A stretch of DNA of 64,000 bases. Origin: a virus. Made by a program: the position numbers and the translations under genes. Below the pieces are notes generated by a model. It was not told the DNA's origin and ran no database searches. It worked only from the letters and a program-made list of their open reading frames with translations. Of the stretch, positions 1-64,000 are shown piece after piece; positions within the stretch are counted from its first letter, which is position 1; the number at the start of each line of letters is the position of its first letter. Location of the stretch: IMG/VR virus record IMGVR_UViG_3300040801_002731, positions 1-64,000 of that record, one strand, 5' to 3'.

Positions 1-434
1 GCACCTTCGCCCGTCAGCGCTTCCACCAGGTCCGCGAGCTTCCCGATGGCATAGACGTTGTAGCGCTTCCCATCGTGCAGGCTCCGGTTCACGAAGTCCG
101 GGCTGATCTGAAGGGAGGCGAACAGGCGGCCGGTGGCACGGCGGGCGACGGTCTTGCGGAGCTTGCTGATGGTCTTCTGGATGTTCGTGTTGTCCGGGCG
201 CTCCTGGGCTTCAAACTCCGCGCGCTCATCAAGGGCGCGGGCGAGGCTCATGGACATGGCATCGGCGGCTTCGTCGTCGATGTCGCCCAACATCTCGGTC
301 AGGGTTCTCTTGAGGACCGGAGCTTCGGTCTCGGCTGTCTCGATCTCGGCCACGGCCGCGGCGATGTCATCGGTCTCGACGGAAGTGGTCTCGACAGCGG
401 CGGCTTCGATCTTCTTGGACTTGCGAGCGGTCAT
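1..434 (-). CDS. unknown phage protein, C-terminus cut by window edge
   Basis: An open frame runs from an ATG at 434 off the left edge; 144 residues are visible. A Shine-Dalgarno GGGAG lies 9 nt before the ATG. Residues 1-60 are rich in Ala, Glu and Thr and look disordered; residues 80-144 look folded and carry an N-V-Y-A-I-G-K-L segment. The layout (acidic disordered start, folded C-terminal part) resembles the protein at 7479-8321, which has a comparable S-V-Y-T-W segment, but the similarity is weak. No function recognised. Confidence 0.75.
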   Translation of the reverse strand, partial: MTARKSKKIEAAAVETTSVETDDIAAAVAEIETAETEAPVLKRTLTEMLGDIDDEAADAMSMSLARALDERAEFEAQERPDNTNIQKTISKLRKTVARRATGRLFASLQISPDFVNRSLHDGKRYNVYAIGKLADLVEALTGEG

Positions 435-990
435 TGTTCAGTCTCCCGTGTGAGAAGCGTTGTTTTCGTCAAGCAGCTCGTCTTGACAGGTATTGTTGTC
501 TCACATCGCTTGCGGTGAGCCGGCTGGGAAGATCACCGGGAGATATTCATCCCTGTCTTTCTATGCCGATCGTTTAACTAATGCTCGTGCGCGCGATAGC
601 GCCGGAAGACTGGGAAACCGACTGGGAAACGGTCATCGGCTGCGGGAAGATCCGCATGGGCCGGGTGTGTGGGTCTGTCTGGCAACTTCGCGGCTTCGCC
701 CTTGGGCGTTTTCGCCGCTTCCAGAAATCGCGTTTTAGAGCGTCGTGGGGCGCGATCTCGGGGCTCTGTGCAGTGTCAGAGCAGAGAGGGTCACGGCGCG
801 CACCACGGGGCTTCCCTGAGCGATTCTCGATGCGTCTGAGAGCAGGGAGAGGGGTTGGGAGCGACGGGGTGTTGCCAGGCAGCTACCAGGCGGGAAACCA
901 CGGGCCGGAGAATGAGGTGCCGGCCATGGACTCTTCCGAGGTCGAGCCCTTCGGGGAACGAGCCGGAGGGTTCCCCCTCGTCGCCTCAAA

Positions 991-1019
991 AGTCCCAAGT
1001 CCCAAAAGTCCCAAGTCCC
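991..1019. repeat. short direct repeat
   Basis: AGTCCCAAGTCCC occurs twice, separated by AAA, directly beside the AT-rich element that follows. Role unknown. Confidence 0.8.
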
Positions 1020-1106
1020 TCTTTAGTAAGATATATATTATATAATCTATAGGGATAGAGACTCTGATTCTGATTCAGAGAATAACCTAAAGCGAGAGGC
1101 GGCGCC
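1011..1106 (-). repeat. AT-rich regulatory element, copy A
   Basis: On the plus strand it starts CCAAGTCC, continues through an AT tract with TATATATTATATAA, a CTCTGA/TCAGAG inverted repeat, and ends AGAGAATAACCTAAAGCGAG and GGCGCC. The same order of blocks recurs at 54656-54756, where it ends just before the start codon of a minus-strand gene. It is probably a promoter or replication element; here it would face the gene at 1-434, about 580 bp away. Confidence 0.65.
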
Positions 1107-1491
1107 AAAACCAAGTCCGAGGAACAGACTGTCCCGGTCGAGAGAGGAAACCCCTTGGAGAAGCTGACGAGAAGAACCAAGGAGATCGCTCCGGGAGAGG
1201 CTTCGGGCTTCTCCGAGGGAGGGCTGATGGCTCCGGCCATGGAGAACCCCTTGGTTCCGTCTCTGGGCAGAACCGTGGGATGTCCCGGAAGATGTCCGAG
1301 GGAGGTTCCTTGGCCGGAATCTTGGCAGTTCCGTCGCCGTTCCCTAAGCCGGTTCCTGTCGGTTCCCTATAGCCTCGGTCCATTCACGCACACCAGCCGG
1401 AGCGCTGCCGTTCCCTGACGGAAAACGGCCGTGGAAATTTCCTTGGGCTGGAAGAAGTTTTCTCGGCGCTTGGAGAAATTTCCTCGGAACG

Positions 1492-1520
1492 AAAAAAGCC
1501 CGACCTGCGAGGGCCGGGCT
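1492..1520 (-). terminator. rho-independent terminator
   Basis: On the minus strand AGCCCG pairs with CGGGCT around an inner CCT/AGG stem, followed by six T. It implies a minus-strand transcript arriving from the region right of 1520. Confidence 0.75.
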
Positions 1521-2128
1521 GAGGTTGTTCTTCTCACAAACTTGGAAACGTGGCTATGGCAAGCCACAGAGCGCTTGATGCCTCACTCTGGCCCTCACGT
1601 CAAGCGCCGCGGGTAGGTCGATATGTCGGAGGGTAGGCAGAGCAACGCCGCTGACCGGAGGGAGGCAGAAGCTGCCGCGGGTGCTTCTGGAGGGGGCGAA
1701 CAGCTTCTGTCTTGAGACGTCACCGGGTCACCCTGCCTATGTCCGGCTCTATACCAAGCCTCTCTGACGGGTGCAATAGCGGCTTCGTGGGATCGTTGGA
1801 TGGCTCTATCGCCGGATCGCTAAAGCCGGTCTGTCTATCTGGTCGTCTCTGCTCGGAAAGCCTGGGTTTCTGCGCCTTTTGGGCCTCTGTTCGGGCGCTT
1901 GGGTCTCTGTAGGCTTGAGGCTCTATCACTGCTCGGCTCCAGGTCTGCCCTGTCTGCCGGCTTGGGGCCTCTGGGCCTGGCTCTGTCGGCTTGCTCTCTG
2001 TCCGGGCGCCCGGGCCTCTGGTTCTCGGACCCTCTGGCCTGGTTCTCGTGGACTGTCTCTGTCGGTCCGCTGAGATTTTTCTGGGAGTGGTCTGTTTGGG
2101 TTAAACTGGCCTCACCTTCATGGACCGC

Positions 2129-2236
2129 TTAACCTGCCTTTCCATCGCTTAACCTCTTGGAACCTGCCGGGCGAGGAAAGTGGAACAATTCGTGAACAGC
2201 AGTAGGGCCTCGGCCTGCACCGGCTTTGGGGCACAT
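2129..2236 (-). CDS. possible 35-residue peptide
   Basis: An ATG preceded by GGAGGCGTT opens a 35-codon frame ending in TAA, downstream of the operon at 2317-2872. The only support is the ribosome-binding site and position; composition is not distinctive. Could be chance. Confidence 0.3.
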   Translation of the reverse strand: MCPKAGAGRGPTAVHELFHFPRPAGSKRLSDGKAG

Positions 2237-2316
2237 AACGCCTCCACAGAAGCCGCCGCAGCATTGCGGTAGTTTCTGACTCCACAGCCGGCGCCACCAT
2301 AAGCGCAGGGCGTGTA

Positions 2317-2628
2317 TCACCTGCTGCCTCGCTTGGTGATCTCTGCGACGACGGCAGAGGCCCAGGTCCAGCCTGCTGTGCCGAGGGTTCCGTATTCGGC
2401 TTCGAGCCGAGCGGCTTGTTGGCATCGTTGGAGGGCCAGGTCTGGCCGGTTGACCTGGATGTCTCGGATGGCCTGCTCAGCGATGTGATCGGTCTCGCTG
2501 ATGGCAGCCTCCTCATGAGGGTCTGCCGCGGACTGCCAGCCGTGATTGGCTTTGGTGATGGCGTCGATGGCCAGGTCTTCTGGCGTAGGTGGATCGGGTT
2601 CGTTGGGGTGGGCGGTGTCGAAGGGCAT
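2317..2628 (-). CDS. unknown protein, 103 aa
   Basis: Starts at an ATG with GAGG 6 nt upstream, 7 nt after the stop of the 2636-2872 gene, so the two are co-transcribed. An acidic, mostly helical-looking protein (APEDLAIDAITKAN-like composition) with no recognised domain. Last gene of the operon before the gene-poor stretch. Confidence 0.8.
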   Translation of the reverse strand: MPFDTAHPNEPDPPTPEDLAIDAITKANHGWQSAADPHEEAAISETDHIAEQAIRDIQVNRPDLALQRCQQAARLEAEYGTLGTAGWTWASAVVAEITKRGSR

Positions 2629-2635
2629 GTTGGCC

Positions 2636-2872
2636 TCAGATGCTGTAGCCGTGGCTTTCGAGGACCTGGCGCATGTTCTCGGCCTCCCAGGAGCCGGGGC
2701 GTCGAGCGAGCAGGGCTGCGTCTTCGGCCAGGAGACGCACGAGGTCTTCCGGTGTGAGGGGGCCGTGGGTGTTGGCGCCGGCCGAGGCTTCGTGGCTGGC
2801 GGTGCATTGCCGGGCCAGGTCTTCGATATGGGCCAGGTCTTCCGCGGTCAGCTCGATGGCGAGGGTGGGCAT
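2636..2872 (-). CDS. unknown protein, 78 aa
   Basis: ATG with CCGGAGAAGCCC spacing; sits in a minus-strand operon between 2896-3552 and 2317-2628. Two helical segments rich in Leu, Ala and Glu (T-A-E-D-L-A-H-I-E-D-L and P-E-D-L-V-R-L-L-A-E-D). No family recognised. Confidence 0.8.
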   Translation of the reverse strand: MPTLAIELTAEDLAHIEDLARQCTASHEASAGANTHGPLTPEDLVRLLAEDAALLARRPGSWEAENMRQVLESHGYSI

Positions 2873-2895
2873 GGGCTTCTCCGGCTCGTGGGGCG

Positions 2896-3552
2896 TTACC
2901 AGCTTCCGTAGATGGGGTTGTTTTTGTAGTTGGGCAGAGCGTTCTTCGCGGAATGGATTTCTTCCAGGTCTTTCAGAAAGCGAATGAGGTGGGCGAGGTT
3001 CGTCAAGGCGCGGGCGCCGTTGTCCGTGTTGTTGTCGAACATGATGAGCCCTCTTGCAGCCTTGATCGCGTTCTGAAGCGTGTCGCCGTCATGATAGATC
3101 GCCTCGAACTTATCGCCGCGCTCGTTGTAGATCCGAACGCGCCGGTTTTTTCCGTTGCGGATGCTGCTTAGGGTGGCGACGGCAACGCGGTCGATGTTTT
3201 GGGTTGAGGCGACCTCGTTGATCTTCTGGAGGATCGGATCGTCCTCGATGATCTCCCAGAAAGGCTGACCCCTGTGATGGGCCATCCATGTGCGGAGGGC
3301 TTCGGTTTCGGTCGGTGTGCAATCCACAACGTCGACGTCCAGAAGCTGATAAATCTGATCGTAGGCGACGTTGATCTGGTTCCGGTTGACGTGGAAGGTG
3401 CGAATGGCGAAGCCGCTCTGGTCGGTGAGATCGACCGCGTGGAAGTCGGGTCGGGCCTTGACCGTCAGTTCGGGTTGGGTTCTCGCCACGTTGGCGATGA
3501 GCGACAGAAGCTCATCGGCGTCGAAGGTGGGTTGTTTCGCGGCTTCGCGCAT
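2896..3552 (-). CDS. unknown protein with C-terminal NPIYGSW tail
   Basis: 218 residues, ATG at 3552 within a GCGAAATAGCG-rich context. A mixed alpha/beta sequence with no recognised domain. It ends N-N-P-I-Y-G-S-W, a variant of the tail N-P-x-W-G-S/L-F that also closes the proteins at 6799, 19025, 47325 and 49415. The tail is separated from the body by a short Asn/Lys-rich linker, as expected of an exposed docking peptide. Followed by the small genes at 2636 and 2317 in one operon. Confidence 0.85.
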   Translation of the reverse strand: MREAAKQPTFDADELLSLIANVARTQPELTVKARPDFHAVDLTDQSGFAIRTFHVNRNQINVAYDQIYQLLDVDVVDCTPTETEALRTWMAHHRGQPFWEIIEDDPILQKINEVASTQNIDRVAVATLSSIRNGKNRRVRIYNERGDKFEAIYHDGDTLQNAIKAARGLIMFDNNTDNGARALTNLAHLIRFLKDLEEIHSAKNALPNYKNNPIYGSW

Positions 3553-3566
3553 TCGCTATTTCGCCT

Positions 3567-3914
3567 TTACGCTGCCAGGGCCTGTTTGTATTCGGCGTTC
3601 TCCATCGCGGCGATATGCCGGAGGGCCGCGGCCAGGGTCAAGTTGGGCAGGAACTCGGCGTATTCGGGCAACGGGGCTTCACCGTCGGTAATGTGCCAGC
3701 CCGGTTCGGGGCGGCCCCGGTAGACATAGACGGCGCAGGGGTCGGCTCTGTTGCTCGGGGAGCTGAGATACCCCGTTTCGCCGTTCCGCTGCTGGCCGAT
3801 GGAAACCACGATATCGTCTGCGATCTGCTTCCAGGCAGCATCACCCCATACGCCGCCGGCGATGGTGTAGCCCAGTTCGTGCAGATGGAGGTGAACGGGT
3901 GCGTGCGGTGTCAT
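3567..3914 (-). CDS. unknown protein, 115 aa
   Basis: ATG with GCGGAGACGCACG upstream; first gene of the operon running to 2317, behind the dyad promoter at 3954-3995. The sequence has a Tyr/Gly/Pro-rich middle (V-Y-V-Y-R-G-R-P-E-P-G-W) and a C-terminal helix. Not recognised. Confidence 0.8.
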   Translation of the reverse strand: MTPHAPVHLHLHELGYTIAGGVWGDAAWKQIADDIVVSIGQQRNGETGYLSSPSNRADPCAVYVYRGRPEPGWHITDGEAPLPEYAEFLPNLTLAAALRHIAAMENAEYKQALAA

Positions 3915-3953
3915 CGTGCGTCTCCGCGTGCTGTTGCTGACATCGTGAGAGTA

Positions 3954-3995
3954 GCGAAATAGCGATGGCGTTTGAAATGGCTTTCGCTATTTCGC
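3954..3995 (-). promoter_or_regulatory. promoter region with 11-bp inverted repeat
   Basis: GCGAAATAGCG and CGCTATTTCGC face each other across 20 bp, 40 bp before the gene at 3567-3914. On the minus strand it contains GCCATCGCTATTTCGC. The TTCGCTA/CGCTATA motif recurs in front of many operons here and probably marks promoters of one class. Confidence 0.6.
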
Positions 3996-4010
3996 CCTCT
4001 CGTTCCGACG

Positions 4011-4277
4011 CTATGCGGCTATGGCCTTCATCTTCTTGCGGAGCTGGATCGCTTTCTGGATCTCGAACTTGGGCTGTCGAGCCCAGAATCTCATGCTCCG
4101 CTCGCATCGTTCGATCACGTCGAGCCAATGCGCTTGCTCGGCCACGTCCATGCCGCCGCGCGACAGGAGCTTGGTTGCGAAGGCGGACAGCTCGCACTTC
4201 TGAGCCCATTTCTTGTTGGGATCAGCGCGTCGGATCATTGCGAGGATGCGGGCTGTTTCTTCGTCAGATCGGGACAT
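4011..4277 (-). CDS. unknown protein, 88 aa
   Basis: The start chosen is the ATG at 4277, because GGAGG lies 7 nt before it; an upstream ATG would put the ribosome site inside the gene. Highly charged, Trp-containing helical protein (A-E-Q-A-H-W-L-D-V-I-E-R-C-E-R). It ends in TAG, one of several genes here to do so, which matters for the amber codon at 50611. No family recognised. Confidence 0.8.
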   Translation of the reverse strand: MSRSDEETARILAMIRRADPNKKWAQKCELSAFATKLLSRGGMDVAEQAHWLDVIERCERSMRFWARQPKFEIQKAIQLRKKMKAIAA

Positions 4278-4316
4278 CGCTACTGCCTCCATGTCTGTGT
4301 GCTGACACTTCGACAG

Positions 4317-4359
4317 TAGCGATCTCGCTATGGGGCCTTAACTGGCTTTCGCTCTTTCG
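4317..4359 (-). promoter_or_regulatory. promoter region, TAGCGA/TCGCTA palindrome
   Basis: TAGCGATCTCGCTA is a near-perfect palindrome about 40 bp before the gene at 4011-4277, followed on the plus strand by GGCTTTCGCTCTTTCG. It belongs to the same motif family as 3954-3995 and 11045-11095. Confidence 0.5.
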
Positions 4360-4363
4360 TTCT

Positions 4364-4456
4364 TCAGCGAGCCAGATTGCTCAGGCTGAAGACCATGAAC
4401 GCCATCGTCGCCAGCCAAGAGACGATCAGGAGCGTGATCAGGTCGTTGGTTCGCAC
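4364..4456 (-). CDS. small single-span membrane protein, 30 aa
   Basis: A GTG at 4456 with GGAGGAAAC before it opens a 30-codon frame. It is hydrophobic almost throughout (residues 6-26: L-I-T-L-L-I-V-S-W-L-A and M-A-F-M-V-F), a clear membrane span with a short charged start. It overlaps the end of the zinc-ribbon gene in another frame, a typical translationally coupled pair. Function unknown. Confidence 0.6.
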   Translation of the reverse strand: MRTNDLITLLIVSWLATMAFMVFSLSNLAR

Positions 4457-4605
4457 GTTTCCTCCGGGTATTCGGCGTCTTCGCTGTGGAAAGGCGAGAT
4501 ATGTCGAAAGCCACACTCCGGGCAGTCGTCATCGCATTGGGCGTCCCAGCCGCTGATCCAGATGTGATTGCAGCGCGGGCACTGATAATGGTTGTCAAAC
4601 CACAT
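4438..4605 (-). CDS. small zinc-ribbon protein, 55 aa
   Basis: ATG at 4605, 55 codons. It contains C-P-R-C at residues 9-12 and C-P-E-C-G at 28-32, the two knuckles of a zinc ribbon, with another Cys at 24 and an acidic tail. It lies in the operon between 4611-4832 and the membrane peptide at 4364-4456. Such small zinc ribbons may bind nucleic acid or a protein partner; no specific role can be given. Confidence 0.65.
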   Translation of the reverse strand: MWFDNHYQCPRCNHIWISGWDAQCDDDCPECGFRHISPFHSEDAEYPEETCEPTT

Positions 4606-4610
4606 GGTCT

Positions 4611-4832
4611 TTAACCCCAGTTTATTCCGACGCGAGCAACGTGTGCCGGGTTGACGAACTCCGGGGCGTCGGTCTCGGCGTTGACGAGCAGGTAGCCGGG
4701 CGGGCCGGCTTTGTGCCGGACCTTGTAGGTCTGGCTCCGCCCGGTCGAGAAAACGACGTTCAGATGGTAGCCGGCGCCGCCGTGGTCAGGGTCGTTGCTG
4801 TGGTTGATGGCATCCCGGATGATGTCGGGCAT
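4611..4832 (-). CDS. unknown protein, 73 aa
   Basis: ATG with GGAGAGAGCC upstream, 12 nt after the stop of 4845-5354. A beta-rich small protein (Y-H-L-N-V-V-F-S-T-G-R-S-Q-T-Y-K-V) ending I-N-W-G. No family recognised. Confidence 0.8.
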   Translation of the reverse strand: MPDIIRDAINHSNDPDHGGAGYHLNVVFSTGRSQTYKVRHKAGPPGYLLVNAETDAPEFVNPAHVARVGINWG

Positions 4833-4844
4833 GGCTCTCTCCGA

Positions 4845-5354
4845 TCAGGCGACGAGGCGGGGCCGGGCGATGCCGATGCTGCTCAGGCCCATGCAGCTTG
4901 TGACGATCTCGTGGAACTCCTGGACGTTGTGCCGCATCAGGAAGAACAGGGCGCGTCGGTGGGTTTCGCTGCCGACGTTGGCGCGATCCCAGACGTGCTG
5001 CCAGGCTTCCCCGTCGTCTTTGAAGGTGCCGGCCTCGTCGAGCTTCTGGAGCTGGTAGCTGCCGTCGGCGTTGGCGATAACCCAGCCTTCTCGGATGGCG
5101 ATCGCGTCGTCCTGTTCGTTCCAGTTCATCAGGTCGATGATGTGCCCCTGCTCCCGCAGGCGGGCGGCCTGGCCGGGCAGCAAGTCGGCGAGTTCGGCCG
5201 TGATCTGGGGCCGCTCCGCCTCGCAGCTCTCGGTGGCATAGGGCGGTCGGTTGGTGCCCTGCACGACCATGATCGCCGTCTCGACGTTGGGCGCATCGAC
5301 GTAGTAGGTCGCGCGGGTCGCTTCCGTCGTCGTCTTGTGGATCGCGTAGATCAT
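4845..5354 (-). CDS. unknown protein, 169 aa
   Basis: ATG with CACGGAGGAAAAGA, the strong leader seen before many genes. Heads an operon through 4611, 4438 and 4364, controlled from the dyad at 5421-5436. N-terminal beta-rich part, C-terminal helical part (H-R-R-A-L-F-F-L-M-R-H-N-V-Q-E-F). No recognised domain. Confidence 0.8.
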   Translation of the reverse strand: MIYAIHKTTTEATRATYYVDAPNVETAIMVVQGTNRPPYATESCEAERPQITAELADLLPGQAARLREQGHIIDLMNWNEQDDAIAIREGWVIANADGSYQLQKLDEAGTFKDDGEAWQHVWDRANVGSETHRRALFFLMRHNVQEFHEIVTSCMGLSSIGIARPRLVA

Positions 5355-5420
5355 TCTTTTCCTCCGTGCTCTATCGAGAGTTACATGCTATCGACGATCA
5401 GCCGGACATCAAACAGGCAA

Positions 5421-5436
5421 CAGTCAAGATTGATTG
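5421..5436. promoter_or_regulatory. dyad operator 1
   Basis: CAGTCAA-GA-TTGATTG, 7 of 7 paired positions if C/T wobble in the family is allowed. It lies 67 bp before the gene at 4845-5354 and supplies a TTGACT -35-like hexamer on the minus strand. Confidence 0.75.
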
Positions 5437-5441
5437 ATTGC

Positions 5442-5471
5442 CAAAAGCACAAGACGGGCGCGTTTGCGCCC
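5442..5471 (-). terminator. probable terminator
   Basis: GGGCGC-aaac-GCGCCC on the minus strand, followed by a T-containing tail (TCTTGTGCTTTT), 12 nt after the gene at 5483. The interrupted T-run makes it weaker than the others here. Confidence 0.5.
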
Positions 5472-5482
5472 GCGCCGATGGC

Positions 5483-5770
5483 CTAGTGGCTGGTGCCGGT
5501 GTCGATCTGCACCTCGAAGGGGTCGCTGCCCATCTTCTGCTTCACGTCCTCCATGACCTTCACCAGCAAGGTCTGGATCTCGCTGCTCGCGCCGACGATG
5601 GTCAGAAGGCGCAGCAGATCGAGGTTTTCCTTCTGCTGCTCGGTCAGGTCATCGTCGGACTGCGGCCATGTGCCGCAGGTGAAAAACTGAACGGAACCGT
5701 CCGGCTTGATCACGATGCCGACGTCTCCATCGCCAATCGGTGCGTTGAGCGGGGTTGCTACCAGGGGCAC
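5483..5770 (-). CDS. unknown protein, 95 aa
   Basis: GTG start with AAAGGAGAACGCCT upstream. Monocistronic: operator-promoter at 5802 in front, hairpin behind. N-terminal half beta-rich (G-I-V-I-K-P-D-G-S-V-Q-F-F), C-terminal half a long helix (D-L-T-E-Q-Q-K-E-N-L-D-L-L). Ends in TAG. Not recognised. Confidence 0.8.
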   Translation of the reverse strand: MPLVATPLNAPIGDGDVGIVIKPDGSVQFFTCGTWPQSDDDLTEQQKENLDLLRLLTIVGASSEIQTLLVKVMEDVKQKMGSDPFEVQIDTGTSH

Positions 5771-5801
5771 AGGCGTTCTCCTTTGTTGGTGGTGCGTGCG
5801 T

Positions 5802-5830
5802 CAATCAGCATTGACTGTATAGCGCGACAG
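5802..5830 (-). promoter_or_regulatory. dyad operator 2 with CGCTATA promoter
   Basis: CAATCAG-CA-TTGACTG (5802-5817) directly abuts GCGCTATACAG on the minus strand, so a bound protein would cover the start site of the gene at 5483-5770. Confidence 0.7.
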
Positions 5831-6182
5831 TGCCGGGAGTGCGATTGAGAAGTGCGAAGCGCGAAGACGCCTCTTTGACCTTTGATATTTGTTATATCGT
5901 CGCTCCCACTTTTCGCTGTTTAGCGGAACCGCTATCGTGGTGCGCTCCCTCTGCGTTGCAAAACCCTCTATTTTCCCAAGGCTTGCTCAAGAATCCTTTA
6001 TCCAATTCGGATAAAACTTTCTCCCTGTCGCCGTCAGATTGGTTCTGATACGGAACGTTTGTTTTTTCGCATCAAGCGTTTCCGCCCTATATAATTCCCC
6101 ACAGCGCGCCTTTTGCTCTTTTGTAAAAATTCTAAAGGGGGGGCGCCCCTTCAAATTTCGTTGACTTTCGATTTTCCGACAC

Positions 6183-6208
6183 CTACTTTCGTATAGTCCC
6201 TCAAGTAG
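6183..6208 (+). promoter_or_regulatory. plus-strand promoter candidate in a dyad
   Basis: CTACTT and AAGTAG flank a loop containing GTATAGTC, 40-60 bp before the GTG at 6246. A -10-like box inside an inverted repeat also occurs at 12681, 43288 and 49901. Confidence 0.5.
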
Positions 6209-6245
6209 AAAGAGGGATGCGGGTGATCAGTCGGAGGGTTCAAAG

Positions 6246-6518
6246 GTGCAGGCAGTATATTTGGATTCTGGTCATGTAGCGTCTATTACAGATGATATTC
6301 GCCGCCGCATGATTATTGCGGCCGAAGAAGGCATGGCGGCATATGGCTTCCTCGGCCGCAAGTTTGATCTTGAGTCCGCCATGTCTCATGGCTTCATGCG
6401 TGACTGCGAACACTTGATCGGAGCCGCTTTTAATATTTGGGATGAGCGGCACATGGACGAAGACGATGAAGGAGACGGCGATCCCATTCTTTTGCCTGTA
6501 GAAAAACGGGCGGCGTGA
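6246..6518 (+). CDS. unknown protein, 90 aa, plus strand
   Basis: One of three plus-strand genes. A GTG start follows CGGAGGGTTCAAAG, and the gene is closed by a strong terminator at 6523. The protein has an acidic stretch (D-E-D-D-E-G-D-G-D) before its C-terminus. Being convergent to 6560 and divergent from 5483 it is an independent unit, as expected of a gene expressed at another time or in the prophage state; that is inference. No family recognised. Confidence 0.75.
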   Translation: MQAVYLDSGHVASITDDIRRRMIIAAEEGMAAYGFLGRKFDLESAMSHGFMRDCEHLIGAAFNIWDERHMDEDDEGDGDPILLPVEKRAA

Positions 6519-6522
6519 TTTG

Positions 6523-6548
6523 AAGGGGAGGCGGCAGCCTCCCCTTTT
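6523..6548 (+). terminator. rho-independent terminator
   Basis: AAGGGGAGGC-ggca-GCCTCCCCTT followed by TT, starting 5 nt after the stop of 6246-6518. The stem is symmetric, so it may also end the converging minus-strand transcript. Confidence 0.85.
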
Positions 6549-6559
6549 GCTTGTTGCCA

Positions 6560-6787
6560 CTATTCGTCGATAAATCCTACGTCCCGAATCACATTGTCCT
6601 CGGCGTCCGGTCTATCCTCCGACTTCTCCTCGACATCGCCCATCACGTCCACCAACAAGGAGATCGCCTCATTGTAGCGCGGATCCCGCCGCGCCAGCTC
6701 GATGCAGAGCGTGGGTGCCGGGCAGTGCAGGAACGCCTGCAAAACGGACGTCTCGATCAGGGTCCAACGGGTGTTCATGGTCTTCAT
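6560..6787 (-). CDS. unknown acidic protein, 75 aa
   Basis: The start chosen is the ATG at 6787, with GAGG 8 nt before it; longer frames reach into the gene at 6799. Helical (A-R-R-D-P-R-Y-N-E-A-I-S-L-L-V-D) with an acidic tail. Second gene of the operon with 6799-7173. Not recognised. Confidence 0.75.
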   Translation of the reverse strand: MKTMNTRWTLIETSVLQAFLHCPAPTLCIELARRDPRYNEAISLLVDVMGDVEEKSEDRPDAEDNVIRDVGFIDE

Positions 6788-6798
6788 GGTCTCAGTCC

Positions 6799-7173
6799 TC
6801 AAAAGAGGCCCCACAGAGGGCTGTTACGGTTCGGGTCATCAGCCGGCGGGCATGTGGTCGGCGACTCTGCCGGCCCAGGCTCATCCACGATCACGTTCTC
6901 GCCGCGCATGATTTCCAGTGCAAGCTGGGCGTAATCGCGCGAAATGACCGCGGCCATGTATTGCTTCTGGCGAACGGTTAGCCCTTTGAAACGCTTGGTT
7001 TTGGCCGCGATGTCACGCATCGCCTCGGCATCATTGCCGTTCTTGATGACACCAGGATCGCCCGACGCGCGAAGGCGTCGGTCAAGGTCGACGATTCGGA
7101 TCAAGACGCGAGACACCAGTCCTGGCTCCTGGCGGAACAACTCCTCGACCTGCTGTTTCGTCTCGGCAGACAT
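6799..7173 (-). CDS. unknown protein with C-terminal NSPLWGLF tail
   Basis: The ATG at 7173 is preceded by CGGAGACAAGGTG; the longer frame to 7269 has no ribosome site. The body is helical and basic (R-F-K-G-L-T-V-R-Q-K-Q-Y-M-A-A-V near residues 70-90), followed by an acidic Pro-rich linker and the terminal N-S-P-L-W-G-L-F. This tail is shared with four other unrelated proteins here. Promoter candidate at 7219-7240. Confidence 0.8.
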   Translation of the reverse strand: MSAETKQQVEELFRQEPGLVSRVLIRIVDLDRRLRASGDPGVIKNGNDAEAMRDIAAKTKRFKGLTVRQKQYMAAVISRDYAQLALEIMRGENVIVDEPGPAESPTTCPPADDPNRNSPLWGLF

Positions 7174-7218
7174 CACCTTGTCTCCGCGCCAGTTGTTGAT
7201 GCTGTCAGTGTCACAGAT

Positions 7219-7240
7219 CGCTATAGGCATGTCGGCTGGG
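7219..7240 (-). promoter_or_regulatory. CCTATA-type promoter candidate
   Basis: CCCAGCCGACATGCCTATAGCG on the minus strand resembles the CCCAATCG...CGCTATA promoters and lies about 45 bp before the ATG at 7173. Confidence 0.45.
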
Positions 7241-7412
7241 AAAGACGTTTGGCAAAACAGCTTGCGCAAAGGCGCTCATAGAGCGTCACTGATGCGCAAC
7301 CGGGGTCGTCGAGTATCACGACACATCTTGCTCAATGGCTCGCGCTCTGTGACGTTCTCAGAGCGTTTCCGCGCATGTCTTTGTGCTGTTCTAAGCGCGA
7401 GTGCGCGAGCGC

Positions 7413-7444
7413 AAAAAAGAAGGGCGCCCCGCGAAGGGCGCCCT
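7413..7444 (-). terminator. rho-independent terminator
   Basis: AGGGCGCCC and GGGCGCCCT form a 9-bp stem on the minus strand followed by TTCTTTTTT, 35 nt after the gene at 7479. Confidence 0.85.
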
Positions 7445-7478
7445 AAGACTAGGCAATGAGGGAGATGTCGGTTTCGTC

Positions 7479-8321
7479 TCACGCGGCCGCGGCGAGACCC
7501 TCCTCGGTCGACGCGCCTCGGAGCGCGTCCAGCTTGGCCGCCAGGGTCGATTTGGCATTGAAAGCCAGAACATTCCCGCTGCGCACGCCGATCTTGAGGT
7601 TGGCGAACAGGTTCATGATCTGACCGGCCTGGCTGCGGCTGGTGCCCAGAGAATAACGCTTGTTGAAGGCGGCGACCAGTTCGGCCGTGCGCATTTCGCC
7701 CTTGTCGCGCAGAAGCTGGTAGGCTTCCCAGGTGTAGACGGAAGGCTTCTTCCCGGCCGCGATCGACGTCAGCAGATTGTGGAACTTCTCCTCCACCTTC
7801 TTCTGGGTCGGGCGGGCTGCGAGCACCGCGGTCTTCAGAGCCGCAGCATTGGCGGCGTCATCGTCCTCTGTCAGCACGAACATGGCGTCCGGCAGACTCT
7901 CGGCCGAGCGCGGAGCACGCGGCTCCTTCGGGGCCGAGGACCGCTTTGGCTTGGTCGGTGCGACTTTCGCGGCAGCCGGCTCGGTGACCTCGTAGGTCGA
8001 CGTCTCCTCGTAGGCCGACGCCTTCGCCTCCTCGATCGCCACAGTCGTCACAGCGGCGGTCACGTCGTCCTCGCTGACATCCTCAGCGTCAAAGCCAACA
8101 TCGAGCGCGTCGATCTCCAGACCATCGAGCGCAGAGAGAGCAGCCGCGGCATCGTCGGCCGACGGCTCCTCGATGGTCTCTTGCGCCTCGTCCTCGATCA
8201 GCTCCTCGATGGGAGCGTCTTCGAGAGCCTCGACTTCCATCTCCGCCAGCATGGTCTCAACGTCACCGGCAGCCGGGTCGATGAGGGCGCCGGCGTCAAC
8301 AATAGCGGAAGAAGCGGTCAT
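7479..8321 (-). CDS. unknown acidic protein, 280 aa
   Basis: ATG at 8321 with AGGAGGACAAGATC, the strongest ribosome site nearby; the frame further upstream runs through the promoter. Residues 1-130 are extremely acidic and Ala-rich, then a basic Pro/Lys stretch, then a folded domain (about 160-280) with S-V-Y-T-W-E-A-Y-Q-L-L. It has its own promoter (8371-8395) and terminator (7413-7444), suggesting high, separate expression. A DNA mimic or nucleoid-type protein is possible, but nothing proves it. Confidence 0.8.
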   Translation of the reverse strand: MTASSAIVDAGALIDPAAGDVETMLAEMEVEALEDAPIEELIEDEAQETIEEPSADDAAAALSALDGLEIDALDVGFDAEDVSEDDVTAAVTTVAIEEAKASAYEETSTYEVTEPAAAKVAPTKPKRSSAPKEPRAPRSAESLPDAMFVLTEDDDAANAAALKTAVLAARPTQKKVEEKFHNLLTSIAAGKKPSVYTWEAYQLLRDKGEMRTAELVAAFNKRYSLGTSRSQAGQIMNLFANLKIGVRSGNVLAFNAKSTLAAKLDALRGASTEEGLAAAA

Positions 8322-8370
8322 GATCTTGTCCTCCTGTGCTTTGTGTCTCATCGCGTCTTGCGATGATTTG

Positions 8371-8395
8371 TTTATACGATGCACCGATTGGGCAG
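8371..8395 (-). promoter_or_regulatory. CCCAATCG...CGTATAAA promoter
   Basis: CTGCCCAATCGG...CATCGTATAAA on the minus strand, about 50 bp before the ATG at 8321. A clear member of the CCCAATCG/CGCTATA promoter family. Confidence 0.6.
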
Positions 8396-8430
8396 TCGGT
8401 TGGAAAGAACAGATCAGGCGTGGGTTAAGC

Positions 8431-8452
8431 AAAAGGGGCGCCGGGCGCCCCT
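8431..8452 (-). terminator. rho-independent terminator
   Basis: AGGGGCGCC-cg-GGCGCCCCT followed by TTT on the minus strand, 18 nt after the gene at 8470. It separates that operon from the unit at 7479. Confidence 0.8.
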
Positions 8453-8469
8453 GTGTTTGGGTTGGTGAC

Positions 8470-8706
8470 TTAGGCCACACTCGGCGGGCCGTCGAAGTCA
8501 AAGTGGGTAATCAACGCCCGTGAAACCATTCGCTCCTGACCATTCTCGATCACGCGGAGTTGCATCGGCTTGCTTGCGGCCTTGGTGGGCACGGCAGAGC
8601 GCAGCGGTTTGTGCGAGCAGGGCGCCGGGATGATGGCGGTGATACCGCCCACAGTCATCGCAGCAACCGGACGGACACCGCCGTCATCGCAGTAAGGGCA
8701 GGTCAT
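8470..8706 (-). CDS. unknown small protein with CPYC motif
   Basis: 78 residues; overlaps the end of 8703-8987 by 4 nt (ATGA). C-P-Y-C at residues 3-6 and a later C-S-H could form a metal site, as in single zinc-knuckle proteins, but a full zinc finger is not visible. Confidence 0.75.
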   Translation of the reverse strand: MTCPYCDDGGVRPVAAMTVGGITAIIPAPCSHKPLRSAVPTKAASKPMQLRVIENGQERMVSRALITHFDFDGPPSVA

Positions 8707-8987
8707 TGGGCGGTCTCCTTCTCGGGCTTGGTGTCCCAGCCGGTGTGTCGCAGGCGACCGGCCATGCCGGCGCTAATCAGGACAACAAGGGTGACTGTGA
8801 AGATCAGCAGCGACCAAAGCAGTTCGAGAGCGGCTGTCAGCAGCGCCAGAAGGGGAGCGCCGACGATGCCGAACAGGCGTGTAGGCATCCAGTAGACCGC
8901 AGCAAGGCCGAGTGCGGCCGAGGCGCGCCAGCTTTTGTTTCGCGCCAGGGTTACGCGGGGCGGGTTCAAAAACAGATTGTGCTTCAC
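8703..8987 (-). CDS. membrane protein, 94 aa
   Basis: Two hydrophobic segments (about residues 22-47 and 50-74, the second L-L-I-F-T-V-T-L-V-V-L-I) with basic flanks, then a charged tail. First cistron of a pair with 8470-8706. No family recognised. Confidence 0.75.
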   Translation of the reverse strand: MKHNLFLNPPRVTLARNKSWRASAALGLAAVYWMPTRLFGIVGAPLLALLTAALELLWSLLIFTVTLVVLISAGMAGRLRHTGWDTKPEKETAQ

Positions 8988-9022
8988 GCGGGGCGTATCC
9001 TTTCGCTGTCTGAAGGGGGTGG

Positions 9023-9595
9023 TTATGCAGCTTCGGCAGTCACGTCGGACGCGCCGGGCAATCTGAACCAGCCCCAGCGCACACCTTTGATGAACGCTTC
9101 CATCATCACACTGACGTCATAGGAGGCGGCGTGGGCGGCGGCCGGGTCGTAATCGACACCAACGGCCCAGCACAGCTTCTCCAGGCTCGGCACGGCGCCG
9201 GTCGGGGTGGCCCAGCGGCCTTCCAGCATGGTGTCGAACCAGGGGAAGACGGGCGGAAAGCCGACCCGCTTGAACTCGCCGTTCACGAACGGCTTGTCGA
9301 AGCCTTCTGCGTTGTGCGCGACGATCAGCCCGGCCTTGCGAAACACGGCGTGCAGCTTTGGTGCCACGTCGTCCCACAGAGGCTTGCCGATCAGGTCGGC
9401 CGAGGTGATGCCGTGAACAGCCTGCGAGGCGGCCGTGATGGACCGTTGCGGGTCGATCCGCTGCACGAAGTTCAGCTTCCGCTCGCCATCCAGGGTCCAG
9501 AGCTGGGCGCAGACCTCGATGATCCGCTGATCGCCGGGGGTGCCATCCTTGTCGAGCAGCCCGGTCGTTTCGCAGTCAAAGCCACAGATCAGCAT
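9023..9595 (-). CDS. DnaQ-like 3'-5' exonuclease (DEDDh)
   Basis: 190 residues from the ATG at 9595, which has GAGGACTGCCC before it. F-D-C-E-T-T-G (residues 5-11) is Exo I, the H-N-A-E-G-F-D-K-P-F region is Exo II and H-A-A-S-Y-D near residue 155 is Exo III with the DEDDh histidine. Members excise 3' nucleotides, as the epsilon proofreading subunit or as RNase T. The DnaE-like polymerase at 32860 seems to have lost its PHP metal site, so this protein may supply proofreading in trans; that is inference. Confidence 0.88.
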   Translation of the reverse strand: MLICGFDCETTGLLDKDGTPGDQRIIEVCAQLWTLDGERKLNFVQRIDPQRSITAASQAVHGITSADLIGKPLWDDVAPKLHAVFRKAGLIVAHNAEGFDKPFVNGEFKRVGFPPVFPWFDTMLEGRWATPTGAVPSLEKLCWAVGVDYDPAAAHAASYDVSVMMEAFIKGVRWGWFRLPGASDVTAEAA

Positions 9596-9831
9596 GGGCA
9601 GTCCTCCAGCGCTTCGTGGATCTCTCTGTCGATCTCGGTCATTTCCATCGTGATCAACTCGACCCGGCAGTTCATCGGCGCCCATCGGCCTTTATTGCGA
9701 TGACAGGTGATCGCGCTCTTGGCGTGGGTCTTCTTCGTGTAGACCTTCGCGGACGCGAGCGGCCCCCACCCGGATCGGCGCGCCCAGAACTCGCCGGTTT
9801 CCGCATTCTGAATGATGTAGCCGAGTATCAT
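9589..9831 (-). CDS. unknown protein, 80 aa
   Basis: ATG at 9831 behind GGGGAAGAC; overlaps the start of the exonuclease gene by 7 nt, so translation is coupled. Basic middle part (K-K-T-H-A-K-S-A-I-T), acidic C-terminus ending D-C-P-C. Not recognised. Confidence 0.75.
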   Translation of the reverse strand: MILGYIIQNAETGEFWARRSGWGPLASAKVYTKKTHAKSAITCHRNKGRWAPMNCRVELITMEMTEIDREIHEALEDCPC

Positions 9832-9842
9832 GTCTTCCCCAT

Positions 9843-9858
9843 AAATCAATTTTGATTG
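9843..9858. promoter_or_regulatory. dyad operator 3
   Basis: AAATCAA-TT-TTGATTG, straddling the stop codon of 9846-10202 and ending 12 bp before the ATG at 9831. Confidence 0.7.
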
Positions 9859-10202
9859 ATCTGTTGTTTCAGTTCAAGGCGCAGTTGGTTAAGCAGGTCC
9901 AACGTCTCCCGCTCGATCAGGCCAGCCGTCGTATCCCACAGAGCGCCGACCGCGACGAACGCCTCAGCCGGCTTGACCTCACCCTGTTCCACCTTCCAGG
10001 CGAGATCCGCGAGAGTCTCGGAGAGCTTCCGCGTCAGCTCTGCGGTGTGCGAAGGCCAGTTGTCAGGCGCCCGGCTTCGTGCGTTTTCCGCCTCAAGTGC
10101 GCGGATGCGTTTCAGGGCGTCCGCGACAATCTGTTGGCCTGCCGTTCGGCTGTATGGGTCGCCGGCCAACCGCTCCAGCTTTCTTTCGAGATCGCCGCTC
10201 AC
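9846..10202 (-). CDS. unknown coiled-coil-like protein, 118 aa
   Basis: GTG start overlapping the stop of 10199-11023 (GTGA). Long helices with Leu repeats (A-L-K-R-I-R-A-L-E-A-E-N and L-L-N-Q-L-R-L-E-L-K-Q-Q). Its last codons lie inside dyad operator 3. No family recognised. Confidence 0.78.
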   Translation of the reverse strand: MSGDLERKLERLAGDPYSRTAGQQIVADALKRIRALEAENARSRAPDNWPSHTAELTRKLSETLADLAWKVEQGEVKPAEAFVAVGALWDTTAGLIERETLDLLNQLRLELKQQINQN

Positions 10203-11023
10203 CGTCCGTCTCCCAACACCTCACCGCATTCCTGGGCGATCAGCTTGTTACACCGCTCGACCAGATCGGCGCGCTTCATGCGCAGGTGGACGTTGCCGTT
10301 CTTGAACCACTTGACGTGTAAGTATTCCGTTTCGCAGGTGCCGCCCAGCATGACCATGTTTTCGCGGCGCGCTCGAACCGCATCGCCGATCTGGGCTGTT
10401 GCGTTGCCGCGCCGATCAGGAACAGCCTTGCCGTCCAGAACGTGCATGATTCGGTCGAGATCGCTGATCCGGTCGTCGATCCGGCCGTATCCTGTCCAGT
10501 TGCCCCACTCGTTCAGCGCGCCTTTCAGGACGATCTTGTCGTCGATCTTGAAGGCGTCATTGGAGCGGTAGCGGCGGTCCAGGCTACGGAACGTCTCGAC
10601 CAGGCCGCGACGGAAGATTGCGTCGGCATTGCCGGCCAGATCCTCGAACGTGGCGATCACGTTATCGACGGACACCTCGGGCGGGTCTTTTTCCAGGCGT
10701 CGGTCGAACTCCTCAACCGCCTTCGTATCCATGAGAGACCGCAGCCCGGTCGCATCGCGCAGATGTCGCCAGACATCCGCGTCGATCTCGCGCCGGATCA
10801 TCTTCATCGCCTCGGCCACGTTGCCGTTGTAGGCGACAGCCCACATGACGTTGGTGTTGGAGGTCAGCGAGGACAGGCTGTGCTTCTGCTGGGACGCGGC
10901 TCGGTAAGCCTTGATGCCCTCGAAAATCAGCCCCAGGCCGCGCTCGATGGTCTCAAGCGCCCGGTCGCGGTGTCCGACCAGCTCCTCGACGCTGGCCTTT
11001 CGGATGAGATTGGTCGATGTCAT
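10199..11023 (-). CDS. DUF4942-type protein
   Basis: 274 residues from the ATG at 11023 (GAGG 9 nt upstream). The segment with W-R-H-L, G-L-R-S-L-M-D, then F-R-R-G-L-V-E-T-F-R-S-L-D and the C-terminal Y-L-H-V-K-W-F-K-N-G-N-V-H-L matches DUF4942, a domain found in phages and plasmids, often fused to or near an adenine methylase. Here a separate methylase lies at 14966. The G-N-V-H-L end suggests nucleic-acid or nucleotide work; biochemical function is not known. Confidence 0.75.
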   Translation of the reverse strand: MTSTNLIRKASVEELVGHRDRALETIERGLGLIFEGIKAYRAASQQKHSLSSLTSNTNVMWAVAYNGNVAEAMKMIRREIDADVWRHLRDATGLRSLMDTKAVEEFDRRLEKDPPEVSVDNVIATFEDLAGNADAIFRRGLVETFRSLDRRYRSNDAFKIDDKIVLKGALNEWGNWTGYGRIDDRISDLDRIMHVLDGKAVPDRRGNATAQIGDAVRARRENMVMLGGTCETEYLHVKWFKNGNVHLRMKRADLVERCNKLIAQECGEVLGDGR

Positions 11024-11044
11024 TGCGTGCATCCTCGTTCGCGT

Positions 11045-11095
11045 TTTCGCTAAGTCTTACAGTAGCGAAAGCGCGATGGCGTTCCGGTTGGGCTT
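11045..11095 (-). promoter_or_regulatory. promoter region with TTTCGCTA dyad
   Basis: TTTCGCTA (11045-11052) and TAGCGAAA (11063-11070) flank CTTACAG; upstream on the minus strand lies AGCCCAACCGG and CCATCGCGC. It precedes the DUF4942 operon. Confidence 0.55.
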
Positions 11096-11731
11096 TCAGG
11101 CGGCAGAGCGCTTTCCGCGCTGTTCCCGGATCGGCCACAGCTCGTTGAAGCGGGTCATGAAGTGATGCTCGGCCTCGACTGGCGCCCAGCAGAACAGGGC
11201 GGCCTCCCGCCAGACCTTCTGCGCGTCGTGCAGGGTGCCGTGTTGGATCTTGCCGAACAACAGGTCCAGCTCCGCACCGGCCAGCATTTCATCGGCGCTC
11301 TTGACGCTGTGGGGCCAGGGGTATGTCAGGTGAAACCGCTCGGCGATTGCACGCTCGTTGGCCTCCTCGATGACCCTATAGCCCTCGCTGAACTGTCGGG
11401 CCGCGGCGATCATCGGATACTCGGCATGTTCCGGGTTTTGCTTGATCAGACAGGGGACGTGTTTGATCGGCCGGATGATGTCGCCCAGGTAAGCCTCCGC
11501 AGCGTCGTGGAGAAGGCGCTCAAGCGCCTCCTCCTCCGGTCCCAGATACGAACAAAGGACACAATGCTCGGCGACGGAGTAGAACCGTCCGCCCTTGACC
11601 ATGCCGTTGAAGCGGCACTGGTAAGCCAGTGCCTGGGCGATATCCTCAATGCGCACGTCCTCGGCGCGCGGATCGAGCGGGTAATAGGGCAGCGTCGACG
11701 CCGTGTGCATGAAGTGTCCGATGCGCGCCAT
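11096..11731 (-). CDS. HD-domain phosphohydrolase (YfbR-like)
   Basis: 211 residues from the ATG at 11731. Y-S-V-A-E-H-C-V-L and, 25 residues on, L-L-H-D-A-A-E-A-Y-L-G-D-I are the metal-binding His and HD dyad of HD hydrolases; P-I-K follows as in YfbR-type 5'-nucleotidases. These remove phosphate from dNMPs. Its neighbours (kinase-like protein, dUTPase, ThyX) fit a role in the nucleotide pool. Substrate cannot be told from sequence. Confidence 0.82.
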   Translation of the reverse strand: MARIGHFMHTASTLPYYPLDPRAEDVRIEDIAQALAYQCRFNGMVKGGRFYSVAEHCVLCSYLGPEEEALERLLHDAAEAYLGDIIRPIKHVPCLIKQNPEHAEYPMIAAARQFSEGYRVIEEANERAIAERFHLTYPWPHSVKSADEMLAGAELDLLFGKIQHGTLHDAQKVWREAALFCWAPVEAEHHFMTRFNELWPIREQRGKRSAA

Positions 11732-11742
11732 TGCCGTTCTCC

Positions 11743-12651
11743 CTATGCAGCTTCGGAAACCGCAGCAGCCGTGCTCTCGTCGTGGCCCGGCACCTTCGCC
11801 ATCTCGCACGCGGCGCTCGTGATGCCACGCCGGCCCATGTTGTTGCACAGAATAGCCCGGTCCTCGTTGCTCAGAGCCACGAGAGCGTTGTTTCCGTTGC
11901 CGACTGCCCCGAACAGATCGGTCTCAATGGCCCGCGCCTCCGGCCACACCGTGAGGACGTCGCCATAGGTCTCGGCGGCAAGGATCACACGAGCGATTGC
12001 TTGGACGAGCGCGCCTTCTGCCTGCATCAAGGCATCGCCAGAACGGTAGAACGCTTCGACTGCGGGACCGGCGCCGTCGAGCCAGACCGGCGCTGAATCG
12101 GAGTTCTCGCTCAGGACCATAAAGCGCGCCGACACATCACTATCAGCGTTCCAACGGTTGACGACGCCGCTCTTGAAACGCGGAACCTCTCGCGGCTTCG
12201 AGAAGTGCATGAAACGGAAGTCACGATGTGACCGCCACCAACCCATCAAAGCCCCAACGCCGTTCTTGCTGATTTGCTGGATCGCCGAGGAATTGTCCAC
12301 AGCGGGTGGTGTCGGATTGATCGGAACAAAAGCGAGCGTTTTGGTCTTCTCACGTTCAACCACATCGCCGTTCGGCTTGGTGAACGTCTTCGTGCCATCT
12401 TTGACTTGGAGCGTCAGGCCCAAAAACACGCCGTCAATGTGCGTGGTCAATTTGTGCCGGCGCAGCACCTTCATTTCGCTCGCGGGAATGCTGTCAATGG
12501 TCGTCTCAATGTGCTGGATCATCGCCTGACCAGCCTCGACGTGCGCAGCGCGCAGATCGGGCTCAACGAATGTCTCAAGAGCAAAACGTGTCATCATCAG
12601 GCGATGCCGGGTGTTCAGCTTGCGCTTCTCCAGCTTGGTCGGCTTGGTCAT
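11743..12651 (-). CDS. unknown protein, 302 aa
   Basis: ATG at 12651 with GGAGGAGAGTC upstream; first gene after the promoter at 12681-12740, followed by the HD hydrolase 11 nt downstream. Helical, basic start, a beta-rich middle (G-V-F-L-G-L-T-L-Q-V-K-D-G-T), acidic end; stop is TAG. I do not recognise the family. Co-expression with the hydrolase suggests a nucleotide or DNA-modification role at most. Confidence 0.8.
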   Translation of the reverse strand: MTKPTKLEKRKLNTRHRLMMTRFALETFVEPDLRAAHVEAGQAMIQHIETTIDSIPASEMKVLRRHKLTTHIDGVFLGLTLQVKDGTKTFTKPNGDVVEREKTKTLAFVPINPTPPAVDNSSAIQQISKNGVGALMGWWRSHRDFRFMHFSKPREVPRFKSGVVNRWNADSDVSARFMVLSENSDSAPVWLDGAGPAVEAFYRSGDALMQAEGALVQAIARVILAAETYGDVLTVWPEARAIETDLFGAVGNGNNALVALSNEDRAILCNNMGRRGITSAACEMAKVPGHDESTAAAVSEAA

Positions 12652-12680
12652 GACTCTCCTCCGCTTGTGACTGCAAAGAA

Positions 12681-12740
12681 AATGCGTCGTCGCATGTTCT
12701 GTATAGCGACGACGCATTGGGCATACATCAGGATTGATTG
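12681..12740 (-). promoter_or_regulatory. CGCTATA promoter in 13-bp dyad with operator 4
   Basis: AATGCGTCGTCGC (12681-12693) and its exact inverse (12706-12718) enclose TATACAG on the minus strand; ATGCCCAATG lies upstream. The operator half-sites ACATCAG-GA-TTGATTG (12725-12740) sit at the -35 side. This is the clearest example of a -10 box in a hairpin loop, 30 bp before the gene at 11743. Confidence 0.7.
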
Positions 12741-12746
12741 ATCTTG

Positions 12747-13352
12747 TCAGTGAACCCGAAGCTGCCGACGGATTTCGGCCATCTCCTTCAGCCGCGCCTG
12801 GATCACCTCCTCAATGGCGCCGATCCGCTGCTCCAAATCGTGAGTGCGCAGCAGCGTCAGCGACACGTCGGGCACCTGTGCTGCCAACCCCGTCACCAGA
12901 GCGTGAATGTGCCACTGGTAGCCCTTGTTCATCGGAGGCTTGCCCGGCTCGATGGCGTAGAAGGGCAGGGGAGGAACGACGATCAGGTGGGAGAAATGCT
13001 CTCGCGTGAGCCGAAAGCAGCGCGCCAACAGTGCCTCGATCCGCTCTGAATGATCCTCGCTGTGCATCCCCATTTCGCCCAGCAGGTAGGCTGCAATGTC
13101 GATAGGTGTCCGATCCGTGATGAACGGGCGTGGCGTGTTGGCAAGCACCCGCTGCTCGTAGAGGCTCAGATACATCTCCTGGACCAGAATGCGCTGCGCC
13201 GGGGACATGGGCGCGACCGGATCAACGCCGCTCGCCAACAGCGCCTCGCGCACGGAGCTGTTGACATAGGGCACACCGATCCCCTCGGCGACCAGCTTGG
13301 CGAGCGTGGTCTTCCCGGAGCGATGCGCGCCGCACAGACCGAACGACATCAT
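12747..13352 (-). CDS. P-loop ATPase/kinase-like protein (AAA_28 type)
   Basis: 201 residues. G-A-H-R-S-G-K-T-T (residues 8-16) is a Walker A loop; F-I-T-D-R-T-P-I-D follows where nucleotide kinases bind substrate, as in NadR-type AAA_28 proteins. It overlaps the dUTPase stop by 4 nt. A deoxynucleotide or nucleoside kinase role fits the cluster but is inferred; the lid region is not typical of dTMP kinase. Confidence 0.7.
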   Translation of the reverse strand: MMSFGLCGAHRSGKTTLAKLVAEGIGVPYVNSSVREALLASGVDPVAPMSPAQRILVQEMYLSLYEQRVLANTPRPFITDRTPIDIAAYLLGEMGMHSEDHSERIEALLARCFRLTREHFSHLIVVPPLPFYAIEPGKPPMNKGYQWHIHALVTGLAAQVPDVSLTLLRTHDLEQRIGAIEEVIQARLKEMAEIRRQLRVH

Positions 13353-13798
13353 GCCACTCCCGTCGAGCCGAAGCCGCCGGCGCCGCGATCGCTCTCGTCC
13401 AGATTCTCGACCACGGTCACGACCGGCCGGCTGATCTTCTCGATGATGAGCTGGGCGATCCGATCGCCGTGCTTGACCATCACCGGGTTCTCGATGTCGG
13501 TGTTCAGCAGGATCACGCCGATTTCTCCGCGATAGTCCTCGTCGATGACGCCCGCGAGAACGTCCACGCCCTGCTTAAGCGCCAGACCCGAGCGCGGCGC
13601 GATCCGACCGTAGTGACCGGGCGGGATGGCGACAGCGATGCCGGTCTTGATGAGGGCGCGTTCGCCCGGCTCGATACGCGCTGCCACGGCCGGGCCGTCG
13701 AAACAGGCCCGCAGGTCCATGCCGGCTGCGTGCGCAGAGCCATAGGAGGGCGCTTCGGCGTTGTCGCTCAAGAGCTTGATCTTCAGGGTGTCAGTCAT
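13349..13798 (-). CDS. dut: dUTP diphosphatase
   Basis: 149 residues from the ATG at 13798 (AGGA 6 nt upstream). Motifs in order: A-G-M-D-L-R-A, P-R-S-G-L-A, G-V-I-D-E-D-Y-R-G-E-I with the catalytic Asp and the uracil hairpin, R-I-A-Q-L-I, and R-G-A-G-G-F-G-S-T-G, the mobile C-terminal loop. It is a full-length trimeric Dut, converting dUTP to dUMP; this limits uracil in DNA and feeds ThyX at 14012. Confidence 0.96.
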   Translation of the reverse strand: MTDTLKIKLLSDNAEAPSYGSAHAAGMDLRACFDGPAVAARIEPGERALIKTGIAVAIPPGHYGRIAPRSGLALKQGVDVLAGVIDEDYRGEIGVILLNTDIENPVMVKHGDRIAQLIIEKISRPVVTVVENLDESDRGAGGFGSTGVA

Positions 13799-13806
13799 GG
13801 TCATTC

Positions 13807-14010
13807 CTACCAGATGCGCTTGTTTTTGTGGTGATTTGCCAGTGCAAACAGTCCCATACAAAAAAGAATAGGACCGCAGACACTTCCAAAGAAAATGATC
13901 GGCGCAAGATCGCCGACAGTGACCCGCCCGTCCAAATACCTGGAGCACAGGAAGCCGCCAAAGATACCGATCAGAACCCAGACGATTACGACGATTGCCT
14001 CTTCCGACAT
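13807..14010 (-). CDS. small membrane protein, 67 aa
   Basis: Two hydrophobic spans (about residues 4-22 and 35-58: I-I-F-F-G-S-V-C-G-P-I-L-F) with a basic C-terminus N-H-H-K-N-K-R. It lies between thyX and dut. Function unknown. Confidence 0.75.
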   Translation of the reverse strand: MSEEAIVVIVWVLIGIFGGFLCSRYLDGRVTVGDLAPIIFFGSVCGPILFCMGLFALANHHKNKRIW

Positions 14011-14011
14011 A

Positions 14012-14959
14012 TTACACCTTCACATACTCGTTCTTGACGCTCTCGAAGCCGTCTTCGTCGATGAAGATGGTCGTGTCGGCGAAGCTGATCGGCGCAACCA
14101 CCTTCAGCTCGCGGGCCAGGGCCACAGCCAGGCGCCGGATCTCCAGATCGGCGTGGATGTTGCCGCGCTGCTCGATGATGTTGCGCGCCGCCCGCAGGTT
14201 CATGGTCCAGACCAGACGGGTCTCGGTCGCGTTGGGCAGCATGGCCCGCGCCGCCTCGTTGGCCCGCTTCTTCGCCATCGTCGCGCTGCTCTGGGCACCC
14301 TGGCTCCAGCCCTTCATGCGCCCCTGCCACTTGTTGTAGACCTCGATCTGCCGGACAAAATCGTCACGGAACTCAGTGATCAGGTCGTGGGCGAGCAGCT
14401 TCTCGAAGTTGGTGCAGCTTTCCTGGCCCTTCGCAAAGGACAGCAGCAGGGGCGGCACGACAGCGCGGGTGGCCCGGTAGCCGACGATCTCGATCTCGCC
14501 GCCCTCGGCCGTCACATACCGCTGGCTCTCCTGAGAGGGGTTGGTGCCGACGTGATGACGGATCAACTCGTGGGTCAGGGCGCGGGAAACCCCGGTGATG
14601 ATGAAGCTGACGTTGGTGTGCGCCAGGACGGAGCCGTGCCGCTCACGGATCACATTGGCGATGTAGTCCTCGGTCGAGCGGCCCTTGCCCCAGGCCCGGT
14701 AGCAGAACCGGCCGGCGAACTCGCCCAGAAGATCGGCATCCTGGTAGTAATTGGCCGGATCGTCATCGCACAGATCGGGATCGTAGGTCTCCGGCTTCAC
14801 CATACCCTCGACCTGACCGACGAAGCGCCCGATCGGCGTGTTCTCGTCCGCAGCCAGATCCAGCAGACCATGATCCTCGATGAACGCCATGAGCGTCGGG
14901 TAGTCAATCACAGGCGCTGCGATCGGCTTCGCCCAGGGCTCAAAAACAAGATCAACCAT
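14012..14959 (-). CDS. thyX: flavin-dependent thymidylate synthase
   Basis: 315 residues. The ThyX signature appears as R-H-H-V-G-T-N-P-S-Q-E-S-Q-R-Y near residue 155, in place of the commoner R-H-R-x7-S; the FAD/dUMP-binding Ser and Arg are kept. ThyX methylates dUMP with methylene-tetrahydrofolate and NADPH. An N-terminal extension of about 80 residues precedes the core. It stands in an operon with dut (dUMP source) and a DNA methylase. Confidence 0.92.
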   Translation of the reverse strand: MVDLVFEPWAKPIAAPVIDYPTLMAFIEDHGLLDLAADENTPIGRFVGQVEGMVKPETYDPDLCDDDPANYYQDADLLGEFAGRFCYRAWGKGRSTEDYIANVIRERHGSVLAHTNVSFIITGVSRALTHELIRHHVGTNPSQESQRYVTAEGGEIEIVGYRATRAVVPPLLLSFAKGQESCTNFEKLLAHDLITEFRDDFVRQIEVYNKWQGRMKGWSQGAQSSATMAKKRANEAARAMLPNATETRLVWTMNLRAARNIIEQRGNIHADLEIRRLAVALARELKVVAPISFADTTIFIDEDGFESVKNEYVKV

Positions 14960-14965
14960 TCTTGA

Positions 14966-15526
14966 TTACTCCGGTCGTGCGAGAGGGAGATAAGTCGTCG
15001 GGCCGGTGCGTCCGCGTTCCCAGACGTGCCAGGCCACTTCCATCGTGGGGCGCCCCTTGCCGAGAAAGTCTGGGCGCCAAGTGAGCGGGTAGACGGCCTT
15101 CGGCTGCCACACGCGCCAGAGTTTCCGGCGCGATGCGGCGTGCCAATAGGTCGACTTCAAGACAAGACAGAGTTTTTTGCACTCCAACTCGTGCGCCTTC
15201 AAAATGAAGGCTTCTGCGAGATTGAAAGGCGGATTGGTGACAATGCTGACGTTCGCAGGAAGACGCCCTTTAAAAGCCAGAAAGTCTCGTTTCGGGGCCT
15301 CAGACATTGCGCCACGCGGGTTGATATCTGAGGCGAGCGTTTTGAAGCCTTTCTCCTGAAACACTCGGATCATGGCGCCATCGCCACAGGCCGGGTCGTA
15401 GATCGCGCCATCAAAACGCTCGACCGAGAACAAAGCCTGGGTGACGGCTTCTGGCGTCGGATAGAAATCGTCTTCCTGTCGACCCTCTGCGGGGTTCCCG
15501 CCCGCCATTGCAGCGCCCAGGCCCAT
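14966..15526 (-). CDS. DNA adenine methyltransferase-like protein
   Basis: 186 residues, ATG with GAGGAGAAAATCT. D-D-F-Y-P-T-P-E leads to D-P-A-C-G-D-G (motif I, S-adenosylmethionine binding) and T-N-P-P-F (motif IV, the N-P-P-F of N6-adenine or N4-cytosine methylases). It lacks a separate target-recognition domain, as in many phage orphan methylases. It may protect phage DNA; the DUF4942 protein at 10199 may be its partner. Confidence 0.85.
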   Translation of the reverse strand: MGLGAAMAGGNPAEGRQEDDFYPTPEAVTQALFSVERFDGAIYDPACGDGAMIRVFQEKGFKTLASDINPRGAMSEAPKRDFLAFKGRLPANVSIVTNPPFNLAEAFILKAHELECKKLCLVLKSTYWHAASRRKLWRVWQPKAVYPLTWRPDFLGKGRPTMEVAWHVWERGRTGPTTYLPLARPE

Positions 15527-15540
15527 AGATTTTCTCCTCG

Positions 15541-15578
15541 CCGCAAATGTTCACTCAATTTTGACTGAACATTTGCGG
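15541..15578. promoter_or_regulatory. dyad operator 5 inside a 13-bp hairpin
   Basis: CCGCAAATGTTCA (15541-15553) and its exact inverse (15566-15578) enclose CTCAATTTTGAC, so operator core CACTCAA-TT-TTGACTG (15552-15567) sits at the hairpin tip. It lies between the reductase stop and the methylase ribosome site; it could attenuate or bind protein. There is no T-run, so it is not a classical terminator. Confidence 0.65.
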
Positions 15579-15587
15579 CTTTACAAG

Positions 15588-18281
15588 TTAGCGTTGAAGC
15601 AGCGCCGCCAGATCATCGTAGCCGCCGATCAGCTCCTCGCGACCGTTCCGCAGTGCGTAAATCTTCGGGAACGTCCACTCAGACCGATCAAAGCCACGAT
15701 GCGTCAGGAAGCTCCGCTTCTGATGATCCGACAGCAGCTCGGCCTTGCGGTAAGGCGCGCCGATGTCATTCAGCAGAGCCGCTGCCTTGTTGCACCAGCC
15801 GCAGTTCGGGATGCTGTAGACCACAAACTCGGGCTCGGCCTTCGCGGAGACCACCTCCGGCTCGTCCGACTTGAAATCGACCGGGCAGGCCCCGCCGGCA
15901 CAATCCACATGCTCGAAGCCCACGTCTTCCTGAACGGTCGCGTTCTGGATGGCTTCCGCGATCATCTCAAACTGGGCCTTGGTGACAGGCTCCTCCGGCT
16001 GATACTCGAACGCCGTGGTGTCGATCTGCGGCATCACCGAGCAGCAGCGGACCTTGAACTGACCGTCGATCATACCGTTCACGAACATCGGGAACGACGT
16101 CACGGCCGGGTCATACTTCGCCGTGTAGGAGACCTGGTTGCCGGTCTCGGGCAGCAGCGAAAGGTCTTCGTTGACGCCACGGATCCAGAAGGTCTCCAGC
16201 AGGCGCAGATAGCGATACTGCTCGTCCATGGTTGCTTCGCCGGCCGTGACCAGCTTGTCGCCCATGCCCAAGGTGCAGATCACCGGCTGCGTCGGGAAGC
16301 CGACGACGGTCGTGCCGGAGTAGGTGGTCAGCTTCTTCGTCGGATAGCCCTCGGCCCGGTAACGCTCCACCAGGGGATCGTCATTGCGGAACTGGACCCA
16401 GCGGAGATACTCACGCATCGCCGGCAGGTGGGCGCCTTCGGTGAGCCCCATCAGCTTGCTGGTGGTGCCAGCAGGCTTGATCGTCCGATTGGTGTGAGGA
16501 GCGGTCAAACCCAGCTTCGCGCTGTAGCGCTCGGCCTCATCGGACACCGCTCGGGCGAAACGTGCCAGCGTCATCCACATGGGCATAGCGTCCGGGTGCG
16601 GGCGCACCATCGTCTGTCCGTTGGCGTCCATCATCGTCGCGCCGGACGGGTCCTCTGCGATGATGTCCCGGAAGCCCAGGCCGAAGCGCGCGAAGATCCA
16701 CTCGTGCAGACCGGTGATGCCCACGCCGATGCGGTTGGTCCGCTTCACCTCGCGCTCGTAGAGGCAGCGCATGGTGTTGGTGCGGATCAGAGCGCGCGTG
16801 GCCGCGCGGAAGGCGTCTTCGGCATCGTTGTCGCTCTGCGCGTGGAACGGCACCACGTCCGCGATCACGCAGTAGCCGCCAAGAAGTAGCAGACTCACTT
16901 CACCGCAGGGGTTGGTTACATGCTTGTAGGTCATCGCCGCAACGCGCTGCGCAAGCGCGCGGGCCAACGGGCGAGTTGCCTCCTCAAGCCCATCTTCGCC
17001 GCCGAACTTCACAAATGAGCCGTCCAGGTAGTCGGCCAAACCATCCGTCTTTTCGGTCAGGCGATCGACCATGATCAGGCCAGGCTCGCCGGTGCGGTCG
17101 TAATAGCTTGCCCAGGCGACGGCCGCGAACACGCGCCACGCATGAATGTCCAGGTCGGTCAGGCCATCAGCGGCCAGGCCCGCCACGAACCAATCTTCGA
17201 TGTCATCGAAGAAGATCGGCGTTGAGCCGTGAAAGCGCACGTCCAGGGCCTGCTCGAACAAGCCGGCCTCAACCAGCATGTCCCGGATCCGCGTCACCCC
17301 GTTGCGAAACTCGGCGTCCACGGTCACGCTGTTGTTGGCGCTCCACAGGAAGCCGCCGCGCTTGACCGCGATGAAGTCGAAGATGGTCTCGTCGCGCCAG
17401 GTCTTGGTCGCCATGCGAGCAGCACGACGGGCACCGCCCACAAGGACGCACTCGGCCAGATAGTGGTCGGCATACATGGCGGCGCGCCAGGGCTCCATGC
17501 CGGCATCGCGCAGTCGCGCCAGGTTTTCGACCGCCTTCATCATCGGACCAGGCCCGCTCGCCGGGCGGTTCTGCATCCCCTTGATTGGCGCGCCGTAGGG
17601 GCGCACGTCGGAGAAGTCGACCAGCAGCACATGATCTCGCTTGCGCTCGAACGCCATGCGCTCCAGCACCTCAATGGCCCGAGCCCATCCTTCTCGGCTG
17701 TCACCAACGAGGTGATGCACGATTTCCGAGCCGGCATACAGGTGCTCGGCGTCACGGCGGGTCAGGTAGCCGGAGATGCGCCCGGCCTGAACGTCGGCAT
17801 GTCCATGCTCGATGATCGGCACCACGATGGGCATGTTGTTCAGATCAGCGATCTCCACCAGGGCGTCGTCATAGGCAGTTCCGACGCCGCTCCCGTTCAG
17901 CAACAGGCGGTAGGTGAGGCAGCGCATGGCGGAGGTGGAACAGTTGGTGAACACCTCCTGCGGACGACCAGGCTGCGTTTCGTCCCCGTGTTGCAGGTGC
18001 CGGCCGCTCATCAGCAGCGATGCCTGACGCAGATGGTGACGCATGGACAGGCGCTCGGCGTCCTCGGTCGAGCGCACGGACGGATCGGTGTGATCGCGCA
18101 GCAGCGCGGCGTTGCCCAGGGCAACACGTTCGGCAACTTCGGCCCAGGTTTCGTGGCGTTCCCGACCGGTCCAGTCCTTGATCTTGCGGTTGACGGTGCG
18201 ATCAGCGACGGCCTGGCCCATGCCGGGGAAATAGGAGCGGGCAGGGGTGTCCGTCACCGATGGGGCGGTGCTGGGAGGCAT
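15588..18281 (-). CDS. nrdJ: B12-dependent (class II) ribonucleotide reductase fused to glutaredoxin
   Basis: 897 residues. The ATG at 18281 has GGAG 6 nt upstream; two upstream starts have none. F-T-N-C-S-T-S-A-M-R-C holds the first redox Cys, N-P-C-G-E is the radical-site loop with its Cys, and T-I-K-P-A-G-T-T-S-K-L is the phosphate-binding motif; the layout fits the monomeric adenosylcobalamin type. From about residue 815 a glutaredoxin follows with C-G-W-C and F-P-K-I. It makes dNTPs, and the attached glutaredoxin probably re-reduces the active-site cysteines. No small (NrdB) subunit is seen here. Confidence 0.9.
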   Translation of the reverse strand: MPPSTAPSVTDTPARSYFPGMGQAVADRTVNRKIKDWTGRERHETWAEVAERVALGNAALLRDHTDPSVRSTEDAERLSMRHHLRQASLLMSGRHLQHGDETQPGRPQEVFTNCSTSAMRCLTYRLLLNGSGVGTAYDDALVEIADLNNMPIVVPIIEHGHADVQAGRISGYLTRRDAEHLYAGSEIVHHLVGDSREGWARAIEVLERMAFERKRDHVLLVDFSDVRPYGAPIKGMQNRPASGPGPMMKAVENLARLRDAGMEPWRAAMYADHYLAECVLVGGARRAARMATKTWRDETIFDFIAVKRGGFLWSANNSVTVDAEFRNGVTRIRDMLVEAGLFEQALDVRFHGSTPIFFDDIEDWFVAGLAADGLTDLDIHAWRVFAAVAWASYYDRTGEPGLIMVDRLTEKTDGLADYLDGSFVKFGGEDGLEEATRPLARALAQRVAAMTYKHVTNPCGEVSLLLLGGYCVIADVVPFHAQSDNDAEDAFRAATRALIRTNTMRCLYEREVKRTNRIGVGITGLHEWIFARFGLGFRDIIAEDPSGATMMDANGQTMVRPHPDAMPMWMTLARFARAVSDEAERYSAKLGLTAPHTNRTIKPAGTTSKLMGLTEGAHLPAMREYLRWVQFRNDDPLVERYRAEGYPTKKLTTYSGTTVVGFPTQPVICTLGMGDKLVTAGEATMDEQYRYLRLLETFWIRGVNEDLSLLPETGNQVSYTAKYDPAVTSFPMFVNGMIDGQFKVRCCSVMPQIDTTAFEYQPEEPVTKAQFEMIAEAIQNATVQEDVGFEHVDCAGGACPVDFKSDEPEVVSAKAEPEFVVYSIPNCGWCNKAAALLNDIGAPYRKAELLSDHQKRSFLTHRGFDRSEWTFPKIYALRNGREELIGGYDDLAALLQR

Positions 18282-18325
18282 CGGATGCTCCATGTTTGGA
18301 AAGGACGAAGACGACCAGGATAGAT

Positions 18326-18341
18326 CAATCAATTTTGACTT
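18326..18341. promoter_or_regulatory. dyad operator 6
   Basis: CAATCAA-TT-TTGACTT, 45 bp before the reductase start and 50 bp after its -10 box: inside the leader. Confidence 0.75.
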
Positions 18342-18390
18342 ACCAGTCTTGACAGACCACAGCGGCCGTCTTCGTTGTTTGCTCTATGCT

Positions 18391-18417
18391 CGATATAGCG
18401 CGTTGCGATTGGGCGTG
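18391..18417 (-). promoter_or_regulatory. CCCAATCG...GCGCTATA promoter of nrdJ
   Basis: CACGCCCAATCGCAA...CGCGCTATATCG on the minus strand, about 110 bp before the reductase start. A textbook member of the promoter family of this phage. Confidence 0.65.
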
Positions 18418-18431
18418 AAGAACATTTTGCG

Positions 18432-19013
18432 TCATGCCGCGCGGGCGATGCCACCAAGAAGGGAAATCGCCTGACGAAACTCGTCAGTGCGGATGCCGGC
18501 GTGGATGATCGCAACGGCATCGGCCAGATGCTCGTTATCATCGGCCAGGTGCATTTCGCCGTTGCGCTTGTAGCGCTTCCAGGGCGCGGCCGGGAACTTC
18601 TCCGTCGCCCAGTCGATGATGTCCTCCTTGCAGGCCCCCTTCTTGCCGGTGGCCGCGAGCTTGGTCTCGACCGGCTGAACCTGAATGAGTGGCACAGCGA
18701 TGCGCCGGAACGTGGTCATGATCCCGACGGCCATGCCGAGGGTCCAGGCGGCCCGGGCGCTCTGAGCACCTGTTGGGATTTCGACAATGGCGAAAGCTGC
18801 GCCGTGTGCCGCCTCAGCCAAGGCGTCGGAGATTTCGTTCGCCCGGCGCAGGTCGTCGGAGTTCTTCCGAACCTGCTTGCCTGAGCGGCTTTCGGTTTTG
18901 ATCAGAACCAGGTCGTCGATCAAAACCGAAAGCGTGGGTAGAACGATCCGTCCCACGGCGATGCCGGTGTTGCGCACCGACGGATCAACGCCAACGATCT
19001 TCAACTCTTTCAT
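18432..19013 (-). CDS. ruvC: RuvC-like Holliday junction resolvase
   Basis: 193 residues from the ATG at 19013 (GAGG 9 nt upstream). V-G-V-D-P-S-V-R-N-T-G is the first acidic strand, I-V-E-I-P-T-G the second (Glu), and H-L-A-D-A-V-A-I the final His/Asp of the RNase H-like fold. It cuts four-way junctions from recombination-dependent replication. It follows the WG-tail gene at 19025 with a 12-nt gap. Confidence 0.85.
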   Translation of the reverse strand: MKELKIVGVDPSVRNTGIAVGRIVLPTLSVLIDDLVLIKTESRSGKQVRKNSDDLRRANEISDALAEAAHGAAFAIVEIPTGAQSARAAWTLGMAVGIMTTFRRIAVPLIQVQPVETKLAATGKKGACKEDIIDWATEKFPAAPWKRYKRNGEMHLADDNEHLADAVAIIHAGIRTDEFRQAISLLGGIARAA

Positions 19014-19024
19014 GCGGTTTGTCC

Positions 19025-19504
19025 TCAAAACGAGCCCCAGACGGGCATGTCCACATACCCGGCTTTGCGGGCTTCTTCCTCTTGTCGCTTTGCCTCCTCG
19101 GCTGCCTTGCGCTCCTGCTCCAGACGCTCGCGGACGACCTTCTTGGCTGCCTTCTTGGCCTCGCCCAGAGAGGTGCCAAGAAGACGCTCAAACCACGCTT
19201 CGGCGCCGTCGATGGTCTTCAGAACCTCGTTGTCCTTCAGTTCGATGAAGTCATAGTCGGCCGCGTCGACCGGCTCGAACCGCAACAGCAGCTTATTGCT
19301 GTCCAGTTCACCGAGAATCGCAGCCTCCTTAAAGAAGAACTCCTCGTCGCCCCTGAGTGCGACCCGGCGACTCTTTTCTGAATCCGCATCGCGCTTGATG
19401 GCCGCTGCCTTGTAAGGCCCGACAAGACGCAGAACTTGGTCGTGCGACGCCTCATTCAGTCGGCAGGCGACCTCCTTCATTGCTTCGAGCGCTTCCGTCG
19501 TCAC
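19025..19504 (-). CDS. unknown protein with C-terminal MPVWGSF tail
   Basis: GTG start with GAGGTGAGAC upstream, directly downstream of operator 7. 159 residues: a mixed N-terminal domain, then a charged single helix (about 110-148, A-K-K-A-A-K-K-V-V-R-E-R-L-E-Q-E-R) and the terminal D-M-P-V-W-G-S-F. The lever-like helix carrying the shared tail suggests a tether to a partner. Co-transcribed with ruvC. Confidence 0.83.
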   Translation of the reverse strand: MTTEALEAMKEVACRLNEASHDQVLRLVGPYKAAAIKRDADSEKSRRVALRGDEEFFFKEAAILGELDSNKLLLRFEPVDAADYDFIELKDNEVLKTIDGAEAWFERLLGTSLGEAKKAAKKVVRERLEQERKAAEEAKRQEEEARKAGYVDMPVWGSF

Positions 19505-19519
19505 GTCTCACCTCGCAAA

Positions 19520-19550
19520 CAATCAATCTTGATTGATTATATAGCACATG
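19520..19550 (-). promoter_or_regulatory. dyad operator 7 with GCTATATAA box
   Basis: CAATCAA-TC-TTGATTG (19520-19535), a perfect dyad, follows ATGTGCTATATAA on the minus strand by one base and precedes the GAGG of the gene at 19025: a classic repressor position. Confidence 0.8.
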
Positions 19551-19746
19551 CGTTATGGACGCGCAGTGCTCTGTTGATCTGAGCCTGGATGTTCAACAAC
19601 GCCCGCTGGTCGGACGGCGTGGAGGGCACAAATATGGTCTGGCCGTCCGGCGAGGTCCATTTGGTGTGCTTGCGCCCTTTCGTGATGACCCAGCCGGATC
19701 GTCGGTATTCTCGTGCCATCTTGGCAAGATCCTTGCGAACACTCAT
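19537..19746 (-). CDS. HicA-like small protein
   Basis: 69 residues from the ATG at 19746, overlapping the SbcC stop. R-R-S-G-W-V-I-T-K-G-R-K-H-T-K-W-T-S-P-D-G-Q with a following V-P resembles the dsRNA-binding-like fold of HicA; the His is present. No HicB antitoxin is adjacent. Such solo proteins are common in phages and need not be toxins. Confidence 0.65.
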   Translation of the reverse strand: MSVRKDLAKMAREYRRSGWVITKGRKHTKWTSPDGQTIFVPSTPSDQRALLNIQAQINRALRVHNACAI

Positions 19747-21701
19747 GCGGCGTCCTCCTCGATTGTAGACAGGCCGCCGCGCTTGGTGACCGTCATCACC
19801 TGAGAGATCCAATCGCGCAGCGAGTTGTGGCTGATCACCAGCACCGAGCCACGCTCGCGCGCCTTCTCCTCCAGCACGCTCATGAGCCGCTCCAGGCCCG
19901 CCGCATCCAGGGCGTCGTCGATCTCGTCACCAAAGAACAGCTCGATGGGCTTGATCGCTCGGCTTGCCACCAGATCCTGAAGGGCGAGGGCGCACGCGAT
20001 CCGCACCTTGCGCTTCTCGCCTCCTGAGAGGGCCGCGAAGCTGTCGCCGCCGACGTCATTGGCGACCTCAATCTGAAACTTCTCGCGTAGATCGCCCTTC
20101 GCGGTGCGGGTCAAAGTGGTCCAGTTGGCGTTGATGCGCCCATCCGACAGCGTGCCCAGATAAACCGCCGTGCGGTCATTCAGGAACGGCGTCACGGAGT
20201 CCAGGATATGCGCGCGCACGCCGCCCGGCCCGAACACCTTGACCGTGGCCTCTGCGATCTCGACCTGCTTCTGGCGGGCCGGCAGATCGACGTCTTCGAG
20301 CGCCTGAATCTTCCGGGCGATATCCTCGCACTCGCTCTCCATCTTGCTGACCTGCGCCGTGTAGGGATTGGCTTCGGTCTTCTTCGTCTCGATGTCAGTC
20401 TTCAGGCGCTTTGCGTCCCGGACAGCCAGATCGTGCCGGCGAACCAGATCGTCGATGGCGTCGAGGGAGCGCTTCAGATCGTCTCTGAGCGCGTTCAGGG
20501 ATGAGACTGACGTCATGCTCGCACGATGAGCTTCCAACGCATCAGTGACGCTCTGAGCGCGTTTTTCAGCGTCTTCCGTCGTCGTCTTCTGTGTGTTGAA
20601 GCGATCAAGCGCAGCGCGCAGCTTGTCGGCGGCAAGACGGCGGGCTTCGGCCAGGTCATCAGCCTCATAGGCACGCCCGCATTCGCCGCAGGGCGCACCG
20701 ACACGACCGTCGATGCCGTCCAGGTCCGCCTTCAGCCGGCGCGCTTCGTCACGGGCCGTGCTCAGGCGCGCGGTCTCCTGGGCGACCACTCGATCAACCT
20801 TCGCCTTCTCGTCGATCAGCCGGCGCTCCTCGACATGCTCATGCTCCACGGCCGCCAGCCGAGCATCGGTGTCGGCAATTTCGGCTTCGATGCCGGCCCG
20901 GTCGCGGGCGGCGATGTCGGCCTGAAGGTTGCGGATCGTGGCAACGACCGACTTCGCCTCGATCTGAAGACGCTTGACGGCTTCGACGCGCGCCGTCTCG
21001 AAGGCGGTCTGGCTGCGCTTGGTTTCTTCCAGATCGCCACGGCGCTCATCCAGGCGCATTCGCATCCGGCTGAGATCCGCTTCGATCTTGGCAAGCTCGC
21101 CCTTCTCAGCCACCAGCACGCTGCGGGCGATGTCGTAAGCCTGCTCCAGCAGCGTGATGCCCGACGCTTCCTCGACCAACAGCTTGAGTTGCTTGTCGGT
21201 CATCGCCGGCAGGTCCGGCATCTGCTCCTGACCGGCGTAGACCGCTGCCCGGAAGACCTCGTAGGAGCAACCGATCACCCGCTCGACCTCGACCTGGGTG
21301 AGTTTGTCGGTGCCTTTGGTCAGATCGGTGGCGTGTAGCGCGGGCGCACCATGCTCATCCAAATCCCAGCGGAGGAGCTGAAGGCTGTTCTTGCCGGTCT
21401 TGTGCTTGCGATGTCGGGTGACGCGGTAGACGGCGGCACCATCCTCGATCAGCACGGAGACGAGGGTGGACTTGCCGACCGTCCGGTTGACGACAGCATC
21501 GCCCGAAACGCCTCGCGCTGTGGTGCCGAACAAGCACCAGCAGAGGGCATCAGCGACGGTGGACTTGCCGGATCCGTTGCTGTCTGCGGAAGGATCATCG
21601 CCATTGACGCCCTGAATGAGAACAAGGCCGCGATCGGCGAGGTGAATCGTGGCCTCGCCGATCGCCAGGAAGTTCTCGATGGTGAGAGTTTTGAACTGCA
21701 T
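19743..21701 (-). CDS. SbcC/gp46-like recombination ATPase
   Basis: 652 residues. G-S-G-K-S-T-V-A-D-A-L-C-W (about 44-56) is Walker A; long coiled coils flank a central C-G-E-C zinc-hook-like motif (near residue 345); the ABC signature L-S-G-G-E-K-R-K and the Walker B F-F-G-D-E-I follow near the C-terminus. With the SbcD-like nuclease at 22543 it forms an SMC-like end-processing complex for recombination-dependent replication, as T4 gp46/gp47 do. Confidence 0.92.
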   Translation of the reverse strand: MQFKTLTIENFLAIGEATIHLADRGLVLIQGVNGDDPSADSNGSGKSTVADALCWCLFGTTARGVSGDAVVNRTVGKSTLVSVLIEDGAAVYRVTRHRKHKTGKNSLQLLRWDLDEHGAPALHATDLTKGTDKLTQVEVERVIGCSYEVFRAAVYAGQEQMPDLPAMTDKQLKLLVEEASGITLLEQAYDIARSVLVAEKGELAKIEADLSRMRMRLDERRGDLEETKRSQTAFETARVEAVKRLQIEAKSVVATIRNLQADIAARDRAGIEAEIADTDARLAAVEHEHVEERRLIDEKAKVDRVVAQETARLSTARDEARRLKADLDGIDGRVGAPCGECGRAYEADDLAEARRLAADKLRAALDRFNTQKTTTEDAEKRAQSVTDALEAHRASMTSVSSLNALRDDLKRSLDAIDDLVRRHDLAVRDAKRLKTDIETKKTEANPYTAQVSKMESECEDIARKIQALEDVDLPARQKQVEIAEATVKVFGPGGVRAHILDSVTPFLNDRTAVYLGTLSDGRINANWTTLTRTAKGDLREKFQIEVANDVGGDSFAALSGGEKRKVRIACALALQDLVASRAIKPIELFFGDEIDDALDAAGLERLMSVLEEKARERGSVLVISHNSLRDWISQVMTVTKRGGLSTIEEDAA

Positions 21702-21703
21702 GG

Positions 21704-22108
21704 TCAGCCTTTCAGCTCCTCGATCAGCTCGTCGACCTTCCGCAGCTCCGCTTCGTCAGCGAGGTGCTTGTGAACACGGGCGCGCAGGTAGACAAGCGCC
21801 TCGATGATGCGCTGCTTCCGCGGTGCTGAAGCGCCAGAGTCCTCACGATGCGCCCAGGTGGCAAAGCTCTGAAGCGACAGGCTGCCCAGGCTTCCAATAC
21901 CCGAGCCACGAATCTGCCGGTAAATAACGAAGCGATCGCCCGTAGCACACATCGGCGCATACACACGCTCGCCATCGACGGTGTAACGACCGAGCCGCAT
22001 ATCCTCTTGCAGCCGCTCCGTCATTTCTTCGATCTTGACGACCTCGCGAGCCGTGTTGCCTGTCTTGTTGCAGTAGGTCGTCCCGACCTGAATGAGATCC
22101 TTCTTCAT
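21704..22108 (-). CDS. unknown protein, 134 aa
   Basis: ATG at 22108 overlapping the stop of 22105-22458; lies between the SbcD and SbcC genes. N-terminal beta-rich part, C-terminal helices (E-A-L-V-Y-L-R-A-R-V-H-K-H-L and E-L-R-K-V-D-E-L-I-E-E-L). Position suggests a link to recombination; no domain seen. Confidence 0.8.
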   Translation of the reverse strand: MKKDLIQVGTTYCNKTGNTAREVVKIEEMTERLQEDMRLGRYTVDGERVYAPMCATGDRFVIYRQIRGSGIGSLGSLSLQSFATWAHREDSGASAPRKQRIIEALVYLRARVHKHLADEAELRKVDELIEELKG

Positions 22109-22458
22109 GCTGCCCTCATAGCTTCGTTGATGGCGTCGGCGTAGGTGGCGCGGCGCGCCTTGTCGGCGGCGTGATCAGCGGCTGAGCGTTTCGATTTGGT
22201 GCCCTTGCGCGCGGCCGTATGGCCGTGCCCCTTGCCGACTTTCACCTTGTTGCGGCGGCCGCTTTCCTGGCGTTCCTGACGAATGATCGTCACCTCGTTG
22301 TCAGGAAACTGGCGCTTGTAGCCGAGGGCCGTCGGGTAGGGCAGGGAGGTGTAGGTCTCCTCGACCAACTCGACCCGCTCGCCGATGCGTCGCCCTTTGT
22401 CGTCATAGCGGACGATGATGATCTTCCGCTTCAGCCGGACGGTGTAGAGATCACTCAC
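22105..22458 (-). CDS. unknown basic protein, 117 aa
   Basis: GTG start with AAAGGAGGACATC upstream. A beta-rich first half and a very basic second half (K-V-K-V-G-K-G-H-G-H-T, K-S-K-R) suited to nucleic-acid binding. First gene of the sbcC operon. Confidence 0.78.
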   Translation of the reverse strand: MSDLYTVRLKRKIIIVRYDDKGRRIGERVELVEETYTSLPYPTALGYKRQFPDNEVTIIRQERQESGRRNKVKVGKGHGHTAARKGTKSKRSAADHAADKARRATYADAINEAMRAA

Positions 22459-22493
22459 GATGTCCTCCTTTCGTTCTGTCGCGCTTTCGTGTT

Positions 22494-22525
22494 TTCGCGC
22501 ATTCTCTTTGTAGCGAATGCGCGAA
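22494..22525 (-). promoter_or_regulatory. promoter dyad TTCGCGCATTC/GAATGCGCGAA
   Basis: Perfect 11-bp arms around a 10-nt loop with GCTACAAAGA on the minus strand, just before the gene at 22105; CCCAGCCGATCG lies upstream. Confidence 0.6.
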
Positions 22526-22542
22526 GGACGATCGGCTGGGAA

Positions 22543-23613
22543 TCACTCGGCGTCGGCACGCTCACGCACCTGGCGCAGAACATCCGCGCACAGGGCGTTC
22601 ACAGCGGCTTCGTGCGGGTGGGCCAAGGTGCGCACATAATCGGAGACGGAGGCGTCGAGCGTGGCACCGGTCTTGATCGTGGCACCGGTGCGGGTGGTGC
22701 TGGGCGCCCGAGCTGCCTGGATCACGACACCGGCAGCGCCCATGTCGTCGAGGCCCTGCCGGATCTCCTTCTCCTGCGCCGGCGTGATGGTCTCGTAGCG
22801 GACGCGCACATAGTTGCCGTCCACCTTGAGGGCGAGCGTGGCTTCGTCAGCGACGTCTTCCTCACCGACCTCAATGAACTTCGGCGCCCGGCTGGCCCGG
22901 TAATTCACGAAGTCGTCCACCAGCAGGAAGCCCGCCTTTGAGCCGATGTCCCGCCAGGTCTGATGAGTCAAGGCGCCGACGGAGAACACGCCCGGCCCGG
23001 TGTTGGCGTGGTTGTGAAAGTGACCGGAGAAGACCCGGCGAAAACCCCAATCCGCAACCTCGGCCGGATCGAGGGCGTTGTCGAAGACCTCGGGCAACGA
23101 GCCATTGATCGGCGCGTGGATGATCAGGTCCATCGTGCCGACGCTATGCTCGGCCGCCAGAGTGGCGACGTCGGCGCGAAGGCCGTCCAGAGTCGCGCGC
23201 CAGGGGATCATCGCCACGCCATGATCGTCCACGTCGACGATGCTCGGCTTGGTGATGACGGTGAAGCCGGGCAGATCGCCGAGGACCTGAATGGCGTTGC
23301 CCAGCTCTGTCGTGTCGTTGCTCTTGAGGTCGTGGTTGCCGGGAATGGCGAAGTAGCGCACCCCCTTGCGGACTTGCGTCTTGATGGTCTCCACGACCGG
23401 GTTCAGCACACTAGGGTCGACCGACCCGCGGACGTGGAACAGGTCGCCAGCAAAGAAGATCGTGTTGCCGCCGGCCGCCAGAACCTCGTCGGCCTGGCGC
23501 GCCAGCTCGGACAGGATCATGTCGAGCCGGGAGTTGACCCCGGTCGAGAGCGTGGTCGAGAAGGCGGACCAGTTGTTGGCGTGCTGATCCGACGAGATCG
23601 AGAAGGGCTGCAT
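22543..23613 (-). CDS. SbcD/gp47-like nuclease
   Basis: 356 residues. S-D-Q-H (residues 8-11), F-A-G-D-L-F-H, G-N-H-D and G-H-F-H-N-H are the metal-binding motifs of calcineurin-like phosphoesterases in the Mre11/SbcD order; S-D-Q-H replaces the usual D-x-H with Gln between. Its partner is the ATPase at 19743. Controlled by operator 8 directly at its ribosome site. Confidence 0.9.
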   Translation of the reverse strand: MQPFSISSDQHANNWSAFSTTLSTGVNSRLDMILSELARQADEVLAAGGNTIFFAGDLFHVRGSVDPSVLNPVVETIKTQVRKGVRYFAIPGNHDLKSNDTTELGNAIQVLGDLPGFTVITKPSIVDVDDHGVAMIPWRATLDGLRADVATLAAEHSVGTMDLIIHAPINGSLPEVFDNALDPAEVADWGFRRVFSGHFHNHANTGPGVFSVGALTHQTWRDIGSKAGFLLVDDFVNYRASRAPKFIEVGEEDVADEATLALKVDGNYVRVRYETITPAQEKEIRQGLDDMGAAGVVIQAARAPSTTRTGATIKTGATLDASVSDYVRTLAHPHEAAVNALCADVLRQVRERADAE

Positions 23614-23621
23614 GGTCACTC

Positions 23622-23637
23622 CAGTCAACTTTGATTG
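23622..23637. promoter_or_regulatory. dyad operator 8
   Basis: CAGTCAA-CT-TTGATTG, 9 bp before the SbcD start and touching its GGAG. No separate -10 box is seen, so it may act on read-through transcription or translation. Confidence 0.75.
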
Positions 23638-23652
23638 ATTCAAAGGTCGCGC

Positions 23653-25002
23653 CTAAGCGGCGCGACTCAAACCAAAGCCGAAGATGCTCCGGCGCGTTTC
23701 GATCTTCTGCTCCGCCTTTTGTTCCGACTGCTTGATCAGCCGAATCTGCGTGTTGATGGTTTGAAGGATCTTGTCATCAAGCCGTTCTGCGATCTCCTCC
23801 AACGCCGCTTCGTTGTGCTTCGGCATGGCCTGAATAGCCTCCATCAAGCGATCAAGCCCGCCGCGAATTTCGTCCAGTTCGTGACGCTGTGCGCCCAAAG
23901 CCTTGCCCAGACGCTTGTGTTCGTCCTGGACGGCAACCTTCGTTTCGCGGGCGTTTTCCCGGACGTGATATTCAATGCTGTCGACCGCCTTCGTCAGCCG
24001 CTCATCCAGCTCTCCCACCCGGTCGAGCAGGCCCGTCATCTGCTCTTCCAAGCAGATAACAGACTCCTCCACCTTGCCCACAGTGGAACCAACAATCTCC
24101 AGCATCTCCGCCATTTCGTCCTGGCGAGTCTGCATGGCTTCCAGGAAGTCCCAGGCGCGCTTCTTTCCGGCGGTCTCATCACTCGGTCGTGTGGTGTCTG
24201 GGGCCGGCACTGTTGTCTCGGAGTTTTCCGTCGGAAGTGACCGAACAACCTCCGTCGCAACCGCCTGAAACGCCTGCTTGATCACAGGCATAGCTTTGAC
24301 CAGACCGCTCTCGTTTGTCGGCCGAAACCTGTCGAGATAGTTTTGAATCTCCGGCACCATCTTCAAAATGATCGACAGCGAAAGATACCGCTTGCCGTTA
24401 ATAAGATATCCGGCGCCGTGCGGCCTCTGGGCACTGTTAATCTGGCCCCGGAGCTTGCCCAAGGCCACGCGATCCGCCACGCGATCCGCTTCGTTACCTG
24501 CCGCCATAATCGCTTTTGCGAAAGAAGCCCGAGACAGCATCACCACTCCCGCGACGTGCATAAACTCAAGCGAAACATCACCGAAGATCGGATGCTTGCA
24601 CAAGTAGACAAAGTTTTGCGGCTCTTCGCCATCAATGGCAACTTTCTCAACAGAAACAGCGGTAGTCGTCTGCTCGACAGGCGCGGTCTGCTCCATGTTT
24701 TCTTTTTCATCCTTTTTGCGAGCGTTAATATAGGAATGCACCCTAGAGCGAAGCTCGGTCATATTCTTGTGGTCGCCGACAAAGGAAATCAGGCTCTCGA
24801 TCTGATCGGTGGGAATGACCCAGCGGGGTCGGTTTTTGAATGTCACCTTGAAGCCGAGACCAGTCTTTTCGTTGGCAAACTGGATCGCATTGTTGCGGAC
24901 AAAATCATCCACCCCCATTGCCTTGAGGATGTCGATCGCAAATGCGCATTCTGCGCCATCAACCTCGAAGGTTTTAATTTCTTCCGAGACACTCGCGTTC
25001 AT
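23653..25002 (-). CDS. unknown coiled-coil protein, 449 aa
   Basis: The ATG at 25002 is 8 nt after GGAGG. Residues 1-100 form a small domain with F-V-R-N-N-A and P-R-W-V-I-P-T, reminiscent of phage antirepressor-type N-termini; residues 120-260 form a second globular part; from about 290 a long coiled coil runs to residue 430. Ends in TAG. Its own promoter with operator suggests a regulated, possibly early product. Function unknown. Confidence 0.8.
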   Translation of the reverse strand: MNASVSEEIKTFEVDGAECAFAIDILKAMGVDDFVRNNAIQFANEKTGLGFKVTFKNRPRWVIPTDQIESLISFVGDHKNMTELRSRVHSYINARKKDEKENMEQTAPVEQTTTAVSVEKVAIDGEEPQNFVYLCKHPIFGDVSLEFMHVAGVVMLSRASFAKAIMAAGNEADRVADRVALGKLRGQINSAQRPHGAGYLINGKRYLSLSIILKMVPEIQNYLDRFRPTNESGLVKAMPVIKQAFQAVATEVVRSLPTENSETTVPAPDTTRPSDETAGKKRAWDFLEAMQTRQDEMAEMLEIVGSTVGKVEESVICLEEQMTGLLDRVGELDERLTKAVDSIEYHVRENARETKVAVQDEHKRLGKALGAQRHELDEIRGGLDRLMEAIQAMPKHNEAALEEIAERLDDKILQTINTQIRLIKQSEQKAEQKIETRRSIFGFGLSRAA

Positions 25003-25031
25003 TATCATCGCCTCCGTGCAGCGCTCAAAGT

Positions 25032-25091
25032 CAATCAACTCTGACTGACACGATTTTTATAGCGATGTCAGCACGGCAGAGCGATTGGCAT
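25032..25091 (-). promoter_or_regulatory. dyad operator 9 with CGCTATAAAA promoter
   Basis: CAATCAA-CT-CTGACTG (25032-25047) lies just downstream of ACATCGCTATAAAAATCG on the minus strand, with ATGCCAATCGC further upstream. Confidence 0.75.
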
Positions 25092-25103
25092 TTCGATGGG
25101 GAA

Positions 25104-25514
25104 TTAGGCTTTGAAACTGGCCCGGCCGCCGCGGCGCCGGAAGTATTGCAGCGGCAGATAGCGCTGAAGGGCGCCGCCGCGCGTCTCGTAGTTGAGAACC
25201 TTGGCTTTCTTCTTGTCGAAGAACCAGGACAGGTCGGTCAGGAACCGCTCGCCGGTCTCGCGCACCATGACGCCGGCATAGCGGATGCCCTGCGCGCGCA
25301 TCTGGATCAGGGTCTCCTCGTCCAGAGCCCAGGCAGCCACCCCCTTGTCGATGGCCGCTGCGATGCTGGGCTCGCCGGCCCGAAAGACCTCCCGGATCCG
25401 GCGATGCGCCATGTAGACCTTGAGGCCGTCGGGCCAGATGTAGATCGCCCCGTAGTGCCGACGGCCTCGCTTCACAGGGACGACCTTGATTTCCTTCTTC
25501 GGCTTACGCGCCAT
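25104..25514 (-). CDS. unknown basic protein, 136 aa
   Basis: ATG at 25514, overlapping the end of 25504-26055. Basic start (A-R-K-P-K-K-E-I-K-V-V) and basic end (F-R-R-R-G-G-R-A). No domain recognised. Confidence 0.78.
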   Translation of the reverse strand: MARKPKKEIKVVPVKRGRRHYGAIYIWPDGLKVYMAHRRIREVFRAGEPSIAAAIDKGVAAWALDEETLIQMRAQGIRYAGVMVRETGERFLTDLSWFFDKKKAKVLNYETRGGALQRYLPLQYFRRRGGRASFKA

Positions 25515-26055
25515 GTTCCCGCTCAAGATAGATGGCGGTGACCAGCCGGTCAGGCTTCATCAGGTGCGGACCGTAGCCCTTGCGCAGAATCTCATAGAGC
25601 CGGTCTTCGGCGCCCTCCCGAGGCTGATCAACCTGGGTGTGGTTGCGATGCGCGTGCTTCGGCGCCACGTCCTGCCACGGCCCAACGATGCAGCTTTTTA
25701 CCTTCGCCACGCCGATCTCTCGATCCTTGATGGAGTTCCAGAGCGTGACGAGAGCGCCCTCGCGCAGACGATCGGCCCACGCCTTGCCGAGCCGGACGGT
25801 GTTGAAGTTGCCGTCGAGCCCAATCTCGTCGCGGAACGAGAGGTGGGGCCGATAGCCAGGGCACTCGCTGATCACGGCGCCAACCTCGAACTCGGTGACG
25901 ATGGAGGCCAGGCGCTGCTGCGTGATGCACATGGAATTGATGGCGCAGAAGTCGCACAGGTGAATGGCCTTGGCGCGATCCTTGTCAGTCATCAGCGTCC
26001 AGCGGCCGGTCTCGGTCATACGGATGCGGCGAAGATTGGTGTCGAAGGTGGGCAT
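25504..26055 (-). CDS. ASCH-like domain protein with Cys cluster
   Basis: 183 residues. C-D-F-C (34-37), C at 43 and C-P-G-Y (about 65) could bind a metal or Fe-S cluster. The part T-V-R-L-G-K-A-W-A-D-R-L-R-E-G-A-L-V-T-L-W resembles the substrate groove of ASCH/PUA-like folds, which act on RNA or modified nucleotides. Tentative. Its operon includes 25104. Confidence 0.6.
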   Translation of the reverse strand: MPTFDTNLRRIRMTETGRWTLMTDKDRAKAIHLCDFCAINSMCITQQRLASIVTEFEVGAVISECPGYRPHLSFRDEIGLDGNFNTVRLGKAWADRLREGALVTLWNSIKDREIGVAKVKSCIVGPWQDVAPKHAHRNHTQVDQPREGAEDRLYEILRKGYGPHLMKPDRLVTAIYLEREHGA

Positions 26056-26100
26056 GATCGCCTCTTGTTCGTAAATGGGCCGTCACGCCCACCTTATGCC

Positions 26101-26128
26101 AATTCGTTTTTTAGCGAAACAGCGAATT
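26101..26128 (-). promoter_or_regulatory. promoter dyad AATTCG/CGAATT
   Basis: AATTCG and CGAATT flank TTTCGCTAAAAAA on the minus strand, between 26127 and 26055; probably the promoter of the operon 26055-25104. Confidence 0.5.
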
Positions 26129-26429
26129 ACGCGGTCACCACCACTTCGTCGTCATCTTCATCTGCGGTCGTGTTCTCCAGAACCTCCCGCAGACTGGCGG
26201 CGCCGTTCAGAACCCCCTTCACGCGGGCCGTCACGTCGTTGTCGCCGGCGTTGATGCCCTCGCAAAGATCGTCGATATCCTCATCGGAGGGCGGCCGATG
26301 CTCGCCGTCGTTGGTCAGGATGTCCTCGATGTCTGCCGGCACCCCGCTGACGCGCTGAAGGTTGCGCAGGGCGCCCAGGATCAGGTCGCGCTCACGCGGC
26401 GAGACGGCTAGAACGATTGTGTTGCTCAC
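26127..26429 (-). CDS. unknown acidic protein, 100 aa
   Basis: The GTG at 26429 follows GGAGGGGGTT; the ATG further upstream falls in the previous gene. Helical, ending in an acidic tail (T-A-D-E-D-D-D-E-V). Not recognised. Confidence 0.75.
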   Translation of the reverse strand: MSNTIVLAVSPRERDLILGALRNLQRVSGVPADIEDILTNDGEHRPPSDEDIDDLCEGINAGDNDVTARVKGVLNGAASLREVLENTTADEDDDEVVVTA

Positions 26430-26443
26430 AACCCCCTCCGCTC

Positions 26444-26776
26444 TCAGAACTGCCGTTCGCAACGGTTCTCCAGCTCGACGAATGCCGTGCGATCGCCAAA
26501 CCAGAGCGCCTTCACATCCTCGATCGTGGCGCCGTATTCCTCGACGGCGAAATGATCGTCGAGAAGGTATTTCTCATGCAGTCGGCGTGCCCTATCGTTG
26601 TATTGATTGGCCGTCTCCTTGTCGCCCTTCTCCCAGAACACGCTGTCCTTGACCAACCAGACGCCGACGCAGCGCAGGGCGTCCTTTCGGTCCGCCATAG
26701 ACGGTTCGCTCATTGCGAAAAAGGCCAGACCGCCCGCCACGAGCCCTGCTGCCACTCCAATCCAGATCTTCTTCAT
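26444..26776 (-). CDS. exported protein, 110 aa
   Basis: Starts M-K-K-I-W-I-G-V-A-A-G-L-V-A-G-G-L-A-F-F-A, a signal peptide or anchor, then a charged domain with two Cys (about 36 and 106) that could form a disulfide in the periplasm. It may modify the host envelope or exclude other phages; no family recognised. Confidence 0.75.
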   Translation of the reverse strand: MKKIWIGVAAGLVAGGLAFFAMSEPSMADRKDALRCVGVWLVKDSVFWEKGDKETANQYNDRARRLHEKYLLDDHFAVEEYGATIEDVKALWFGDRTAFVELENRCERQF

Positions 26777-26797
26777 GGAACCTCCGTTTTTTGTTGA

Positions 26798-27055
26798 TCA
26801 ATCCACAGTCCAACCGTCGCGCAAGGCGGCGTCGATGTTGCTGTAGGTGATAGGGCCGCCGTAGACGTGAATCACAACGGGCGCGTCTTCGCCGGCGACA
26901 GGTCGGGCGATTTCCCCACAGATGAACGGGCCGTCACCGCGACACTTGAGGGGCAGGTTGTCCGGGTTGGGCCAGGGGCTGCGCCCGAGCATCATGTCGC
27001 GCGTGCGCCGGTCCATCAGTTCGGTGTTGGCGGGATGAAGGCCGAGAGTGGTCAT
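26798..27055 (-). CDS. unknown protein, 85 aa
   Basis: ATG at 27055 overlapping the stop of 27052-27282 (ATGA). Contains C-R-G-D-G-P-F-I-C-G and a beta-rich end (V-V-I-H-V-Y-G-G-P-I-T-Y). Not recognised. Confidence 0.75.
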   Translation of the reverse strand: MTTLGLHPANTELMDRRTRDMMLGRSPWPNPDNLPLKCRGDGPFICGEIARPVAGEDAPVVIHVYGGPITYSNIDAALRDGWTVD

Positions 27056-27282
27056 GATGCGCTGCCCGTCTCGTTGTTCAATTCGGGGTGATCGGCGAAG
27101 CTGACCCACACCCATGCCCGGACATAAGCCCCACCGTCGTCACCGTCGGAAACGGACTCTTCAAGGTCCGTGTCCGTGACCGGCATGTCGACCTCAAGCT
27201 CGCCGTCCTTCTGGTGGGTATCCTGCGCGAGCTGGATGATCTTCCGCAGACGCTCGCGCTCGTCATCCTCCAGCGTCCTCAT
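27052..27282 (-). CDS. unknown acidic protein, 76 aa
   Basis: ATG overlapping the stop of 27279-27803 by 4 nt; strongly acidic (V-T-D-T-D-L-E-E-S-V-S-D-G-D-D). Middle cistron of a three-gene overlap chain. Confidence 0.78.
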   Translation of the reverse strand: MRTLEDDERERLRKIIQLAQDTHQKDGELEVDMPVTDTDLEESVSDGDDGGAYVRAWVWVSFADHPELNNETGSAS

Positions 27283-27803
27283 GCTGCGATCTCCGCTTCG
27301 GGCTCGGGCTCGACCACCGGCGGGATGTTGTTGAGCGCCTGCTCCAGCAAAGTCAGATTGTCGCGGACAACGCGAATGCTCTCCTCAACGCTCGCCTTGT
27401 AGGCGTCAATGGCCTGCTGACGCAGAGCGTTGAGGTTCGTGTCGATGAAGGCCACGATCTGATCGTTGACCGGGCCGAAGGTCTCCGCGACCTTGCGCTG
27501 TGCCGCATCGGTCATGCCGGCGCCGCTGTCGGCACGCACGCCGTCCCAGTTGAACGCCGAATGCACGCCCAGGCGGGTCACACGGGCGCTCAACCGATAC
27601 TCGACGCCGTTGATCGACACCGGATTACGGACGGTGACCGCGAACGTGTTGTAGCCGCGCAGGATGTTTGCCTCTCGCGTTGCCATCTCGGCCATGCGCG
27701 GCCCGGTGGTCTCGTAAGCCAGGGTGTGATTGACACCCAGGAAGGAGGCTCGGTCGATCTTGACCTCGATATCGCCAACCTCAGTGGTCTGAAGCGTGTT
27801 CAT
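27279..27803 (-). CDS. unknown protein, 174 aa
   Basis: ATG with CGAGGTAACGA, right after operator 10. N-terminal beta-rich domain, then helices (A-I-D-A-Y-K-A-S-V-E-E-S-I-R-V-V-R-D-N-L). Downstream of the recA cluster and separately controlled. Not recognised. Confidence 0.8.
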   Translation of the reverse strand: MNTLQTTEVGDIEVKIDRASFLGVNHTLAYETTGPRMAEMATREANILRGYNTFAVTVRNPVSINGVEYRLSARVTRLGVHSAFNWDGVRADSGAGMTDAAQRKVAETFGPVNDQIVAFIDTNLNALRQQAIDAYKASVEESIRVVRDNLTLLEQALNNIPPVVEPEPEAEIAA

Positions 27804-27816
27804 TTCGTTACCTCGT

Positions 27817-27848
27817 CAATCAATTTTGACTGTTTGCGTTATAGACGA
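27817..27848 (-). promoter_or_regulatory. dyad operator 10 with CTATAAC promoter
   Basis: CAATCAA-TT-TTGACTG (27817-27832) follows TCGTCTATAACGC on the minus strand and ends 13 bp before the ATG at 27803. Confidence 0.78.
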
Positions 27849-27862
27849 AACGACGCGGAGAT

Positions 27863-27890
27863 GCGGGTGGGAGACGCAACACCCACCCGC
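27863..27890 (-). terminator. intercistronic hairpin, probable terminator
   Basis: GCGGGTGGG and CCCACCCGC, 9 bp, just after the stop of 27897-28499. No T-run follows, so it may rather protect or attenuate the recA transcript. Confidence 0.5.
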
Positions 27891-27896
27891 TTCCCG

Positions 27897-28499
27897 TCAA
27901 CCTGCGATTTCCAGGGCGGCGATCGCGTCCTCGATGTCGCCCAGATCGGACGCCAGAGCGTCGTCATCCGAAACAGGCGCCGGTGTCGAGGCGGCCTTGG
28001 TCGAAACGTCATTCATGTCGCTTTTGGCCGGCGGCTCAGCGTCTGTCGTCTTACGCAGCTCGGAAGCAGCGAGCACAGAGGCGGCCGGCACCGTCGTCTC
28101 GACCGCCTTGCGCAGACGCGCCGGCAGCTTCTCCAGGTCCGCAGGATCCACCTCCTGCCCAGCCCGCTTTGCCGCGATCAGTTTGTCCGCCAGGGCCTCG
28201 GCATTCTTGCCTCGCACCTGTCCTGTCGCCTTCGGCGCGGCCGCCGAACGCGGCCGAGCGCCGATGGAGAAGGTGGTCATGACCCCTACCTTCGGAGCGT
28301 GCAGGAAGGCGTTCACGCTGCCGCAGAACACCGACACGCACCGCTCCAGGTGCTCTTGGGTCCGAGACATCAGTTCGCCGTCGATATGCTCGGGATTGTC
28401 CTGAATGGCGGCCAACTGGTCCTGAAGCAGCTTGGCGATCCGATTCATGCGGTTTTCAAGACCGGCGTCGAACTGCTCCTTCGTAATACGCTTGCCCAT
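27897..28499 (-). CDS. unknown protein, 200 aa, paralogue of 29566
   Basis: Immediately downstream of recA. The first 65 residues (T-K-E-Q-F-D-A, N-R-M-N-R-I-A-K-L-L, then an E-H-L-E-R-C helix) align with the first 65 of the protein at 29566-29931 on the other side of recA. The rest is a low-complexity Ala/Pro-rich linker and an acidic end. Function unknown; location suggests a link to recombination. Confidence 0.78.
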   Translation of the reverse strand: MGKRITKEQFDAGLENRMNRIAKLLQDQLAAIQDNPEHIDGELMSRTQEHLERCVSVFCGSVNAFLHAPKVGVMTTFSIGARPRSAAAPKATGQVRGKNAEALADKLIAAKRAGQEVDPADLEKLPARLRKAVETTVPAASVLAASELRKTTDAEPPAKSDMNDVSTKAASTPAPVSDDDALASDLGDIEDAIAALEIAG

Positions 28500-28511
28500 G
28501 ATCGCGCTTCC

Positions 28512-29561
28512 TTATGTTGCGGCTTCCCAGCCGCCTTCTTCACCTTCCGGGATTTCGACGCACGGCTCGACGTGTGCCGGCAGCATGGCAATCAGCTCAC
28601 CAAGACGACCTTCCTTCTCGATGATCTCGGCGACCTGGCTGCGGAACATGCTCTTGCCGTCCCACATGACCCGAGAACCTGACGTCTCGATCAGCTTGTT
28701 CGCCGCCATGAAGTCGATCAGCGAGCCGATGGTGTCGAACTTGCCGGTGCCGTCGGGCTGGAACACAAACTTCCAGGCGGCGGTCTGGAACGGCCGAGCA
28801 ACCTTGTTCTTGACGACCTTGCAGCCGACCTCCTGGCCGATGATCTCGTCGCCCTTCTTGATCCGCTTGGCCCCAAGCTGAAGCCGAATTGAGGCGTAAT
28901 ACTTCGGCCCTTCGCCCCCTGGAGTTGTAGTCGGGTCGCCATAGACGACACCGGGCTTGGTGCGCTGCTGATTGAGGAACAGCGCCATAATGCCCAGTTC
29001 TTCGGCGTGCGTTGCGAAGGCGGCAAAGACCGATGACGTGACACGGGCCAATGCCGTCGTGTCATTCATGTTGTATTCGTCCACGCCCTTATCCATCTTC
29101 GACTTCGGCACCATTGATGCCAGACTGTCGAAGATGAAGGCGATCGGCGCGTCCTGGTCGATCAGCTTCTTCTCGCGGACGTGTTGCCCCACCTTGACGG
29201 CGATGGCGATGGACTCCTCGAAGGTCCGCGGCGTCTTGAAGATGAACCGACCGGGCTTGACGTCCAGCCCCGCCATTGCGGCGAGACGCTGGTCGAAGGT
29301 GCGCTCGTGATCCATGAAGGCGGCGATGCCGCCGGCCTTCTGTGCAGACTTCATGACCTCCACAGAGATCGCAGTCTTGCCGCTGCTCGGAGGCCCAAAC
29401 ATCTCCACGATGCGCCCGACCGGCATTCCGCCGTCGTAGCGACCGGACAGGGCGTAATTGAGCGGCGGGTAGCCCGTGTCGAGCCAGTGAGTAACGGTGG
29501 TCTGTTCGTCGTTGCCACCGATCAGGGCTTCCATTTCTTTGGCGATGAGTGCCGCATCCAT
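28512..29561 (-). CDS. recA: RecA-type recombinase
   Basis: 349 residues from the ATG at 29561. G-P-P-S-S-G-K-T (about 57-64) is Walker A, A-F-I-F-D-S-L Walker B, then the L2-side P-G-G-E-G-P-K-Y-Y-A. Strand exchange on single-stranded DNA for recombination-dependent replication and repair, with the gp32-like protein at 31173 and SbcC/D. It is nearer bacterial RecA/UvsX than Sak/Redbeta annealers. Ends E-E-G-G-W-E-A-A-T. Confidence 0.93.
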   Translation of the reverse strand: MDAALIAKEMEALIGGNDEQTTVTHWLDTGYPPLNYALSGRYDGGMPVGRIVEMFGPPSSGKTAISVEVMKSAQKAGGIAAFMDHERTFDQRLAAMAGLDVKPGRFIFKTPRTFEESIAIAVKVGQHVREKKLIDQDAPIAFIFDSLASMVPKSKMDKGVDEYNMNDTTALARVTSSVFAAFATHAEELGIMALFLNQQRTKPGVVYGDPTTTPGGEGPKYYASIRLQLGAKRIKKGDEIIGQEVGCKVVKNKVARPFQTAAWKFVFQPDGTGKFDTIGSLIDFMAANKLIETSGSRVMWDGKSMFRSQVAEIIEKEGRLGELIAMLPAHVEPCVEIPEGEEGGWEAAT

Positions 29562-29565
29562 GTTT

Positions 29566-29931
29566 CTAATCCTCGTCGATGAAATCCACGCCGTCGGCGA
29601 TGACGCGCGGACCTGTGCCAACAAGACGCCCCTCGGTTTCGGAGGCATGTCGCGTCGGCGCAGTGGGCGGGATAAACGGCTTCACGATCGGCGCCGGACC
29701 ATCCAGGGAGAACTCGTCGCGGGCGTGCAGCGTGCGGCGGGCCGTTGCCATCCGGTCCTGCATTGCGGTCATTCGACCTTGCAGGAAGTGCAGCACCCGC
29801 GCTTCCTGAGCCTCGTCGAAAAGGTCCGGGCGTCGTTCAACAAGCCGTGTCAGCTTGTCGAGCGCGCCGGCCGTCGCGTTGACCTGTTGCGTCAACCGCC
29901 GATCGAAATCGCCTTTGGTCAGCGCTTTCAT
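29566..29931 (-). CDS. unknown protein, 121 aa, paralogue of 27897
   Basis: Starts K-A-L-T-K-G-D-F-D-R-R-L and shares its helical first half with 27897-28499. It ends 4 nt before recA and is translationally close to it. The second half is Pro-rich with an acidic end. Could be a mediator of the recombinase; no evidence beyond position. Confidence 0.75.
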   Translation of the reverse strand: MKALTKGDFDRRLTQQVNATAGALDKLTRLVERRPDLFDEAQEARVLHFLQGRMTAMQDRMATARRTLHARDEFSLDGPAPIVKPFIPPTAPTRHASETEGRLVGTGPRVIADGVDFIDED

Positions 29932-29946
29932 GTCCGGCTCTCCTTG

Positions 29947-30135
29947 TTACAGCCAGGGATAGCCAAACCAGATCGAAATGCCGTGCAGCCAACCGACCGG
30001 GAAGATCACGAACCCGGCGATCAGCAATGCAATGGCGCTGCCCGTCTTGTCCGCCGCGTCAATGCACCAGACGACGTGATTGATCTGCGGCGCGAACACC
30101 GCGATCAGCGCCAAGATCGGAACGAAAATGTGCAT
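29947..30135 (-). CDS. small membrane protein, 62 aa
   Basis: Two hydrophobic spans (about 2-18 and 34-52). Overall very hydrophobic with few charges. Between recA and the 5'-3' exonuclease. Function unknown. Confidence 0.72.
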   Translation of the reverse strand: MHIFVPILALIAVFAPQINHVVWCIDAADKTGSAIALLIAGFVIFPVGWLHGISIWFGYPWL

Positions 30136-30145
30136 CGGGTTCTCC

Positions 30146-31099
30146 TTAAGCTGCGGTTGCGGAGCGGTCCTCGAAGGGCTCCATGAAACCGTCGAGATCC
30201 TTCAAAATTGACTGAAAGGCGAACTCACCACAGAAGTCCGCAAACGCCTCTCGATCCGGCGCGCCCTTGATCACACGCAGGTTGTGCGGCGGCGGTCGAT
30301 GCGGGGTGCGCAGGTCAATGAGCATCTGATTGCGGGCAAAGATTTCACGGCCGGGCAGCCCTTCGTCCGCGAAGTCGCGAAATGCCTTCGGCAGCTTTTC
30401 GTCAGCCAACGAACCGTCCATCCAGGCGTTCAAGAACCCCTGCACAGACCCGAAGCGCCCCAGCAGCTCGCGCGCCTTCTTCTCGCCAATGCCGCCGACG
30501 CCAGAGCCTGGCCCCAGATCGCCCGGCTCGCCCATAAGGCATTTCAGCTCCACGAGCTGCCGAGGATTGGCGAGCCCGGTGAACTCGTTGAAGCTGCCCA
30601 TGTTGACCCGATGATCGCGGATCGGATCGTGCCAGGAGACACCAGGCCCGACGAGCTGAAGCCAGTCCTTGTCGCCCGAGATCAGCACGACCTTCTTCTT
30701 CTGCGCCCGGTAGCGGTCGGTCATGATCGCCGCCAGGTCGTCAGCCTCCATGTTGGCCGCGATGACCTGCGTGACCCCCAGCAGGTTCAGACCGCGCATG
30801 AGGTGCTTCTTCTGCGCCTTGTAGCTGGCTCTGGCTTCAGCCTGGGCCTTCTCGTGCTTGGTCACCGCCTCCTTGTCGCGGTGCGCTTTGTATTGCGGGA
30901 AAACGTCCTTGCGCCAGCTTCGGCCGTCCCAGAGCACGACCGTAGTGAGTAGGGCGTGCGTCATGACGATCTGCCGAACGGTGCGAATGACGCCGTAGAT
31001 TGCCTGTGTGTCCTGGCCGCCGGCCGACAGTCGTGCCGAGGTCTGCGCCGCAAACCCAAGACTGTTGCCATCCGCCAGGGCATAACCGAGATTGGACAT
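30146..31099 (-). CDS. 5'-3' exonuclease (FEN/T4 RNase H-like)
   Basis: 317 residues from the ATG at 31099 (GGAGAGATCGT). The series D-G-N-S near the start, M-E-A-D-D-L-A-A-I, L-I-S-G-D-K-D-W-L-Q-L-V and G-P-G-S-G-V-G-G-I-G-E-K-K-A (helix-hairpin-helix) is the PIN-like 5' nuclease fold of DNA polymerase I, T5 D15 and T4 Rnh. It removes RNA primers from Okazaki fragments. Confidence 0.92.
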   Translation of the reverse strand: MSNLGYALADGNSLGFAAQTSARLSAGGQDTQAIYGVIRTVRQIVMTHALLTTVVLWDGRSWRKDVFPQYKAHRDKEAVTKHEKAQAEARASYKAQKKHLMRGLNLLGVTQVIAANMEADDLAAIMTDRYRAQKKKVVLISGDKDWLQLVGPGVSWHDPIRDHRVNMGSFNEFTGLANPRQLVELKCLMGEPGDLGPGSGVGGIGEKKARELLGRFGSVQGFLNAWMDGSLADEKLPKAFRDFADEGLPGREIFARNQMLIDLRTPHRPPPHNLRVIKGAPDREAFADFCGEFAFQSILKDLDGFMEPFEDRSATAA

Positions 31100-31125
31100 A
31101 CGATCTCTCCAATCAGAGACACGAA

Positions 31126-31160
31126 GGGCGGCGGCAGCCCTTCCAAGACGTCCGCCGCCC
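31126..31160 (-). terminator. intercistronic hairpin after ssb
   Basis: GGGCGGCGG and CCGCCGCCC pair over 9 bp between the SSB stop and the exonuclease start. No T-run; probably partial termination so that SSB is made in excess over downstream genes. Confidence 0.55.
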
Positions 31161-31172
31161 GGCTCGTGAGGC

Positions 31173-32063
31173 TCAGATGTTGTCGAGATCGCCGAGGATG
31201 TCCTCGATGTTCTCCGGGAGATCATCGGCAGGGGAGAGTGCCTTGCCGGTGGTCTTCGGTGCCGCCGCGGCCGGCTTGGTTGCGGGCGCAGTCTCGAAGG
31301 GCGGGGTGTCTTCGACCACCTCTGCATCGACAATGCTGCCGCCGCTCGGACCCGTCAGCATGGCCTTCGTGGCGTAGCCGACGGTCGGCGTGACGCCAGA
31401 AACCGTGGCAATAGCGTTCAGAGCCTTCGTGTCCTTGCCGGAGAAGAACTCCTTCTCGACGAACTCGGCGAGGTTAATCGCCTTGTCCATGACGCCGGCC
31501 GGAACCGGAGCCGACTTCGGCGCCGGCATGACGCCATACTTCGTATCGAGCCCCTTGCCGGTGCGCTCGATGATGAAATCCATGCCGTTTTCGAGGTCCA
31601 GAATGTCGCCGACCTCATCGGCATATTCCTCGACCATCGAGCAGATGGCAGTGAAGGTGGTGGAGGTCAGCGACAGCACCACCGGATCTTCGCTCGCATC
31701 GGGGCCGGTGCGAATGATCGCGTTGACCAGAACTTCCTTGCGCGCGCTCCACTCCTTGTAGAGCTTCACTTGGTCGTCGTCCGAGGTGGCCTTGAGCGCC
31801 TTGTCGATCGCGGTGCAGATCGGGCACGGCCGATCGTAGGTGTGGTCCTGACAGCCAGCGACGGCCATCGGCTTGCCGTTCGGCTCAGGCTTGATCCAGT
31901 GCAGACCCAGATCCTGCCAAAAGATGCCGTCGGGGCCGAGGCCCGGCAAGATACGAACCTTGGTCTTGCCTTCCTTCACCTTCTTGATCGGCGTGATGCC
32001 GCCGCGGGAGTGCTTGGCCTTCGCTCCCTTCAGAGCAGCCATCAGTGCCGGATTCAGAGCCAT
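31173..32063 (-). CDS. single-stranded DNA-binding protein (gp32-like)
   Basis: 296 residues from the ATG at 32063. K-V-R-I-L-P-G is the first OB-fold strand; C-Q-D-H-x4-R-P-C-P-I-C is the zinc-binding insertion of gp32-type proteins; the C-terminus is acidic with D-L-P-E-N-I-E-D-I-L-G-D-L-D. It covers single strands at the fork. The strong promoter region before it and the hairpin behind it fit high expression. Confidence 0.86.
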   Translation of the reverse strand: MALNPALMAALKGAKAKHSRGGITPIKKVKEGKTKVRILPGLGPDGIFWQDLGLHWIKPEPNGKPMAVAGCQDHTYDRPCPICTAIDKALKATSDDDQVKLYKEWSARKEVLVNAIIRTGPDASEDPVVLSLTSTTFTAICSMVEEYADEVGDILDLENGMDFIIERTGKGLDTKYGVMPAPKSAPVPAGVMDKAINLAEFVEKEFFSGKDTKALNAIATVSGVTPTVGYATKAMLTGPSGGSIVDAEVVEDTPPFETAPATKPAAAAPKTTGKALSPADDLPENIEDILGDLDNI

Positions 32064-32229
32064 GATTTTCGTCCTTTCGTCTTTGGCGTCTCGGGCCGAA
32101 GCCCACCTGCCTTGCTGTTTTCCGCGTTCGCTAAAGCGCGACAAAGCGTTTCAGCGAACACAAGAACATTATAGCGTTGTCGCTAAGGGGCTACATCGTT
32201 TTTTCGCGTCACAGCGAAACTTACCAGTG
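32064..32229 (-). promoter_or_regulatory. ssb promoter region
   Basis: Repeated TTCGCT/AGCGAA words (about 32128-32212) and AACGCTATAATG on the minus strand near 32165-32180; GTTCGCT and AGCGAAC face each other around 32127-32157. No open reading frame. Strongest -10 match in the window (TATAAT). Confidence 0.6.
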
Positions 32230-32787
32230 TCATGCGGCCCGTGCTGCGGCCAGCTTTTCGGCCACGCGGGCGCGCTGCTCCTTCTCCGCCTGGGCACGGG
32301 CCTCGCCCATCGCCACGCGGATCTCACCCTGCATTTCGGAGCGATGCTGGGCGCCAAGCTGAACCAGCATGTCGCGCCGATGGCGCATCCCTTCGACGGC
32401 CACGTTCGCCAGGCTCTCCTGGTGCTTGGCTTCGTTCAGAGCTTTGGTGAGCTGAATCATCTTCGGATGCCGGGTGATCGCCTTCTCGATCATCGCCTCG
32501 GTCAGCTTCTTGCCCTCCTCGGCCGCCTCGTCGCGCAACTCCTTGTCGATCTGCGCCTCGGCGACCTTGACCAACTGCTTGATCCGGTCGACCTGAAGGG
32601 CGGCCTTCGACGCCTGCTGGCCGTAGTGAACCAGCAGCGCCGCCTGATCCATGAAGGCGCCGTTGAGATCGGACGCCCGGATCTGGCAGTCGGTCGCCAT
32701 CTCCTTCGGATCCACGAACGCCCGCACCTCGATAGTCCGCTTCTTCTCACCGGCGACCGCTTCGGTGGTTTCGGGGGTGTCTGTCAT
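32230..32787 (-). CDS. unknown helical protein, 185 aa
   Basis: ATG with CGAGGTTGCA. Nearly all helix with high Lys, Glu, Ala (A-E-A-Q-I-D-K-E-L-R-D-E-A-A-E-E-G-K-K). Position between polymerase and SSB would suit a recombination mediator or helicase loader, but I see no motif to decide. Confidence 0.78.
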   Translation of the reverse strand: MTDTPETTEAVAGEKKRTIEVRAFVDPKEMATDCQIRASDLNGAFMDQAALLVHYGQQASKAALQVDRIKQLVKVAEAQIDKELRDEAAEEGKKLTEAMIEKAITRHPKMIQLTKALNEAKHQESLANVAVEGMRHRRDMLVQLGAQHRSEMQGEIRVAMGEARAQAEKEQRARVAEKLAAARAA

Positions 32788-32818
32788 TGCAACCTCGTTG
32801 TCGCGTTGTGCATGTCTG

Positions 32819-32858
32819 ATATAGCGCTCTGCGCTTGGTGATACATCAAAATTGATTG
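32819..32858 (-). promoter_or_regulatory. dyad operator 11 with GCGCTATATC promoter
   Basis: ACATCAA-AA-TTGATTG (32843-32858) lies upstream of ATCACCAAGCGC...GCGCTATATC on the minus strand; it overlaps the stop codon of the polymerase gene. Same layout as operators 4 and 17. Confidence 0.72.
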
Positions 32859-32859
32859 A

Positions 32860-35800
32860 TCATTCGAGCATTTCCGAGACCTGGCTGAAGACCGCGTTAA
32901 GGATCTCCTGCTTCGAGGGATCAAACCACACCTGGCCGGGATTGAACCCGACCACCAGGTTGGTATCCGTCTCCCGGTCGTAGACGACCTTGCCGGCGTG
33001 GTCGACGACCGCGCCCTTCAGATCCTTGATGAAGTGCCGGGCGACGGTGTTGCCCAGCAGCAGGATCAAGGTCGGCTTGAGAACGGCGATCTCGCGCGCC
33101 AGATAGGGCCAAAAGGCGTTGATCTCCTCGGCCGTGATCTCGCGTCCGGCCTTCGGCGCCTTCAGCAGCCCGGTCCAATAAGCATCAGCCCGAGCAAGCC
33201 CGGCCTCTGCCAGAGCCTCGCTGACGGCCGAGAAGCTCTCCGACTGGCTGAACTGCCCGACACGCTCCTCGCCGTTGGTGGGTGCGTCCGTGATCACCAT
33301 GAAGCGTGCGTTCTTGCCCAGGCACGGCTTGACCAGTCCGGTGCATTCCGCCTGATACTCGGTCACGATCTCGGCGAGCTTGTGCCGGGTAGCGCCATCC
33401 ACCACCATCCAACGCTTGATCGGCACCACGGCGTTGACCAGGCCCGGCAGCAGCTCCTTCTGCCGCATGATCCGGTCAGGGTGTCGCGCAGGCAGAGCGC
33501 CCGGCCTGATCGAGGCGAGTGCGCCCACCTCATCGAGCAAACCCCGGTGTCGGACGTTGCAGCGCCGACGCTCGACCCGCTTCTCCAGGTCTTCGGGCGA
33601 CGTGAAGGGGCCGTCGCGGCGCGCCTCCAGGATCGCCGTCGTAGTGTTCTCGCTGATGCCCTTGATCCGGTTGAAGGGGATCAGAAGCGTGGTGTCGTTC
33701 AGGATCTCGAACTGGCCGGTGGAGTGATTGATGTCAGGCGGCAGAACCTCGATGTCCATGCGCTCGGCGTCGGCCAGCAGGCCCGGCAACTTCTCCTCCT
33801 TCATGAGCGAGAGACACGCGGCGACGTATTCGATGGGGTAGTAGACCTTGAGCCACATCGCCTGATAGGAGATCAGGGTGTATTCGACGGAGTGAGACCT
33901 GTTGAAGCCGTAGCCGGCGAAGGCCGCGATCTTGTCGAACAATGCCTCCGCGTGCGCAGCGTCCAGGGTCTCCGCTTTCACACACCCCTCGACAAACTTG
34001 TCTTTATACTCCGCCATCAACTTTGGGTCCTTCTTCCCCATAGCCTTGCGGAGTTTGTCTGCCTCGGCCATCGAGAAGCCGGCCAAATCACGCGAAATCT
34101 GCATGACCTGCTCCTGATAGACCATAACCCCGTAGGTCGTATCCAGGCTGTCACGCATCTTCGGGTGCTCGTAGAATACCTCCTCTGTGCCGGCCTTGCG
34201 GTTGACGTAGCTGTCCATCATGCCGGAGTCCATCGGACCCGGACGATAGAGCGCGGTCGCGGCCACGCAATCCTCGAACGTGATGCCTTCCGCGCCCAGG
34301 CTCTTGAGCAGCTTGCGCATCCCGCCGCTCTCGAACTGGAAGATGCCGACTGTCCGACCCTCCGCGAACGCCTGAAGCACCCGTTCATCGTCGAGCGGGA
34401 TCGCCATCAGATTGACGCGCTTGCCGTGCCGGCGCCGGATGTAGTCCAGGGCGAGGTCGATGACGTCGAGGGTTTCGAGGCCCAGAATATCCATCTTGAC
34501 CAGACCCTGGTCTTCGACGATCCGCTTGTCCCAGTTGACTGTCGCCTCGCCTGACCGACGCTCAATCACAGCCCGCTCGACCAGATCGCAGCCGCCCACG
34601 ACCACGCCGGCGGCGTGCCGCCCGAGCGACCGCATCACGCCCTCAAGGCTGGTTGCGATATCCCAGATCGGCCGGTTGGCGTCCCGGAAACGGGCTATCT
34701 CTGCGACGGCTTCGGCCGCCTGCTCCAGCCCGACCGGCTGCCCGTGCTCCTTCGGCACCAGCTTCGAGCAGGCATATTCACGCTCGGGCAGACCGCAGAT
34801 GCGACCCACGTCACGCAGCGCGGACGCGCCCTTGAACTGACCGTAGTTGCTGATGCCGGCGACCCGCGCCGATCCATACTTCTCGACCAGATACTCGATC
34901 ACTTCGCCGCGACGGGCGCTCATGAAATCCAGGTCGGCGTCAGGCAGGTCGTTACGCTCCGGGTTGATGAAGCGCTCGAACAGCAGGTTGAAGCGGATCG
35001 GGTCGCAATCGGTGATGCCCATCAGGTAAGCGATCAGCGAGCCGCCTACGGAGCCACGACCAGGCCCTACGCGAATGCCCTGACTCTTGGCCCAGCGGAC
35101 CAGATCCTGCACGACCAGGAAGTAGCCGCAGAAGCCGAGATCACGCAGCACCCGGAACTCATAGGCCAGACGGGGCTTGTAGACGCTCTCCAGGGCCGCC
35201 GCGTCGGGCCGGTGCCCAAACACCTGACGACCGAAGCGCTCGCTCCAGCCCGTCTTGCACGCAGCGAGAACAGCCGCCGGCTCGTCCTCGACCAGCTTGG
35301 GCAGACTGACCGGCGCCTTGGCCCAACGATAGATCGCCCGCTCGACCAGCTTGCCGGTGTTCTCCAACGCCTCCCGCCAAATGCCGCCTGTCTCGAACTC
35401 CCGCTGCTCCCGCAGTCTGAGCGCCGTCGCCTTGCACTCCGTCGCCAGCTCGGCCGGTGTGAGGGCGTGCAGGCCACGTTCGACGTTGCTCCAATGCCAG
35501 ATTTCCGAGATCGGCGTGTTGCGCAGAATGCCCTGATGGATCTCCTGCACGTCGGCACCGTCCTTCGCGTAGCAGATCGGTCGCCCGACGATCATCGGCA
35601 GGGACAATTCGCGCGCGAGTGTGATGGCGCGCATGTTGAGGGCGTCGTAATAGGGCGTGTTGATCGGCGTGAGCTGAAGGAACACGTTTTCAGCGCTCAG
35701 AGCATCGCTGGTGTCGCGCAGTATCTCAGCAGCGCTTGCGTGCCCCACGACGCTGTAGACGTCGCTTGTGACGATAGCGACGTCATCCGCTGTCACGCTC

Positions 35801-36201
35801 GCAAGCGCTTTGCGCAGATCGTCGAACCCCAGCTTTGGCACCTGATAGAAGCGCTCCTCGCTGTTGGCGAGCGTGAGCAGCCGGAACAGAGCCTTCAGAC
35901 CGGCTTCGGACAGCACATACCAAGTGACCCAGAACTCGGGCGGCGTCTTCTTCTTCTCGCCGCGCTCCTTGCGCCAGGTCACATCGTCCACGAGACGAAG
36001 GCGACAGCCGATGACCGGCGCGATGCCGGCCTTGTTGCAGCGATTGGTCAGGTCGATCATGGCGCTGACCGACATGGTATCGGTCAGGCCAAGCGCCGTA
36101 GCGCCGACGCGCTGCGCCTCCTCGATCAACTTTTCGACCGTCAGCGTGGACTCGCCCAGCGAGAAGTGCGACCGGGCGGTCAGCATCGTGTGAATGGTCA
36201 T
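32860..36201 (-). CDS. dnaE: DnaE-type DNA polymerase III alpha with C-terminal uracil-glycosylase-like domain
   Basis: 1113 residues from the ATG at 36201. PHP domain 1-240, polymerase palm with L-P-D-A-D-L-D-F (catalytic Asp pair), fingers with G-P-G-R-G-S and Y-Q-E-Q, and a helix-hairpin-helix region near 860. The first PHP metal motif, usually H-x-H, reads T-A-R, so PHP metal binding is probably lost. From about 920, where DnaE normally has its OB and tau-binding parts, lies a domain like UDG family 4/5: F-M-V-I-T-D-A-P, W-T-G-L-L-K, E-I-N-A-F-W-P-Y-L, L-K-P-T-L-I-L-L-L-G-N. Leading replicase of the phage; the fused domain may sense uracil. Confidence 0.93.
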   Translation of the reverse strand: MTIHTMLTARSHFSLGESTLTVEKLIEEAQRVGATALGLTDTMSVSAMIDLTNRCNKAGIAPVIGCRLRLVDDVTWRKERGEKKKTPPEFWVTWYVLSEAGLKALFRLLTLANSEERFYQVPKLGFDDLRKALASVTADDVAIVTSDVYSVVGHASAAEILRDTSDALSAENVFLQLTPINTPYYDALNMRAITLARELSLPMIVGRPICYAKDGADVQEIHQGILRNTPISEIWHWSNVERGLHALTPAELATECKATALRLREQREFETGGIWREALENTGKLVERAIYRWAKAPVSLPKLVEDEPAAVLAACKTGWSERFGRQVFGHRPDAAALESVYKPRLAYEFRVLRDLGFCGYFLVVQDLVRWAKSQGIRVGPGRGSVGGSLIAYLMGITDCDPIRFNLLFERFINPERNDLPDADLDFMSARRGEVIEYLVEKYGSARVAGISNYGQFKGASALRDVGRICGLPEREYACSKLVPKEHGQPVGLEQAAEAVAEIARFRDANRPIWDIATSLEGVMRSLGRHAAGVVVGGCDLVERAVIERRSGEATVNWDKRIVEDQGLVKMDILGLETLDVIDLALDYIRRRHGKRVNLMAIPLDDERVLQAFAEGRTVGIFQFESGGMRKLLKSLGAEGITFEDCVAATALYRPGPMDSGMMDSYVNRKAGTEEVFYEHPKMRDSLDTTYGVMVYQEQVMQISRDLAGFSMAEADKLRKAMGKKDPKLMAEYKDKFVEGCVKAETLDAAHAEALFDKIAAFAGYGFNRSHSVEYTLISYQAMWLKVYYPIEYVAACLSLMKEEKLPGLLADAERMDIEVLPPDINHSTGQFEILNDTTLLIPFNRIKGISENTTTAILEARRDGPFTSPEDLEKRVERRRCNVRHRGLLDEVGALASIRPGALPARHPDRIMRQKELLPGLVNAVVPIKRWMVVDGATRHKLAEIVTEYQAECTGLVKPCLGKNARFMVITDAPTNGEERVGQFSQSESFSAVSEALAEAGLARADAYWTGLLKAPKAGREITAEEINAFWPYLAREIAVLKPTLILLLGNTVARHFIKDLKGAVVDHAGKVVYDRETDTNLVVGFNPGQVWFDPSKQEILNAVFSQVSEMLE

Positions 36202-36740
36202 TCGGCGATCCTCATCAGGCGACCATTGACTTCCTTGGCGACGCCCAACGCCTGAAGCACATGAAACACTTGGCTGGCGTGAGACGCGGCGGTTTGCTCG
36301 CTCCATTCCAGCTTGTGCTGGAGCGCCATGCGCAGGGTCGACCGGTCAAAACCGTTCGGCAGCCGCAGCAGCAGATGCGCGGCGACTTTCAGAAAGGCGG
36401 GTCGCTCGAAGGGGTTTTTGCCATCGCGCAGCGCTGCGCCGACGTTGATGCCTCTGGCCTCGATGCGCTCAAGAAGCGCCTGGACTTTCTTCGGCAACAC
36501 CGTCGTCAGATCGCCATCCGCGGCCGAGTGAGCGTGCTGTCGAGACCGCACGGTCGTTCTGGGCTTCGACACCAGATCGGTCAGGCCCAGTTCCGCGCGC
36601 AGCTTCTCCAATCTTCTGCACGAGACCGGCGCACAGGCCGTCTGAAACGGACAGCCTGCGCACTCGCTGGACTCCTCTTTGAACGCCAACGCGCTGCCAA
36701 AACAGCCGGGCGCCAGATCAGGCCGCGAATGTTCAATCAT
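36198..36740 (-). CDS. unknown protein with N-terminal Cys cluster, 180 aa
   Basis: ATG at 36740 lies inside operator 12. C at 13, C-A-G-C (27-30), C at 36 and C at 41 could hold a zinc or Fe-S cluster; the rest is helical with Q-A-L-G-V-A-K-E near the end, like a winged-helix tail. Overlaps the polymerase start by 4 nt, so the two are coupled. No family recognised. Confidence 0.78.
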   Translation of the reverse strand: MIEHSRPDLAPGCFGSALAFKEESSECAGCPFQTACAPVSCRRLEKLRAELGLTDLVSKPRTTVRSRQHAHSAADGDLTTVLPKKVQALLERIEARGINVGAALRDGKNPFERPAFLKVAAHLLLRLPNGFDRSTLRMALQHKLEWSEQTAASHASQVFHVLQALGVAKEVNGRLMRIAE

Positions 36741-36749
36741 TTTTGATTT
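36734..36749. promoter_or_regulatory. dyad operator 12
   Basis: CAATCAT-TT-TTGATTT covers the start codon of 36198-36740 and the stop of the sigma gene. One of the weaker matches, but precisely at a gene junction. Confidence 0.6.
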
Positions 36750-37392
36750 ACCCCTTTGCGCAAAGAGCGGCGAGTTTCTGCAACTCTCCGTAAACCTTAG
36801 CTCGCTGTGTTCGGGAGAGACCCAACAAATCGGAAATCAGCGACATCGAAACCCGGTTCGTCACCGGCCCGGCATACCGCCCCTGTTTGCGGCAGAACTC
36901 CGCCCGCGCCTTGAGAGCGTCGATCTCCTTGCAGAGTGCCGGCGGCGGGTTGTCCAGCAGTTCCAGATACCGACGCGCCAGGGGCGACAGCCGCTTCAAC
37001 ACGCGCTCCCGCCGCTCCTTTTCGAGCAGAACATCGTCAGCCGGGATGACGGTTTCGTCGGCGATGACCTCGTGCAGACCGGCATCATCTTCGTCTTCGG
37101 ACGTGCAATCGTCCAGGCTGAGCCCCACCAGCCGAAGGTCCTTCTCTGTCTGCTTCTTGAACCACCGATTGATGTGATTCAGGGCGCCCCGGTAGAAGTA
37201 AGGAGCGAAGGGCACCCCATGCGTCGGATCGTAGCTTTCGCGGGCGGTCGCCCAGGCGACCCACAGCTCCTGTTCGACCTCCTCCCGTTCGACCAACCGT
37301 GCGCCGGCCGCCTTCATGCGCCGACAGACCTTGAAGGTCAGAATGCCGACCAGGCGCTTACTGGCCTCAATGGACAAGGGATCCTGGTTCAT
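36748..37392 (-). CDS. sigma-70-family RNA polymerase sigma factor
   Basis: 214 residues. Region 2 is visible at about 33-85: E-E-V-E-Q-E-L-W-V-A-W, S-Y-D-P-T-H-G-V-P-F-A-P-Y-F-Y-R-G-A-L-N-H-I (core binding and -10 recognition). Region 4-like end: L-S-P-L-A-R-R-Y-L-E-L-L and I-S-D-L-L-G-L-S-R-T-Q-R-A-K-V (HTH). It probably redirects host RNA polymerase to phage promoters such as the CGCTATA class. Overlaps the CobS-like gene by 1 nt. Confidence 0.82.
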   Translation of the reverse strand: MNQDPLSIEASKRLVGILTFKVCRRMKAAGARLVEREEVEQELWVAWATARESYDPTHGVPFAPYFYRGALNHINRWFKKQTEKDLRLVGLSLDDCTSEDEDDAGLHEVIADETVIPADDVLLEKERRERVLKRLSPLARRYLELLDNPPPALCKEIDALKARAEFCRKQGRYAGPVTNRVSMSLISDLLGLSRTQRAKVYGELQKLAALCAKG

Positions 37393-38555
37393 CAGCCGAA
37401 GACCCTCTGCGCGAACTGCTCCACGGTCTCCTTATCGACGCGCGGCAGCCGGTTGGTGAAAGCGAGTTTCAGACCGGTGCGCCAGTCGGAGCCCTTCACC
37501 AAGCCGACCTTGGCGGCTGCGATCAGCTCACGAGGGCTGATCGTGGCGCTGATGCGGGATGCCTTGAACGCCTCGCGCACTTCGTTGGCGAAATCGACCA
37601 CTCGTTCGGCATCGCTGATGGCGGCGCCGGACTGCTGTGCCACCACGGCGGCCTCAATCTTTGGCGCCATGTAGCCAACCTCCTCAGTCACGGCGAAACG
37701 GCTGTAGTTGGCGGCGTTGCCGAGCTGAGTGCCCTGGTAGAGCCCCGTCTCGTCGCCAGAGCCGTTGGTGTTGCCGGTCGCTACGAAGCGGAAGTTCGGG
37801 TGCGGCACAATGTGGCGCCACTCGGGCGGCGCCTCCTTGATGTAGAGGGGTTCGCCCTCAAGAACCGGCTGGTAGACCGCCAGAACCGCCGGCATGGCGA
37901 AATCATACTCATCGGCGCAGTAGACCCAGCCGTGCTTCATGGCGAGAGCAAGCGGCCCAGGCTCGAAGTAGGTCGAACCGTCGCGGGCCAACATCTGACC
38001 GACGATATGCGCCTCTTCGGTGTTGATGGTGTGCTGGACGCGCACCCACGGCCGGCGCGTCACGGCGCAGACATTGCGCAGGCTGGAGGTCTTGCCGGTG
38101 CCGTGATAGCCCCAGAGATAGAGCGCCATGCTCAACTCCAGGGTCATCAGAATGGTCTTGGTCAGATCGAGGTGAAAAACATAGTTCCGATCGAGAGTCG
38201 GGATCATGTCGTCAAAATCGGTTGACCCTTTGACCGTAACCATGATCGGCTCGCCACGCGCGTTCATCGCCGCCTTGACGGCACCGAACCCGAACAACTC
38301 GTGCATCGGCTGTTTGATGTCGCGACCGACAGATGTCATCGAGACCACGCTGCCGCCCTCATCCGTCTCGACACGCTTGGTCGCTGTGGCAGCGCGGGCC
38401 TTGAGAGCGGCGAGCGCCTTTTCGGACAGCACGGGAGCGTCCGGGTAGGTTTCGCGGTAGCGATCGAGGGTCCACTCCGGGTGCGACTCCTTCAGGTGAA
38501 GCTGAATGGCATGGGTGGCTTCACCGCAAATCTGGCAGGTGATTTTGTCGGCCAT
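37392..38555 (-). CDS. CobS/MoxR-like AAA+ ATPase
   Basis: 387 residues from the ATG at 38555, after GAGG. N-terminal zinc-finger-like part C-Q-I-C-G-x8-H-L-K-E-S-H (residues 6-24), then G-Y-H-G-T-G-K-T-S (Walker A), C-A-D-E-Y-D-F (Walker B) and V-A-T-G-N-T-N-G (sensor 1). Such ATPases pair with a VWA protein (next gene); in CobNST the pair drives cobalt insertion, in MoxR systems it remodels proteins. No CobN is present here. Confidence 0.88.
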   Translation of the reverse strand: MADKITCQICGEATHAIQLHLKESHPEWTLDRYRETYPDAPVLSEKALAALKARAATATKRVETDEGGSVVSMTSVGRDIKQPMHELFGFGAVKAAMNARGEPIMVTVKGSTDFDDMIPTLDRNYVFHLDLTKTILMTLELSMALYLWGYHGTGKTSSLRNVCAVTRRPWVRVQHTINTEEAHIVGQMLARDGSTYFEPGPLALAMKHGWVYCADEYDFAMPAVLAVYQPVLEGEPLYIKEAPPEWRHIVPHPNFRFVATGNTNGSGDETGLYQGTQLGNAANYSRFAVTEEVGYMAPKIEAAVVAQQSGAAISDAERVVDFANEVREAFKASRISATISPRELIAAAKVGLVKGSDWRTGLKLAFTNRLPRVDKETVEQFAQRVFG

Positions 38556-38610
38556 TTTCCTCACTTCTCCGTGTGTTTTCGCGCTTTGTGAAGCGCTTTT
38601 GACGCTCAGT

Positions 38611-38652
38611 TTATATGACGCGCGCGCGAGGCCGACAAGTCAATTTTGATTG
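38611..38652 (-). promoter_or_regulatory. dyad operator 13 with CATATAAAC promoter
   Basis: AAGTCAA-TT-TTGATTG (38637-38652) upstream of GCGCGCGTCATATAAAC on the minus strand, in front of the CobS-like gene; it supplies a TTGACT -35-like box. Confidence 0.72.
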
Positions 38653-38684
38653 AACCTTTCAGAACCCGCGCGCGCGTCAAGACT

Positions 38685-40841
38685 CTACTTCAGGATGCGC
38701 TTAATCTCGGACATCACCTGGCCGGGCAGGGCGTCGAGCGTGTTCAGGACGACGTGGCGCGGGTAATAATGACGCACCGAGCTGTCCTTGATGCCGATGC
38801 CGATCGTCTCGACGCCCGCGCGATCCAAAGCAGCGACGGTATTGCGCAGATGCCTGACCTGGGCGCCGTGATCGCCGGCGGCGCAGGGCTGACCGTCTGA
38901 CAGGACGATCATCACCCGCCGCGCACCCTTCTCTCGTAGCAGACGGATGCCGGCGATCTGCACAGACTCGCCATCGACATTGTTGGCAAGGCGTAGCTCG
39001 TGGGGCGCTGCGGCAAACCGGCGCTTGACCTCGGCCGTAAGACGCTCCGCGTAACCCTTGAAGATCGGCATGTAGAGCGGCTCGACGCGGGAGAACGACA
39101 CGCCGGTCTTGCGTTCCTCGTCCCGCATCAGCCGCGCGCTCGTCCCGCTCATGCTGCGGAAGCCGAAGTTGTCGGTCGTGAAACCGATGCACTCATGGCG
39201 GATGCCGACACGCTCAAGGGTCTGCGAGAGCGCGTAGGCCGCCGACATGGCAGTGTGGATCTTGATGCCGCCCATCGAGCCAGAACAGTCGACCACGAGC
39301 GACACGACGGTATCCAGAGAGCGATTGTCCTGAATGCGCCGGAAGACGCGGGTGTCGCCGGCCGCGAGACGGTGCAGACTGGCGGAATGCAGCCGACCGG
39401 ACCGGAAGCCCGGCACCTTCACGACCTGGCTGCGAGCAGCCATCATGCGCTCGATGTCCTTCTGCATGACGCCGACCATCTGCCGGGTATGGTCGTCGAG
39501 CGTCTGCATCCAAGCATCATCGAACGAGCCCTTTGACACGCTGAAGGTCTCGATGCGATCCCAATCGTTCGTGTAGATCACATAATCGGATTCATGAGCA
39601 GCCTCCGTTGCCGAAACGCTGATCTCGCGGGCCGTCGCTTCATCGAAGTCGGATGCCTTCAGGGCTTCGGCGTCAATAGGCTCAAGCCAGTCGATCTCCA
39701 CCTCGCCGCTGGTGGCGCCATCATTTTCGGCCTCGTCGCAAGATTCGCTTCCGCCCGAGAGCTTGCCTGAGAACTCACCTTCACCAGAGAGCCCACCTTC
39801 GTTCTCGTCGGAGGATTCGTCCTCACCTTCATCGGAAGATTCATCTTCGTCGGAGGATTCGTCCTCACCTTCACCCGAAGATCCATCTTCGTCGGAGGAT
39901 TCATCCTCACCTTCATCGGAGGGTTCCTCACCCGAGGTTTCGTCTTCATCGGAGGGAGCGGCCTCAGATTCGCTCTCAGAAGGCTCCGGGGCGTCGCCCT
40001 TGCCGGCGCTCTCCTCCGGGGCACCCTCGTCATCCTCGGGCTTTCTCGGGCTTTCTGAGGGCGCTCCAGACGCACCTTCCTTTTCGTCCTTGCCGTCACA
40101 CGGCTCGCCCTCGCCCTCAGCGGGCTTCTCGGGCTTCGATGAGCCCCCTTCCGACTTCTCGGGCTTCGATGTCTCTGCGCCGGTCGGTGATTTCGGCTCG
40201 ATCTTCCGCAACGCCTTGTCGATCTTGATCGCCAGATCGAGCGCGGCCTGGCTGGAGTCCACACGCGGGAACTCCTTCGACAGATCACCGATCTTGTCCG
40301 TGAACGGCTTCATACGCGCCCACAGGTCGTTCTCGCGCATGAACGCGGCGAACACCTTCTGCCCGGCCCAGGCGCGTGCCATCGGCACCATGAGCACGGC
40401 GAACTCATTGTTCGGATCGCCTGCGACTTTCTCCAGAGCCGGCTTGGTTATGTGCTCGATGAAGAAGTGATGGAGCTTTTCGAGGTTGTAGGCAGAACCG
40501 GGGAACTTACCCAGCACGGCCCGTTCGATGAACGTGTCCTCGACGACGTTGTGAAGCATATCGACGGCCTTGCCGAGCTTCGAGGCAGCCTTCACCACCT
40601 TCCAATCCGTGAAAAGGATGTGCGCGATCTCGTGGTCGATGAACCCCTGGATGCCGAGAATCAACTCCGGCGTAGCGTTGTCCGGCAGGTGGGGAATGTT
40701 GACCCTTTTCGGCTTGAGGGTGCGCGAGTCCGTCTCGACGTAGGCCGACACGCCGCGTTGTGTGACAGTGATGCCCATGCCGGCGAGCATCTGCGTGACT
40801 TTGGTGCAGACCTCTCTTAGCACAATGATGTCTTGGTTCAT
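38685..40841 (-). CDS. CobT-like VWA-domain protein
   Basis: 718 residues. N-terminal domain (1-220) with F-I-D-H-E-I-A-H-I-L-F, a metallopeptidase-like H-E-x-x-H arrangement typical of CobT; middle (about 225-370) an extremely acidic Glu/Ser/Asp repeat with repeated S-S-D-E; C-terminal VWA domain with V-V-D-C-S-G-S-M-G-G (MIDAS, D-x-S-x-S) and V-L-S-D-G-Q-P. Partner of the AAA+ at 37392. Whether it serves cobalamin or protein remodelling is open. Confidence 0.88.
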   Translation of the reverse strand: MNQDIIVLREVCTKVTQMLAGMGITVTQRGVSAYVETDSRTLKPKRVNIPHLPDNATPELILGIQGFIDHEIAHILFTDWKVVKAASKLGKAVDMLHNVVEDTFIERAVLGKFPGSAYNLEKLHHFFIEHITKPALEKVAGDPNNEFAVLMVPMARAWAGQKVFAAFMRENDLWARMKPFTDKIGDLSKEFPRVDSSQAALDLAIKIDKALRKIEPKSPTGAETSKPEKSEGGSSKPEKPAEGEGEPCDGKDEKEGASGAPSESPRKPEDDEGAPEESAGKGDAPEPSESESEAAPSDEDETSGEEPSDEGEDESSDEDGSSGEGEDESSDEDESSDEGEDESSDENEGGLSGEGEFSGKLSGGSESCDEAENDGATSGEVEIDWLEPIDAEALKASDFDEATAREISVSATEAAHESDYVIYTNDWDRIETFSVSKGSFDDAWMQTLDDHTRQMVGVMQKDIERMMAARSQVVKVPGFRSGRLHSASLHRLAAGDTRVFRRIQDNRSLDTVVSLVVDCSGSMGGIKIHTAMSAAYALSQTLERVGIRHECIGFTTDNFGFRSMSGTSARLMRDEERKTGVSFSRVEPLYMPIFKGYAERLTAEVKRRFAAAPHELRLANNVDGESVQIAGIRLLREKGARRVMIVLSDGQPCAAGDHGAQVRHLRNTVAALDRAGVETIGIGIKDSSVRHYYPRHVVLNTLDALPGQVMSEIKRILK

Positions 40842-40853
40842 TGATCACCCCTT

Positions 40854-40884
40854 CAGTCATTTTTGACTGAACATTATATAACAC
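40854..40884 (-). promoter_or_regulatory. dyad operator 14 with TTATATAATG box
   Basis: CAGTCAT-TT-TTGACTG (40854-40869) directly follows GTGTTATATAATG on the minus strand and precedes the GGGG of the CobT-like gene. Confidence 0.77.
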
Positions 40885-40919
40885 GAAAAAGCTGGGCGCG
40901 CGATTGGCCCAGCTTTTTC
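40885..40919 (-). terminator. terminator hairpin
   Basis: GAAAAAGCTGGGC and its exact inverse, 13 bp, 9-nt loop, T-run on both strands. It separates 40942 from the CobT operon and is followed at once by the promoter at 40870. Confidence 0.85.
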
Positions 40920-40941
40920 AAGTGACGGGTAATATAGCTAT

Positions 40942-41148
40942 TTACATTGGCAACAGAACTGCCGGCCCAATAGGCGCGTAAATCAGAGACACCTTACCGC
41001 GCTGTGGGAGAAAGCCTTGAACGATACGCAGGGCGTTGTTGTCGAAAGCCACCGAGACGTCTTCCAAGCTCCCCTGAATTTCAAGGGCTTCATCCAGAGG
41101 AAACTCAACCACCCTACCGCCTTCAACCTTCTGGACACAGACGGACAT
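40942..41148 (-). CDS. unknown protein, 68 aa
   Basis: The ATG at 41148 follows AAAGGAGAAGACAAAAA. Beta-rich small protein (V-Q-K-V-E-G-G-R-V-V-E-F-P-L, K-V-S-L-I-Y-A-P). Single gene ended by the terminator at 40885. Not recognised. Confidence 0.75.
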   Translation of the reverse strand: MSVCVQKVEGGRVVEFPLDEALEIQGSLEDVSVAFDNNALRIVQGFLPQRGKVSLIYAPIGPAVLLPM

Positions 41149-41239
41149 TTTTTTGTCTTCTCCTTTTTTGTATCGACGGTGCCTTTTGTCTCCCAACTCT
41201 CGAAAGGCACCTCGATTACATGAAATGAACTGGAAACGC

Positions 41240-41680
41240 CTAAGCGTCTTCGGCTATGCCGAAAGACCGCTTCAAGTCGACCTTTCGGTCTTCATCAAGG
41301 TGCGGATCCGTATTGTCCGACACTTCGCGGATATAGACAATGATTTCCATTTCATTGTCTGTAACGAGACGCTCCATCAGCTTGTGGATATCGCGCCATG
41401 CCTCGGTATCTTCTGGCATATACTGCTCGATTCCAAGGCGAAGCAGCAGACCCAGATCCACTCCCAGGGCTCGTGCAAGCGGCGGCAGCTTTTCCAGCGG
41501 CACCTTTGCCTCGCCCGTCTTGAACATCGAGATGATATTGGCCTTCGGATACCCGATTTCACTGGCGATTTCACGCTGCGACTTGATGCCGCGAAGGGCT
41601 TCCACCTGCCGAGAAATGTAATTCGACAACCGAGTGGGTGTAACGGATGCGCGCGTGTTCTTTGCCTGAACGGCCATCAT
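41240..41680 (-). CDS. XRE-family transcription regulator, lysogeny repressor candidate
   Basis: 146 residues, ATG with AAGGAGCAACC. HTH_XRE at about 20-75: S-Q-R-E-I-A-S-E-I-G-Y-P-K-A-N-I-I-S-M-F-K-T-G, then K-L-P-P-L-A-R-A-L-G-V-D. The C-terminal part is acidic, not a LexA-type peptidase. Its leader holds two variants of the dispersed operator (41759 and 41817), consistent with autoregulation, and it neighbours repA. Candidate reader of the operator set; unproven. Confidence 0.82.
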   Translation of the reverse strand: MMAVQAKNTRASVTPTRLSNYISRQVEALRGIKSQREIASEIGYPKANIISMFKTGEAKVPLEKLPPLARALGVDLGLLLRLGIEQYMPEDTEAWRDIHKLMERLVTDNEMEIIVYIREVSDNTDPHLDEDRKVDLKRSFGIAEDA

Positions 41681-41895
41681 GGTTGCTCCTTGTAGGCCCC
41701 TTTTGTTTTCGATTGGCTTGTTGGCAAACCTTTTTCTTTTTTTGCCCGACAGACAGATCAGTCAGGTTTGATCGACAACGCGACGATAGCAGATTCAGAG
41801 ACCAGCGCAAGACGGTAAATCAACGCTGATCTATTTTTTATATAGCGCACAATCGCTGCCCTGCTCACGGGAAAAGCAAAAAAATTTGTTGTCCG
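41681..41895 (-). promoter_or_regulatory. promoter and leader of the XRE gene with operators 15 and 16
   Basis: On the minus strand GATTGTGCGCTATATAAAAAATA (about 41834-41855) is followed by AAATCAA-CG-CTGATCT (41817-41832, operator 16) and, 43 bp on, CAGTCAG-GT-TTGATCG (41759-41774, operator 15). The long leader (about 150 nt) carries no open frame. Confidence 0.6.
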
Positions 41896-42843
41896 TCAGT
41901 GGGATAGGTAAATTTTCGAGTCCGTCGGGGCCAAGCTGGGTTGCAGCACAACGCCTCGTTCGTGGACCCTTACATTGGCCGCCGGGTAAACCGCCAGGGC
42001 ATGTCCGAGATTGCGTGCAAACTCAGGCTTGAAGTGCTTCAGTTGGCGCAGACCGCCACCGAATTGCCCGAACAAAGCAGGCCAGCCGAGATCAAGCGGC
42101 TTGTCGAGGATATGAAGGCGCCAGGCGAGCCAACAGTAGATATCCAGGGCCATCGGCTTGCTCGCCAGCTCGCGCACGCCGGCCTCCAGCAGCGGCACCG
42201 GATGCTGGACAAGGCTGGCATAGAACATTTCGTTCAGAACCACTTCCTCGTTCCAGAGCGCGAGCTGGCGCGCGTCGGTCGAGGTCATCAGGATCTCGTC
42301 ATCGACGAAGCTGCCGTTGTGCCGATGCTGAGTCTTCACGCCGTCCTTCTCGTGCGCAAGGAAGAAGGTCAGCTTGCAGGCCGAGATACGCCGGGCCTGC
42401 CGTCGGACTTCGCCATAAGCCGACCCGCCGGTGGGCACGCCCATGTTTTGAAGCCACTGCGCCATTGAGCCGCCCAGCTCCACGCGCCGGCTGCCCGTCT
42501 GTTTCGCTCTCGTCTGGAGATAGATCAGGATCATACGGGCCTTCGAGCCCGCCGGCAGACCGACCGGGGTCTCACCGTCTTCCTCCATGCCGCTTTCGAT
42601 CAGCAGGGTGACGTTGGCACCGGTGCGGCGCCAGATGGTTTCCTTGGGCGTGCGGAGAGGAAGGGAGGTCTGAGAGAAGCCGGAATAGATCAGGTTCAGT
42701 CTGCGGTGATCGTCCTCAAGAACGCGCGCGGCCGAATCGACCAAGTGCCGCTGGTCGATGTCTACAAGCTCCTTCGCCTTCTCTCGGCCATGAGCGAGGA
42801 TGAGGCTGTGTAGATCACCCACCAGGAAACTCCGATCTCGCAA
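41896..42843 (-). CDS. repA: plasmid-type replication initiator RepA
   Basis: 315 residues from a TTG at 42843 with GAGGG just before; a GTG 7 codons in, after CGGAG, is an alternative. The segment R-L-N-L-I-Y-S-G-F-S-Q-T-S-L-P-L and the winged-helix-like continuation (W-L-Q-N-M-G-V-P-T-G-G, L-N-E-M-F-Y, A-L-D-I-Y-C-W-L-A-W-R) match RepA initiators of broad plasmid families (RepA_C). It should bind the iterons directly upstream and open the origin with host DnaA. Confidence 0.88.
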   Translation of the reverse strand: MRDRSFLVGDLHSLILAHGREKAKELVDIDQRHLVDSAARVLEDDHRRLNLIYSGFSQTSLPLRTPKETIWRRTGANVTLLIESGMEEDGETPVGLPAGSKARMILIYLQTRAKQTGSRRVELGGSMAQWLQNMGVPTGGSAYGEVRRQARRISACKLTFFLAHEKDGVKTQHRHNGSFVDDEILMTSTDARQLALWNEEVVLNEMFYASLVQHPVPLLEAGVRELASKPMALDIYCWLAWRLHILDKPLDLGWPALFGQFGGGLRQLKHFKPEFARNLGHALAVYPAANVRVHERGVVLQPSLAPTDSKIYLSH

Positions 42844-42970
42844 ACCCTCAAGAGCAAATCATCCACATGCTCGGAAGTCCAGTCGCCAGTTTCCGACCGA
42901 ACTATTAGGGTTAGGTTTTTAGTTTATATGGAACAGGGTCGGGAACTGGCGAGGGATAACTCGATTCGCC

Positions 42971-42979
42971 TGTGGATAA
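42971..42979 (-). other. DnaA box
   Basis: TGTGGATAA, the exact complement of the TTATCCACA consensus, between iterons 2 and 3. Confidence 0.85.
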
Positions 42980-43035
42980 CCCCCGAGTCGGTCGGAAACT
43001 GGCGAACATCCGGTCGGGAACTGGCGAACTCAGCC

Positions 43036-43044
43036 TGTGGATAA
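43036..43044 (-). other. DnaA box
   Basis: A second exact TTATCCACA box, between iterons 4 and 5. A weaker TGTGGAAAA lies at 43076-43084. Confidence 0.85.
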
Positions 43045-43287
43045 CCTGCTCGGTCGGAAACTGGCGAACATCGCTTGTGGAAAACTTTTGTGGCCCGAGT
43101 CGCAACGGCTGGATATGGGTTTGATGGCACGCGAACGACGGATGTCAGAAATCGGTTCGCCAGTTCCCGACCGCTTCGCACAAACGCTAATGCACGAATG
43201 CGCAGTAGGGCGATTTCGCTAGGGCGATTTTGGGACGTTTGTCGGCGCAATATACGACCGGCACCATTCAAAGCTCGCCAATTTCCG

Positions 43288-43319
43288 ACTGAGCGCATAA
43301 TCTACCTTTTGCGCTCAGT
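43288..43319 (+). promoter_or_regulatory. plus-strand promoter in dyad
   Basis: ACTGAGCGC and GCGCTCAGT, 9-bp arms, enclose ATAATCTACCTTTT; GCATAAT is a -10-like box. The last iteron overlaps its upstream side, so RepA may repress it. Confidence 0.55.
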
Positions 43320-43333
43320 TTTGAGGGGTGAAT

Positions 43334-43702
43334 ATGCGAATCGTCCTGTCGAAAGCCATCATTAAAGATGCGGGTCGCGCGCAAGGAGTCGTTTTGATGG
43401 TGCCCTTTCCGCCGGACCTGCCCAGCCCAGGCCAAATGGAAGAGGGCGAATTAACGAATGCGCAACCTCACGAAATCGCTGCCGCAACGGAGATTGTGCG
43501 TGACCATCTGCCCGACGAGCTGATCATGCGCCACGTTGAGGTCGCGTTTTTGAAACGCCAGAACGCAGAGGGAATGCAATGGCGCGGCGCCATCATGTTT
43601 CATCTGGCGTGCTATGTGATGGGCGGCCGCTTCTACAAGCCCGGCACGCGCTGCCCCGACTTCCTGCATCTGACCTGGCGCTTTCCGCGCGTGGAGTTCT
43701 AA
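43334..43702 (+). CDS. unknown protein, 122 aa, plus strand
   Basis: The ATG at 43334 follows GAGGGGTGAAT; a GTG two codons earlier is less well placed. No recognised domain: a Pro-rich early part, a helical middle with H-V-E-V-A-F-L-K-R, and a compact end with C-P-D-F-L-H-L-T-W-R-F. Divergent from repA across the origin and followed by a strong terminator: likely a plasmid-state gene (copy control, partition or immunity are all possible). Confidence 0.78.
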   Translation: MRIVLSKAIIKDAGRAQGVVLMVPFPPDLPSPGQMEEGELTNAQPHEIAAATEIVRDHLPDELIMRHVEVAFLKRQNAEGMQWRGAIMFHLACYVMGGRFYKPGTRCPDFLHLTWRFPRVEF

Positions 43703-43707
43703 AACAA

Positions 43708-43732
43708 AAGGCGGCCCGAAGGCCGCCTTGTT
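43708..43732 (+). terminator. rho-independent terminator
   Basis: AAGGCGGCC-cgaa-GGCCGCCTT then GTT, 5 nt after the stop of 43334-43702. Confidence 0.85.
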
Positions 43733-43855
43733 CAATGAGGCCGGGGAGGTCGGAGTCTCCCCGGAAGAGCCGAAGTCAGTTGTTTCGCCGACCTAGCTTG
43801 CGCTTGCTTCAATGAGGCCGAGGCGCCGAAGCACCTCGGAAATGGCCGAAGCCAT
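43732..43855 (+). repeat. imperfect direct repeat of two hairpins
   Basis: TTCAATGAGGCCG begins at 43731 and again at 43808. Each copy continues into a hairpin (CCGGGGAG/CTCCCCGG; CCGAGG/CCTCGG) and then GGAA and GCCGAAG. Copies are about 45 bp, 77 bp apart, just upstream of the recombinase. They could be recombination sites or RNA elements of the recombinase leader. Confidence 0.6.
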
Positions 43856-43908
43856 GAACGACAAGCGCGCTTGCAGGGTTACACTGGCATACCAGGAGAG
43901 ACGTGTCA

Positions 43909-44568
43909 ATGCCCCGTCAAGGTCGTCAAGCCCAGACCCTCGATCCCCAGAAACACCTGCCGCTGCTGCTCGCCGAATGCGACAAGAGCCGCTACCCGCA
44001 CCGTGATCGAGTGATCGTTCTGCTCTCTCTGCGCGCCGGGCTGCGGCGCATGGAGATCGCCGGCCTGAAACGCCGACACGTCATGGATGCCTCTGGCGGC
44101 ATCGGCAGTCACATCAACCTGGAGGACAAAATCTGCAAGCAGGGCTCGGGCGGCCGAGTGCCTATTCACCCCGAACTCCGCGAGGCGTTGGCCGAGCTGC
44201 TCCGAAAGGTGCCGGGACAGCCTCATTGGCCTCTGATTCTGTCGGAGCGTGCCGAGACGGCCGCGACGGGCCGCAGATCGACAGCGGGCGCGTTGACCAG
44301 GCCGGCACCAATGGAGGAGCCCTATCACATGCGGGCCGATGCCGTTGGGTATCTGTTCTGGCGGCTCTACAAGAAGGCGGGGCTGATCGGCTGCTCGTCG
44401 CACTCTGGCCGCCGCACATTCGGCACCCTGGCGGCGCGGCGCGCCATGAAGACGCCGGGCGGTTCGATCAGGGACGTGCAGGTCCTGCTGCGCCACAAGA
44501 ACCTCGCCACGACCCAGAAATACATCGAGGCCAACAGCGAGGTTCACGAGGCGCTGATTGACTTTTGA
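43909..44568 (+). CDS. tyrosine recombinase, catalytic domain only
   Basis: 219 residues from the ATG at 43909 (AGGAG 10 nt upstream; GTG at 43903 is an alternative). Conserved tetrad: R in A-G-L-R-R-M-E-I (about 46), H-S-G-R-R (H-x-x-R), H in L-L-R-H-K-N-L-A-T-T-Q and the nucleophile Y in K-Y-I-E. The N-terminal arm/core-binding domain found in integrases of about 350 residues is missing. By analogy to Cre in P1 it may resolve multimers of a plasmid prophage; integration is also possible. Confidence 0.88.
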   Translation: MPRQGRQAQTLDPQKHLPLLLAECDKSRYPHRDRVIVLLSLRAGLRRMEIAGLKRRHVMDASGGIGSHINLEDKICKQGSGGRVPIHPELREALAELLRKVPGQPHWPLILSERAETAATGRRSTAGALTRPAPMEEPYHMRADAVGYLFWRLYKKAGLIGCSSHSGRRTFGTLAARRAMKTPGGSIRDVQVLLRHKNLATTQKYIEANSEVHEALIDF

Positions 44569-44570
44569 TG

Positions 44571-44915
44571 TCAGTGCATGGGCACGGAGACGTCCTTTTT
44601 CGGCTGTCTCTGACGTCGTTCGAGCCGTTCCGTCACCTGCAATGCGCGCTTGTAAAAAATTGGGTCTCTGGTGCGTGGCGGCTCGTCATACATACCTTCG
44701 TAAAAAAACTGAACGGGAACCCTGAGAGCATCGCTTATCAAAAGCAAAATATGAGCATCTGGAAAAAAACATCCGCGCTCTATCTCGTCCAAAGAGGCCA
44801 CATCAAGATTTATCTGCTGAGATAATTCCTCTGCCGTCAAACTAATTTCGATGCGCCTTAGCGCAATTTTTGCGCCAATGTGGCGCGCTAAATGCTCTTT
44901 CGCGATCGGCTTCAT
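44571..44915 (-). CDS. XRE-family regulator
   Basis: 114 residues from the ATG at 44915, where GAGGGG is well placed; an ATG 6 codons earlier is not. HTH region: I-S-L-T-A-E-E-L-S-Q-Q-I-N-L-D-V-A-S-L-D-E-I-E-R-G (about 22-46), then D-A-L-R-V-P-V-Q-F-F-Y-E, typical of Rhizobiales XRE proteins. It converges with the recombinase gene, the two stops 2 nt apart. Likely controls the plasmid module. Confidence 0.85.
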   Translation of the reverse strand: MKPIAKEHLARHIGAKIALRRIEISLTAEELSQQINLDVASLDEIERGCFFPDAHILLLISDALRVPVQFFYEGMYDEPPRTRDPIFYKRALQVTERLERRQRQPKKDVSVPMH

Positions 44916-45010
44916 GAAAAGCCCCTCTTTCAAGTTTCAGACAGAAAGACGTTATTTCAATGCTACAGGACAATCAAGCGGAAACGCGCGGCGGACTTTG
45001 TTTCGCATAG

Positions 45011-45039
45011 AAAAAGGGGCGACCCTGTTGGCCGCCCCT
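45011..45039 (-). terminator. rho-independent terminator
   Basis: AGGGGCG and CGCCCCT with five T on the minus strand, 44 nt after the stop of 45083-45349. CCTCCGTGTG, the complement of the common leader CACACGGAGG, lies just before the stem (45041-45050), as at the terminator at 53427. Confidence 0.8.
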
Positions 45040-45082
45040 GCACACGGAGGAAGAACATGCCCTGTAACCCTGGGCAGGGAAC

Positions 45083-45349
45083 TTAGAACAAACCGTGCTC
45101 CTTCCTGTCTTCAGACAATGGTTCGCCGCGCAACACATGCCGCTCCAAGAAATCGGCCCGATCGTTCCAACCGTCAATGATCTTTTGCAGCTCGGCACGC
45201 TTTTCGGCGGTCGTCGCCATTGCTTCAAAGTCTCGCGCGTGTTCGCGGAACTGTGCAACCAAATGTCCGACGATTTCGGGCGGCAGGTCAAGCTGCTCCG
45301 GCGTGATCAGCAACGCCTTGGCCCGTCGGATCATGGCTTCCGACGGCAT
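45083..45349 (-). CDS. unknown helical protein, 88 aa
   Basis: ATG overlapping the ligase stop. Helices with A-K-A-L-L-I and A-E-K-R-A-E-L-Q-K-I-I-D-G-W-N-D. Last gene of the ligase operon. Its end, K-E-H-G-L-F, is not the W-G tail. Not recognised. Confidence 0.75.
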   Translation of the reverse strand: MPSEAMIRRAKALLITPEQLDLPPEIVGHLVAQFREHARDFEAMATTAEKRAELQKIIDGWNDRADFLERHVLRGEPLSEDRKEHGLF

Positions 45350-46752
45350 CACGCAGCCTCCTCAATGCCGGCGTCCTTATCGTCGCGCCAGGCCACGAAG
45401 CGCGGATGACGCAAGCTGCCGTCAGGCGTCTTCTCGTGGTATTCGACCTCGATCAGCCGGCCAAGCACCTCGGGGTTCGGCCCAGGCGACGGCCAGTGTC
45501 GAACAGCCTGGTCACGCTGGAACGCCTCCCACAGACGACGACGCTCCTCGTCCGTGAAGCCGCCGCCCACGCGCACCTCGACACCATCGACGTCCACGAT
45601 CAGGCCGCCGAGCTGACCCTCATACTTGCCCGTGCCCTCGAAGGCGCCGGTGACGCGGACGTCGACGCTCTCCTCGGCCTTCATCTTCATCCAGCCGAAA
45701 GAGCGCTTCTTCTGGTAGAAGCCATCCAGCGGCTTGACGATAGCGCCCTCCAGACCCCGGTCACGGAAGGTCTGGTAATAGGTCTGGATCTCGTCAACGG
45801 AATTAACGAGGTAGCGCGGCACGAGCTTCAGAGGCGATTCGGGCAGCGCGTGCCGCAGAACGTGTTCAGTGAAGCCCCGCCGCACCTTGTAAGGCAGCTT
45901 GATGTCCGCGCTCGCGCCGGCGAACAGACCGTATGGCAGGGCGTCGAAGACATTGAACACAGCATCCTCGGCCAGCTCGTCCTTGCGACGAACGGCACCG
46001 GTGGTCTCGTTGAAGTTACCCGAAACAACCTCGCCGTCCAGCACCAGCCGCGGCTTGTCGTCGCCAAGCAGCTTCCAATAGACCTCGCGCAGCTTCTCCG
46101 GGATGCCAAGCTCCACAGCCGTCTCGGCGTTCTGCACGCCCGCCCGAGCGCCATCCAGCATGGTCAAAACGGGCAAAACGAGGTGATCGAGCGAGGTGAA
46201 CGGCTTGCCGGTGCGCGAATAGAACCGGACGTCCCCATTCTGTGCGACCGCGATGACCCGCAGGCCGTCCAGCTTGGGCTCGACGGCTGCCGGCCAGGTC
46301 ACGATCCGCTTGACCTCATACTTGTGCGCCAACATGACGTCGAAGGTCGGGATCAAACCGGGCTTGACCTTGTTGATCGTCTTGACGCTGATTCCGCACC
46401 GCAGATCCTTGCTGAGAATGCGGAATAGAAGATCGCTGCTCGGCTGATCGAGGACGTCGACCATCCACTCACGCACGCAGACCTGGGCCGCGTTGCCGGT
46501 GAACGTGCGATCCGCCAGGGCGTCCAGGGCGGCCCAGACCTTGCTGGCCTCTGTGATCTGCTGTCGACCCGCCGCTTTGGCGCGCGGCGGCGTCACACCA
46601 AAGGTGATGAAGGGGTTGTAGGCGTAGATCAGCGCCCGCTGAAACACCGGGTCATCAATGACCCGCTTCAGCATGTCCTCCTTTGCGATCCGGCTCTTGT
46701 CGGCCGCGATGCGGTCGAGATAAGCCAGAACGTCGGTTCCATTCATCGACAT
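45349..46752 (-). CDS. ATP-dependent DNA ligase
   Basis: 467 residues. E-P-K-L-D-G-L-R (about 157-164) is motif I with the adenylated Lys; R-F-Y-S-R-T-G-K-P is motif Ia, L-D-G-E-V-V-S motif III, E-G-A-I-V-K motif IV and W-M-K-M-K motif V; an OB-fold end follows. T4-gp30-like in layout, with a helical N-terminal domain. Seals Okazaki nicks; no NAD-type ligase is seen here. Confidence 0.95.
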   Translation of the reverse strand: MSMNGTDVLAYLDRIAADKSRIAKEDMLKRVIDDPVFQRALIYAYNPFITFGVTPPRAKAAGRQQITEASKVWAALDALADRTFTGNAAQVCVREWMVDVLDQPSSDLLFRILSKDLRCGISVKTINKVKPGLIPTFDVMLAHKYEVKRIVTWPAAVEPKLDGLRVIAVAQNGDVRFYSRTGKPFTSLDHLVLPVLTMLDGARAGVQNAETAVELGIPEKLREVYWKLLGDDKPRLVLDGEVVSGNFNETTGAVRRKDELAEDAVFNVFDALPYGLFAGASADIKLPYKVRRGFTEHVLRHALPESPLKLVPRYLVNSVDEIQTYYQTFRDRGLEGAIVKPLDGFYQKKRSFGWMKMKAEESVDVRVTGAFEGTGKYEGQLGGLIVDVDGVEVRVGGGFTDEERRRLWEAFQRDQAVRHWPSPGPNPEVLGRLIEVEYHEKTPDGSLRHPRFVAWRDDKDAGIEEAA

Positions 46753-47297
46753 CAGGCAGCGTCCTTTGTTGCTTCGTTGATGGCGGCGGTCATGTCGCCG
46801 CGGGTGGCCGCTTCGACAGTGGCATCAGTGGTCGCGGAAGCCTTGTGGGTTGCAGAGCCGCGCGAAACGGCCGCGGCGCGCTTCCGGCGCTTGCCCGTCT
46901 CGATCTTTGCCAATTCGCTGCGTGGCATGGTCGCGGCCTCGATCGCCGCGATTTCGTTGGCAGAACAGCCAAACCGTTTCAGATCGCGCTCCAGCACCAT
47001 GACCGGCATGACGTCGCTGATGATCTCCTGGGACAGCGACCCCACGGTTGGTGTCGTCGAGAAGTAGGCTTCCTTTTGAGTGCGAATGGCCTCTTTGATC
47101 ATGTAGTGGATCGGGCACTTGTTGGCCGACAAGCAGGCATTGCAACCCGGCCGCTTGGGGTGCGGCTGCCCCTTCATGAAGGTCTCGTGGACCTTGAAGC
47201 AGATGCGCGCCTGAACATTCAGCTTGAACACCGGGCACTCGAACTGAAACAAATTATCCGGTCGCGCCATCCGAGAATAACCGTATTGGTAGCTCAT
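46752..47297 (-). CDS. unknown Cys-containing protein, 181 aa
   Basis: ATG with GGAGGCTGAAAAGC. C at 21, 33, 52, 55 and 61 (C-N-A-C-L-S-A-N-K-C-P) suggest a zinc or Fe-S site. The middle is helical, the end Ala/Thr-rich and basic. Overlaps the ligase start. Not recognised. Confidence 0.75.
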   Translation of the reverse strand: MSYQYGYSRMARPDNLFQFECPVFKLNVQARICFKVHETFMKGQPHPKRPGCNACLSANKCPIHYMIKEAIRTQKEAYFSTTPTVGSLSQEIISDVMPVMVLERDLKRFGCSANEIAAIEAATMPRSELAKIETGKRRKRAAAVSRGSATHKASATTDATVEAATRGDMTAAINEATKDAA

Positions 47298-47324
47298 GCT
47301 TTTCAGCCTCCGTGTGCGAGCGCG

Positions 47325-47834
47325 TCAGAAGGAACCCCACAGCGGGTTTGCGGCGATCTGTTCCGTAACGGTCATTGAAGGGGGCGTCTCATCGACGAGC
47401 TTGGGTTTGCGCGGCCCGGCGCCGGTCGGGTTGCCCTCGTCGTCCCAGCGGGGCTCAGCGGCGCTCTTGGCGCCGACGAACTCGGCGGGATCAACGTCCG
47501 GCAGCAGATCAGGCAGATACGAGCCCATCTCGCGCCAGTAGCCCGGCCCGACCGCTTCGCGCAGCTCGGCAACGCTGTTGACCGTCCTATCGGTCTGCTT
47601 GGTCGGGCTATAGCCGCGACCGGATTTCTCCCGGATAACCTTGTCGTATTCAGCGGTGACCCTGGTCGTGTCGCCACCGATGAACTGGAGCTGACCCCAG
47701 GCGCCGGTCTTGCCCCAGCGCTTGACCAGCAGCCCACGTTCATCGCCGTTGCTCGCGGCGATCAATAATGTGTGATACTCCTTCGTTCCGCCTCTGTGAT
47801 CGAAGGAGCGCTTTGTGACCTTCAGCGGGAACAT
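47325..47834 (-). CDS. WGR-domain protein with C-terminal NPLWGSF tail
   Basis: 169 residues from the ATG at 47834 (CACACGGAGAGCGCACA). K-R-W-G-K-T-G-A-W-G-Q inside residues 48-60 is the WGR core, a DNA-end-binding fold known from PARPs and bacterial proteins. A disordered acidic/Pro stretch leads to the final A-N-P-L-W-G-S-F. The combination suggests a DNA-bound adaptor that recruits a partner through its tail. First gene of the ligase operon. Confidence 0.85.
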   Translation of the reverse strand: MFPLKVTKRSFDHRGGTKEYHTLLIAASNGDERGLLVKRWGKTGAWGQLQFIGGDTTRVTAEYDKVIREKSGRGYSPTKQTDRTVNSVAELREAVGPGYWREMGSYLPDLLPDVDPAEFVGAKSAAEPRWDDEGNPTGAGPRKPKLVDETPPSMTVTEQIAANPLWGSF

Positions 47835-47869
47835 TGTGCGCTCTCCGTGTGCTTTCGCGTGCATGATCA

Positions 47870-47909
47870 ATATAGCGACGAGCGCTTGGGCATACGTCAG
47901 GATTGATTG
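47870..47909 (-). promoter_or_regulatory. dyad operator 17 with CGCTATATTG promoter
   Basis: ACGTCAG-GA-TTGATTG (47894-47909) upstream of ATGCCCAAGCGC...CGTCGCTATATTG on the minus strand; nearly identical to the element at 12681-12740. Confidence 0.75.
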
Positions 47910-47935
47910 ATCTTTTCACGGAAATGAGAGCCCGC

Positions 47936-48337
47936 TTAGTCGCAGTAGCGGGGCAGCGTCATGTGTCGCGCTTGGGGCTGTTCCGAGGTCGCGTAAAGAC
48001 CGCCCGAGAAGGCAGGGCAATCTCGTCCCAAGCCAGCCTCGACCAGCGCCTCCGCAACGTCCTGATTGCCCAGCCAGCAACGTGCGACGATCCTGTCGTG
48101 AGATCGTCCCTTGCGCGCGCAGACAACCACCTGCCCCAAAACAAGACGCTCCATGAACGCCTTGGCCTGCTCTCCACCAGGCTCCCGCAGCTCCGGCGCG
48201 TGAAGTCCCCACAGCCGCACCGGCTGCCCGCCGACGATGAACGTGTCCCCGTCCCGGACGTGCCCGACCCTGCCCGATAGACCATCAGCGGCAGCGGGTG
48301 TTGCGACCAGCACGAGACAGAGAAGAATGCGCAGCAT
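47936..48337 (-). CDS. secreted thermonuclease-like protein
   Basis: 133 residues. L-R-I-L-L-C-L-V-L-V-A-T-P-A-A-A-D (2-18) is a signal peptide. The SNase fold follows: V-R-D-G-D-T-F (Asp pair for Ca), R-L-W-G-L-H-A-P-E (catalytic Arg and Glu) and D-R-I-V-A-R-C (second Arg). It would cut nucleic acid in the periplasm or outside. Location in a replication operon is unusual. Confidence 0.88.
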   Translation of the reverse strand: MLRILLCLVLVATPAAADGLSGRVGHVRDGDTFIVGGQPVRLWGLHAPELREPGGEQAKAFMERLVLGQVVVCARKGRSHDRIVARCWLGNQDVAEALVEAGLGRDCPAFSGGLYATSEQPQARHMTLPRYCD

Positions 48338-48344
48338 GATGGCC

Positions 48345-49415
48345 TCAACGATAAGGGTTTCGCAGGCGCCAACGAACGACCTGAGCCGATGTGACGGGCG
48401 CGGCCTGCCAGATGGCCTGACGCACCACGTCCGGCCTGGCCTCGTTGGGGTCGAGCCCCTTCGGCAGCAGGGCAACTTTGGCACGCAGGCCGATCTTGCC
48501 CAACAGCAGACCGGCATCCGCCGCTGCGTTCAGCGCGGCGGTCTCCCCGTCCCAACAGAAGACCACCTCCTCCACACCGCGCCGGCGTAGCTCCAGAAAC
48601 GCGCCGAGCTGATCCGAACCGCCGCCGGCCGACAGATGCTTGCCGAAGGTGCCGATGGGCACGATATCGCGCAGCTCGGGCTCCCCATCGACGGCGACCT
48701 TCAGCGCCATGACGTCGAAGGCGCCTTCGCCGACCACCACCCGCCTCGTGCGGATCACGTTGTGGCCGTTGTAGAGGAACCGCCCGGTGGCCGGCAGCGT
48801 GGCAGGGAACAGGTATTTCCGGTCGCTCGTGCCGGTGACGTCACGGCCCTGGAAGGTGACCAGCTTGCCGTCGAGATCGAACACCGGGATGATGACCCGC
48901 TGCCCGAAATTCTGACCGCCGCGGCTGCCATCCTCCTTGGTGTAGTTCCACCAGGCGTCCTCGCAGTAGCGCAGGTGAAAGTAGCCGGCCATGTCGGCGT
49001 CAATGCCTCGCCTTTCCAGATAGACGAGATTCTGCCCCTCGTAGGGCAGAGGGATCGAGGCGGGCAGGTGGATCTTGTCGGGAATCTCCACGGCGGCCGT
49101 GGTGGTGCGCCGCGGGCGCCAGCCCTGCTCGTGCAGGACTTCCCGGATATGCCGGAAGGTTTCGGCGTTGTTCATCCCGGTGTGGTGCTGGATGAACCCC
49201 CATTTGCTGAAGGTTTCCGAACACACGAAACAGTTACCGAGACCGGTCTCGGCGTTGATGTAGGTGCGCCAGCGGCTGTCGCCGCACGCCGGGCACTCCT
49301 TCAGATTCAACTGTGCGCCGTTCTGACCGGACGTGACCTTGTAGGTTAACCCCTCGCGCTCGGCATAGAACTCCATGTCGAGCCGGTTCAGCATCTCCCT
49401 GAGATCGTCAGCCAT
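48345..49415 (-). CDS. DnaG-type primase
   Basis: 356 residues. Zinc-binding C-P-A-C (41-44) and C-F-V-C (62-65); TOPRIM core with V-V-V-G-E-G-A-F-D-V-M-A-L and V-V-F-C-W-D-G-E-T-A-A, the acidic catalytic residues. Shorter than DnaG (about 580) and without a helicase-interaction domain, as in phage primases. Makes RNA primers together with the helicase at 49963-51336. Confidence 0.92.
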   Translation of the reverse strand: MADDLREMLNRLDMEFYAEREGLTYKVTSGQNGAQLNLKECPACGDSRWRTYINAETGLGNCFVCSETFSKWGFIQHHTGMNNAETFRHIREVLHEQGWRPRRTTTAAVEIPDKIHLPASIPLPYEGQNLVYLERRGIDADMAGYFHLRYCEDAWWNYTKEDGSRGGQNFGQRVIIPVFDLDGKLVTFQGRDVTGTSDRKYLFPATLPATGRFLYNGHNVIRTRRVVVGEGAFDVMALKVAVDGEPELRDIVPIGTFGKHLSAGGGSDQLGAFLELRRRGVEEVVFCWDGETAALNAAADAGLLLGKIGLRAKVALLPKGLDPNEARPDVVRQAIWQAAPVTSAQVVRWRLRNPYR

Positions 49416-49888
49416 CAGAACAGGCCCCAGCTCGGATTGGCCGCAACCGCGGCCGCAATGTCGATGGGCGGGGGCGGCACGGGCATTTCGTCAGAGTCCG
49501 CCAGTCGGGACTCATGGGGCTCGAAGCCATCCGTCAGCACAAACTTGGCGTCCAAGTCCTCCAGGCGCAGCCCAACCTTGGGATAGAGTGCATACTCTCC
49601 CGCGAGAGGAGCCGGCTCCATGCGCAGAACGATCAGCGGCGGCAGATCCTTACCCCGCTTGTCCTTGCGCCCGCGCCTGATCTCGTCGATGACGTAGGAA
49701 TGCTCCGACGATCGAATGCCGGACAGGTCCTTCCAGGCCGTCTTGTCGTCATCCTCCCGGAAGTGCGGTAGCAGCCATTTGCCCGTCTTTTCGCCCTTGC
49801 CGCGAAGAAACTTGGATGCGGCCGGAACATGATCGCCCAGATACTTCAGCGACATTCCGACGCGCAGCTTGTCCAGACTTAAAGCCAT
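49415..49888 (-). CDS. unknown protein with C-terminal NPSWGLF tail
   Basis: 157 residues, ATG with GGAGAGCGAC. A beta-rich body, a Pro-rich linker (P-V-P-P-P-P-I-D-I) and the final A-N-P-S-W-G-L-F. Overlaps the primase start by 1 nt, so it is translated with the primase; the tail may attach it to the replication machinery. Confidence 0.83.
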   Translation of the reverse strand: MALSLDKLRVGMSLKYLGDHVPAASKFLRGKGEKTGKWLLPHFREDDDKTAWKDLSGIRSSEHSYVIDEIRRGRKDKRGKDLPPLIVLRMEPAPLAGEYALYPKVGLRLEDLDAKFVLTDGFEPHESRLADSDEMPVPPPPIDIAAAVAANPSWGLF

Positions 49889-49900
49889 GTCGCTCTCCGT

Positions 49901-49948
49901 TTCGCGCTATCGTGTTTTCGCTCTTTAACGATATAGCAAAAGCGCGAA
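49901..49948 (-). promoter_or_regulatory. promoter region with TTCGCGCT/AGCGCGAA dyad
   Basis: Arms 49901-49908 and 49941-49948 enclose GCTATATCGTTA; ATCGT and ACGAT extend the pairing. Precedes the operon 49888-47936 or at least its first genes. Confidence 0.55.
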
Positions 49949-49962
49949 GTCTTGTCGGTCGG

Positions 49963-50571
49963 TCATTCACGCCCAAGAACCCGCTTGATGAACTTCATCT
50001 TGGAGCGGTCCTGAGAAATGCGCAGCGTGAAGCCATCTTCCGTGTTACGACTGGCCGCAAAGAAAAGCCGAGCTTCGCCCGAGTCCTTTTCTTCCTGGGT
50101 TGCGTTGATCGAAATCACGATGTCGGCGATGCGGATCTTGTTGAAATCTTCCGCAACGTCCGTCATCGACGACGTGACCTTTTTCGCTCCTTCGCGGTTT
50201 GTTTGTGTGGCCGTCAGGAGCGCCAGGTTGTATTCCTGAGCGATGCCGCGCAGATCCACATAGATCGAGCGGAAGTTGGCGATATCGCTGTCGGTGCGGA
50301 ACTCCGGCGCCATCAGGTCGGCGTAGTCGACCACCACCAGGTCGAACAGGATGCCCCGTGCCCGGTAGTTCTCCAGCAGCCGGCGCAGCTTCGACGGCTT
50401 CAGAGTGCCCGTCGGATACTCGTGGATCTTCAGCAGACCGGACCTGGCCTTCAGCCGGTCGATCTCTGTCCGCACCTTGTGCGGGCTGTCCTTGAGTGTC
50501 TTGATGGCCGTGTCCGTAATGTTGGCGTCCAGACGATCGGCGTAGATCGCGGCTGACACCTCAAGGGTCAC
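49963..50571 (-). CDS. dnaB: DnaB-like helicase, C-terminal part after in-frame TAG
   Basis: Reading from the TAG at 50611 the same frame continues 14 codons and then to this stop; 50571 is only the first GTG, without a ribosome site. The part holds the second half of the RecA-like motor: V-T-L-E-V-S (motif 1a), F-D-L-V-V-V-D-Y-A-D-L-M (Walker B), L-T-A-T-Q-T-N-R-E-G (motif 3). Alone it cannot bind ATP. See 50611-51336. Confidence 0.8.
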   Translation of the reverse strand: MTLEVSAAIYADRLDANITDTAIKTLKDSPHKVRTEIDRLKARSGLLKIHEYPTGTLKPSKLRRLLENYRARGILFDLVVVDYADLMAPEFRTDSDIANFRSIYVDLRGIAQEYNLALLTATQTNREGAKKVTSSMTDVAEDFNKIRIADIVISINATQEEKDSGEARLFFAASRNTEDGFTLRISQDRSKMKFIKRVLGRE

Positions 50572-50610
50572 GATCAGGACGTTGTGCCGCTTGGGGGACA
50601 GGGCCGCGGC

Positions 50611-51336
50611 CTAGGCGAACTCGCCCAGAGCCAACGACTTGCCGCCTTTGGCCGGACCCATGATCAGCGACAGCTCCCGAAGGCCCCAGCCCCGGTGATA
50701 GAGCAGCGCATCCAGCTCCTCGACCCCGGTGGTAATGCCGGTCGGCACCTTCGTCCCCGACATGATCGAGACTCGCGTTTCCGTGCGACCCTCGATCTGC
50801 TCGAAGAAGTCATAGCCGGTGTCGGCCTCGCCCTCGCCCACCAGCAGGGCCTCGCGCATGGCCTTCTCGATACCCGCGAAGTCGCCCTTCTCCAGACGAC
50901 CGACGCTTTCGATCATGGCCTTCTCAACAGCCCTCTCGCGCGCAAACTCAGCGACCTTCTCGACCGCAAAGGCGCCGCCGGAGATGTCCGCTGCATAGAC
51001 CGATCGCACGGCATCCTTGACCTCGGCCAGAATGTCACTGCGGATCTTCTTGGAGGCGACGGCCTCCTTCAGCAGCACGCCAAGAGCTGCCTTGTCGGGC
51101 GGAGACCGGAACCGGGCGTAATGCCCCCGGATCAGGTCGAACAGCGCGGCCTCGCCGACGTTGGTCAGATAATCGGGCTTGATCAGCCCCTCGGTGCGCG
51201 CCAGGAACGTCGGGTCCCGAAGCGCCAGGGCTACGATCTTGGTCTGGAAATCCTCGTTGAAGCCGTAGGCGACCTCGATTTCTTCGCCGCCAGCCACCTC
51301 GTCTTCGGTTTCGATCTCCGCTGCGACTACCGTCAT
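50611..51336 (-). CDS. dnaB: DnaB-like helicase, N-terminal part ending in TAG
   Basis: 241 residues. N-terminal collar domain (about 25-110), linker helix, and the start of the motor to Walker A, G-P-A-K-G-G-K-S-L, then ends L-G-E-F-A-TAG. The next codons (GCC GCG GCC CTG) continue the helicase alignment without shift, so one sense codon became TAG. Either a nonsense mutation, an assembly error, a suppressed amber, or a two-piece enzyme; the last is unlikely because the cut falls within the ATPase fold. Confidence 0.85.
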   Translation of the reverse strand: MTVVAAEIETEDEVAGGEEIEVAYGFNEDFQTKIVALALRDPTFLARTEGLIKPDYLTNVGEAALFDLIRGHYARFRSPPDKAALGVLLKEAVASKKIRSDILAEVKDAVRSVYAADISGGAFAVEKVAEFARERAVEKAMIESVGRLEKGDFAGIEKAMREALLVGEGEADTGYDFFEQIEGRTETRVSIMSGTKVPTGITTGVEELDALLYHRGWGLRELSLIMGPAKGGKSLALGEFA

Positions 51337-51605
51337 GCTCGGACCTCAAAGCTCATGAGGGCGGATTTGAAATAGATCACCACGTCGCCGGCGCGGTTGC
51401 CGCCGGTCAGCTCCAACTTCAACGTGAACTGATCTGCGGCGAGCAGCCGGCCTTCCCGCGTCTTGACGTCGGAACCAGCTACGATCTCAATCCGCACCTT
51501 CTTGCCGATGGCGTGAGAAAGGTCATTCTGGTGCGACCAACTCCGACCCGGCTTGGCCTTCTGTCGCGCTGCGGTCGACATCATCTGAGACGGAACGGCT
51601 CCCAT
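51333..51605 (-). CDS. Sm/Hfq-like protein
   Basis: 90 residues, ATG with GGAGGAAAGC. Residues 33-90 read K-K-V-R-I-E-I-V, G-R-L-L-A-A-D-Q-F-T-L-K-L and V-V-I-Y-F-K-S-A-L-M-S-F, the Sm1 and Sm2 beta-strand order of Hfq (G-x-x-x-x-F-D-x-F-x-V-x-L and Y-K-H-A-I-S). The host Hfq would be expected elsewhere; a phage copy could chaperone RNA or act on translation. Heads the helicase operon. Confidence 0.65.
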   Translation of the reverse strand: MGAVPSQMMSTAARQKAKPGRSWSHQNDLSHAIGKKVRIEIVAGSDVKTREGRLLAADQFTLKLELTGGNRAGDVVIYFKSALMSFEVRA

Positions 51606-51636
51606 GCTTTCCTCCAGGGTGTGTGATTCTGCGTAA

Positions 51637-51657
51637 ATGATATATCAAAGTTGATTG
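51637..51657 (-). promoter_or_regulatory. dyad operator 18 with GATATATCA box
   Basis: ATATCAA-AG-TTGATTG (51642-51657) overlaps TTTGATATATCATTT on the minus strand, 35 bp before the Sm-like gene. Confidence 0.65.
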
Positions 51658-51693
51658 ATCTTTGCACTTGGGAACGAGACGGCTAAAGACGCC

Positions 51694-52437
51694 TCAAGCC
51701 GCCAACTTGGCCCGCTCGATCTCGTCGTCGCCGAAGCGAGCGCGCGCAATCTCCCCGCGGATCACCGGATCGACCCAAAGATGTCTGTGCAGAAGATAGG
51801 CGCGCGTGCCAGGAGTGCGTCGGGCGATCTGGGTGCAGACCCAGCTTTCGTGTGCGATCTGTGCCGGCGTGCCCTGCCACTGACCAATCCGATAGCGCGG
51901 GTCGTTGGCGATGAGGAACTTGCCGGCGGTCAGCTCGTCCCAGCCGGCCTGCACCGCCTCGATGATCTCATCGGAATAGAGCTGGCTCGGTCGCGGCAGA
52001 TACTTCCGCGACCAGCTCATCGCCTTCGTCATCGCCAGCTCAATGTAGGTCTCATAAGGGATACCCATCGCATCCGCGACCTGACGACCACGCCAGCAGG
52101 CCGCGACCGTGTTGTTGAGCGACCGACGCGCCTTTTCGTTGGCGCCTTCAGGCAGCTCGAAGATGTCGTCGGCCTTGATGCCTGCGACGTAGCCGGCCGA
52201 GCGATGATCCATGTGTCGCCGCCAGATCGTGCGATACACACTTTTATAGCAATGCGCGTAATACGACGTGGCGAGGGTGGGGTGCATAAAGCGGTAATCC
52301 CACCACTTGTGCTGGAACAGGGTGCGCTCGGGCTCCAGGCGCTCGCGTGGGATGCGTGTGAACATCACACGATCGAGCGCCATCGGCGGCCGGTGCGCGC
52401 CGGGAAAGGTGCCGAGAATTTCCAGTTCCTGATACAT
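51694..52437 (-). CDS. unknown protein, 247 aa
   Basis: ATG at 52437, 17 nt after the PhoH stop. Helical, with W-W-D-Y-R-F-M and repeated Tyr/Arg (S-Y-Y-A-H-C-Y-K-S-V-Y-R-T-I-W-R). No family recognised; co-transcribed with phoH. Confidence 0.78.
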   Translation of the reverse strand: MYQELEILGTFPGAHRPPMALDRVMFTRIPRERLEPERTLFQHKWWDYRFMHPTLATSYYAHCYKSVYRTIWRRHMDHRSAGYVAGIKADDIFELPEGANEKARRSLNNTVAACWRGRQVADAMGIPYETYIELAMTKAMSWSRKYLPRPSQLYSDEIIEAVQAGWDELTAGKFLIANDPRYRIGQWQGTPAQIAHESWVCTQIARRTPGTRAYLLHRHLWVDPVIRGEIARARFGDDEIERAKLAA

Positions 52438-52454
52438 CGAGACTCCAGACCGGT

Positions 52455-53330
52455 TTAGCCGGCCTTGAGCATCCGCATCAGACCGGCGTTGTCGCTTTCG
52501 CTTTCATTGACGATATAGCGCTCAGACGTTGGCGCTGCGCTTTGAGGTGCCGGGTTTCGATAGGCGAGAATGACCGCCTTACACATGCCGGAGCGCACGA
52601 TGTCCTCCGGGCTGAACTCAACAGCGCCAACGCCCGGCACATCACGCATCCGACGCCAGGCGTCCAGCAGCCCGGACAGGTCCTGTCTCGGCAGGTCACA
52701 CTGCTCAGGGTCGCCGTTCAGGACCATCTTGCAGTTCTCGCCGAAGCGAGAGAGCAGCAGCTTGTGCTGGGCGACGGTGGCGTTCTGCATTTCGTCGGCG
52801 ATGACCCAGCAGTTGCTGAAGGTCTCGCCGCGGATGAACTCAAGGGGCGCTACCTGAATCCGACCATGCTCGATCAGGTAGTTGGCGTGTCCGGTGCCGA
52901 GGAACTGCTCCAGGGCCGCACGCACCGGTCGGAAGTAGTTGGCGAACTTCTCCTCCAGGGTGCCCGGCAGGTAGCCCATGCTCTGACCGGACTCGATGGC
53001 CGGGCGGGTGCAGACGATACGCTCGATCTCGCCGGCTTCAAAAGCCCGACAGGCACGGGCCACGCTCCACCAGGTCTTGCCGGTGCCGGCCACGCCCAGT
53101 CCGAAGACGAGATCCTTGGTGGTGATCAGTTGGTCATAAAGGGCCTGGTTTGCCGTGCGAGGCTTCAGGGTTTTGGGATCCAGGCGGGTCGGCGCCCGAC
53201 GTGTCTGCTCCCGTGCCTCGCGCTCGGCAACAAGCTCAATAAGGGGCATGTTGTTCTTTCTCTCCAGTCGCGCAGCCTTGCGTTGTTCCCGTGTCTCGGC
53301 CTTGGTGGGGCGATTGATCCTGCGAGCCAT
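52455..53330 (-). CDS. phoH: PhoH-like ATPase
   Basis: 291 residues, ATG after AAGGGACAAGAC. G-V-A-G-T-G-K-T-W (Walker A, about 80), P-L-E-F-I-R-G-E-T-F and C-W-V-I-A-D-E-M-Q-N (Walker B), G-D-P-E-Q-C-D-L (sensor) in the PhoH order. A basic helical N-terminal extension precedes the ATPase. Common in large phages; an RNA helicase-like or stress role is suspected in the family. Confidence 0.93.
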   Translation of the reverse strand: MARRINRPTKAETREQRKAARLERKNNMPLIELVAEREAREQTRRAPTRLDPKTLKPRTANQALYDQLITTKDLVFGLGVAGTGKTWWSVARACRAFEAGEIERIVCTRPAIESGQSMGYLPGTLEEKFANYFRPVRAALEQFLGTGHANYLIEHGRIQVAPLEFIRGETFSNCWVIADEMQNATVAQHKLLLSRFGENCKMVLNGDPEQCDLPRQDLSGLLDAWRRMRDVPGVGAVEFSPEDIVRSGMCKAVILAYRNPAPQSAAPTSERYIVNESESDNAGLMRMLKAG

Positions 53331-53412
53331 GTCTTGTCCCTTGAAGACAGGTTTGGTCCTGGGCTCTTATTTTAACAGATCAACGATTATTGATCCCATA
53401 TTGACTTTACAA

Positions 53413-53468
53413 AACCTCCGTGCGTGAAAAAAAAGGCGGCGCAACAAGTGCGCCGCCACACGGAGGTT
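53413..53468 (-). ncRNA. structured element: terminator nested in anti-Shine-Dalgarno stem
   Basis: On the minus strand AACCTCCGTG (53459-53468) and CACGGAGGTT (53413-53422) can pair around the terminator at 53427-53457. AACCTCCGTGTG is complementary to the CACACGGAGG leaders of many genes. A short minus-strand RNA ending in this terminator could pair with those leaders; this is inference from complementarity only. Confidence 0.35.
53427..53457 (-). terminator. rho-independent terminator
   Basis: GGCGGCGCA and TGCGCCGCC, 9 bp, then eight T on the minus strand, 75 nt after the stop of the gene at 53532. Strongest terminator in the window. Confidence 0.9.
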
Positions 53469-53500
53469 CAAGCTGAGAGGAAAAGGAAGCCGCAACCCAT

Positions 53501-53516
53501 CAATCAATCTTGATCT
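53501..53516. promoter_or_regulatory. dyad operator 19
   Basis: CAATCAA-TC-TTGATCT, 16 bp after the stop of 53532 and before the terminator. It is the only copy between a gene end and its terminator; a weak related dyad GATCAA/TTGATC lies at about 53383. Confidence 0.65.
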
Positions 53517-53531
53517 ACCTTCCGAGCGATG

Positions 53532-54653
53532 TCAAGCGGCGAGTGCAGATCCGGCAGCGGAGCGCAGCATGTCGAGATGGCGCAGGCCGTCCCGCATGTC
53601 CTCGAAGAACAGGGTGCGCCGGCCGGCGGGGTCATGCACCACCATCGGCACCAGGAACGGTGTGTTCTCCCGGAAGCCTTCCTGCCGGGCATAGCCGTCG
53701 ATCAGCTTGTAAGCGCCAAGCTGGACACCCCGGACGGTCCGGCTTTCGCCGGCCCACTTCTTCTGAATCGACAGATGCCCGGCGGTGTGAATGTGACCAC
53801 CCCAGAAGACATCCTCGCCCTGCCAGTTCTCCAGCATGTCCACCAGGATGCCGTGAACCTGGTTGTATTTCGAGTGTCCGCGATACTTGTGCCGAACCTT
53901 GTGCAGCCACGATGTGCCGTCCGGGGAGATCAGCTCGACGCGGATTTCGTCGGTGTCGTAGATCGGCCCCAGGCCGGCGTCTTCAAACATCCGCTTGAGC
54001 ACGTCGACGCCGCCCAGAGACTTGCTCCAGTCCATGTGATTGCCGCTGATCGCCGCCACCAGCTTCGGCATCAGGGTTGCCACATAATGCTCCAGCAGAC
54101 GCCAGGAATCGTCATGGCTCATGATGTCGCCGCGGCGCTCGCGCTCCAGGCGGCCGACGATGAAGTTGTCCAGCCAGTCTCCAACCGCCACGGCGTAGAG
54201 CGCCGGGTGTTGGGCGATCAGATCGGCGTCCTGAAAGACACGGCGCAGGTGTGTGCCCGGATTGTTCAGATGATTGTCCGGCAGACCAACGACGCCAAAG
54301 GGGCCGGGCGTCTTGATCCGCACCTGAACCACATTGCGCGCCCGATGCCAGTCAGCAAGACGGTCGTTCGCCTGACAGGCTCGCTCAATCAGCGTTTCGA
54401 TGGGCTCGTCCGGGTCCGGCAGCGACGTCGCAATGTCCCGGAACTGCTCGCCAACCGGGCGTGTCAGATTGGCCCTTGAGACCAGCTCGGGGATGCTGCC
54501 ATCGCCTCGTCGCAGCCGGCGAATGATGGCGGCCTGGTTCTTGACTGTCTTGTGGGCCACGCCAAGCTCGCGCGCGACGTCGCTGAGGGTCGGGTAGGCC
54601 GCGACGTCATTGTAGACCTTGGCGAATCTCGTGATCGTGTCCGGCGTCATCAT
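53532..54653 (-). CDS. HTH-calcineurin-like phosphoesterase
   Basis: 373 residues. A helix-turn-helix (T-L-S-D-V-A-R-E-L-G-V-A-H-K-T-V-K-N) at about 22-40, then the phosphoesterase: L-P-D-N-H (D-x-H), V-G-D-W-L-D-N, I-S-G-N-H-M-D-W, and G-G-H-I-H-T-A-G-H. It could be a DNA-bound nuclease or phosphatase; phage relatives are uncharacterised. The start lies at the edge of AT-rich element copy B. Confidence 0.82.
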   Translation of the reverse strand: MMTPDTITRFAKVYNDVAAYPTLSDVARELGVAHKTVKNQAAIIRRLRRGDGSIPELVSRANLTRPVGEQFRDIATSLPDPDEPIETLIERACQANDRLADWHRARNVVQVRIKTPGPFGVVGLPDNHLNNPGTHLRRVFQDADLIAQHPALYAVAVGDWLDNFIVGRLERERRGDIMSHDDSWRLLEHYVATLMPKLVAAISGNHMDWSKSLGGVDVLKRMFEDAGLGPIYDTDEIRVELISPDGTSWLHKVRHKYRGHSKYNQVHGILVDMLENWQGEDVFWGGHIHTAGHLSIQKKWAGESRTVRGVQLGAYKLIDGYARQEGFRENTPFLVPMVVHDPAGRRTLFFEDMRDGLRHLDMLRSAAGSALAA

Positions 54654-54655
54654 TT

Positions 54656-54756
54656 CCAAGTCCGCGCTCTGTTATATATAATATATAATAAATAATACTC
54701 TTAGAGATTCTTCTCTTAAAACCTATAGAGAATAACTCTAAGAGCGAGACGGCGCC
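54656..54756 (-). repeat. AT-rich regulatory element, copy B
   Basis: Same blocks as 1011-1106: CCAAGTCC, an AT tract (ATATATAATATATAATAAAT), CTCTTAGAG/CTCTAAGAG 9-bp inverted repeat (54699-54707 and 54736-54744), AGAGAATAACTCTAAGAGCG and GGCGCC. Fills the gap between Rz1 and the HTH-phosphoesterase and ends 3 bp before its ATG, so it most likely holds that gene's promoter, perhaps a late or host-factor type. Confidence 0.7.
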
Positions 54757-54762
54757 GGCTCG

Positions 54763-55047
54763 TCATTCCAAGCTCCTGTAATAACGGAGAAGATTGTTGG
54801 CTTCTTCCATCCAAAGCAACACTCCGGTCTTGTTCCGCAACATCTTCTCCGCTTCCTCTGCCGACAGGCAAAACTCTCCGGTCTCGGAGACCGTGAACGC
54901 TTCGTCCTCCAGCGTCAGCGGAGCTGGCAGCGGAGGATGAACGATGGCCGGTCTGGGGTCGTCAATGACCACCGGCCTGTTCGAGCAGCCGGTTGATGTC
55001 GCGATTGGCAGCATCAAGGCGAGCAGCAGCCCCTTTTGGATCCGCAT
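54763..55047 (-). CDS. outer-membrane spanin lipoprotein (Rz1-like)
   Basis: 94 residues. Signal with lipobox A-T-S-T-G-C (Cys 21), then a Pro-rich part (P-R-P-A-I-V-H-P-P-L-P-A-P) as in Rz1. Overlaps the Rz-like gene by 86 nt in another frame, the classical Rz/Rz1 arrangement. With Rz it fuses the two membranes at lysis. Confidence 0.82.
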   Translation of the reverse strand: MRIQKGLLLALMLPIATSTGCSNRPVVIDDPRPAIVHPPLPAPLTLEDEAFTVSETGEFCLSAEEAEKMLRNKTGVLLWMEEANNLLRYYRSLE

Positions 55048-55408
55048 GAACGTGCTTCTCCAGATCGAGAGTGTTGATGGCGTGGGTCAGTTCAGCGATG
55101 CGCGCTCGGCTGATCTTGTTGGCGAGCATCAGATCGCTCAGCCGGTCGGCCGCCGCCTGATATTCCGTCTTCCAGTGCTCGACGCGCGCTTCTGCTTCGA
55201 TGCGCGCGCTTCGTTCGACGTGGAGCGCGCTCTCAGCGTCACTCAGAGCGTCCCTGATGCGTGCCACATACATGATCGCAACGACGACAGCGACGACAGC
55301 GAGAAGCGCACCAGCGAGCTTTAAAAAGCGTTTTCCGGTCACGGCCGAGGTCAGTGCCGACACCGCAAACCGGCCGATCTGCCACGCGCGAAACAAGGCA
55401 ACTGTCAT
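54962..55408 (-). CDS. inner-membrane spanin (Rz-like)
   Basis: 148 residues. One membrane span (about 29-49, F-L-K-L-A-G-A-L-L-A-V-V-A-V-V-V-A-I) followed by a coiled coil to residue 135 (A-L-H-V-E-R-S-A-R-I-E-A-E-A-R-V). Its position beside Rz1, holin and muramidase supports the call. Confidence 0.82.
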   Translation of the reverse strand: MTVALFRAWQIGRFAVSALTSAVTGKRFLKLAGALLAVVAVVVAIMYVARIRDALSDAESALHVERSARIEAEARVEHWKTEYQAAADRLSDLMLANKISRARIAELTHAINTLDLEKHVHADPKGAAARLDAANRDINRLLEQAGGH

Positions 55409-55650
55409 CGGTGGTCCCTCCCCAGGGCGCGCCGATGGTTCTGGTCATCCCAAACTGCGCCGAAGACGTAGCTGCCGATGATGGCGCCGGCCGACCAAAA
55501 GGCGTTGGTGATCACCACCTCGGCAATGCTCTCGCTGTCCTGCCAGATCATGGAGTGGACGATCACGCCGGCGCAGAACAGCAGCGACAGAGCGACGATG
55601 CGCCGGCGGATCGTCCACGGCGCCGGCGGCATACCGGCGATTTCCGTCAC
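55405..55650 (-). CDS. holin candidate
   Basis: 81 residues with two membrane spans (about 16-36, I-V-A-L-S-L-L-F-C-A-G-V-I-V; and 45-66, V-V-I-T-N-A-F-W-S-A-G-A-I-I-G-S-Y-V-F-G) and a charged His/Arg tail, between muramidase and spanins with 4-nt overlaps. The class cannot be assigned by similarity. Confidence 0.65.
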   Translation of the reverse strand: MTEIAGMPPAPWTIRRRIVALSLLFCAGVIVHSMIWQDSESIAEVVITNAFWSAGAIIGSYVFGAVWDDQNHRRALGRDHR

Positions 55651-56210
55651 AGCAGGTAGCTCCGGGCACGCCGGGTCCAGCCGTTCAGATACTTTCGGCT
55701 GGCCGGACGGCGATGCGCGATCCCCTTCAGGTAATCGAGGCGGGTCAGCACCAGATCGTTGTTGACCTTGACGACGCCAAAGCGCTCGATGGCGCCTTTG
55801 ACGGCGCGCAGCGTGTTGGGGCCGATCTTTCCGTCCATCGTGATCGGATGGCCGAGCAGACAGACGACACGCTGGAGAGACTTCACGGCTCGAACCGGGC
55901 CGCTGTTGACACCGAAGTCGGTCATCTGCGGCTGCAACAGCTCGGGCAGCTCGTCAAACCGAGGCGTTAGGTAAAAATCCTGGTAGAAGGCATCAAAGGC
56001 GATCTCGGGCGTCACGCGCCGGATGTCGTCGATATCCACGTCGCCGTCACCGTCCAGGTCGAACATCAGGCCGCGGCTCTTGGCATATCGAAGCGAAACG
56101 CCGTGCTTGGTCGCGCCGCCGGGGTCGTCCGGGTCGTTGACGAACCCACCTTCGGTCTCGATGATCTCGTTGATAATATCCTGAATGGCTTCAGATGGCG
56201 TTTGGTTCAT
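55647..56210 (-). CDS. GH108-type endolysin (N-acetylmuramidase)
   Basis: 187 residues. E-G-G-F-V-N-D-P-D-D-P-G-G-A-T-K-H-G-V-S carries the catalytic Glu of GH108; D-F-G-V-N-S-G and a peptidoglycan-binding end follow. Between them D-L-D-G-D-G-D-V-D-I-D-D is an EF-hand/dockerin-like loop, suggesting calcium binding. No signal peptide, so the holin must release it. Confidence 0.88.
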   Translation of the reverse strand: MNQTPSEAIQDIINEIIETEGGFVNDPDDPGGATKHGVSLRYAKSRGLMFDLDGDGDVDIDDIRRVTPEIAFDAFYQDFYLTPRFDELPELLQPQMTDFGVNSGPVRAVKSLQRVVCLLGHPITMDGKIGPNTLRAVKGAIERFGVVKVNNDLVLTRLDYLKGIAHRRPASRKYLNGWTRRARSYLL

Positions 56211-56578
56211 TGGTGGCCGCCCCATTGACTAAAGAGCCATGTAGCCAGGCCGGAAATCGCCGCGCTGACGAGCATAAGCACCGTCGCTTTTGAGGCGTCC
56301 AGCTTGGCAATCGTCACGTTTTGGTCATTGCTGAGGTCGCCGATCTTCTGAAGATCATCGCGGATGCCGGCGAGTTCCGCGCGCAGCAGGTCGATTTCGC
56401 GGTCCTGGCGGTCCAGCTCGCTCTTGAGCCTCACTTCAAGAACCAGGATCCGCTCGCGGTTCTCGGTCAGTCGCTCGACAGCGACCGTGACTCGCTCCAG
56501 CCATTTCTCGATCTGGCCGATGCGCGAGTTCACCTCAGCACGGAAGTTGGCGATATCTTCAACAGGCGGAGTGCTCAT
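56207..56578 (-). CDS. coiled-coil membrane protein of the lysis cassette
   Basis: 123 residues; the ATG at 56578 lies 15 bp after operator 20. A long coiled coil (20-90, with E-V-R-L-K-S-E-L-D-R-Q-D-R-E-I) and one C-terminal span (about 98-117, V-L-M-L-V-S-A-A-I-S-G-L-A-T-W-L-F). Resembles holin-accessory or antiholin-like proteins placed upstream of phage muramidases. Confidence 0.75.
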   Translation of the reverse strand: MSTPPVEDIANFRAEVNSRIGQIEKWLERVTVAVERLTENRERILVLEVRLKSELDRQDREIDLLRAELAGIRDDLQKIGDLSNDQNVTIAKLDASKATVLMLVSAAISGLATWLFSQWGGHQ

Positions 56579-56592
56579 AGCGTCGCAAAGAT

Positions 56593-56618
56593 CAATCAAA
56601 GTTGATTGATTATAGACC
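56593..56618 (-). promoter_or_regulatory. dyad operator 20 with CTATAATC box
   Basis: CAATCAA-AG-TTGATTG (56593-56608), perfect dyad, directly behind GGTCTATAATC on the minus strand, overlapping the end of 56596-57063 and ahead of the lysis genes. If a repressor binds it, lysis is part of the regulated set. Confidence 0.8.
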
Positions 56619-57063
56619 GGACGGGTCTGTCATTCCAGGCGCTTTTGCGCAGCATTGGGCTCATCAAAAGGTCGCGCGGCGTGATTCGTGACAAACCCTC
56701 GGATCGCAACAGCGGAAACCCGGCGTTCTCGAAAGCCCAAGCGACCAGCTCAGAGCAGAACCAGGCGTGCGGATCCTGCCAGTCGCGCCGAAGCGCCCAG
56801 CCCATGATGCCGGGCCAGTCATAGGGTCGCCCAATCTGCGACAGCATTCGTTCGATCACTGGGCCTGCGGGCACCTGCACATGGTAGAACTCGACGCGGC
56901 CCGCCTGATCCGGCACGCGCATCACGACGCCACGCTTCGGAATGGCGCCGATCAGGGAGCCGTCCGTCAGCACCACATCGACATGACTGGCCCAAGACCA
57001 GGTGGCCCACTGGACCACCCGGCCGGTTAGATCATCGAGGGTCGAGAACCGCAGCGTGATCAT
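56596..57063 (-). CDS. NlpC/P60-like peptidase
   Basis: 155 residues from the ATG at 57063. W-F-C-S-E-L-V-A-W-A-F gives the nucleophilic Cys and W-A-S-H-V-D-V-V a candidate His, in the permuted papain-like (YiiX/NlpC) order His-before-Cys. Cleaves peptide or lipid amide bonds; may act in tail or cell-wall entry. Confidence 0.7.
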   Translation of the reverse strand: MITLRFSTLDDLTGRVVQWATWSWASHVDVVLTDGSLIGAIPKRGVVMRVPDQAGRVEFYHVQVPAGPVIERMLSQIGRPYDWPGIMGWALRRDWQDPHAWFCSELVAWAFENAGFPLLRSEGLSRITPRDLLMSPMLRKSAWNDRPVRSIINQL

Positions 57064-57074
57064 GGGAGGCTGCC

Positions 57075-57608
57075 TCAGACCGTATCCGGCCAGCCGCCAT
57101 TGGAGGCCGGGTCGTAGGCGTTGATGGCGTCGATCTTCTCGTTCTCGGTCAGCGCCGGATCCTCGAAGATGGCCTTGACCGCCAGCTTGTGCTGACGGGT
57201 CGCCTGATGCCAGTCGTCGACCCATGCCGCCGCCAGATCGGTCATGGCGCGGGCCTGATCCGGCGTCAGGGTGTAGTCAATGTCCGAGGCGGACGTGAAA
57301 ACGATGGCTGGATCGTTGATGCCGGCCGCCGTGTAGCGATCCGCCATCATGGCAAGACCGAGCAGATTGGTGCGATCTTCCTGACGGCGCAGGTCGATGC
57401 GGTCCTGGGTGCCGAGAGGCGTCGTCCAGGGCGCGCCGGCGTTGATGCCGGCGTCCCGGATCTTGGAGAACTCGTCGCGCCGGCGCTGATAGGCGGCTTC
57501 CGCCGTGCCGCGCCAGAACGCCTGGACCTCGGCCAACGTGGCGGGAGCAAACGCCACTTCTTCAACGGTCGGCGTTTCAGCATCAAGTCGAAGCGTGACT
57601 TCCTGCAT
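57075..57608 (-). CDS. DUF4376-like tail-fibre-associated protein
   Basis: 177 residues. R-I-D-L-R-R-Q-E-D-R-T-N-L-L-G-L-A-M-M and the later T-P-D-Q-A-R-A-M resemble DUF4376, found next to tail fibres in many phages. It follows the fibre at 57610 with a 1-nt gap. Probable fibre chaperone or attached protein. Confidence 0.65.
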   Translation of the reverse strand: MQEVTLRLDAETPTVEEVAFAPATLAEVQAFWRGTAEAAYQRRRDEFSKIRDAGINAGAPWTTPLGTQDRIDLRRQEDRTNLLGLAMMADRYTAAGINDPAIVFTSASDIDYTLTPDQARAMTDLAAAWVDDWHQATRQHKLAVKAIFEDPALTENEKIDAINAYDPASNGGWPDTV

Positions 57609-57609
57609 A

Positions 57610-60600
57610 TCAGATCCTCAACCCGTAAATGGCGACATTGCCGGAAGCAATCGTGCCGGACCCCATGATCAAACGCACAGCGTTTACTGGCGATTGTGTG
57701 ACGCAGTGCGCGGATCCGATCGACAGGCTCTGATTGCCATCGCTGTTCATGTAGCCGCCATTCCAATAGACTTGGTTCTTCTTGGCGGTGTTATTTCGCA
57801 CAATGTGCAGTATTCCGCAGTAGCCGGTTTCGCCAGCCGCTCCGCCCAGGCCCTGCACGGTCATACGCATGGCGTTGATGGCGGCGTTTGCCGCGATGGA
57901 GCCGGCGCCAGCCGAGGTGTAGCTCAAAGCGGTCGACTGGTAATCAGCCGCACCTGACAGATACGTCGTTCCGTTGTCGGTCGAAAACTGCACGAACAGA
58001 TGATCGCCGTCGGTGGTGGGCACGAGGTTATGGATAACCCAAACGAACTCGTAATAATTCGTTGCGCCGGTCATGCTCAGGGCGCCGCTGTTGTTGGCGC
58101 TGAGGTTTCCAACCCACACCAACGAGCCCGCGCCAGCCGTCAGCCACTGTGAGCCATTCCAGATCGGCACGCCCAAGAGAGGAGCGCCGTTCTGCTGCCA
58201 GTTGGCAAAGACCGTCGCATCCACGTTCGGCACGTTGCCAAGACCAACATCCGCCTTGGTCACATCCGCCTTGGCGCGCGCGGCGGTGTAGTAGAGGTTC
58301 GCGCTCCCCTCGGCGATGGCGTCGGTGGTCGTGCCGGTGCCCAACTTGGTCGTGCCCAACTCATCAATCGCCGCCTGTGCGGTCGTGGCGGCCAGCCCGG
58401 AGGAGGCGTTGTCGTAGGAAACTTCGGAGGCGCCGTGTCCATGCGATGCCGCAGCAAAAGCACTGGCCTGCTGGCCGTCCAGAGTGTCGGCGTCCAGGCC
58501 CGAACCGGCACCGTCCACGGTCTTGACCGCGGTGAGGATCTCGGAAGCGGTCATATCCGCGGTCGCGCCCGCCTCAATCCCGTCGAGCTTCGCCTTGTCG
58601 GCACCGGTCATGAAACCCGCATCGCCGTTGGCAACGACAGCCGCGTGCGCAGACGCACCGGACCCGACGTGCGTGGCCGGGGCGAAGGCCGATGCCTGCT
58701 GACCGTCAAGGGTGTCCGCATCCAGACCGGAGCTGGGGCCGTCGACCGACTTGATGGCCGTCAGGATCTCGGTCGGGGTCATGTCGCCGGTGGCGCCAGC
58801 TTCAATCCCGTCCAGCTTGGCCTTGTCCGCGCCGCTCAGGAAGCCGGCACTGCCGCTGGCGGTCGCCAGCGGGTGGGCGCCGGTGCCGGCAGCGCCGACA
58901 TGGGCCGAGGGGGCGAAATCGCTGGCGTGCTGACCATCAAGCAGATCAGCGTCGAGACCGGACGTGCTGCCGTCCACGGTCTTGACTGCGGTCAGGATTT
59001 CCTCGGGCGTCATGTCGCCCGTGGCCCCGGCTTCGATGCCATCGAGCTTGGTCTTGTCGGCACCGGTCATGAAACCAGAGGCGCCGCCTGCCACGACATC
59101 CGCGTGCGCCGCGCCGCCAGACCCCACATGGGTCGCTGGAGCAAAATCACTGGCCTGCTGACCGTCGAGAAGATCAGCGTCGAGGCCGGAGTTGGCACCA
59201 TCGACGCCCTTCAGGTCGGTCAGAATCTGGTTGATCGTCACGTCGCCGGTGCGGCCAGAGACGCTGGTGACCTGTTCGGTGTTGTCGAGCTTCTGCCAGC
59301 CGTCGGTGCCGCCGTAGATCAGCGCATCACCCACGTTGACGTCGAAATCGGGCAGCGTGCCGGCCACACTGATCCGGTAGTAATCGCCGGTCGTTGGCGA
59401 CGGCGGGTAACTGCCGCCACTGGCATCAAAGAGCCCACGCCAGGTGAGCTGACCGGACGCCGTGGCAATCGCCTGCTGTGCCCAGTGATATGCCGAGCGC
59501 GTGCCTGCGCCGTCCACGTCTTCGTTGACCGGCGCCGAGGACCAGCGCTCGGCCAGAAGGGCGGCATCGGCGGCATCCGTCGCACTGCCTGCGGCGTTGC
59601 TGGCACTGGTGCTGGCGTTGGTCGCGGCCGCTTGGGCGTTGCCGGCACTGGCGCTGGCGTTACCGGCGGCCGTCTGGGCGTCATTCCGCGCGGTAATAGC
59701 CTCGTCCCGCGCCGAGATCGCAGCATCGCGCGCCGAAGCTGCGGTCTGCTCGCTGCTCAGGGCGTTGGTAGCCGACGCGCCGGCCTTGTTCGCGTGGTGT
59801 AGAGCCGAGAAGTGATCGGACCCGTCGTTCATCACCACGATATCTTCGGGCTGCTCGGCCCACTGCTGCGCCGCCGTTGCCGAGGTAGCAGCATTGCTCT
59901 CGGCCGTCTGAGCCGCGAGCTTGGCGGTGTTGGCATCGCTGGCGCTGCCCGAGGCTGCCGTCGCGCTGTTGTCAGCGTTGGTGGCCGCCGTCTGCGCCTG
60001 ATCACGATAGCCAAGCGTCACGTCGCGGGCGGTGATCGCTGCGTCCCGAGCGCTTTCGGCGTTGGTGACGGCCGTTTCCGCCGCGTTCTTGTGGGTCAGA
60101 GCATCGCTGGCGCTGCCGGCCGCGTTCGTTTCCGCACTCTGAGCGGCATTGCGGGCCGTCACAGCAGCATCGCGAGCGCTCTCTGCGCCGGTCTTTGCCA
60201 GATTGGCGGCACTGGCATAGCCGCTGGCCTCAAGCGCGGAGTCCGCCGCAGCCTGGGCGCTGTTGGCCGCATCGGTGGCGCCCGTGCCCATTGCAGCCAG
60301 ACTGTCGGCAGCCGACTGAGCGCTTGCCGCGGCATCGGTCGCGCTCCCTGCCGCCGCTGTGGCCGACGCCTGGGCGTTCTGGGCATAGACGAAGGCGTCC
60401 GAGACGCTGATGCCGGCGTCGTTCATCTCCAGGAAGGAGATGGCGAGCTTGGCCCCATCACCAACAGCCACAAGCTGGTCATCAGCCTCCATGAAGAACT
60501 TCTCGGAGACCTTGGTCTGCTCGTTCTCGATGATGAACAGCTCGGAGCCATCAACCTTCACGATCTTCACCGTGCCGGTCGCGCCGGTGACCTGCACAAC

Positions 60601-60693
60601 AGCCAGCACAGTGCGGGAACCGCCCGGTGTCGTGTAGAGCGTCTGTTCAGTGGCGGTCAGGGTAGCGCCAAGACTTTTCAGATTTTCAGCCAT
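57610..60693 (-). CDS. tail fibre protein, 1027 aa
   Basis: N-terminal beta-rich head (1-110), a long Ala/Ser/Asn/Thr-rich heptad stalk (about 110-410), a second head region with W-R-G-L-F-D-A-S-G-G-S-Y-P, then about five 55-residue repeats of the form G-I-E-A-G-A-T-G-D-M-T-x-x-E-I-L-T and L-D-A-D-x-L-D-G-Q-x-A-S (about 500-780), and a C-terminal receptor-binding tip. Extended trimeric fibre. Confidence 0.88.
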   Translation of the reverse strand: MAENLKSLGATLTATEQTLYTTPGGSRTVLAVVQVTGATGTVKIVKVDGSELFIIENEQTKVSEKFFMEADDQLVAVGDGAKLAISFLEMNDAGISVSDAFVYAQNAQASATAAAGSATDAAASAQSAADSLAAMGTGATDAANSAQAAADSALEASGYASAANLAKTGAESARDAAVTARNAAQSAETNAAGSASDALTHKNAAETAVTNAESARDAAITARDVTLGYRDQAQTAATNADNSATAASGSASDANTAKLAAQTAESNAATSATAAQQWAEQPEDIVVMNDGSDHFSALHHANKAGASATNALSSEQTAASARDAAISARDEAITARNDAQTAAGNASASAGNAQAAATNASTSASNAAGSATDAADAALLAERWSSAPVNEDVDGAGTRSAYHWAQQAIATASGQLTWRGLFDASGGSYPPSPTTGDYYRISVAGTLPDFDVNVGDALIYGGTDGWQKLDNTEQVTSVSGRTGDVTINQILTDLKGVDGANSGLDADLLDGQQASDFAPATHVGSGGAAHADVVAGGASGFMTGADKTKLDGIEAGATGDMTPEEILTAVKTVDGSTSGLDADLLDGQHASDFAPSAHVGAAGTGAHPLATASGSAGFLSGADKAKLDGIEAGATGDMTPTEILTAIKSVDGPSSGLDADTLDGQQASAFAPATHVGSGASAHAAVVANGDAGFMTGADKAKLDGIEAGATADMTASEILTAVKTVDGAGSGLDADTLDGQQASAFAAASHGHGASEVSYDNASSGLAATTAQAAIDELGTTKLGTGTTTDAIAEGSANLYYTAARAKADVTKADVGLGNVPNVDATVFANWQQNGAPLLGVPIWNGSQWLTAGAGSLVWVGNLSANNSGALSMTGATNYYEFVWVIHNLVPTTDGDHLFVQFSTDNGTTYLSGAADYQSTALSYTSAGAGSIAANAAINAMRMTVQGLGGAAGETGYCGILHIVRNNTAKKNQVYWNGGYMNSDGNQSLSIGSAHCVTQSPVNAVRLIMGSGTIASGNVAIYGLRI

Positions 60694-60697
60694 GCGT

Positions 60698-63058
60698 TCA
60701 TCCGAAGATCAAGCTGTAAATGAGAGACTTACTTTCCACCGTCTTCAACTTCTCCTCGATTGGAACGCCGATGGTTTTCCACCCATCAACATCCGAATAG
60801 AGAAGCATCATTCCAGGTTCGACTGCGAAATCCGGTAGCGTTCCCGCCACCACGACCTGATAAAAGTCGCCGTTTCCAGGCGCGGCCGGATACTGTCCGG
60901 TGCTGGCATCCCAGGTGCCTCGCCAGGTCAACGCTCCGCCTACCGTAGCCGCAGCGTGCATGGCCCAATGGTAGGCGGAGCGGGTTCCGGCACCGTTGGC
61001 GTCTTCGTTGGCCGGAGCCTCGGCCCAGCGCTGCGCCTTCAGCTCGCTGCTGGCGGCGTTCGACGCCGACGTCACAGCTTCGTTTCGAGCGGTCTGGGCG
61101 TCATTTTTGGCCGTGGTCGCGGTGCTGGCCGCATTGACAGCGGTATCCTTGGCCGAAACCGCGGCGTTCTTGGCCGAAGTCGTGTTGGTCTCACTGGTCA
61201 GAGCAGAAGCGGCGGAAGCGGCAGCGTTGGTCTCGCTTGTTGCGGCATTGGCAGCAGAGGCGGCAGCGTCGACCTTGCTCTGGGCAGCGTTGGTGGCCGC
61301 CGTCTGCGCCGCGGTCTTGCTGGACAGAGCTGAGGCGGCCGAGGCAGCAGCGTTCGTTTCGGACAGAGCGGCGGCGTCTGCACTGGCCTGGGCCGAGGTC
61401 TTGCTGGTCAGCGCAGACGCCGCAGACGCGCCGGCGTTGGTCTCGCTGGTCGCCGCATTCGCTTCGCTCGTGGCAGCGTTGGTCTCGCTGGTCGCCGCGT
61501 TGGCAGCGGAAGCCTGAGCATTGGTCTCCGACAGAGCAGCGGTCGCGGCGCTGGACGTCGCGTTGGTCTCCGACAGAGCAGCGGCCGCGGCAGCGCTGGT
61601 CGCTTCGGCGGCCTTATTGACAGCCGTCGTTTCGCTGCTCGCTGCACTGGTCGCGGATGCAGCGGCAGCGGATGCAGCGGCAGCGGCGTTGGTCTCGCTG
61701 GTCGCCGCGTTGGTCTCGCTGGTCGCTGCGTTGGTCTCGCTGGTCGCTGCGTTGGTCTCGCTGGTCGCTGCGGCCTGTTCGGACGCCAGGGCGGCGGCAG
61801 CCGACGCAGACGCCGCCAATTCGGACGCGGCGGCATTCGTCTCGGACGCGCTGGCATTCAGAGCACTCTGCGCCGCGGCCAATTCCGAAGCCGCAGCATT
61901 GGTCTCGCTCTGGGCAGCCGCGACCTGTGCAGCCTGGGCCGCGCTCGCAGCGGTCGACGCGGCAAGTTCACTGTTCGTGATGGACTGTTCGGCAGTCTGC
62001 GCGATCGTGGCGCTGTTCGCGGCAGCCGTGGCGCTGGTTTCGGCGCTCGTTTGCGCCGCAACAGCTTGATCCTTGGCCGTCTGCGCATCACTCAGGCTGG
62101 TTGCGGCGTCTGTCGCGGCCTGGCTGGCGGTCGTAGCGCTCGTTGCGGCCTCTGTAGCCGACTGAGACGCGGACTGCGCAAAAACAGAAGCGTTGGCCTC
62201 GCTCTGGGCAGCCGCCGCCTCGGATGTCTGAGCCGCGCCTGCCGCCGCGACAGCATTAGCTTCGCTCTCGACAATAGACAGCTCGGCCGCCTCTGCGATG
62301 GTCGCACTGCTGGCCGCGGCCTGGGCGCTGGCGTCGGCGGCCTGGGCGCTGGCCGCAGCGTCCGTCTTTGCGGTTTCGGCCTGGGCGCGGGAAATGTCGG
62401 CGTTGGAGGCGGCAAACTGAGCCTGATCACGATACGTCAGAGTCGACGCCGCATGGTCGGTCGCGGTCTGGGCGCTGCTTTCCGCGTTCGATGCCGAAAG
62501 GGCAGCGGCGTCTTTGTGAGACAGAGCTTCGCTGGCCGATGCAGCCGCGGCCGTGGCCGACGATTCAGCATCCAGAGCATAGGACTGTAGGCCGTTGACG
62601 ATCTCGATGGCCGTGCCAACCGTCGGATCACCGAGCACGCCGCTGATCCAGGCCGGGCACTTCACCATCTGGACGTTGCCCTCCAGATCGGTCAGCGGAT
62701 ATGTGCCGTCACCGTTGGGGCCGCCCGTCACCGTGCCGGACAGCCACGCGATCATTTCGTCTTCGCGCACCTTCCAGCGGGCGACGAGATCGGACATCCG
62801 ACGCGCCAGATCGGCGTTCGTGGTGAAGGTAAAGTTTCGGATGATCGCGTAGGAAAGACCAGTTGCGGTATCTCCAGCCCACACCGGCCAGATTTTCAAC
62901 CCGGTGTCCGCAACGACCTGCTCGACCATATAGAAGCGGTCGTTATCGACCGTGAGAATATCACCCGCCTTGATGTTGGTGGACCAAACCGTGTCCACGC
63001 CAACAACGCTGGCCGAGCCCGCGGTGACATTGATGGTTCCGGTGCGATACCAGGTCAT
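60698..63058 (-). CDS. tail fibre protein, 786 aa
   Basis: N-terminal domain W-Y-R-T-G-T-I-N-V-T-A-G-S-A-S-V-V-G-V-D-T as in many tail-fibre heads (1-130), then a very long Ala-rich stalk of 7-residue units (A-A-T-S-E-T-N repeated) to about 690, and the same W-R-G-T-W-D-A-S end domain that the next fibre has internally. Likely the proximal partner of 57610: both share the W-R-G and G-W module and lie 4 nt apart. Confidence 0.85.
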   Translation of the reverse strand: MTWYRTGTINVTAGSASVVGVDTVWSTNIKAGDILTVDNDRFYMVEQVVADTGLKIWPVWAGDTATGLSYAIIRNFTFTTNADLARRMSDLVARWKVREDEMIAWLSGTVTGGPNGDGTYPLTDLEGNVQMVKCPAWISGVLGDPTVGTAIEIVNGLQSYALDAESSATAAAASASEALSHKDAAALSASNAESSAQTATDHAASTLTYRDQAQFAASNADISRAQAETAKTDAAASAQAADASAQAAASSATIAEAAELSIVESEANAVAAAGAAQTSEAAAAQSEANASVFAQSASQSATEAATSATTASQAATDAATSLSDAQTAKDQAVAAQTSAETSATAAANSATIAQTAEQSITNSELAASTAASAAQAAQVAAAQSETNAAASELAAAQSALNASASETNAAASELAASASAAAALASEQAAATSETNAATSETNAATSETNAATSETNAAAAASAAAASATSAASSETTAVNKAAEATSAAAAAALSETNATSSAATAALSETNAQASAANAATSETNAATSEANAATSETNAGASAASALTSKTSAQASADAAALSETNAAASAASALSSKTAAQTAATNAAQSKVDAAASAANAATSETNAAASAASALTSETNTTSAKNAAVSAKDTAVNAASTATTAKNDAQTARNEAVTSASNAASSELKAQRWAEAPANEDANGAGTRSAYHWAMHAAATVGGALTWRGTWDASTGQYPAAPGNGDFYQVVVAGTLPDFAVEPGMMLLYSDVDGWKTIGVPIEEKLKTVESKSLIYSLIFG

Positions 63059-63089
63059 GCGAAATCCTCAGAAAATGCTCCGTCCATGA

Positions 63090-63124
63090 TACAAGGAGAC
63101 CAAAAGATCAGTCAATCTTGATTG
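63090..63124 (-). promoter_or_regulatory. dyad operator 21 with TTGACT/TATCAT promoter
   Basis: CAGTCAA-TC-TTGATTG (63109-63124); on the minus strand TTGACT is followed after 18 bp by TATCAT, a host sigma-70-like pair with the -35 inside the operator. In front of the tail-fibre genes. Confidence 0.72.
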
Positions 63125-63125
63125 A

Positions 63126-63524
63126 TCATTCGGGCCAAACAATGGACGCAACGATGGCGTCGATCTCGCCTGGCGTGGCTGCCGTGTCCACGCGGCTCTT
63201 GGCCGTCAGTCGGGCGATCTCGACTTGATTCAGGAATGGCTTGAGGCCGGCCTGAAGACTTGACCAAAGCGCTGCCACCTCAGCCGGCGCCATACCTGTG
63301 CGCTCGACCTCGCCGACCATGAATGTGAAGTCGGCCAGATCGGGCTCCGTGCCGTGCTGGGCGACGTAGGTCTGAAATCGCTCCGCCTCCCGCCCCTTCT
63401 CGGCATAGATGGCATCGACGCCGTGGCTGGCTCGGCGTTCACGCACACGGACAGCCTGCTCGTCGATCCGACGCTTCGCAGCTTCGCGCAGAGGCGTCAT
63501 GTTTTTGACGATGGAGAGCTTCAT
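63126..63524 (-). CDS. unknown helical protein, tail region, 132 aa
   Basis: Overlaps 63521-63919 by 4 nt. Helical and charged (V-R-V-R-E-R-R-A-S-H). Position among fibre genes suggests a tail-assembly or fibre chaperone role; no domain recognised. Confidence 0.72.
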   Translation of the reverse strand: MKLSIVKNMTPLREAAKRRIDEQAVRVRERRASHGVDAIYAEKGREAERFQTYVAQHGTEPDLADFTFMVGEVERTGMAPAEVAALWSSLQAGLKPFLNQVEIARLTAKSRVDTAATPGEIDAIVASIVWPE

Positions 63525-63919
63525 GCGGCGACAACCTCGACTTCCAGAGGCAACCAGGGGAACTGCTCAGGCACCTCGATCTGATAGGTGGCCGGCATAG
63601 GCGACGTGATCTCAAGCACGCCGCCGGCGATCTCGTAGGTCTCGCCGTCGATAATCACCGTGCCCGGATCGGGCAACCCGCTGATCGTCGCCGTGTCGGC
63701 GTCGTCAGCGGCGATCTGGGACTTGTCGAGCACAGGGGTTGGCCGCGGCATGACCTTTCCGTTCAGGACATAATCCTTGTGGAAATCGCTCTGTTCAGTC
63801 AAAAACAAAGCGCCTTTATCCATCGCTTCCTGTTCTGCCATGTGAAGAACCGAATCGTCACAGTTACCGCAGAACAAAATGCGTCCATTCTCGTCGTGCG
63901 CTGTATAGTGAACGATCAT
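63521..63919 (-). CDS. tail-fibre-assembly-like protein, 132 aa
   Basis: ATG overlapping the previous stop (ATGA). Starts V-H-Y-T-A-H-D-E-N-G-R-I-L-F-C-G-N-C-D-D, typical of small beta-rich phage proteins near fibres, and has an immunoglobulin-like pattern after residue 80 (G-T-V-I-I-D-G-E-T-Y-E-I). Function inferred from position. Confidence 0.68.
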   Translation of the reverse strand: MIVHYTAHDENGRILFCGNCDDSVLHMAEQEAMDKGALFLTEQSDFHKDYVLNGKVMPRPTPVLDKSQIAADDADTATISGLPDPGTVIIDGETYEIAGGVLEITSPMPATYQIEVPEQFPWLPLEVEVVAA

Positions 63920-64000
63920 TTGTTCAGCCCCATAATCACAACAACTACGCCACGGGCGCTGCCTCCAGAGACAGTAACCTGCGCATTGTGACCGCCAGGA
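63916..64000 (-). CDS. C-terminus of a Gly-rich structural protein, cut by window edge
   Basis: Only the last 27 codons are visible: P-G-G-H-N-A-Q-V-T-V-S-G-G-S-A-R-G and a hydrophobic end V-V-V-V-I-M-G-L-N-K, overlapping the next start by 4 nt. Gly-rich end as in tail or fibre-base proteins. Confidence 0.6.
   Translation of the reverse strand, partial: PGGHNAQVTVSGGSARGVVVVIMGLNK

Follow-up and report, generated by a model that had tools for sequence, protein, structure and literature searches.

Fusions of uracil-DNA glycosylase (UDG) domains to family A polymerases are already known in phages. In the UDG-DNA polymerase I fusions of the PaBG gp205 group (PMC7412058), SPO1 gp31 and phiLo (9qhs), a domain of the UDG family-4 type lies at the N-terminus of the polymerase and mostly keeps its catalytic residues. 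A UDG fold also serves the replicase of vaccinia virus without needing catalysis: D4 supports processive synthesis independently of its glycosylase activity (PMC4450493), a role that the phage domain described here may share, although D4 is a family-1 UNG with an intact active site and forms a subunit in its own right, bridged by A20. For the family C polymerase studied here, the GenBank note on RHEph10 gp048 already lists 'uracil-DNA glycosylase-like', naming the domain only and discussing neither the loss of its active site nor a function. In the open-access literature, we found no paper on a polymerase of the RHEph10 gp048 type and no description of a catalytically emptied UDG at the C-terminus of family C replicases across the phage-plasmid group.

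The DNA analysed here (the window) is the 64,000-nucleotide stretch from position 1 of IMG/VR record IMGVR_UViG_3300040801_002731. The full record, from a virus of 106.5 kb, encodes a plasmid initiator of the RepA_C type (41896-42843, minus strand), and the element is thus a phage-plasmid. Related phages and circular plasmids, mostly of 103-122 kb, include Rhizobium RHEph10, Pseudomonas nickie, SSU5 and elements of Methylobacterium, Shinella, Stenotrophomonas, Cupriavidus, Aeromonas and Acinetobacter baumannii (AB_1 type); a typing of these phage-plasmids has been published (PMC12977533).

Domain architecture of the window polymerase

The gene at 32860..36201 (minus strand, as are all features of the window given below unless listed without a strand) encodes a DnaE-type DNA polymerase III alpha subunit with a C-terminal pseudo-UDG domain. 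Its reading frame of 1,113 amino acids begins at an ATG that is backed by homologues, and the protein matches phrog_405 over its full length (E 2e-299). Common to this protein and bacterial DnaE (E. coli, 2hnh; T. aquaticus, 2hpi) are the PHP, palm, fingers and HHH domains together with the catalytic aspartates. Pfam places the PHP domain at residues 10-162 (35716..36174), the polymerase catalytic region (DNA_pol3_alpha) at residues 315-574 (34480..35259) and the fingers domain at residues 577-743 (33973..34473), and recognisable bacterial DnaE sequence stops with the HHH domain (HHH_6) at residues 817-898 (33508..33753). The catalytic pair D421/D423 (PDADLDF; 34933..34941) and the third palm aspartate D571 (34489..34491) are invariant in 57 full-length homologues, which argues, as far as sequence can tell, for a working polymerase.

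The metal site of the PHP domain is degenerate. At the H-x-H position the window protein reads T8-A9-R10 (36172..36180), as the original prediction had it; the histidines are absent in every informative relative, where the site is mostly A/G-A-R/K, and the next PHP motif, D-H, reads D-T. E. coli DnaE itself aligns here with R-V-H, so a degenerate PHP site beside a separate proofreader is ordinary, and the degradation is family-wide. The separate proofreader is probably the DnaQ-like 3'-5' exonuclease at 9023..9685, which had been proposed for this role; it carries the DEDDh residues and has homologues in 10/10 relatives.

While bacterial DnaE continues into an OB and tau-binding C-terminal domain, the window protein has a UDG-like domain instead. 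Past the HHH domain Pfam detected neither an OB nor a tau-binding domain, DnaE matches ended at about residue 898, and the UDG family-4-like domain covers about residues 950-1113 (the last ~165 residues; 32863..33354). Pfam UDG matched residues 963-1088 with an E value of 4.9e-11, or 1.9e-12 when the domain was searched alone. An AF2 model of residues 878-1113, built from 70 sequences, reached a pLDDT of 88 and a pTM of 0.77, and its top Foldseek matches were the family-4 UDGs 4zby, 4zbx and 1l9g (E about 1e-12, with 1.2e-12 for 4zby; TM 0.75-0.79 by target length). A sequence profile search led to the same family (4zbx, E 1.5e-19), and a full-length model (pLDDT 89.7) matched bacterial DnaE and, separately, UDG-4. 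These models, together with Pfam UDG matches in all 70 C-terminal members scanned, identify the predicted fold of the C-terminus as the alpha/beta fold of UDG family 4, in agreement with the original proposal that such a fold replaces the OB/tau region.

Family-4 UDGs (UDGa; Tth 1ui0, T. maritima 1vk2, S. tokodaii 4zby) are the best match of the phage domain in both structure and sequence and have in common with it the fold, the strand order and several glycine and proline positions. Unlike them, the phage domain has lost the residues of the uracil pocket and of catalysis as well as the Fe-S ligand set, and it is joined C-terminally to a replicase. On the NCBIfam UDG_fam4 model the window DnaE scored 62.4 bits (E 4.3e-17), under the cut-off of 125.3, and an active-type phage UDG fusion scored 185. 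Assignment to UdgX finds no support in this protein, which lies far under the cut-off of the NCBIfam UdgX model, contains no KRRIH anywhere and has TDAPT rather than GEQPG as its motif A.

Between the HHH and UDG domains, a QxELL segment (residues 914-918; 33448-33462, no strand listed) has its glutamine in 91/96 homologues. It resembles a clamp-binding motif, yet is located in a predicted helix; through it, the phage DnaE could use the clamp of its host.

Distribution of the fusion and its replication context

The UDG domain occupies the same position in 96/96 aligned relatives, and homologues align over the full length of the window DnaE at 37-59% identity. Ten related phages and plasmids were searched whole, and each had exactly one UDG match, within a dnaE frame of 1100+ amino acids, and no second UDG. 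The fusion read from the window is thereby borne out, and uninterrupted fusion proteins are present in phages or plasmids of alpha-, beta- and gammaproteobacteria. When viral contigs were scanned with a pattern from the linker, beyond the limits of the UDG domain, 146 loci were confirmed and 80 of them kept. All UDG domains linked to DnaE fall into a single clade (SH-aLRT 100), so a single fusion event suffices to account for them, separate from the polymerase I fusions. Compared with the SPO1/PaBG type, the window protein thus differs in its polymerase (family C), in the C-terminal position of its UDG and in its clade.

A gp32-like single-strand binding protein (31173..32144) is encoded in the same block as dnaE and was found in 10/10 relatives. 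In most relatives the neighbourhood of dnaE includes the gp32-like gene and a gene for a CobS/MoxR-like ATPase, beyond which lies a CobT-like gene. The window likewise has CobS-like AAA and CobT-like VWA genes near dnaE (37392-40841); these are labelled as cobalamin genes, and a MoxR/VWA pair is the more likely identity. Elsewhere in the window (15588-18332), a ribonucleotide reductase-like protein of 914 amino acids carries an insertion domain of the B12 type and, C-terminally, a glutaredoxin domain (residues 837-892).

The replicase had originally been expected to control uracil in DNA jointly with the dUTPase (13349-13948, no strand listed) and ThyX (14012-14959, no strand listed) of the window. 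A dUTPase was present in 5/10 of the relatives searched whole; conservation of the fusion hence does not extend to a uracil circuit, and this part of the expectation falls away. A beta clamp was found neither in the ten relatives searched whole nor in the window's own record, and a clamp-loader domain (DNA_pol3_delta2) was absent from the same ten relatives. Overall, the fusion goes with a replicase that is without a clamp, loader or tau tail of its own, and not with a uracil circuit.

Active-site residues and the metal site

The alignment compared 80 distinct domains linked to DnaE with 71 UDG-4 domains from phages, of which 35 are polymerase I fusions, 15 stand alone and 21 lie in other frames; positions follow the numbering of Tth UDGa, in which N80 is the asparagine of YITN and N89 that of the PPxNR segment (PMC5387724). 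Motif A of the window reads T-D-A-P-T, against GE(A/G)PG in family 4, with D972 (33286..33288) at the position of the motif A glutamate, E41; this residue is aspartate in 80/80 DnaE-linked UDGs, invariant despite the loss of the other catalytic residues. At the uracil-contact asparagine (N80), the window has G1011 (33169..33171) and the group has A, S, T, G or W; at the water-positioning asparagine (N89) the window has G1019 (33145..33147); neither position is asparagine in any of the 80. The catalytic histidine of motif B (H155) corresponds to N1087 (32941..32943) and is replaced by N, S or A throughout (His in 0/80). The stacking F54 is kept in 3/80, its position being mostly taken by small residues, and the Fe-S cysteine C84 in 0/80. 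The comparison phage UDGs keep N80 in 67/70, N89 in 67/70 and H155 in 69/70, three positions that lie outside the patterns by which this set was fetched, and E41 in 68/70, a count that is biased upward, as are those for the cysteines, since the patterns included motif A and the cysteine segments.

Published single mutations at these residues in Thermus UDGa bring losses that range from roughly 6-fold to 3-4 orders of magnitude. In H155S k2 falls by more than three orders of magnitude, in E41Q k2/Km drops about 900-fold, E41D substantially reduces activity, and N80A and N89A lose over 40-fold and 6 to 9-fold, respectively (PMC5387724). With H155, N80, N89 and C84 each at 0/80 and E41 changed to aspartate in 80/80, an active UDG was judged unlikely, and the losses combined make both uracil excision and specific uracil binding by the DnaE-linked domain very unlikely. 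The uracil recognition and glycosylase control that had been predicted for the domain would accordingly be gone from the window protein, which keeps neither the catalytic residues nor the Fe-S cysteines of UDG4.

The domain is nevertheless maintained. Its dN/dS was 0.01-0.30 across 17 close pairs, similar to that of the polymerase part, and such purifying selection means that it is not a relic. Small residues occupy the emptied active-site positions almost without exception, and 73/80 DnaE-linked UDGs retain E978 (E47 in Tth). Two lysines are specific to the group: K1017 (33151..33153), which is lysine in 79/80 DnaE-linked domains and proline in 66/71 phage UDG4s, and K1062, lysine in 73/80. 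Among polymerase I-linked UDGs, those of LysYB1 and P744 (L007:2935-3540 and L008:2923-3520) also have aspartate for the motif A glutamate and have lost the uracil asparagine, with the motif B histidine kept.

The four-cysteine 4Fe-4S set is absent from 80/80 DnaE-linked UDGs, and the group of the window keeps none of its cysteines. Fe-S cysteines persist in 28/80 domains, 27 of which have strictly three of the four. All 28 (L003, L017, L021 and 25 others) have a histidine about eight residues past the CxxC pair, which occurs in 1/52 DnaE-linked UDGs without the cysteines and in 0/71 other UDGs. On the polymerase tree this C-C-H-C set changes state at least three times on well-supported branches (five times by the most parsimonious count); the four residues are thus gained and lost as a unit. 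This pattern suggests that a C-C-H-C metal site may have taken over from the Fe-S cluster and subsequently disappeared, with one such loss in the lineage of the window.

Possible roles of the pseudo-glycosylase

In the mechanism that we propose, a family-4 UDG would have been added on a single occasion, in the ancestor of the phage-plasmid group, to the C-terminus of a DnaE-type replicase without an OB/tau-binding tail. The fused domain would then have lost uracil binding and catalysis and been retained as a non-enzymatic module, which could grip DNA behind or beside the polymerase, or dock a replication partner such as the gp32-like protein, and might so stabilise the replicase on DNA without a phage clamp. 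A DNA-binding module of this kind, for processivity or docking and standing in place of the OB/tau tail, is the best explanation of the domain and in our judgement a somewhat probable one; processivity is the function that we prefer, with moderate confidence. Support comes from the lack of a phage clamp and loader, from the group-specific K1017 and K1062 and from the vaccinia D4 precedent. The domain has probably lost all glycosylase activity, and probably binds DNA or a partner and aids processivity. Counting against a pure binding platform, the invariance of D972 and the retention of E978 indicate that part of the pocket is under constraint; the C-C-H-C set of 28 members, which suggests that the domain has also carried metal, and the possible use of a host clamp through the QxELL segment count against the explanation too.

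Such constraint on the pocket would fit a non-catalytic sensor, in which the remodelled, enlarged pocket would hold a flipped-out base that is modified or damaged, or else an abasic site, and pause the polymerase, much as archaeal B-family polymerases pause at uracil in the template. The pocket residues have turned small rather than being randomised (N80 to A/S/T/G, H155 to N/S/A and F54 mostly to small residues), D972 and E978 remain, and a related domain occurs in the polymerase A fusion of phiLo (9qhs, modified template). However, N80 and H155, through whose side chains the Thermus enzyme bonds uracil, are gone in every member, so uracil itself would go unread, and beyond ThyX and dUTPase no pathway for modified bases was recognised here. 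We regard a sensor as unlikely, if worth keeping in view.

Docking could also be the sole task, with the domain serving as an adaptor for the DnaQ-like exonuclease, the gp32-like protein or a helicase and making no contact with DNA. The tail of bacterial DnaE, which the domain replaces, is the site where tau docks, and DnaQ and gp32 homologues accompany the fusion in all ten relatives. The group-specific lysines, however, adjoin the old active-site strand, a placement that seems a better fit with DNA contact, and no partner was identified; an adaptor of this kind appears improbable. Considerably more doubtful is that the domain is still a DNA glycosylase that uses the motif A aspartate on a different substrate. 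That aspartate is invariant, and catalytic residues vary across the UDG superfamily, E. coli Mug having asparagine in motif A (PMC5387724). Against this, the corresponding E41D change is damaging in the Thermus enzyme, the motif B histidine, N89 and N80 have been lost together, and a glycosylase fused to a replicase would create abasic sites ahead of it.

Lastly, an annotation artefact or false fusion, to which the separate 'uracil-DNA glycosylase family protein' listed by PGAP on many Acinetobacter plasmids might point, is rejected as next to impossible, because those copies are dnaE genes in which a NUMOD4 endonuclease gene breaks up the polymerase part and not the UDG junction, a sister plasmid encodes an uninterrupted protein of 1,151 amino acids, and the Pfam matches (70/70) and single in-frame UDGs (10/10) given above are consistent throughout. 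Many plasmids of Acinetobacter baumannii and one Klebsiella phage have this interruption, by a NUMOD4-type endonuclease gene in the fingers/HHH region (L016:8408-8983, L023:5343-6051), and it is the 3' piece of dnaE that becomes annotated as a separate glycosylase. As for an intron, the interrupted genes of Acinetobacter and Klebsiella had no Rfam match. An extra segment, EDG..HR..C.DG..RTVEEA, is common to SSU5-type and interrupted Acinetobacter and Klebsiella DnaEs and adjoins the endonuclease insertion site; in the SSU5 gene (L005:7992-11507) it lies around residues 745-795 and resembles part of an intein. A split intein as the explanation of the interrupted genes is weakened by the presence of this segment within the uninterrupted SSU5 protein.

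Returning to the DNA-binding module, a stronger form of it would see in these elements a clamp-free group of DnaE polymerases that draw processivity from a built-in dead glycosylase, independently of poxvirus D4, with a C-C-H-C site rebuilt in part of the group; this we offer as a tentative possibility, with more doubt than belief. UDG folds are now seen joined to at least two unrelated replicase types in phages, besides the D4/A20 pair of poxviruses. In the phage-plasmids, including elements common in Acinetobacter baumannii and Klebsiella, the fold has been kept and its chemistry apparently lost. Database entries that these plasmids carry under the name 'uracil-DNA glycosylase family protein' should be read with caution, as replicase fragments without the known active-site residues. 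The finding also raises the question of whether a glycosylase fold can stand in for a sliding clamp or a tau tail.
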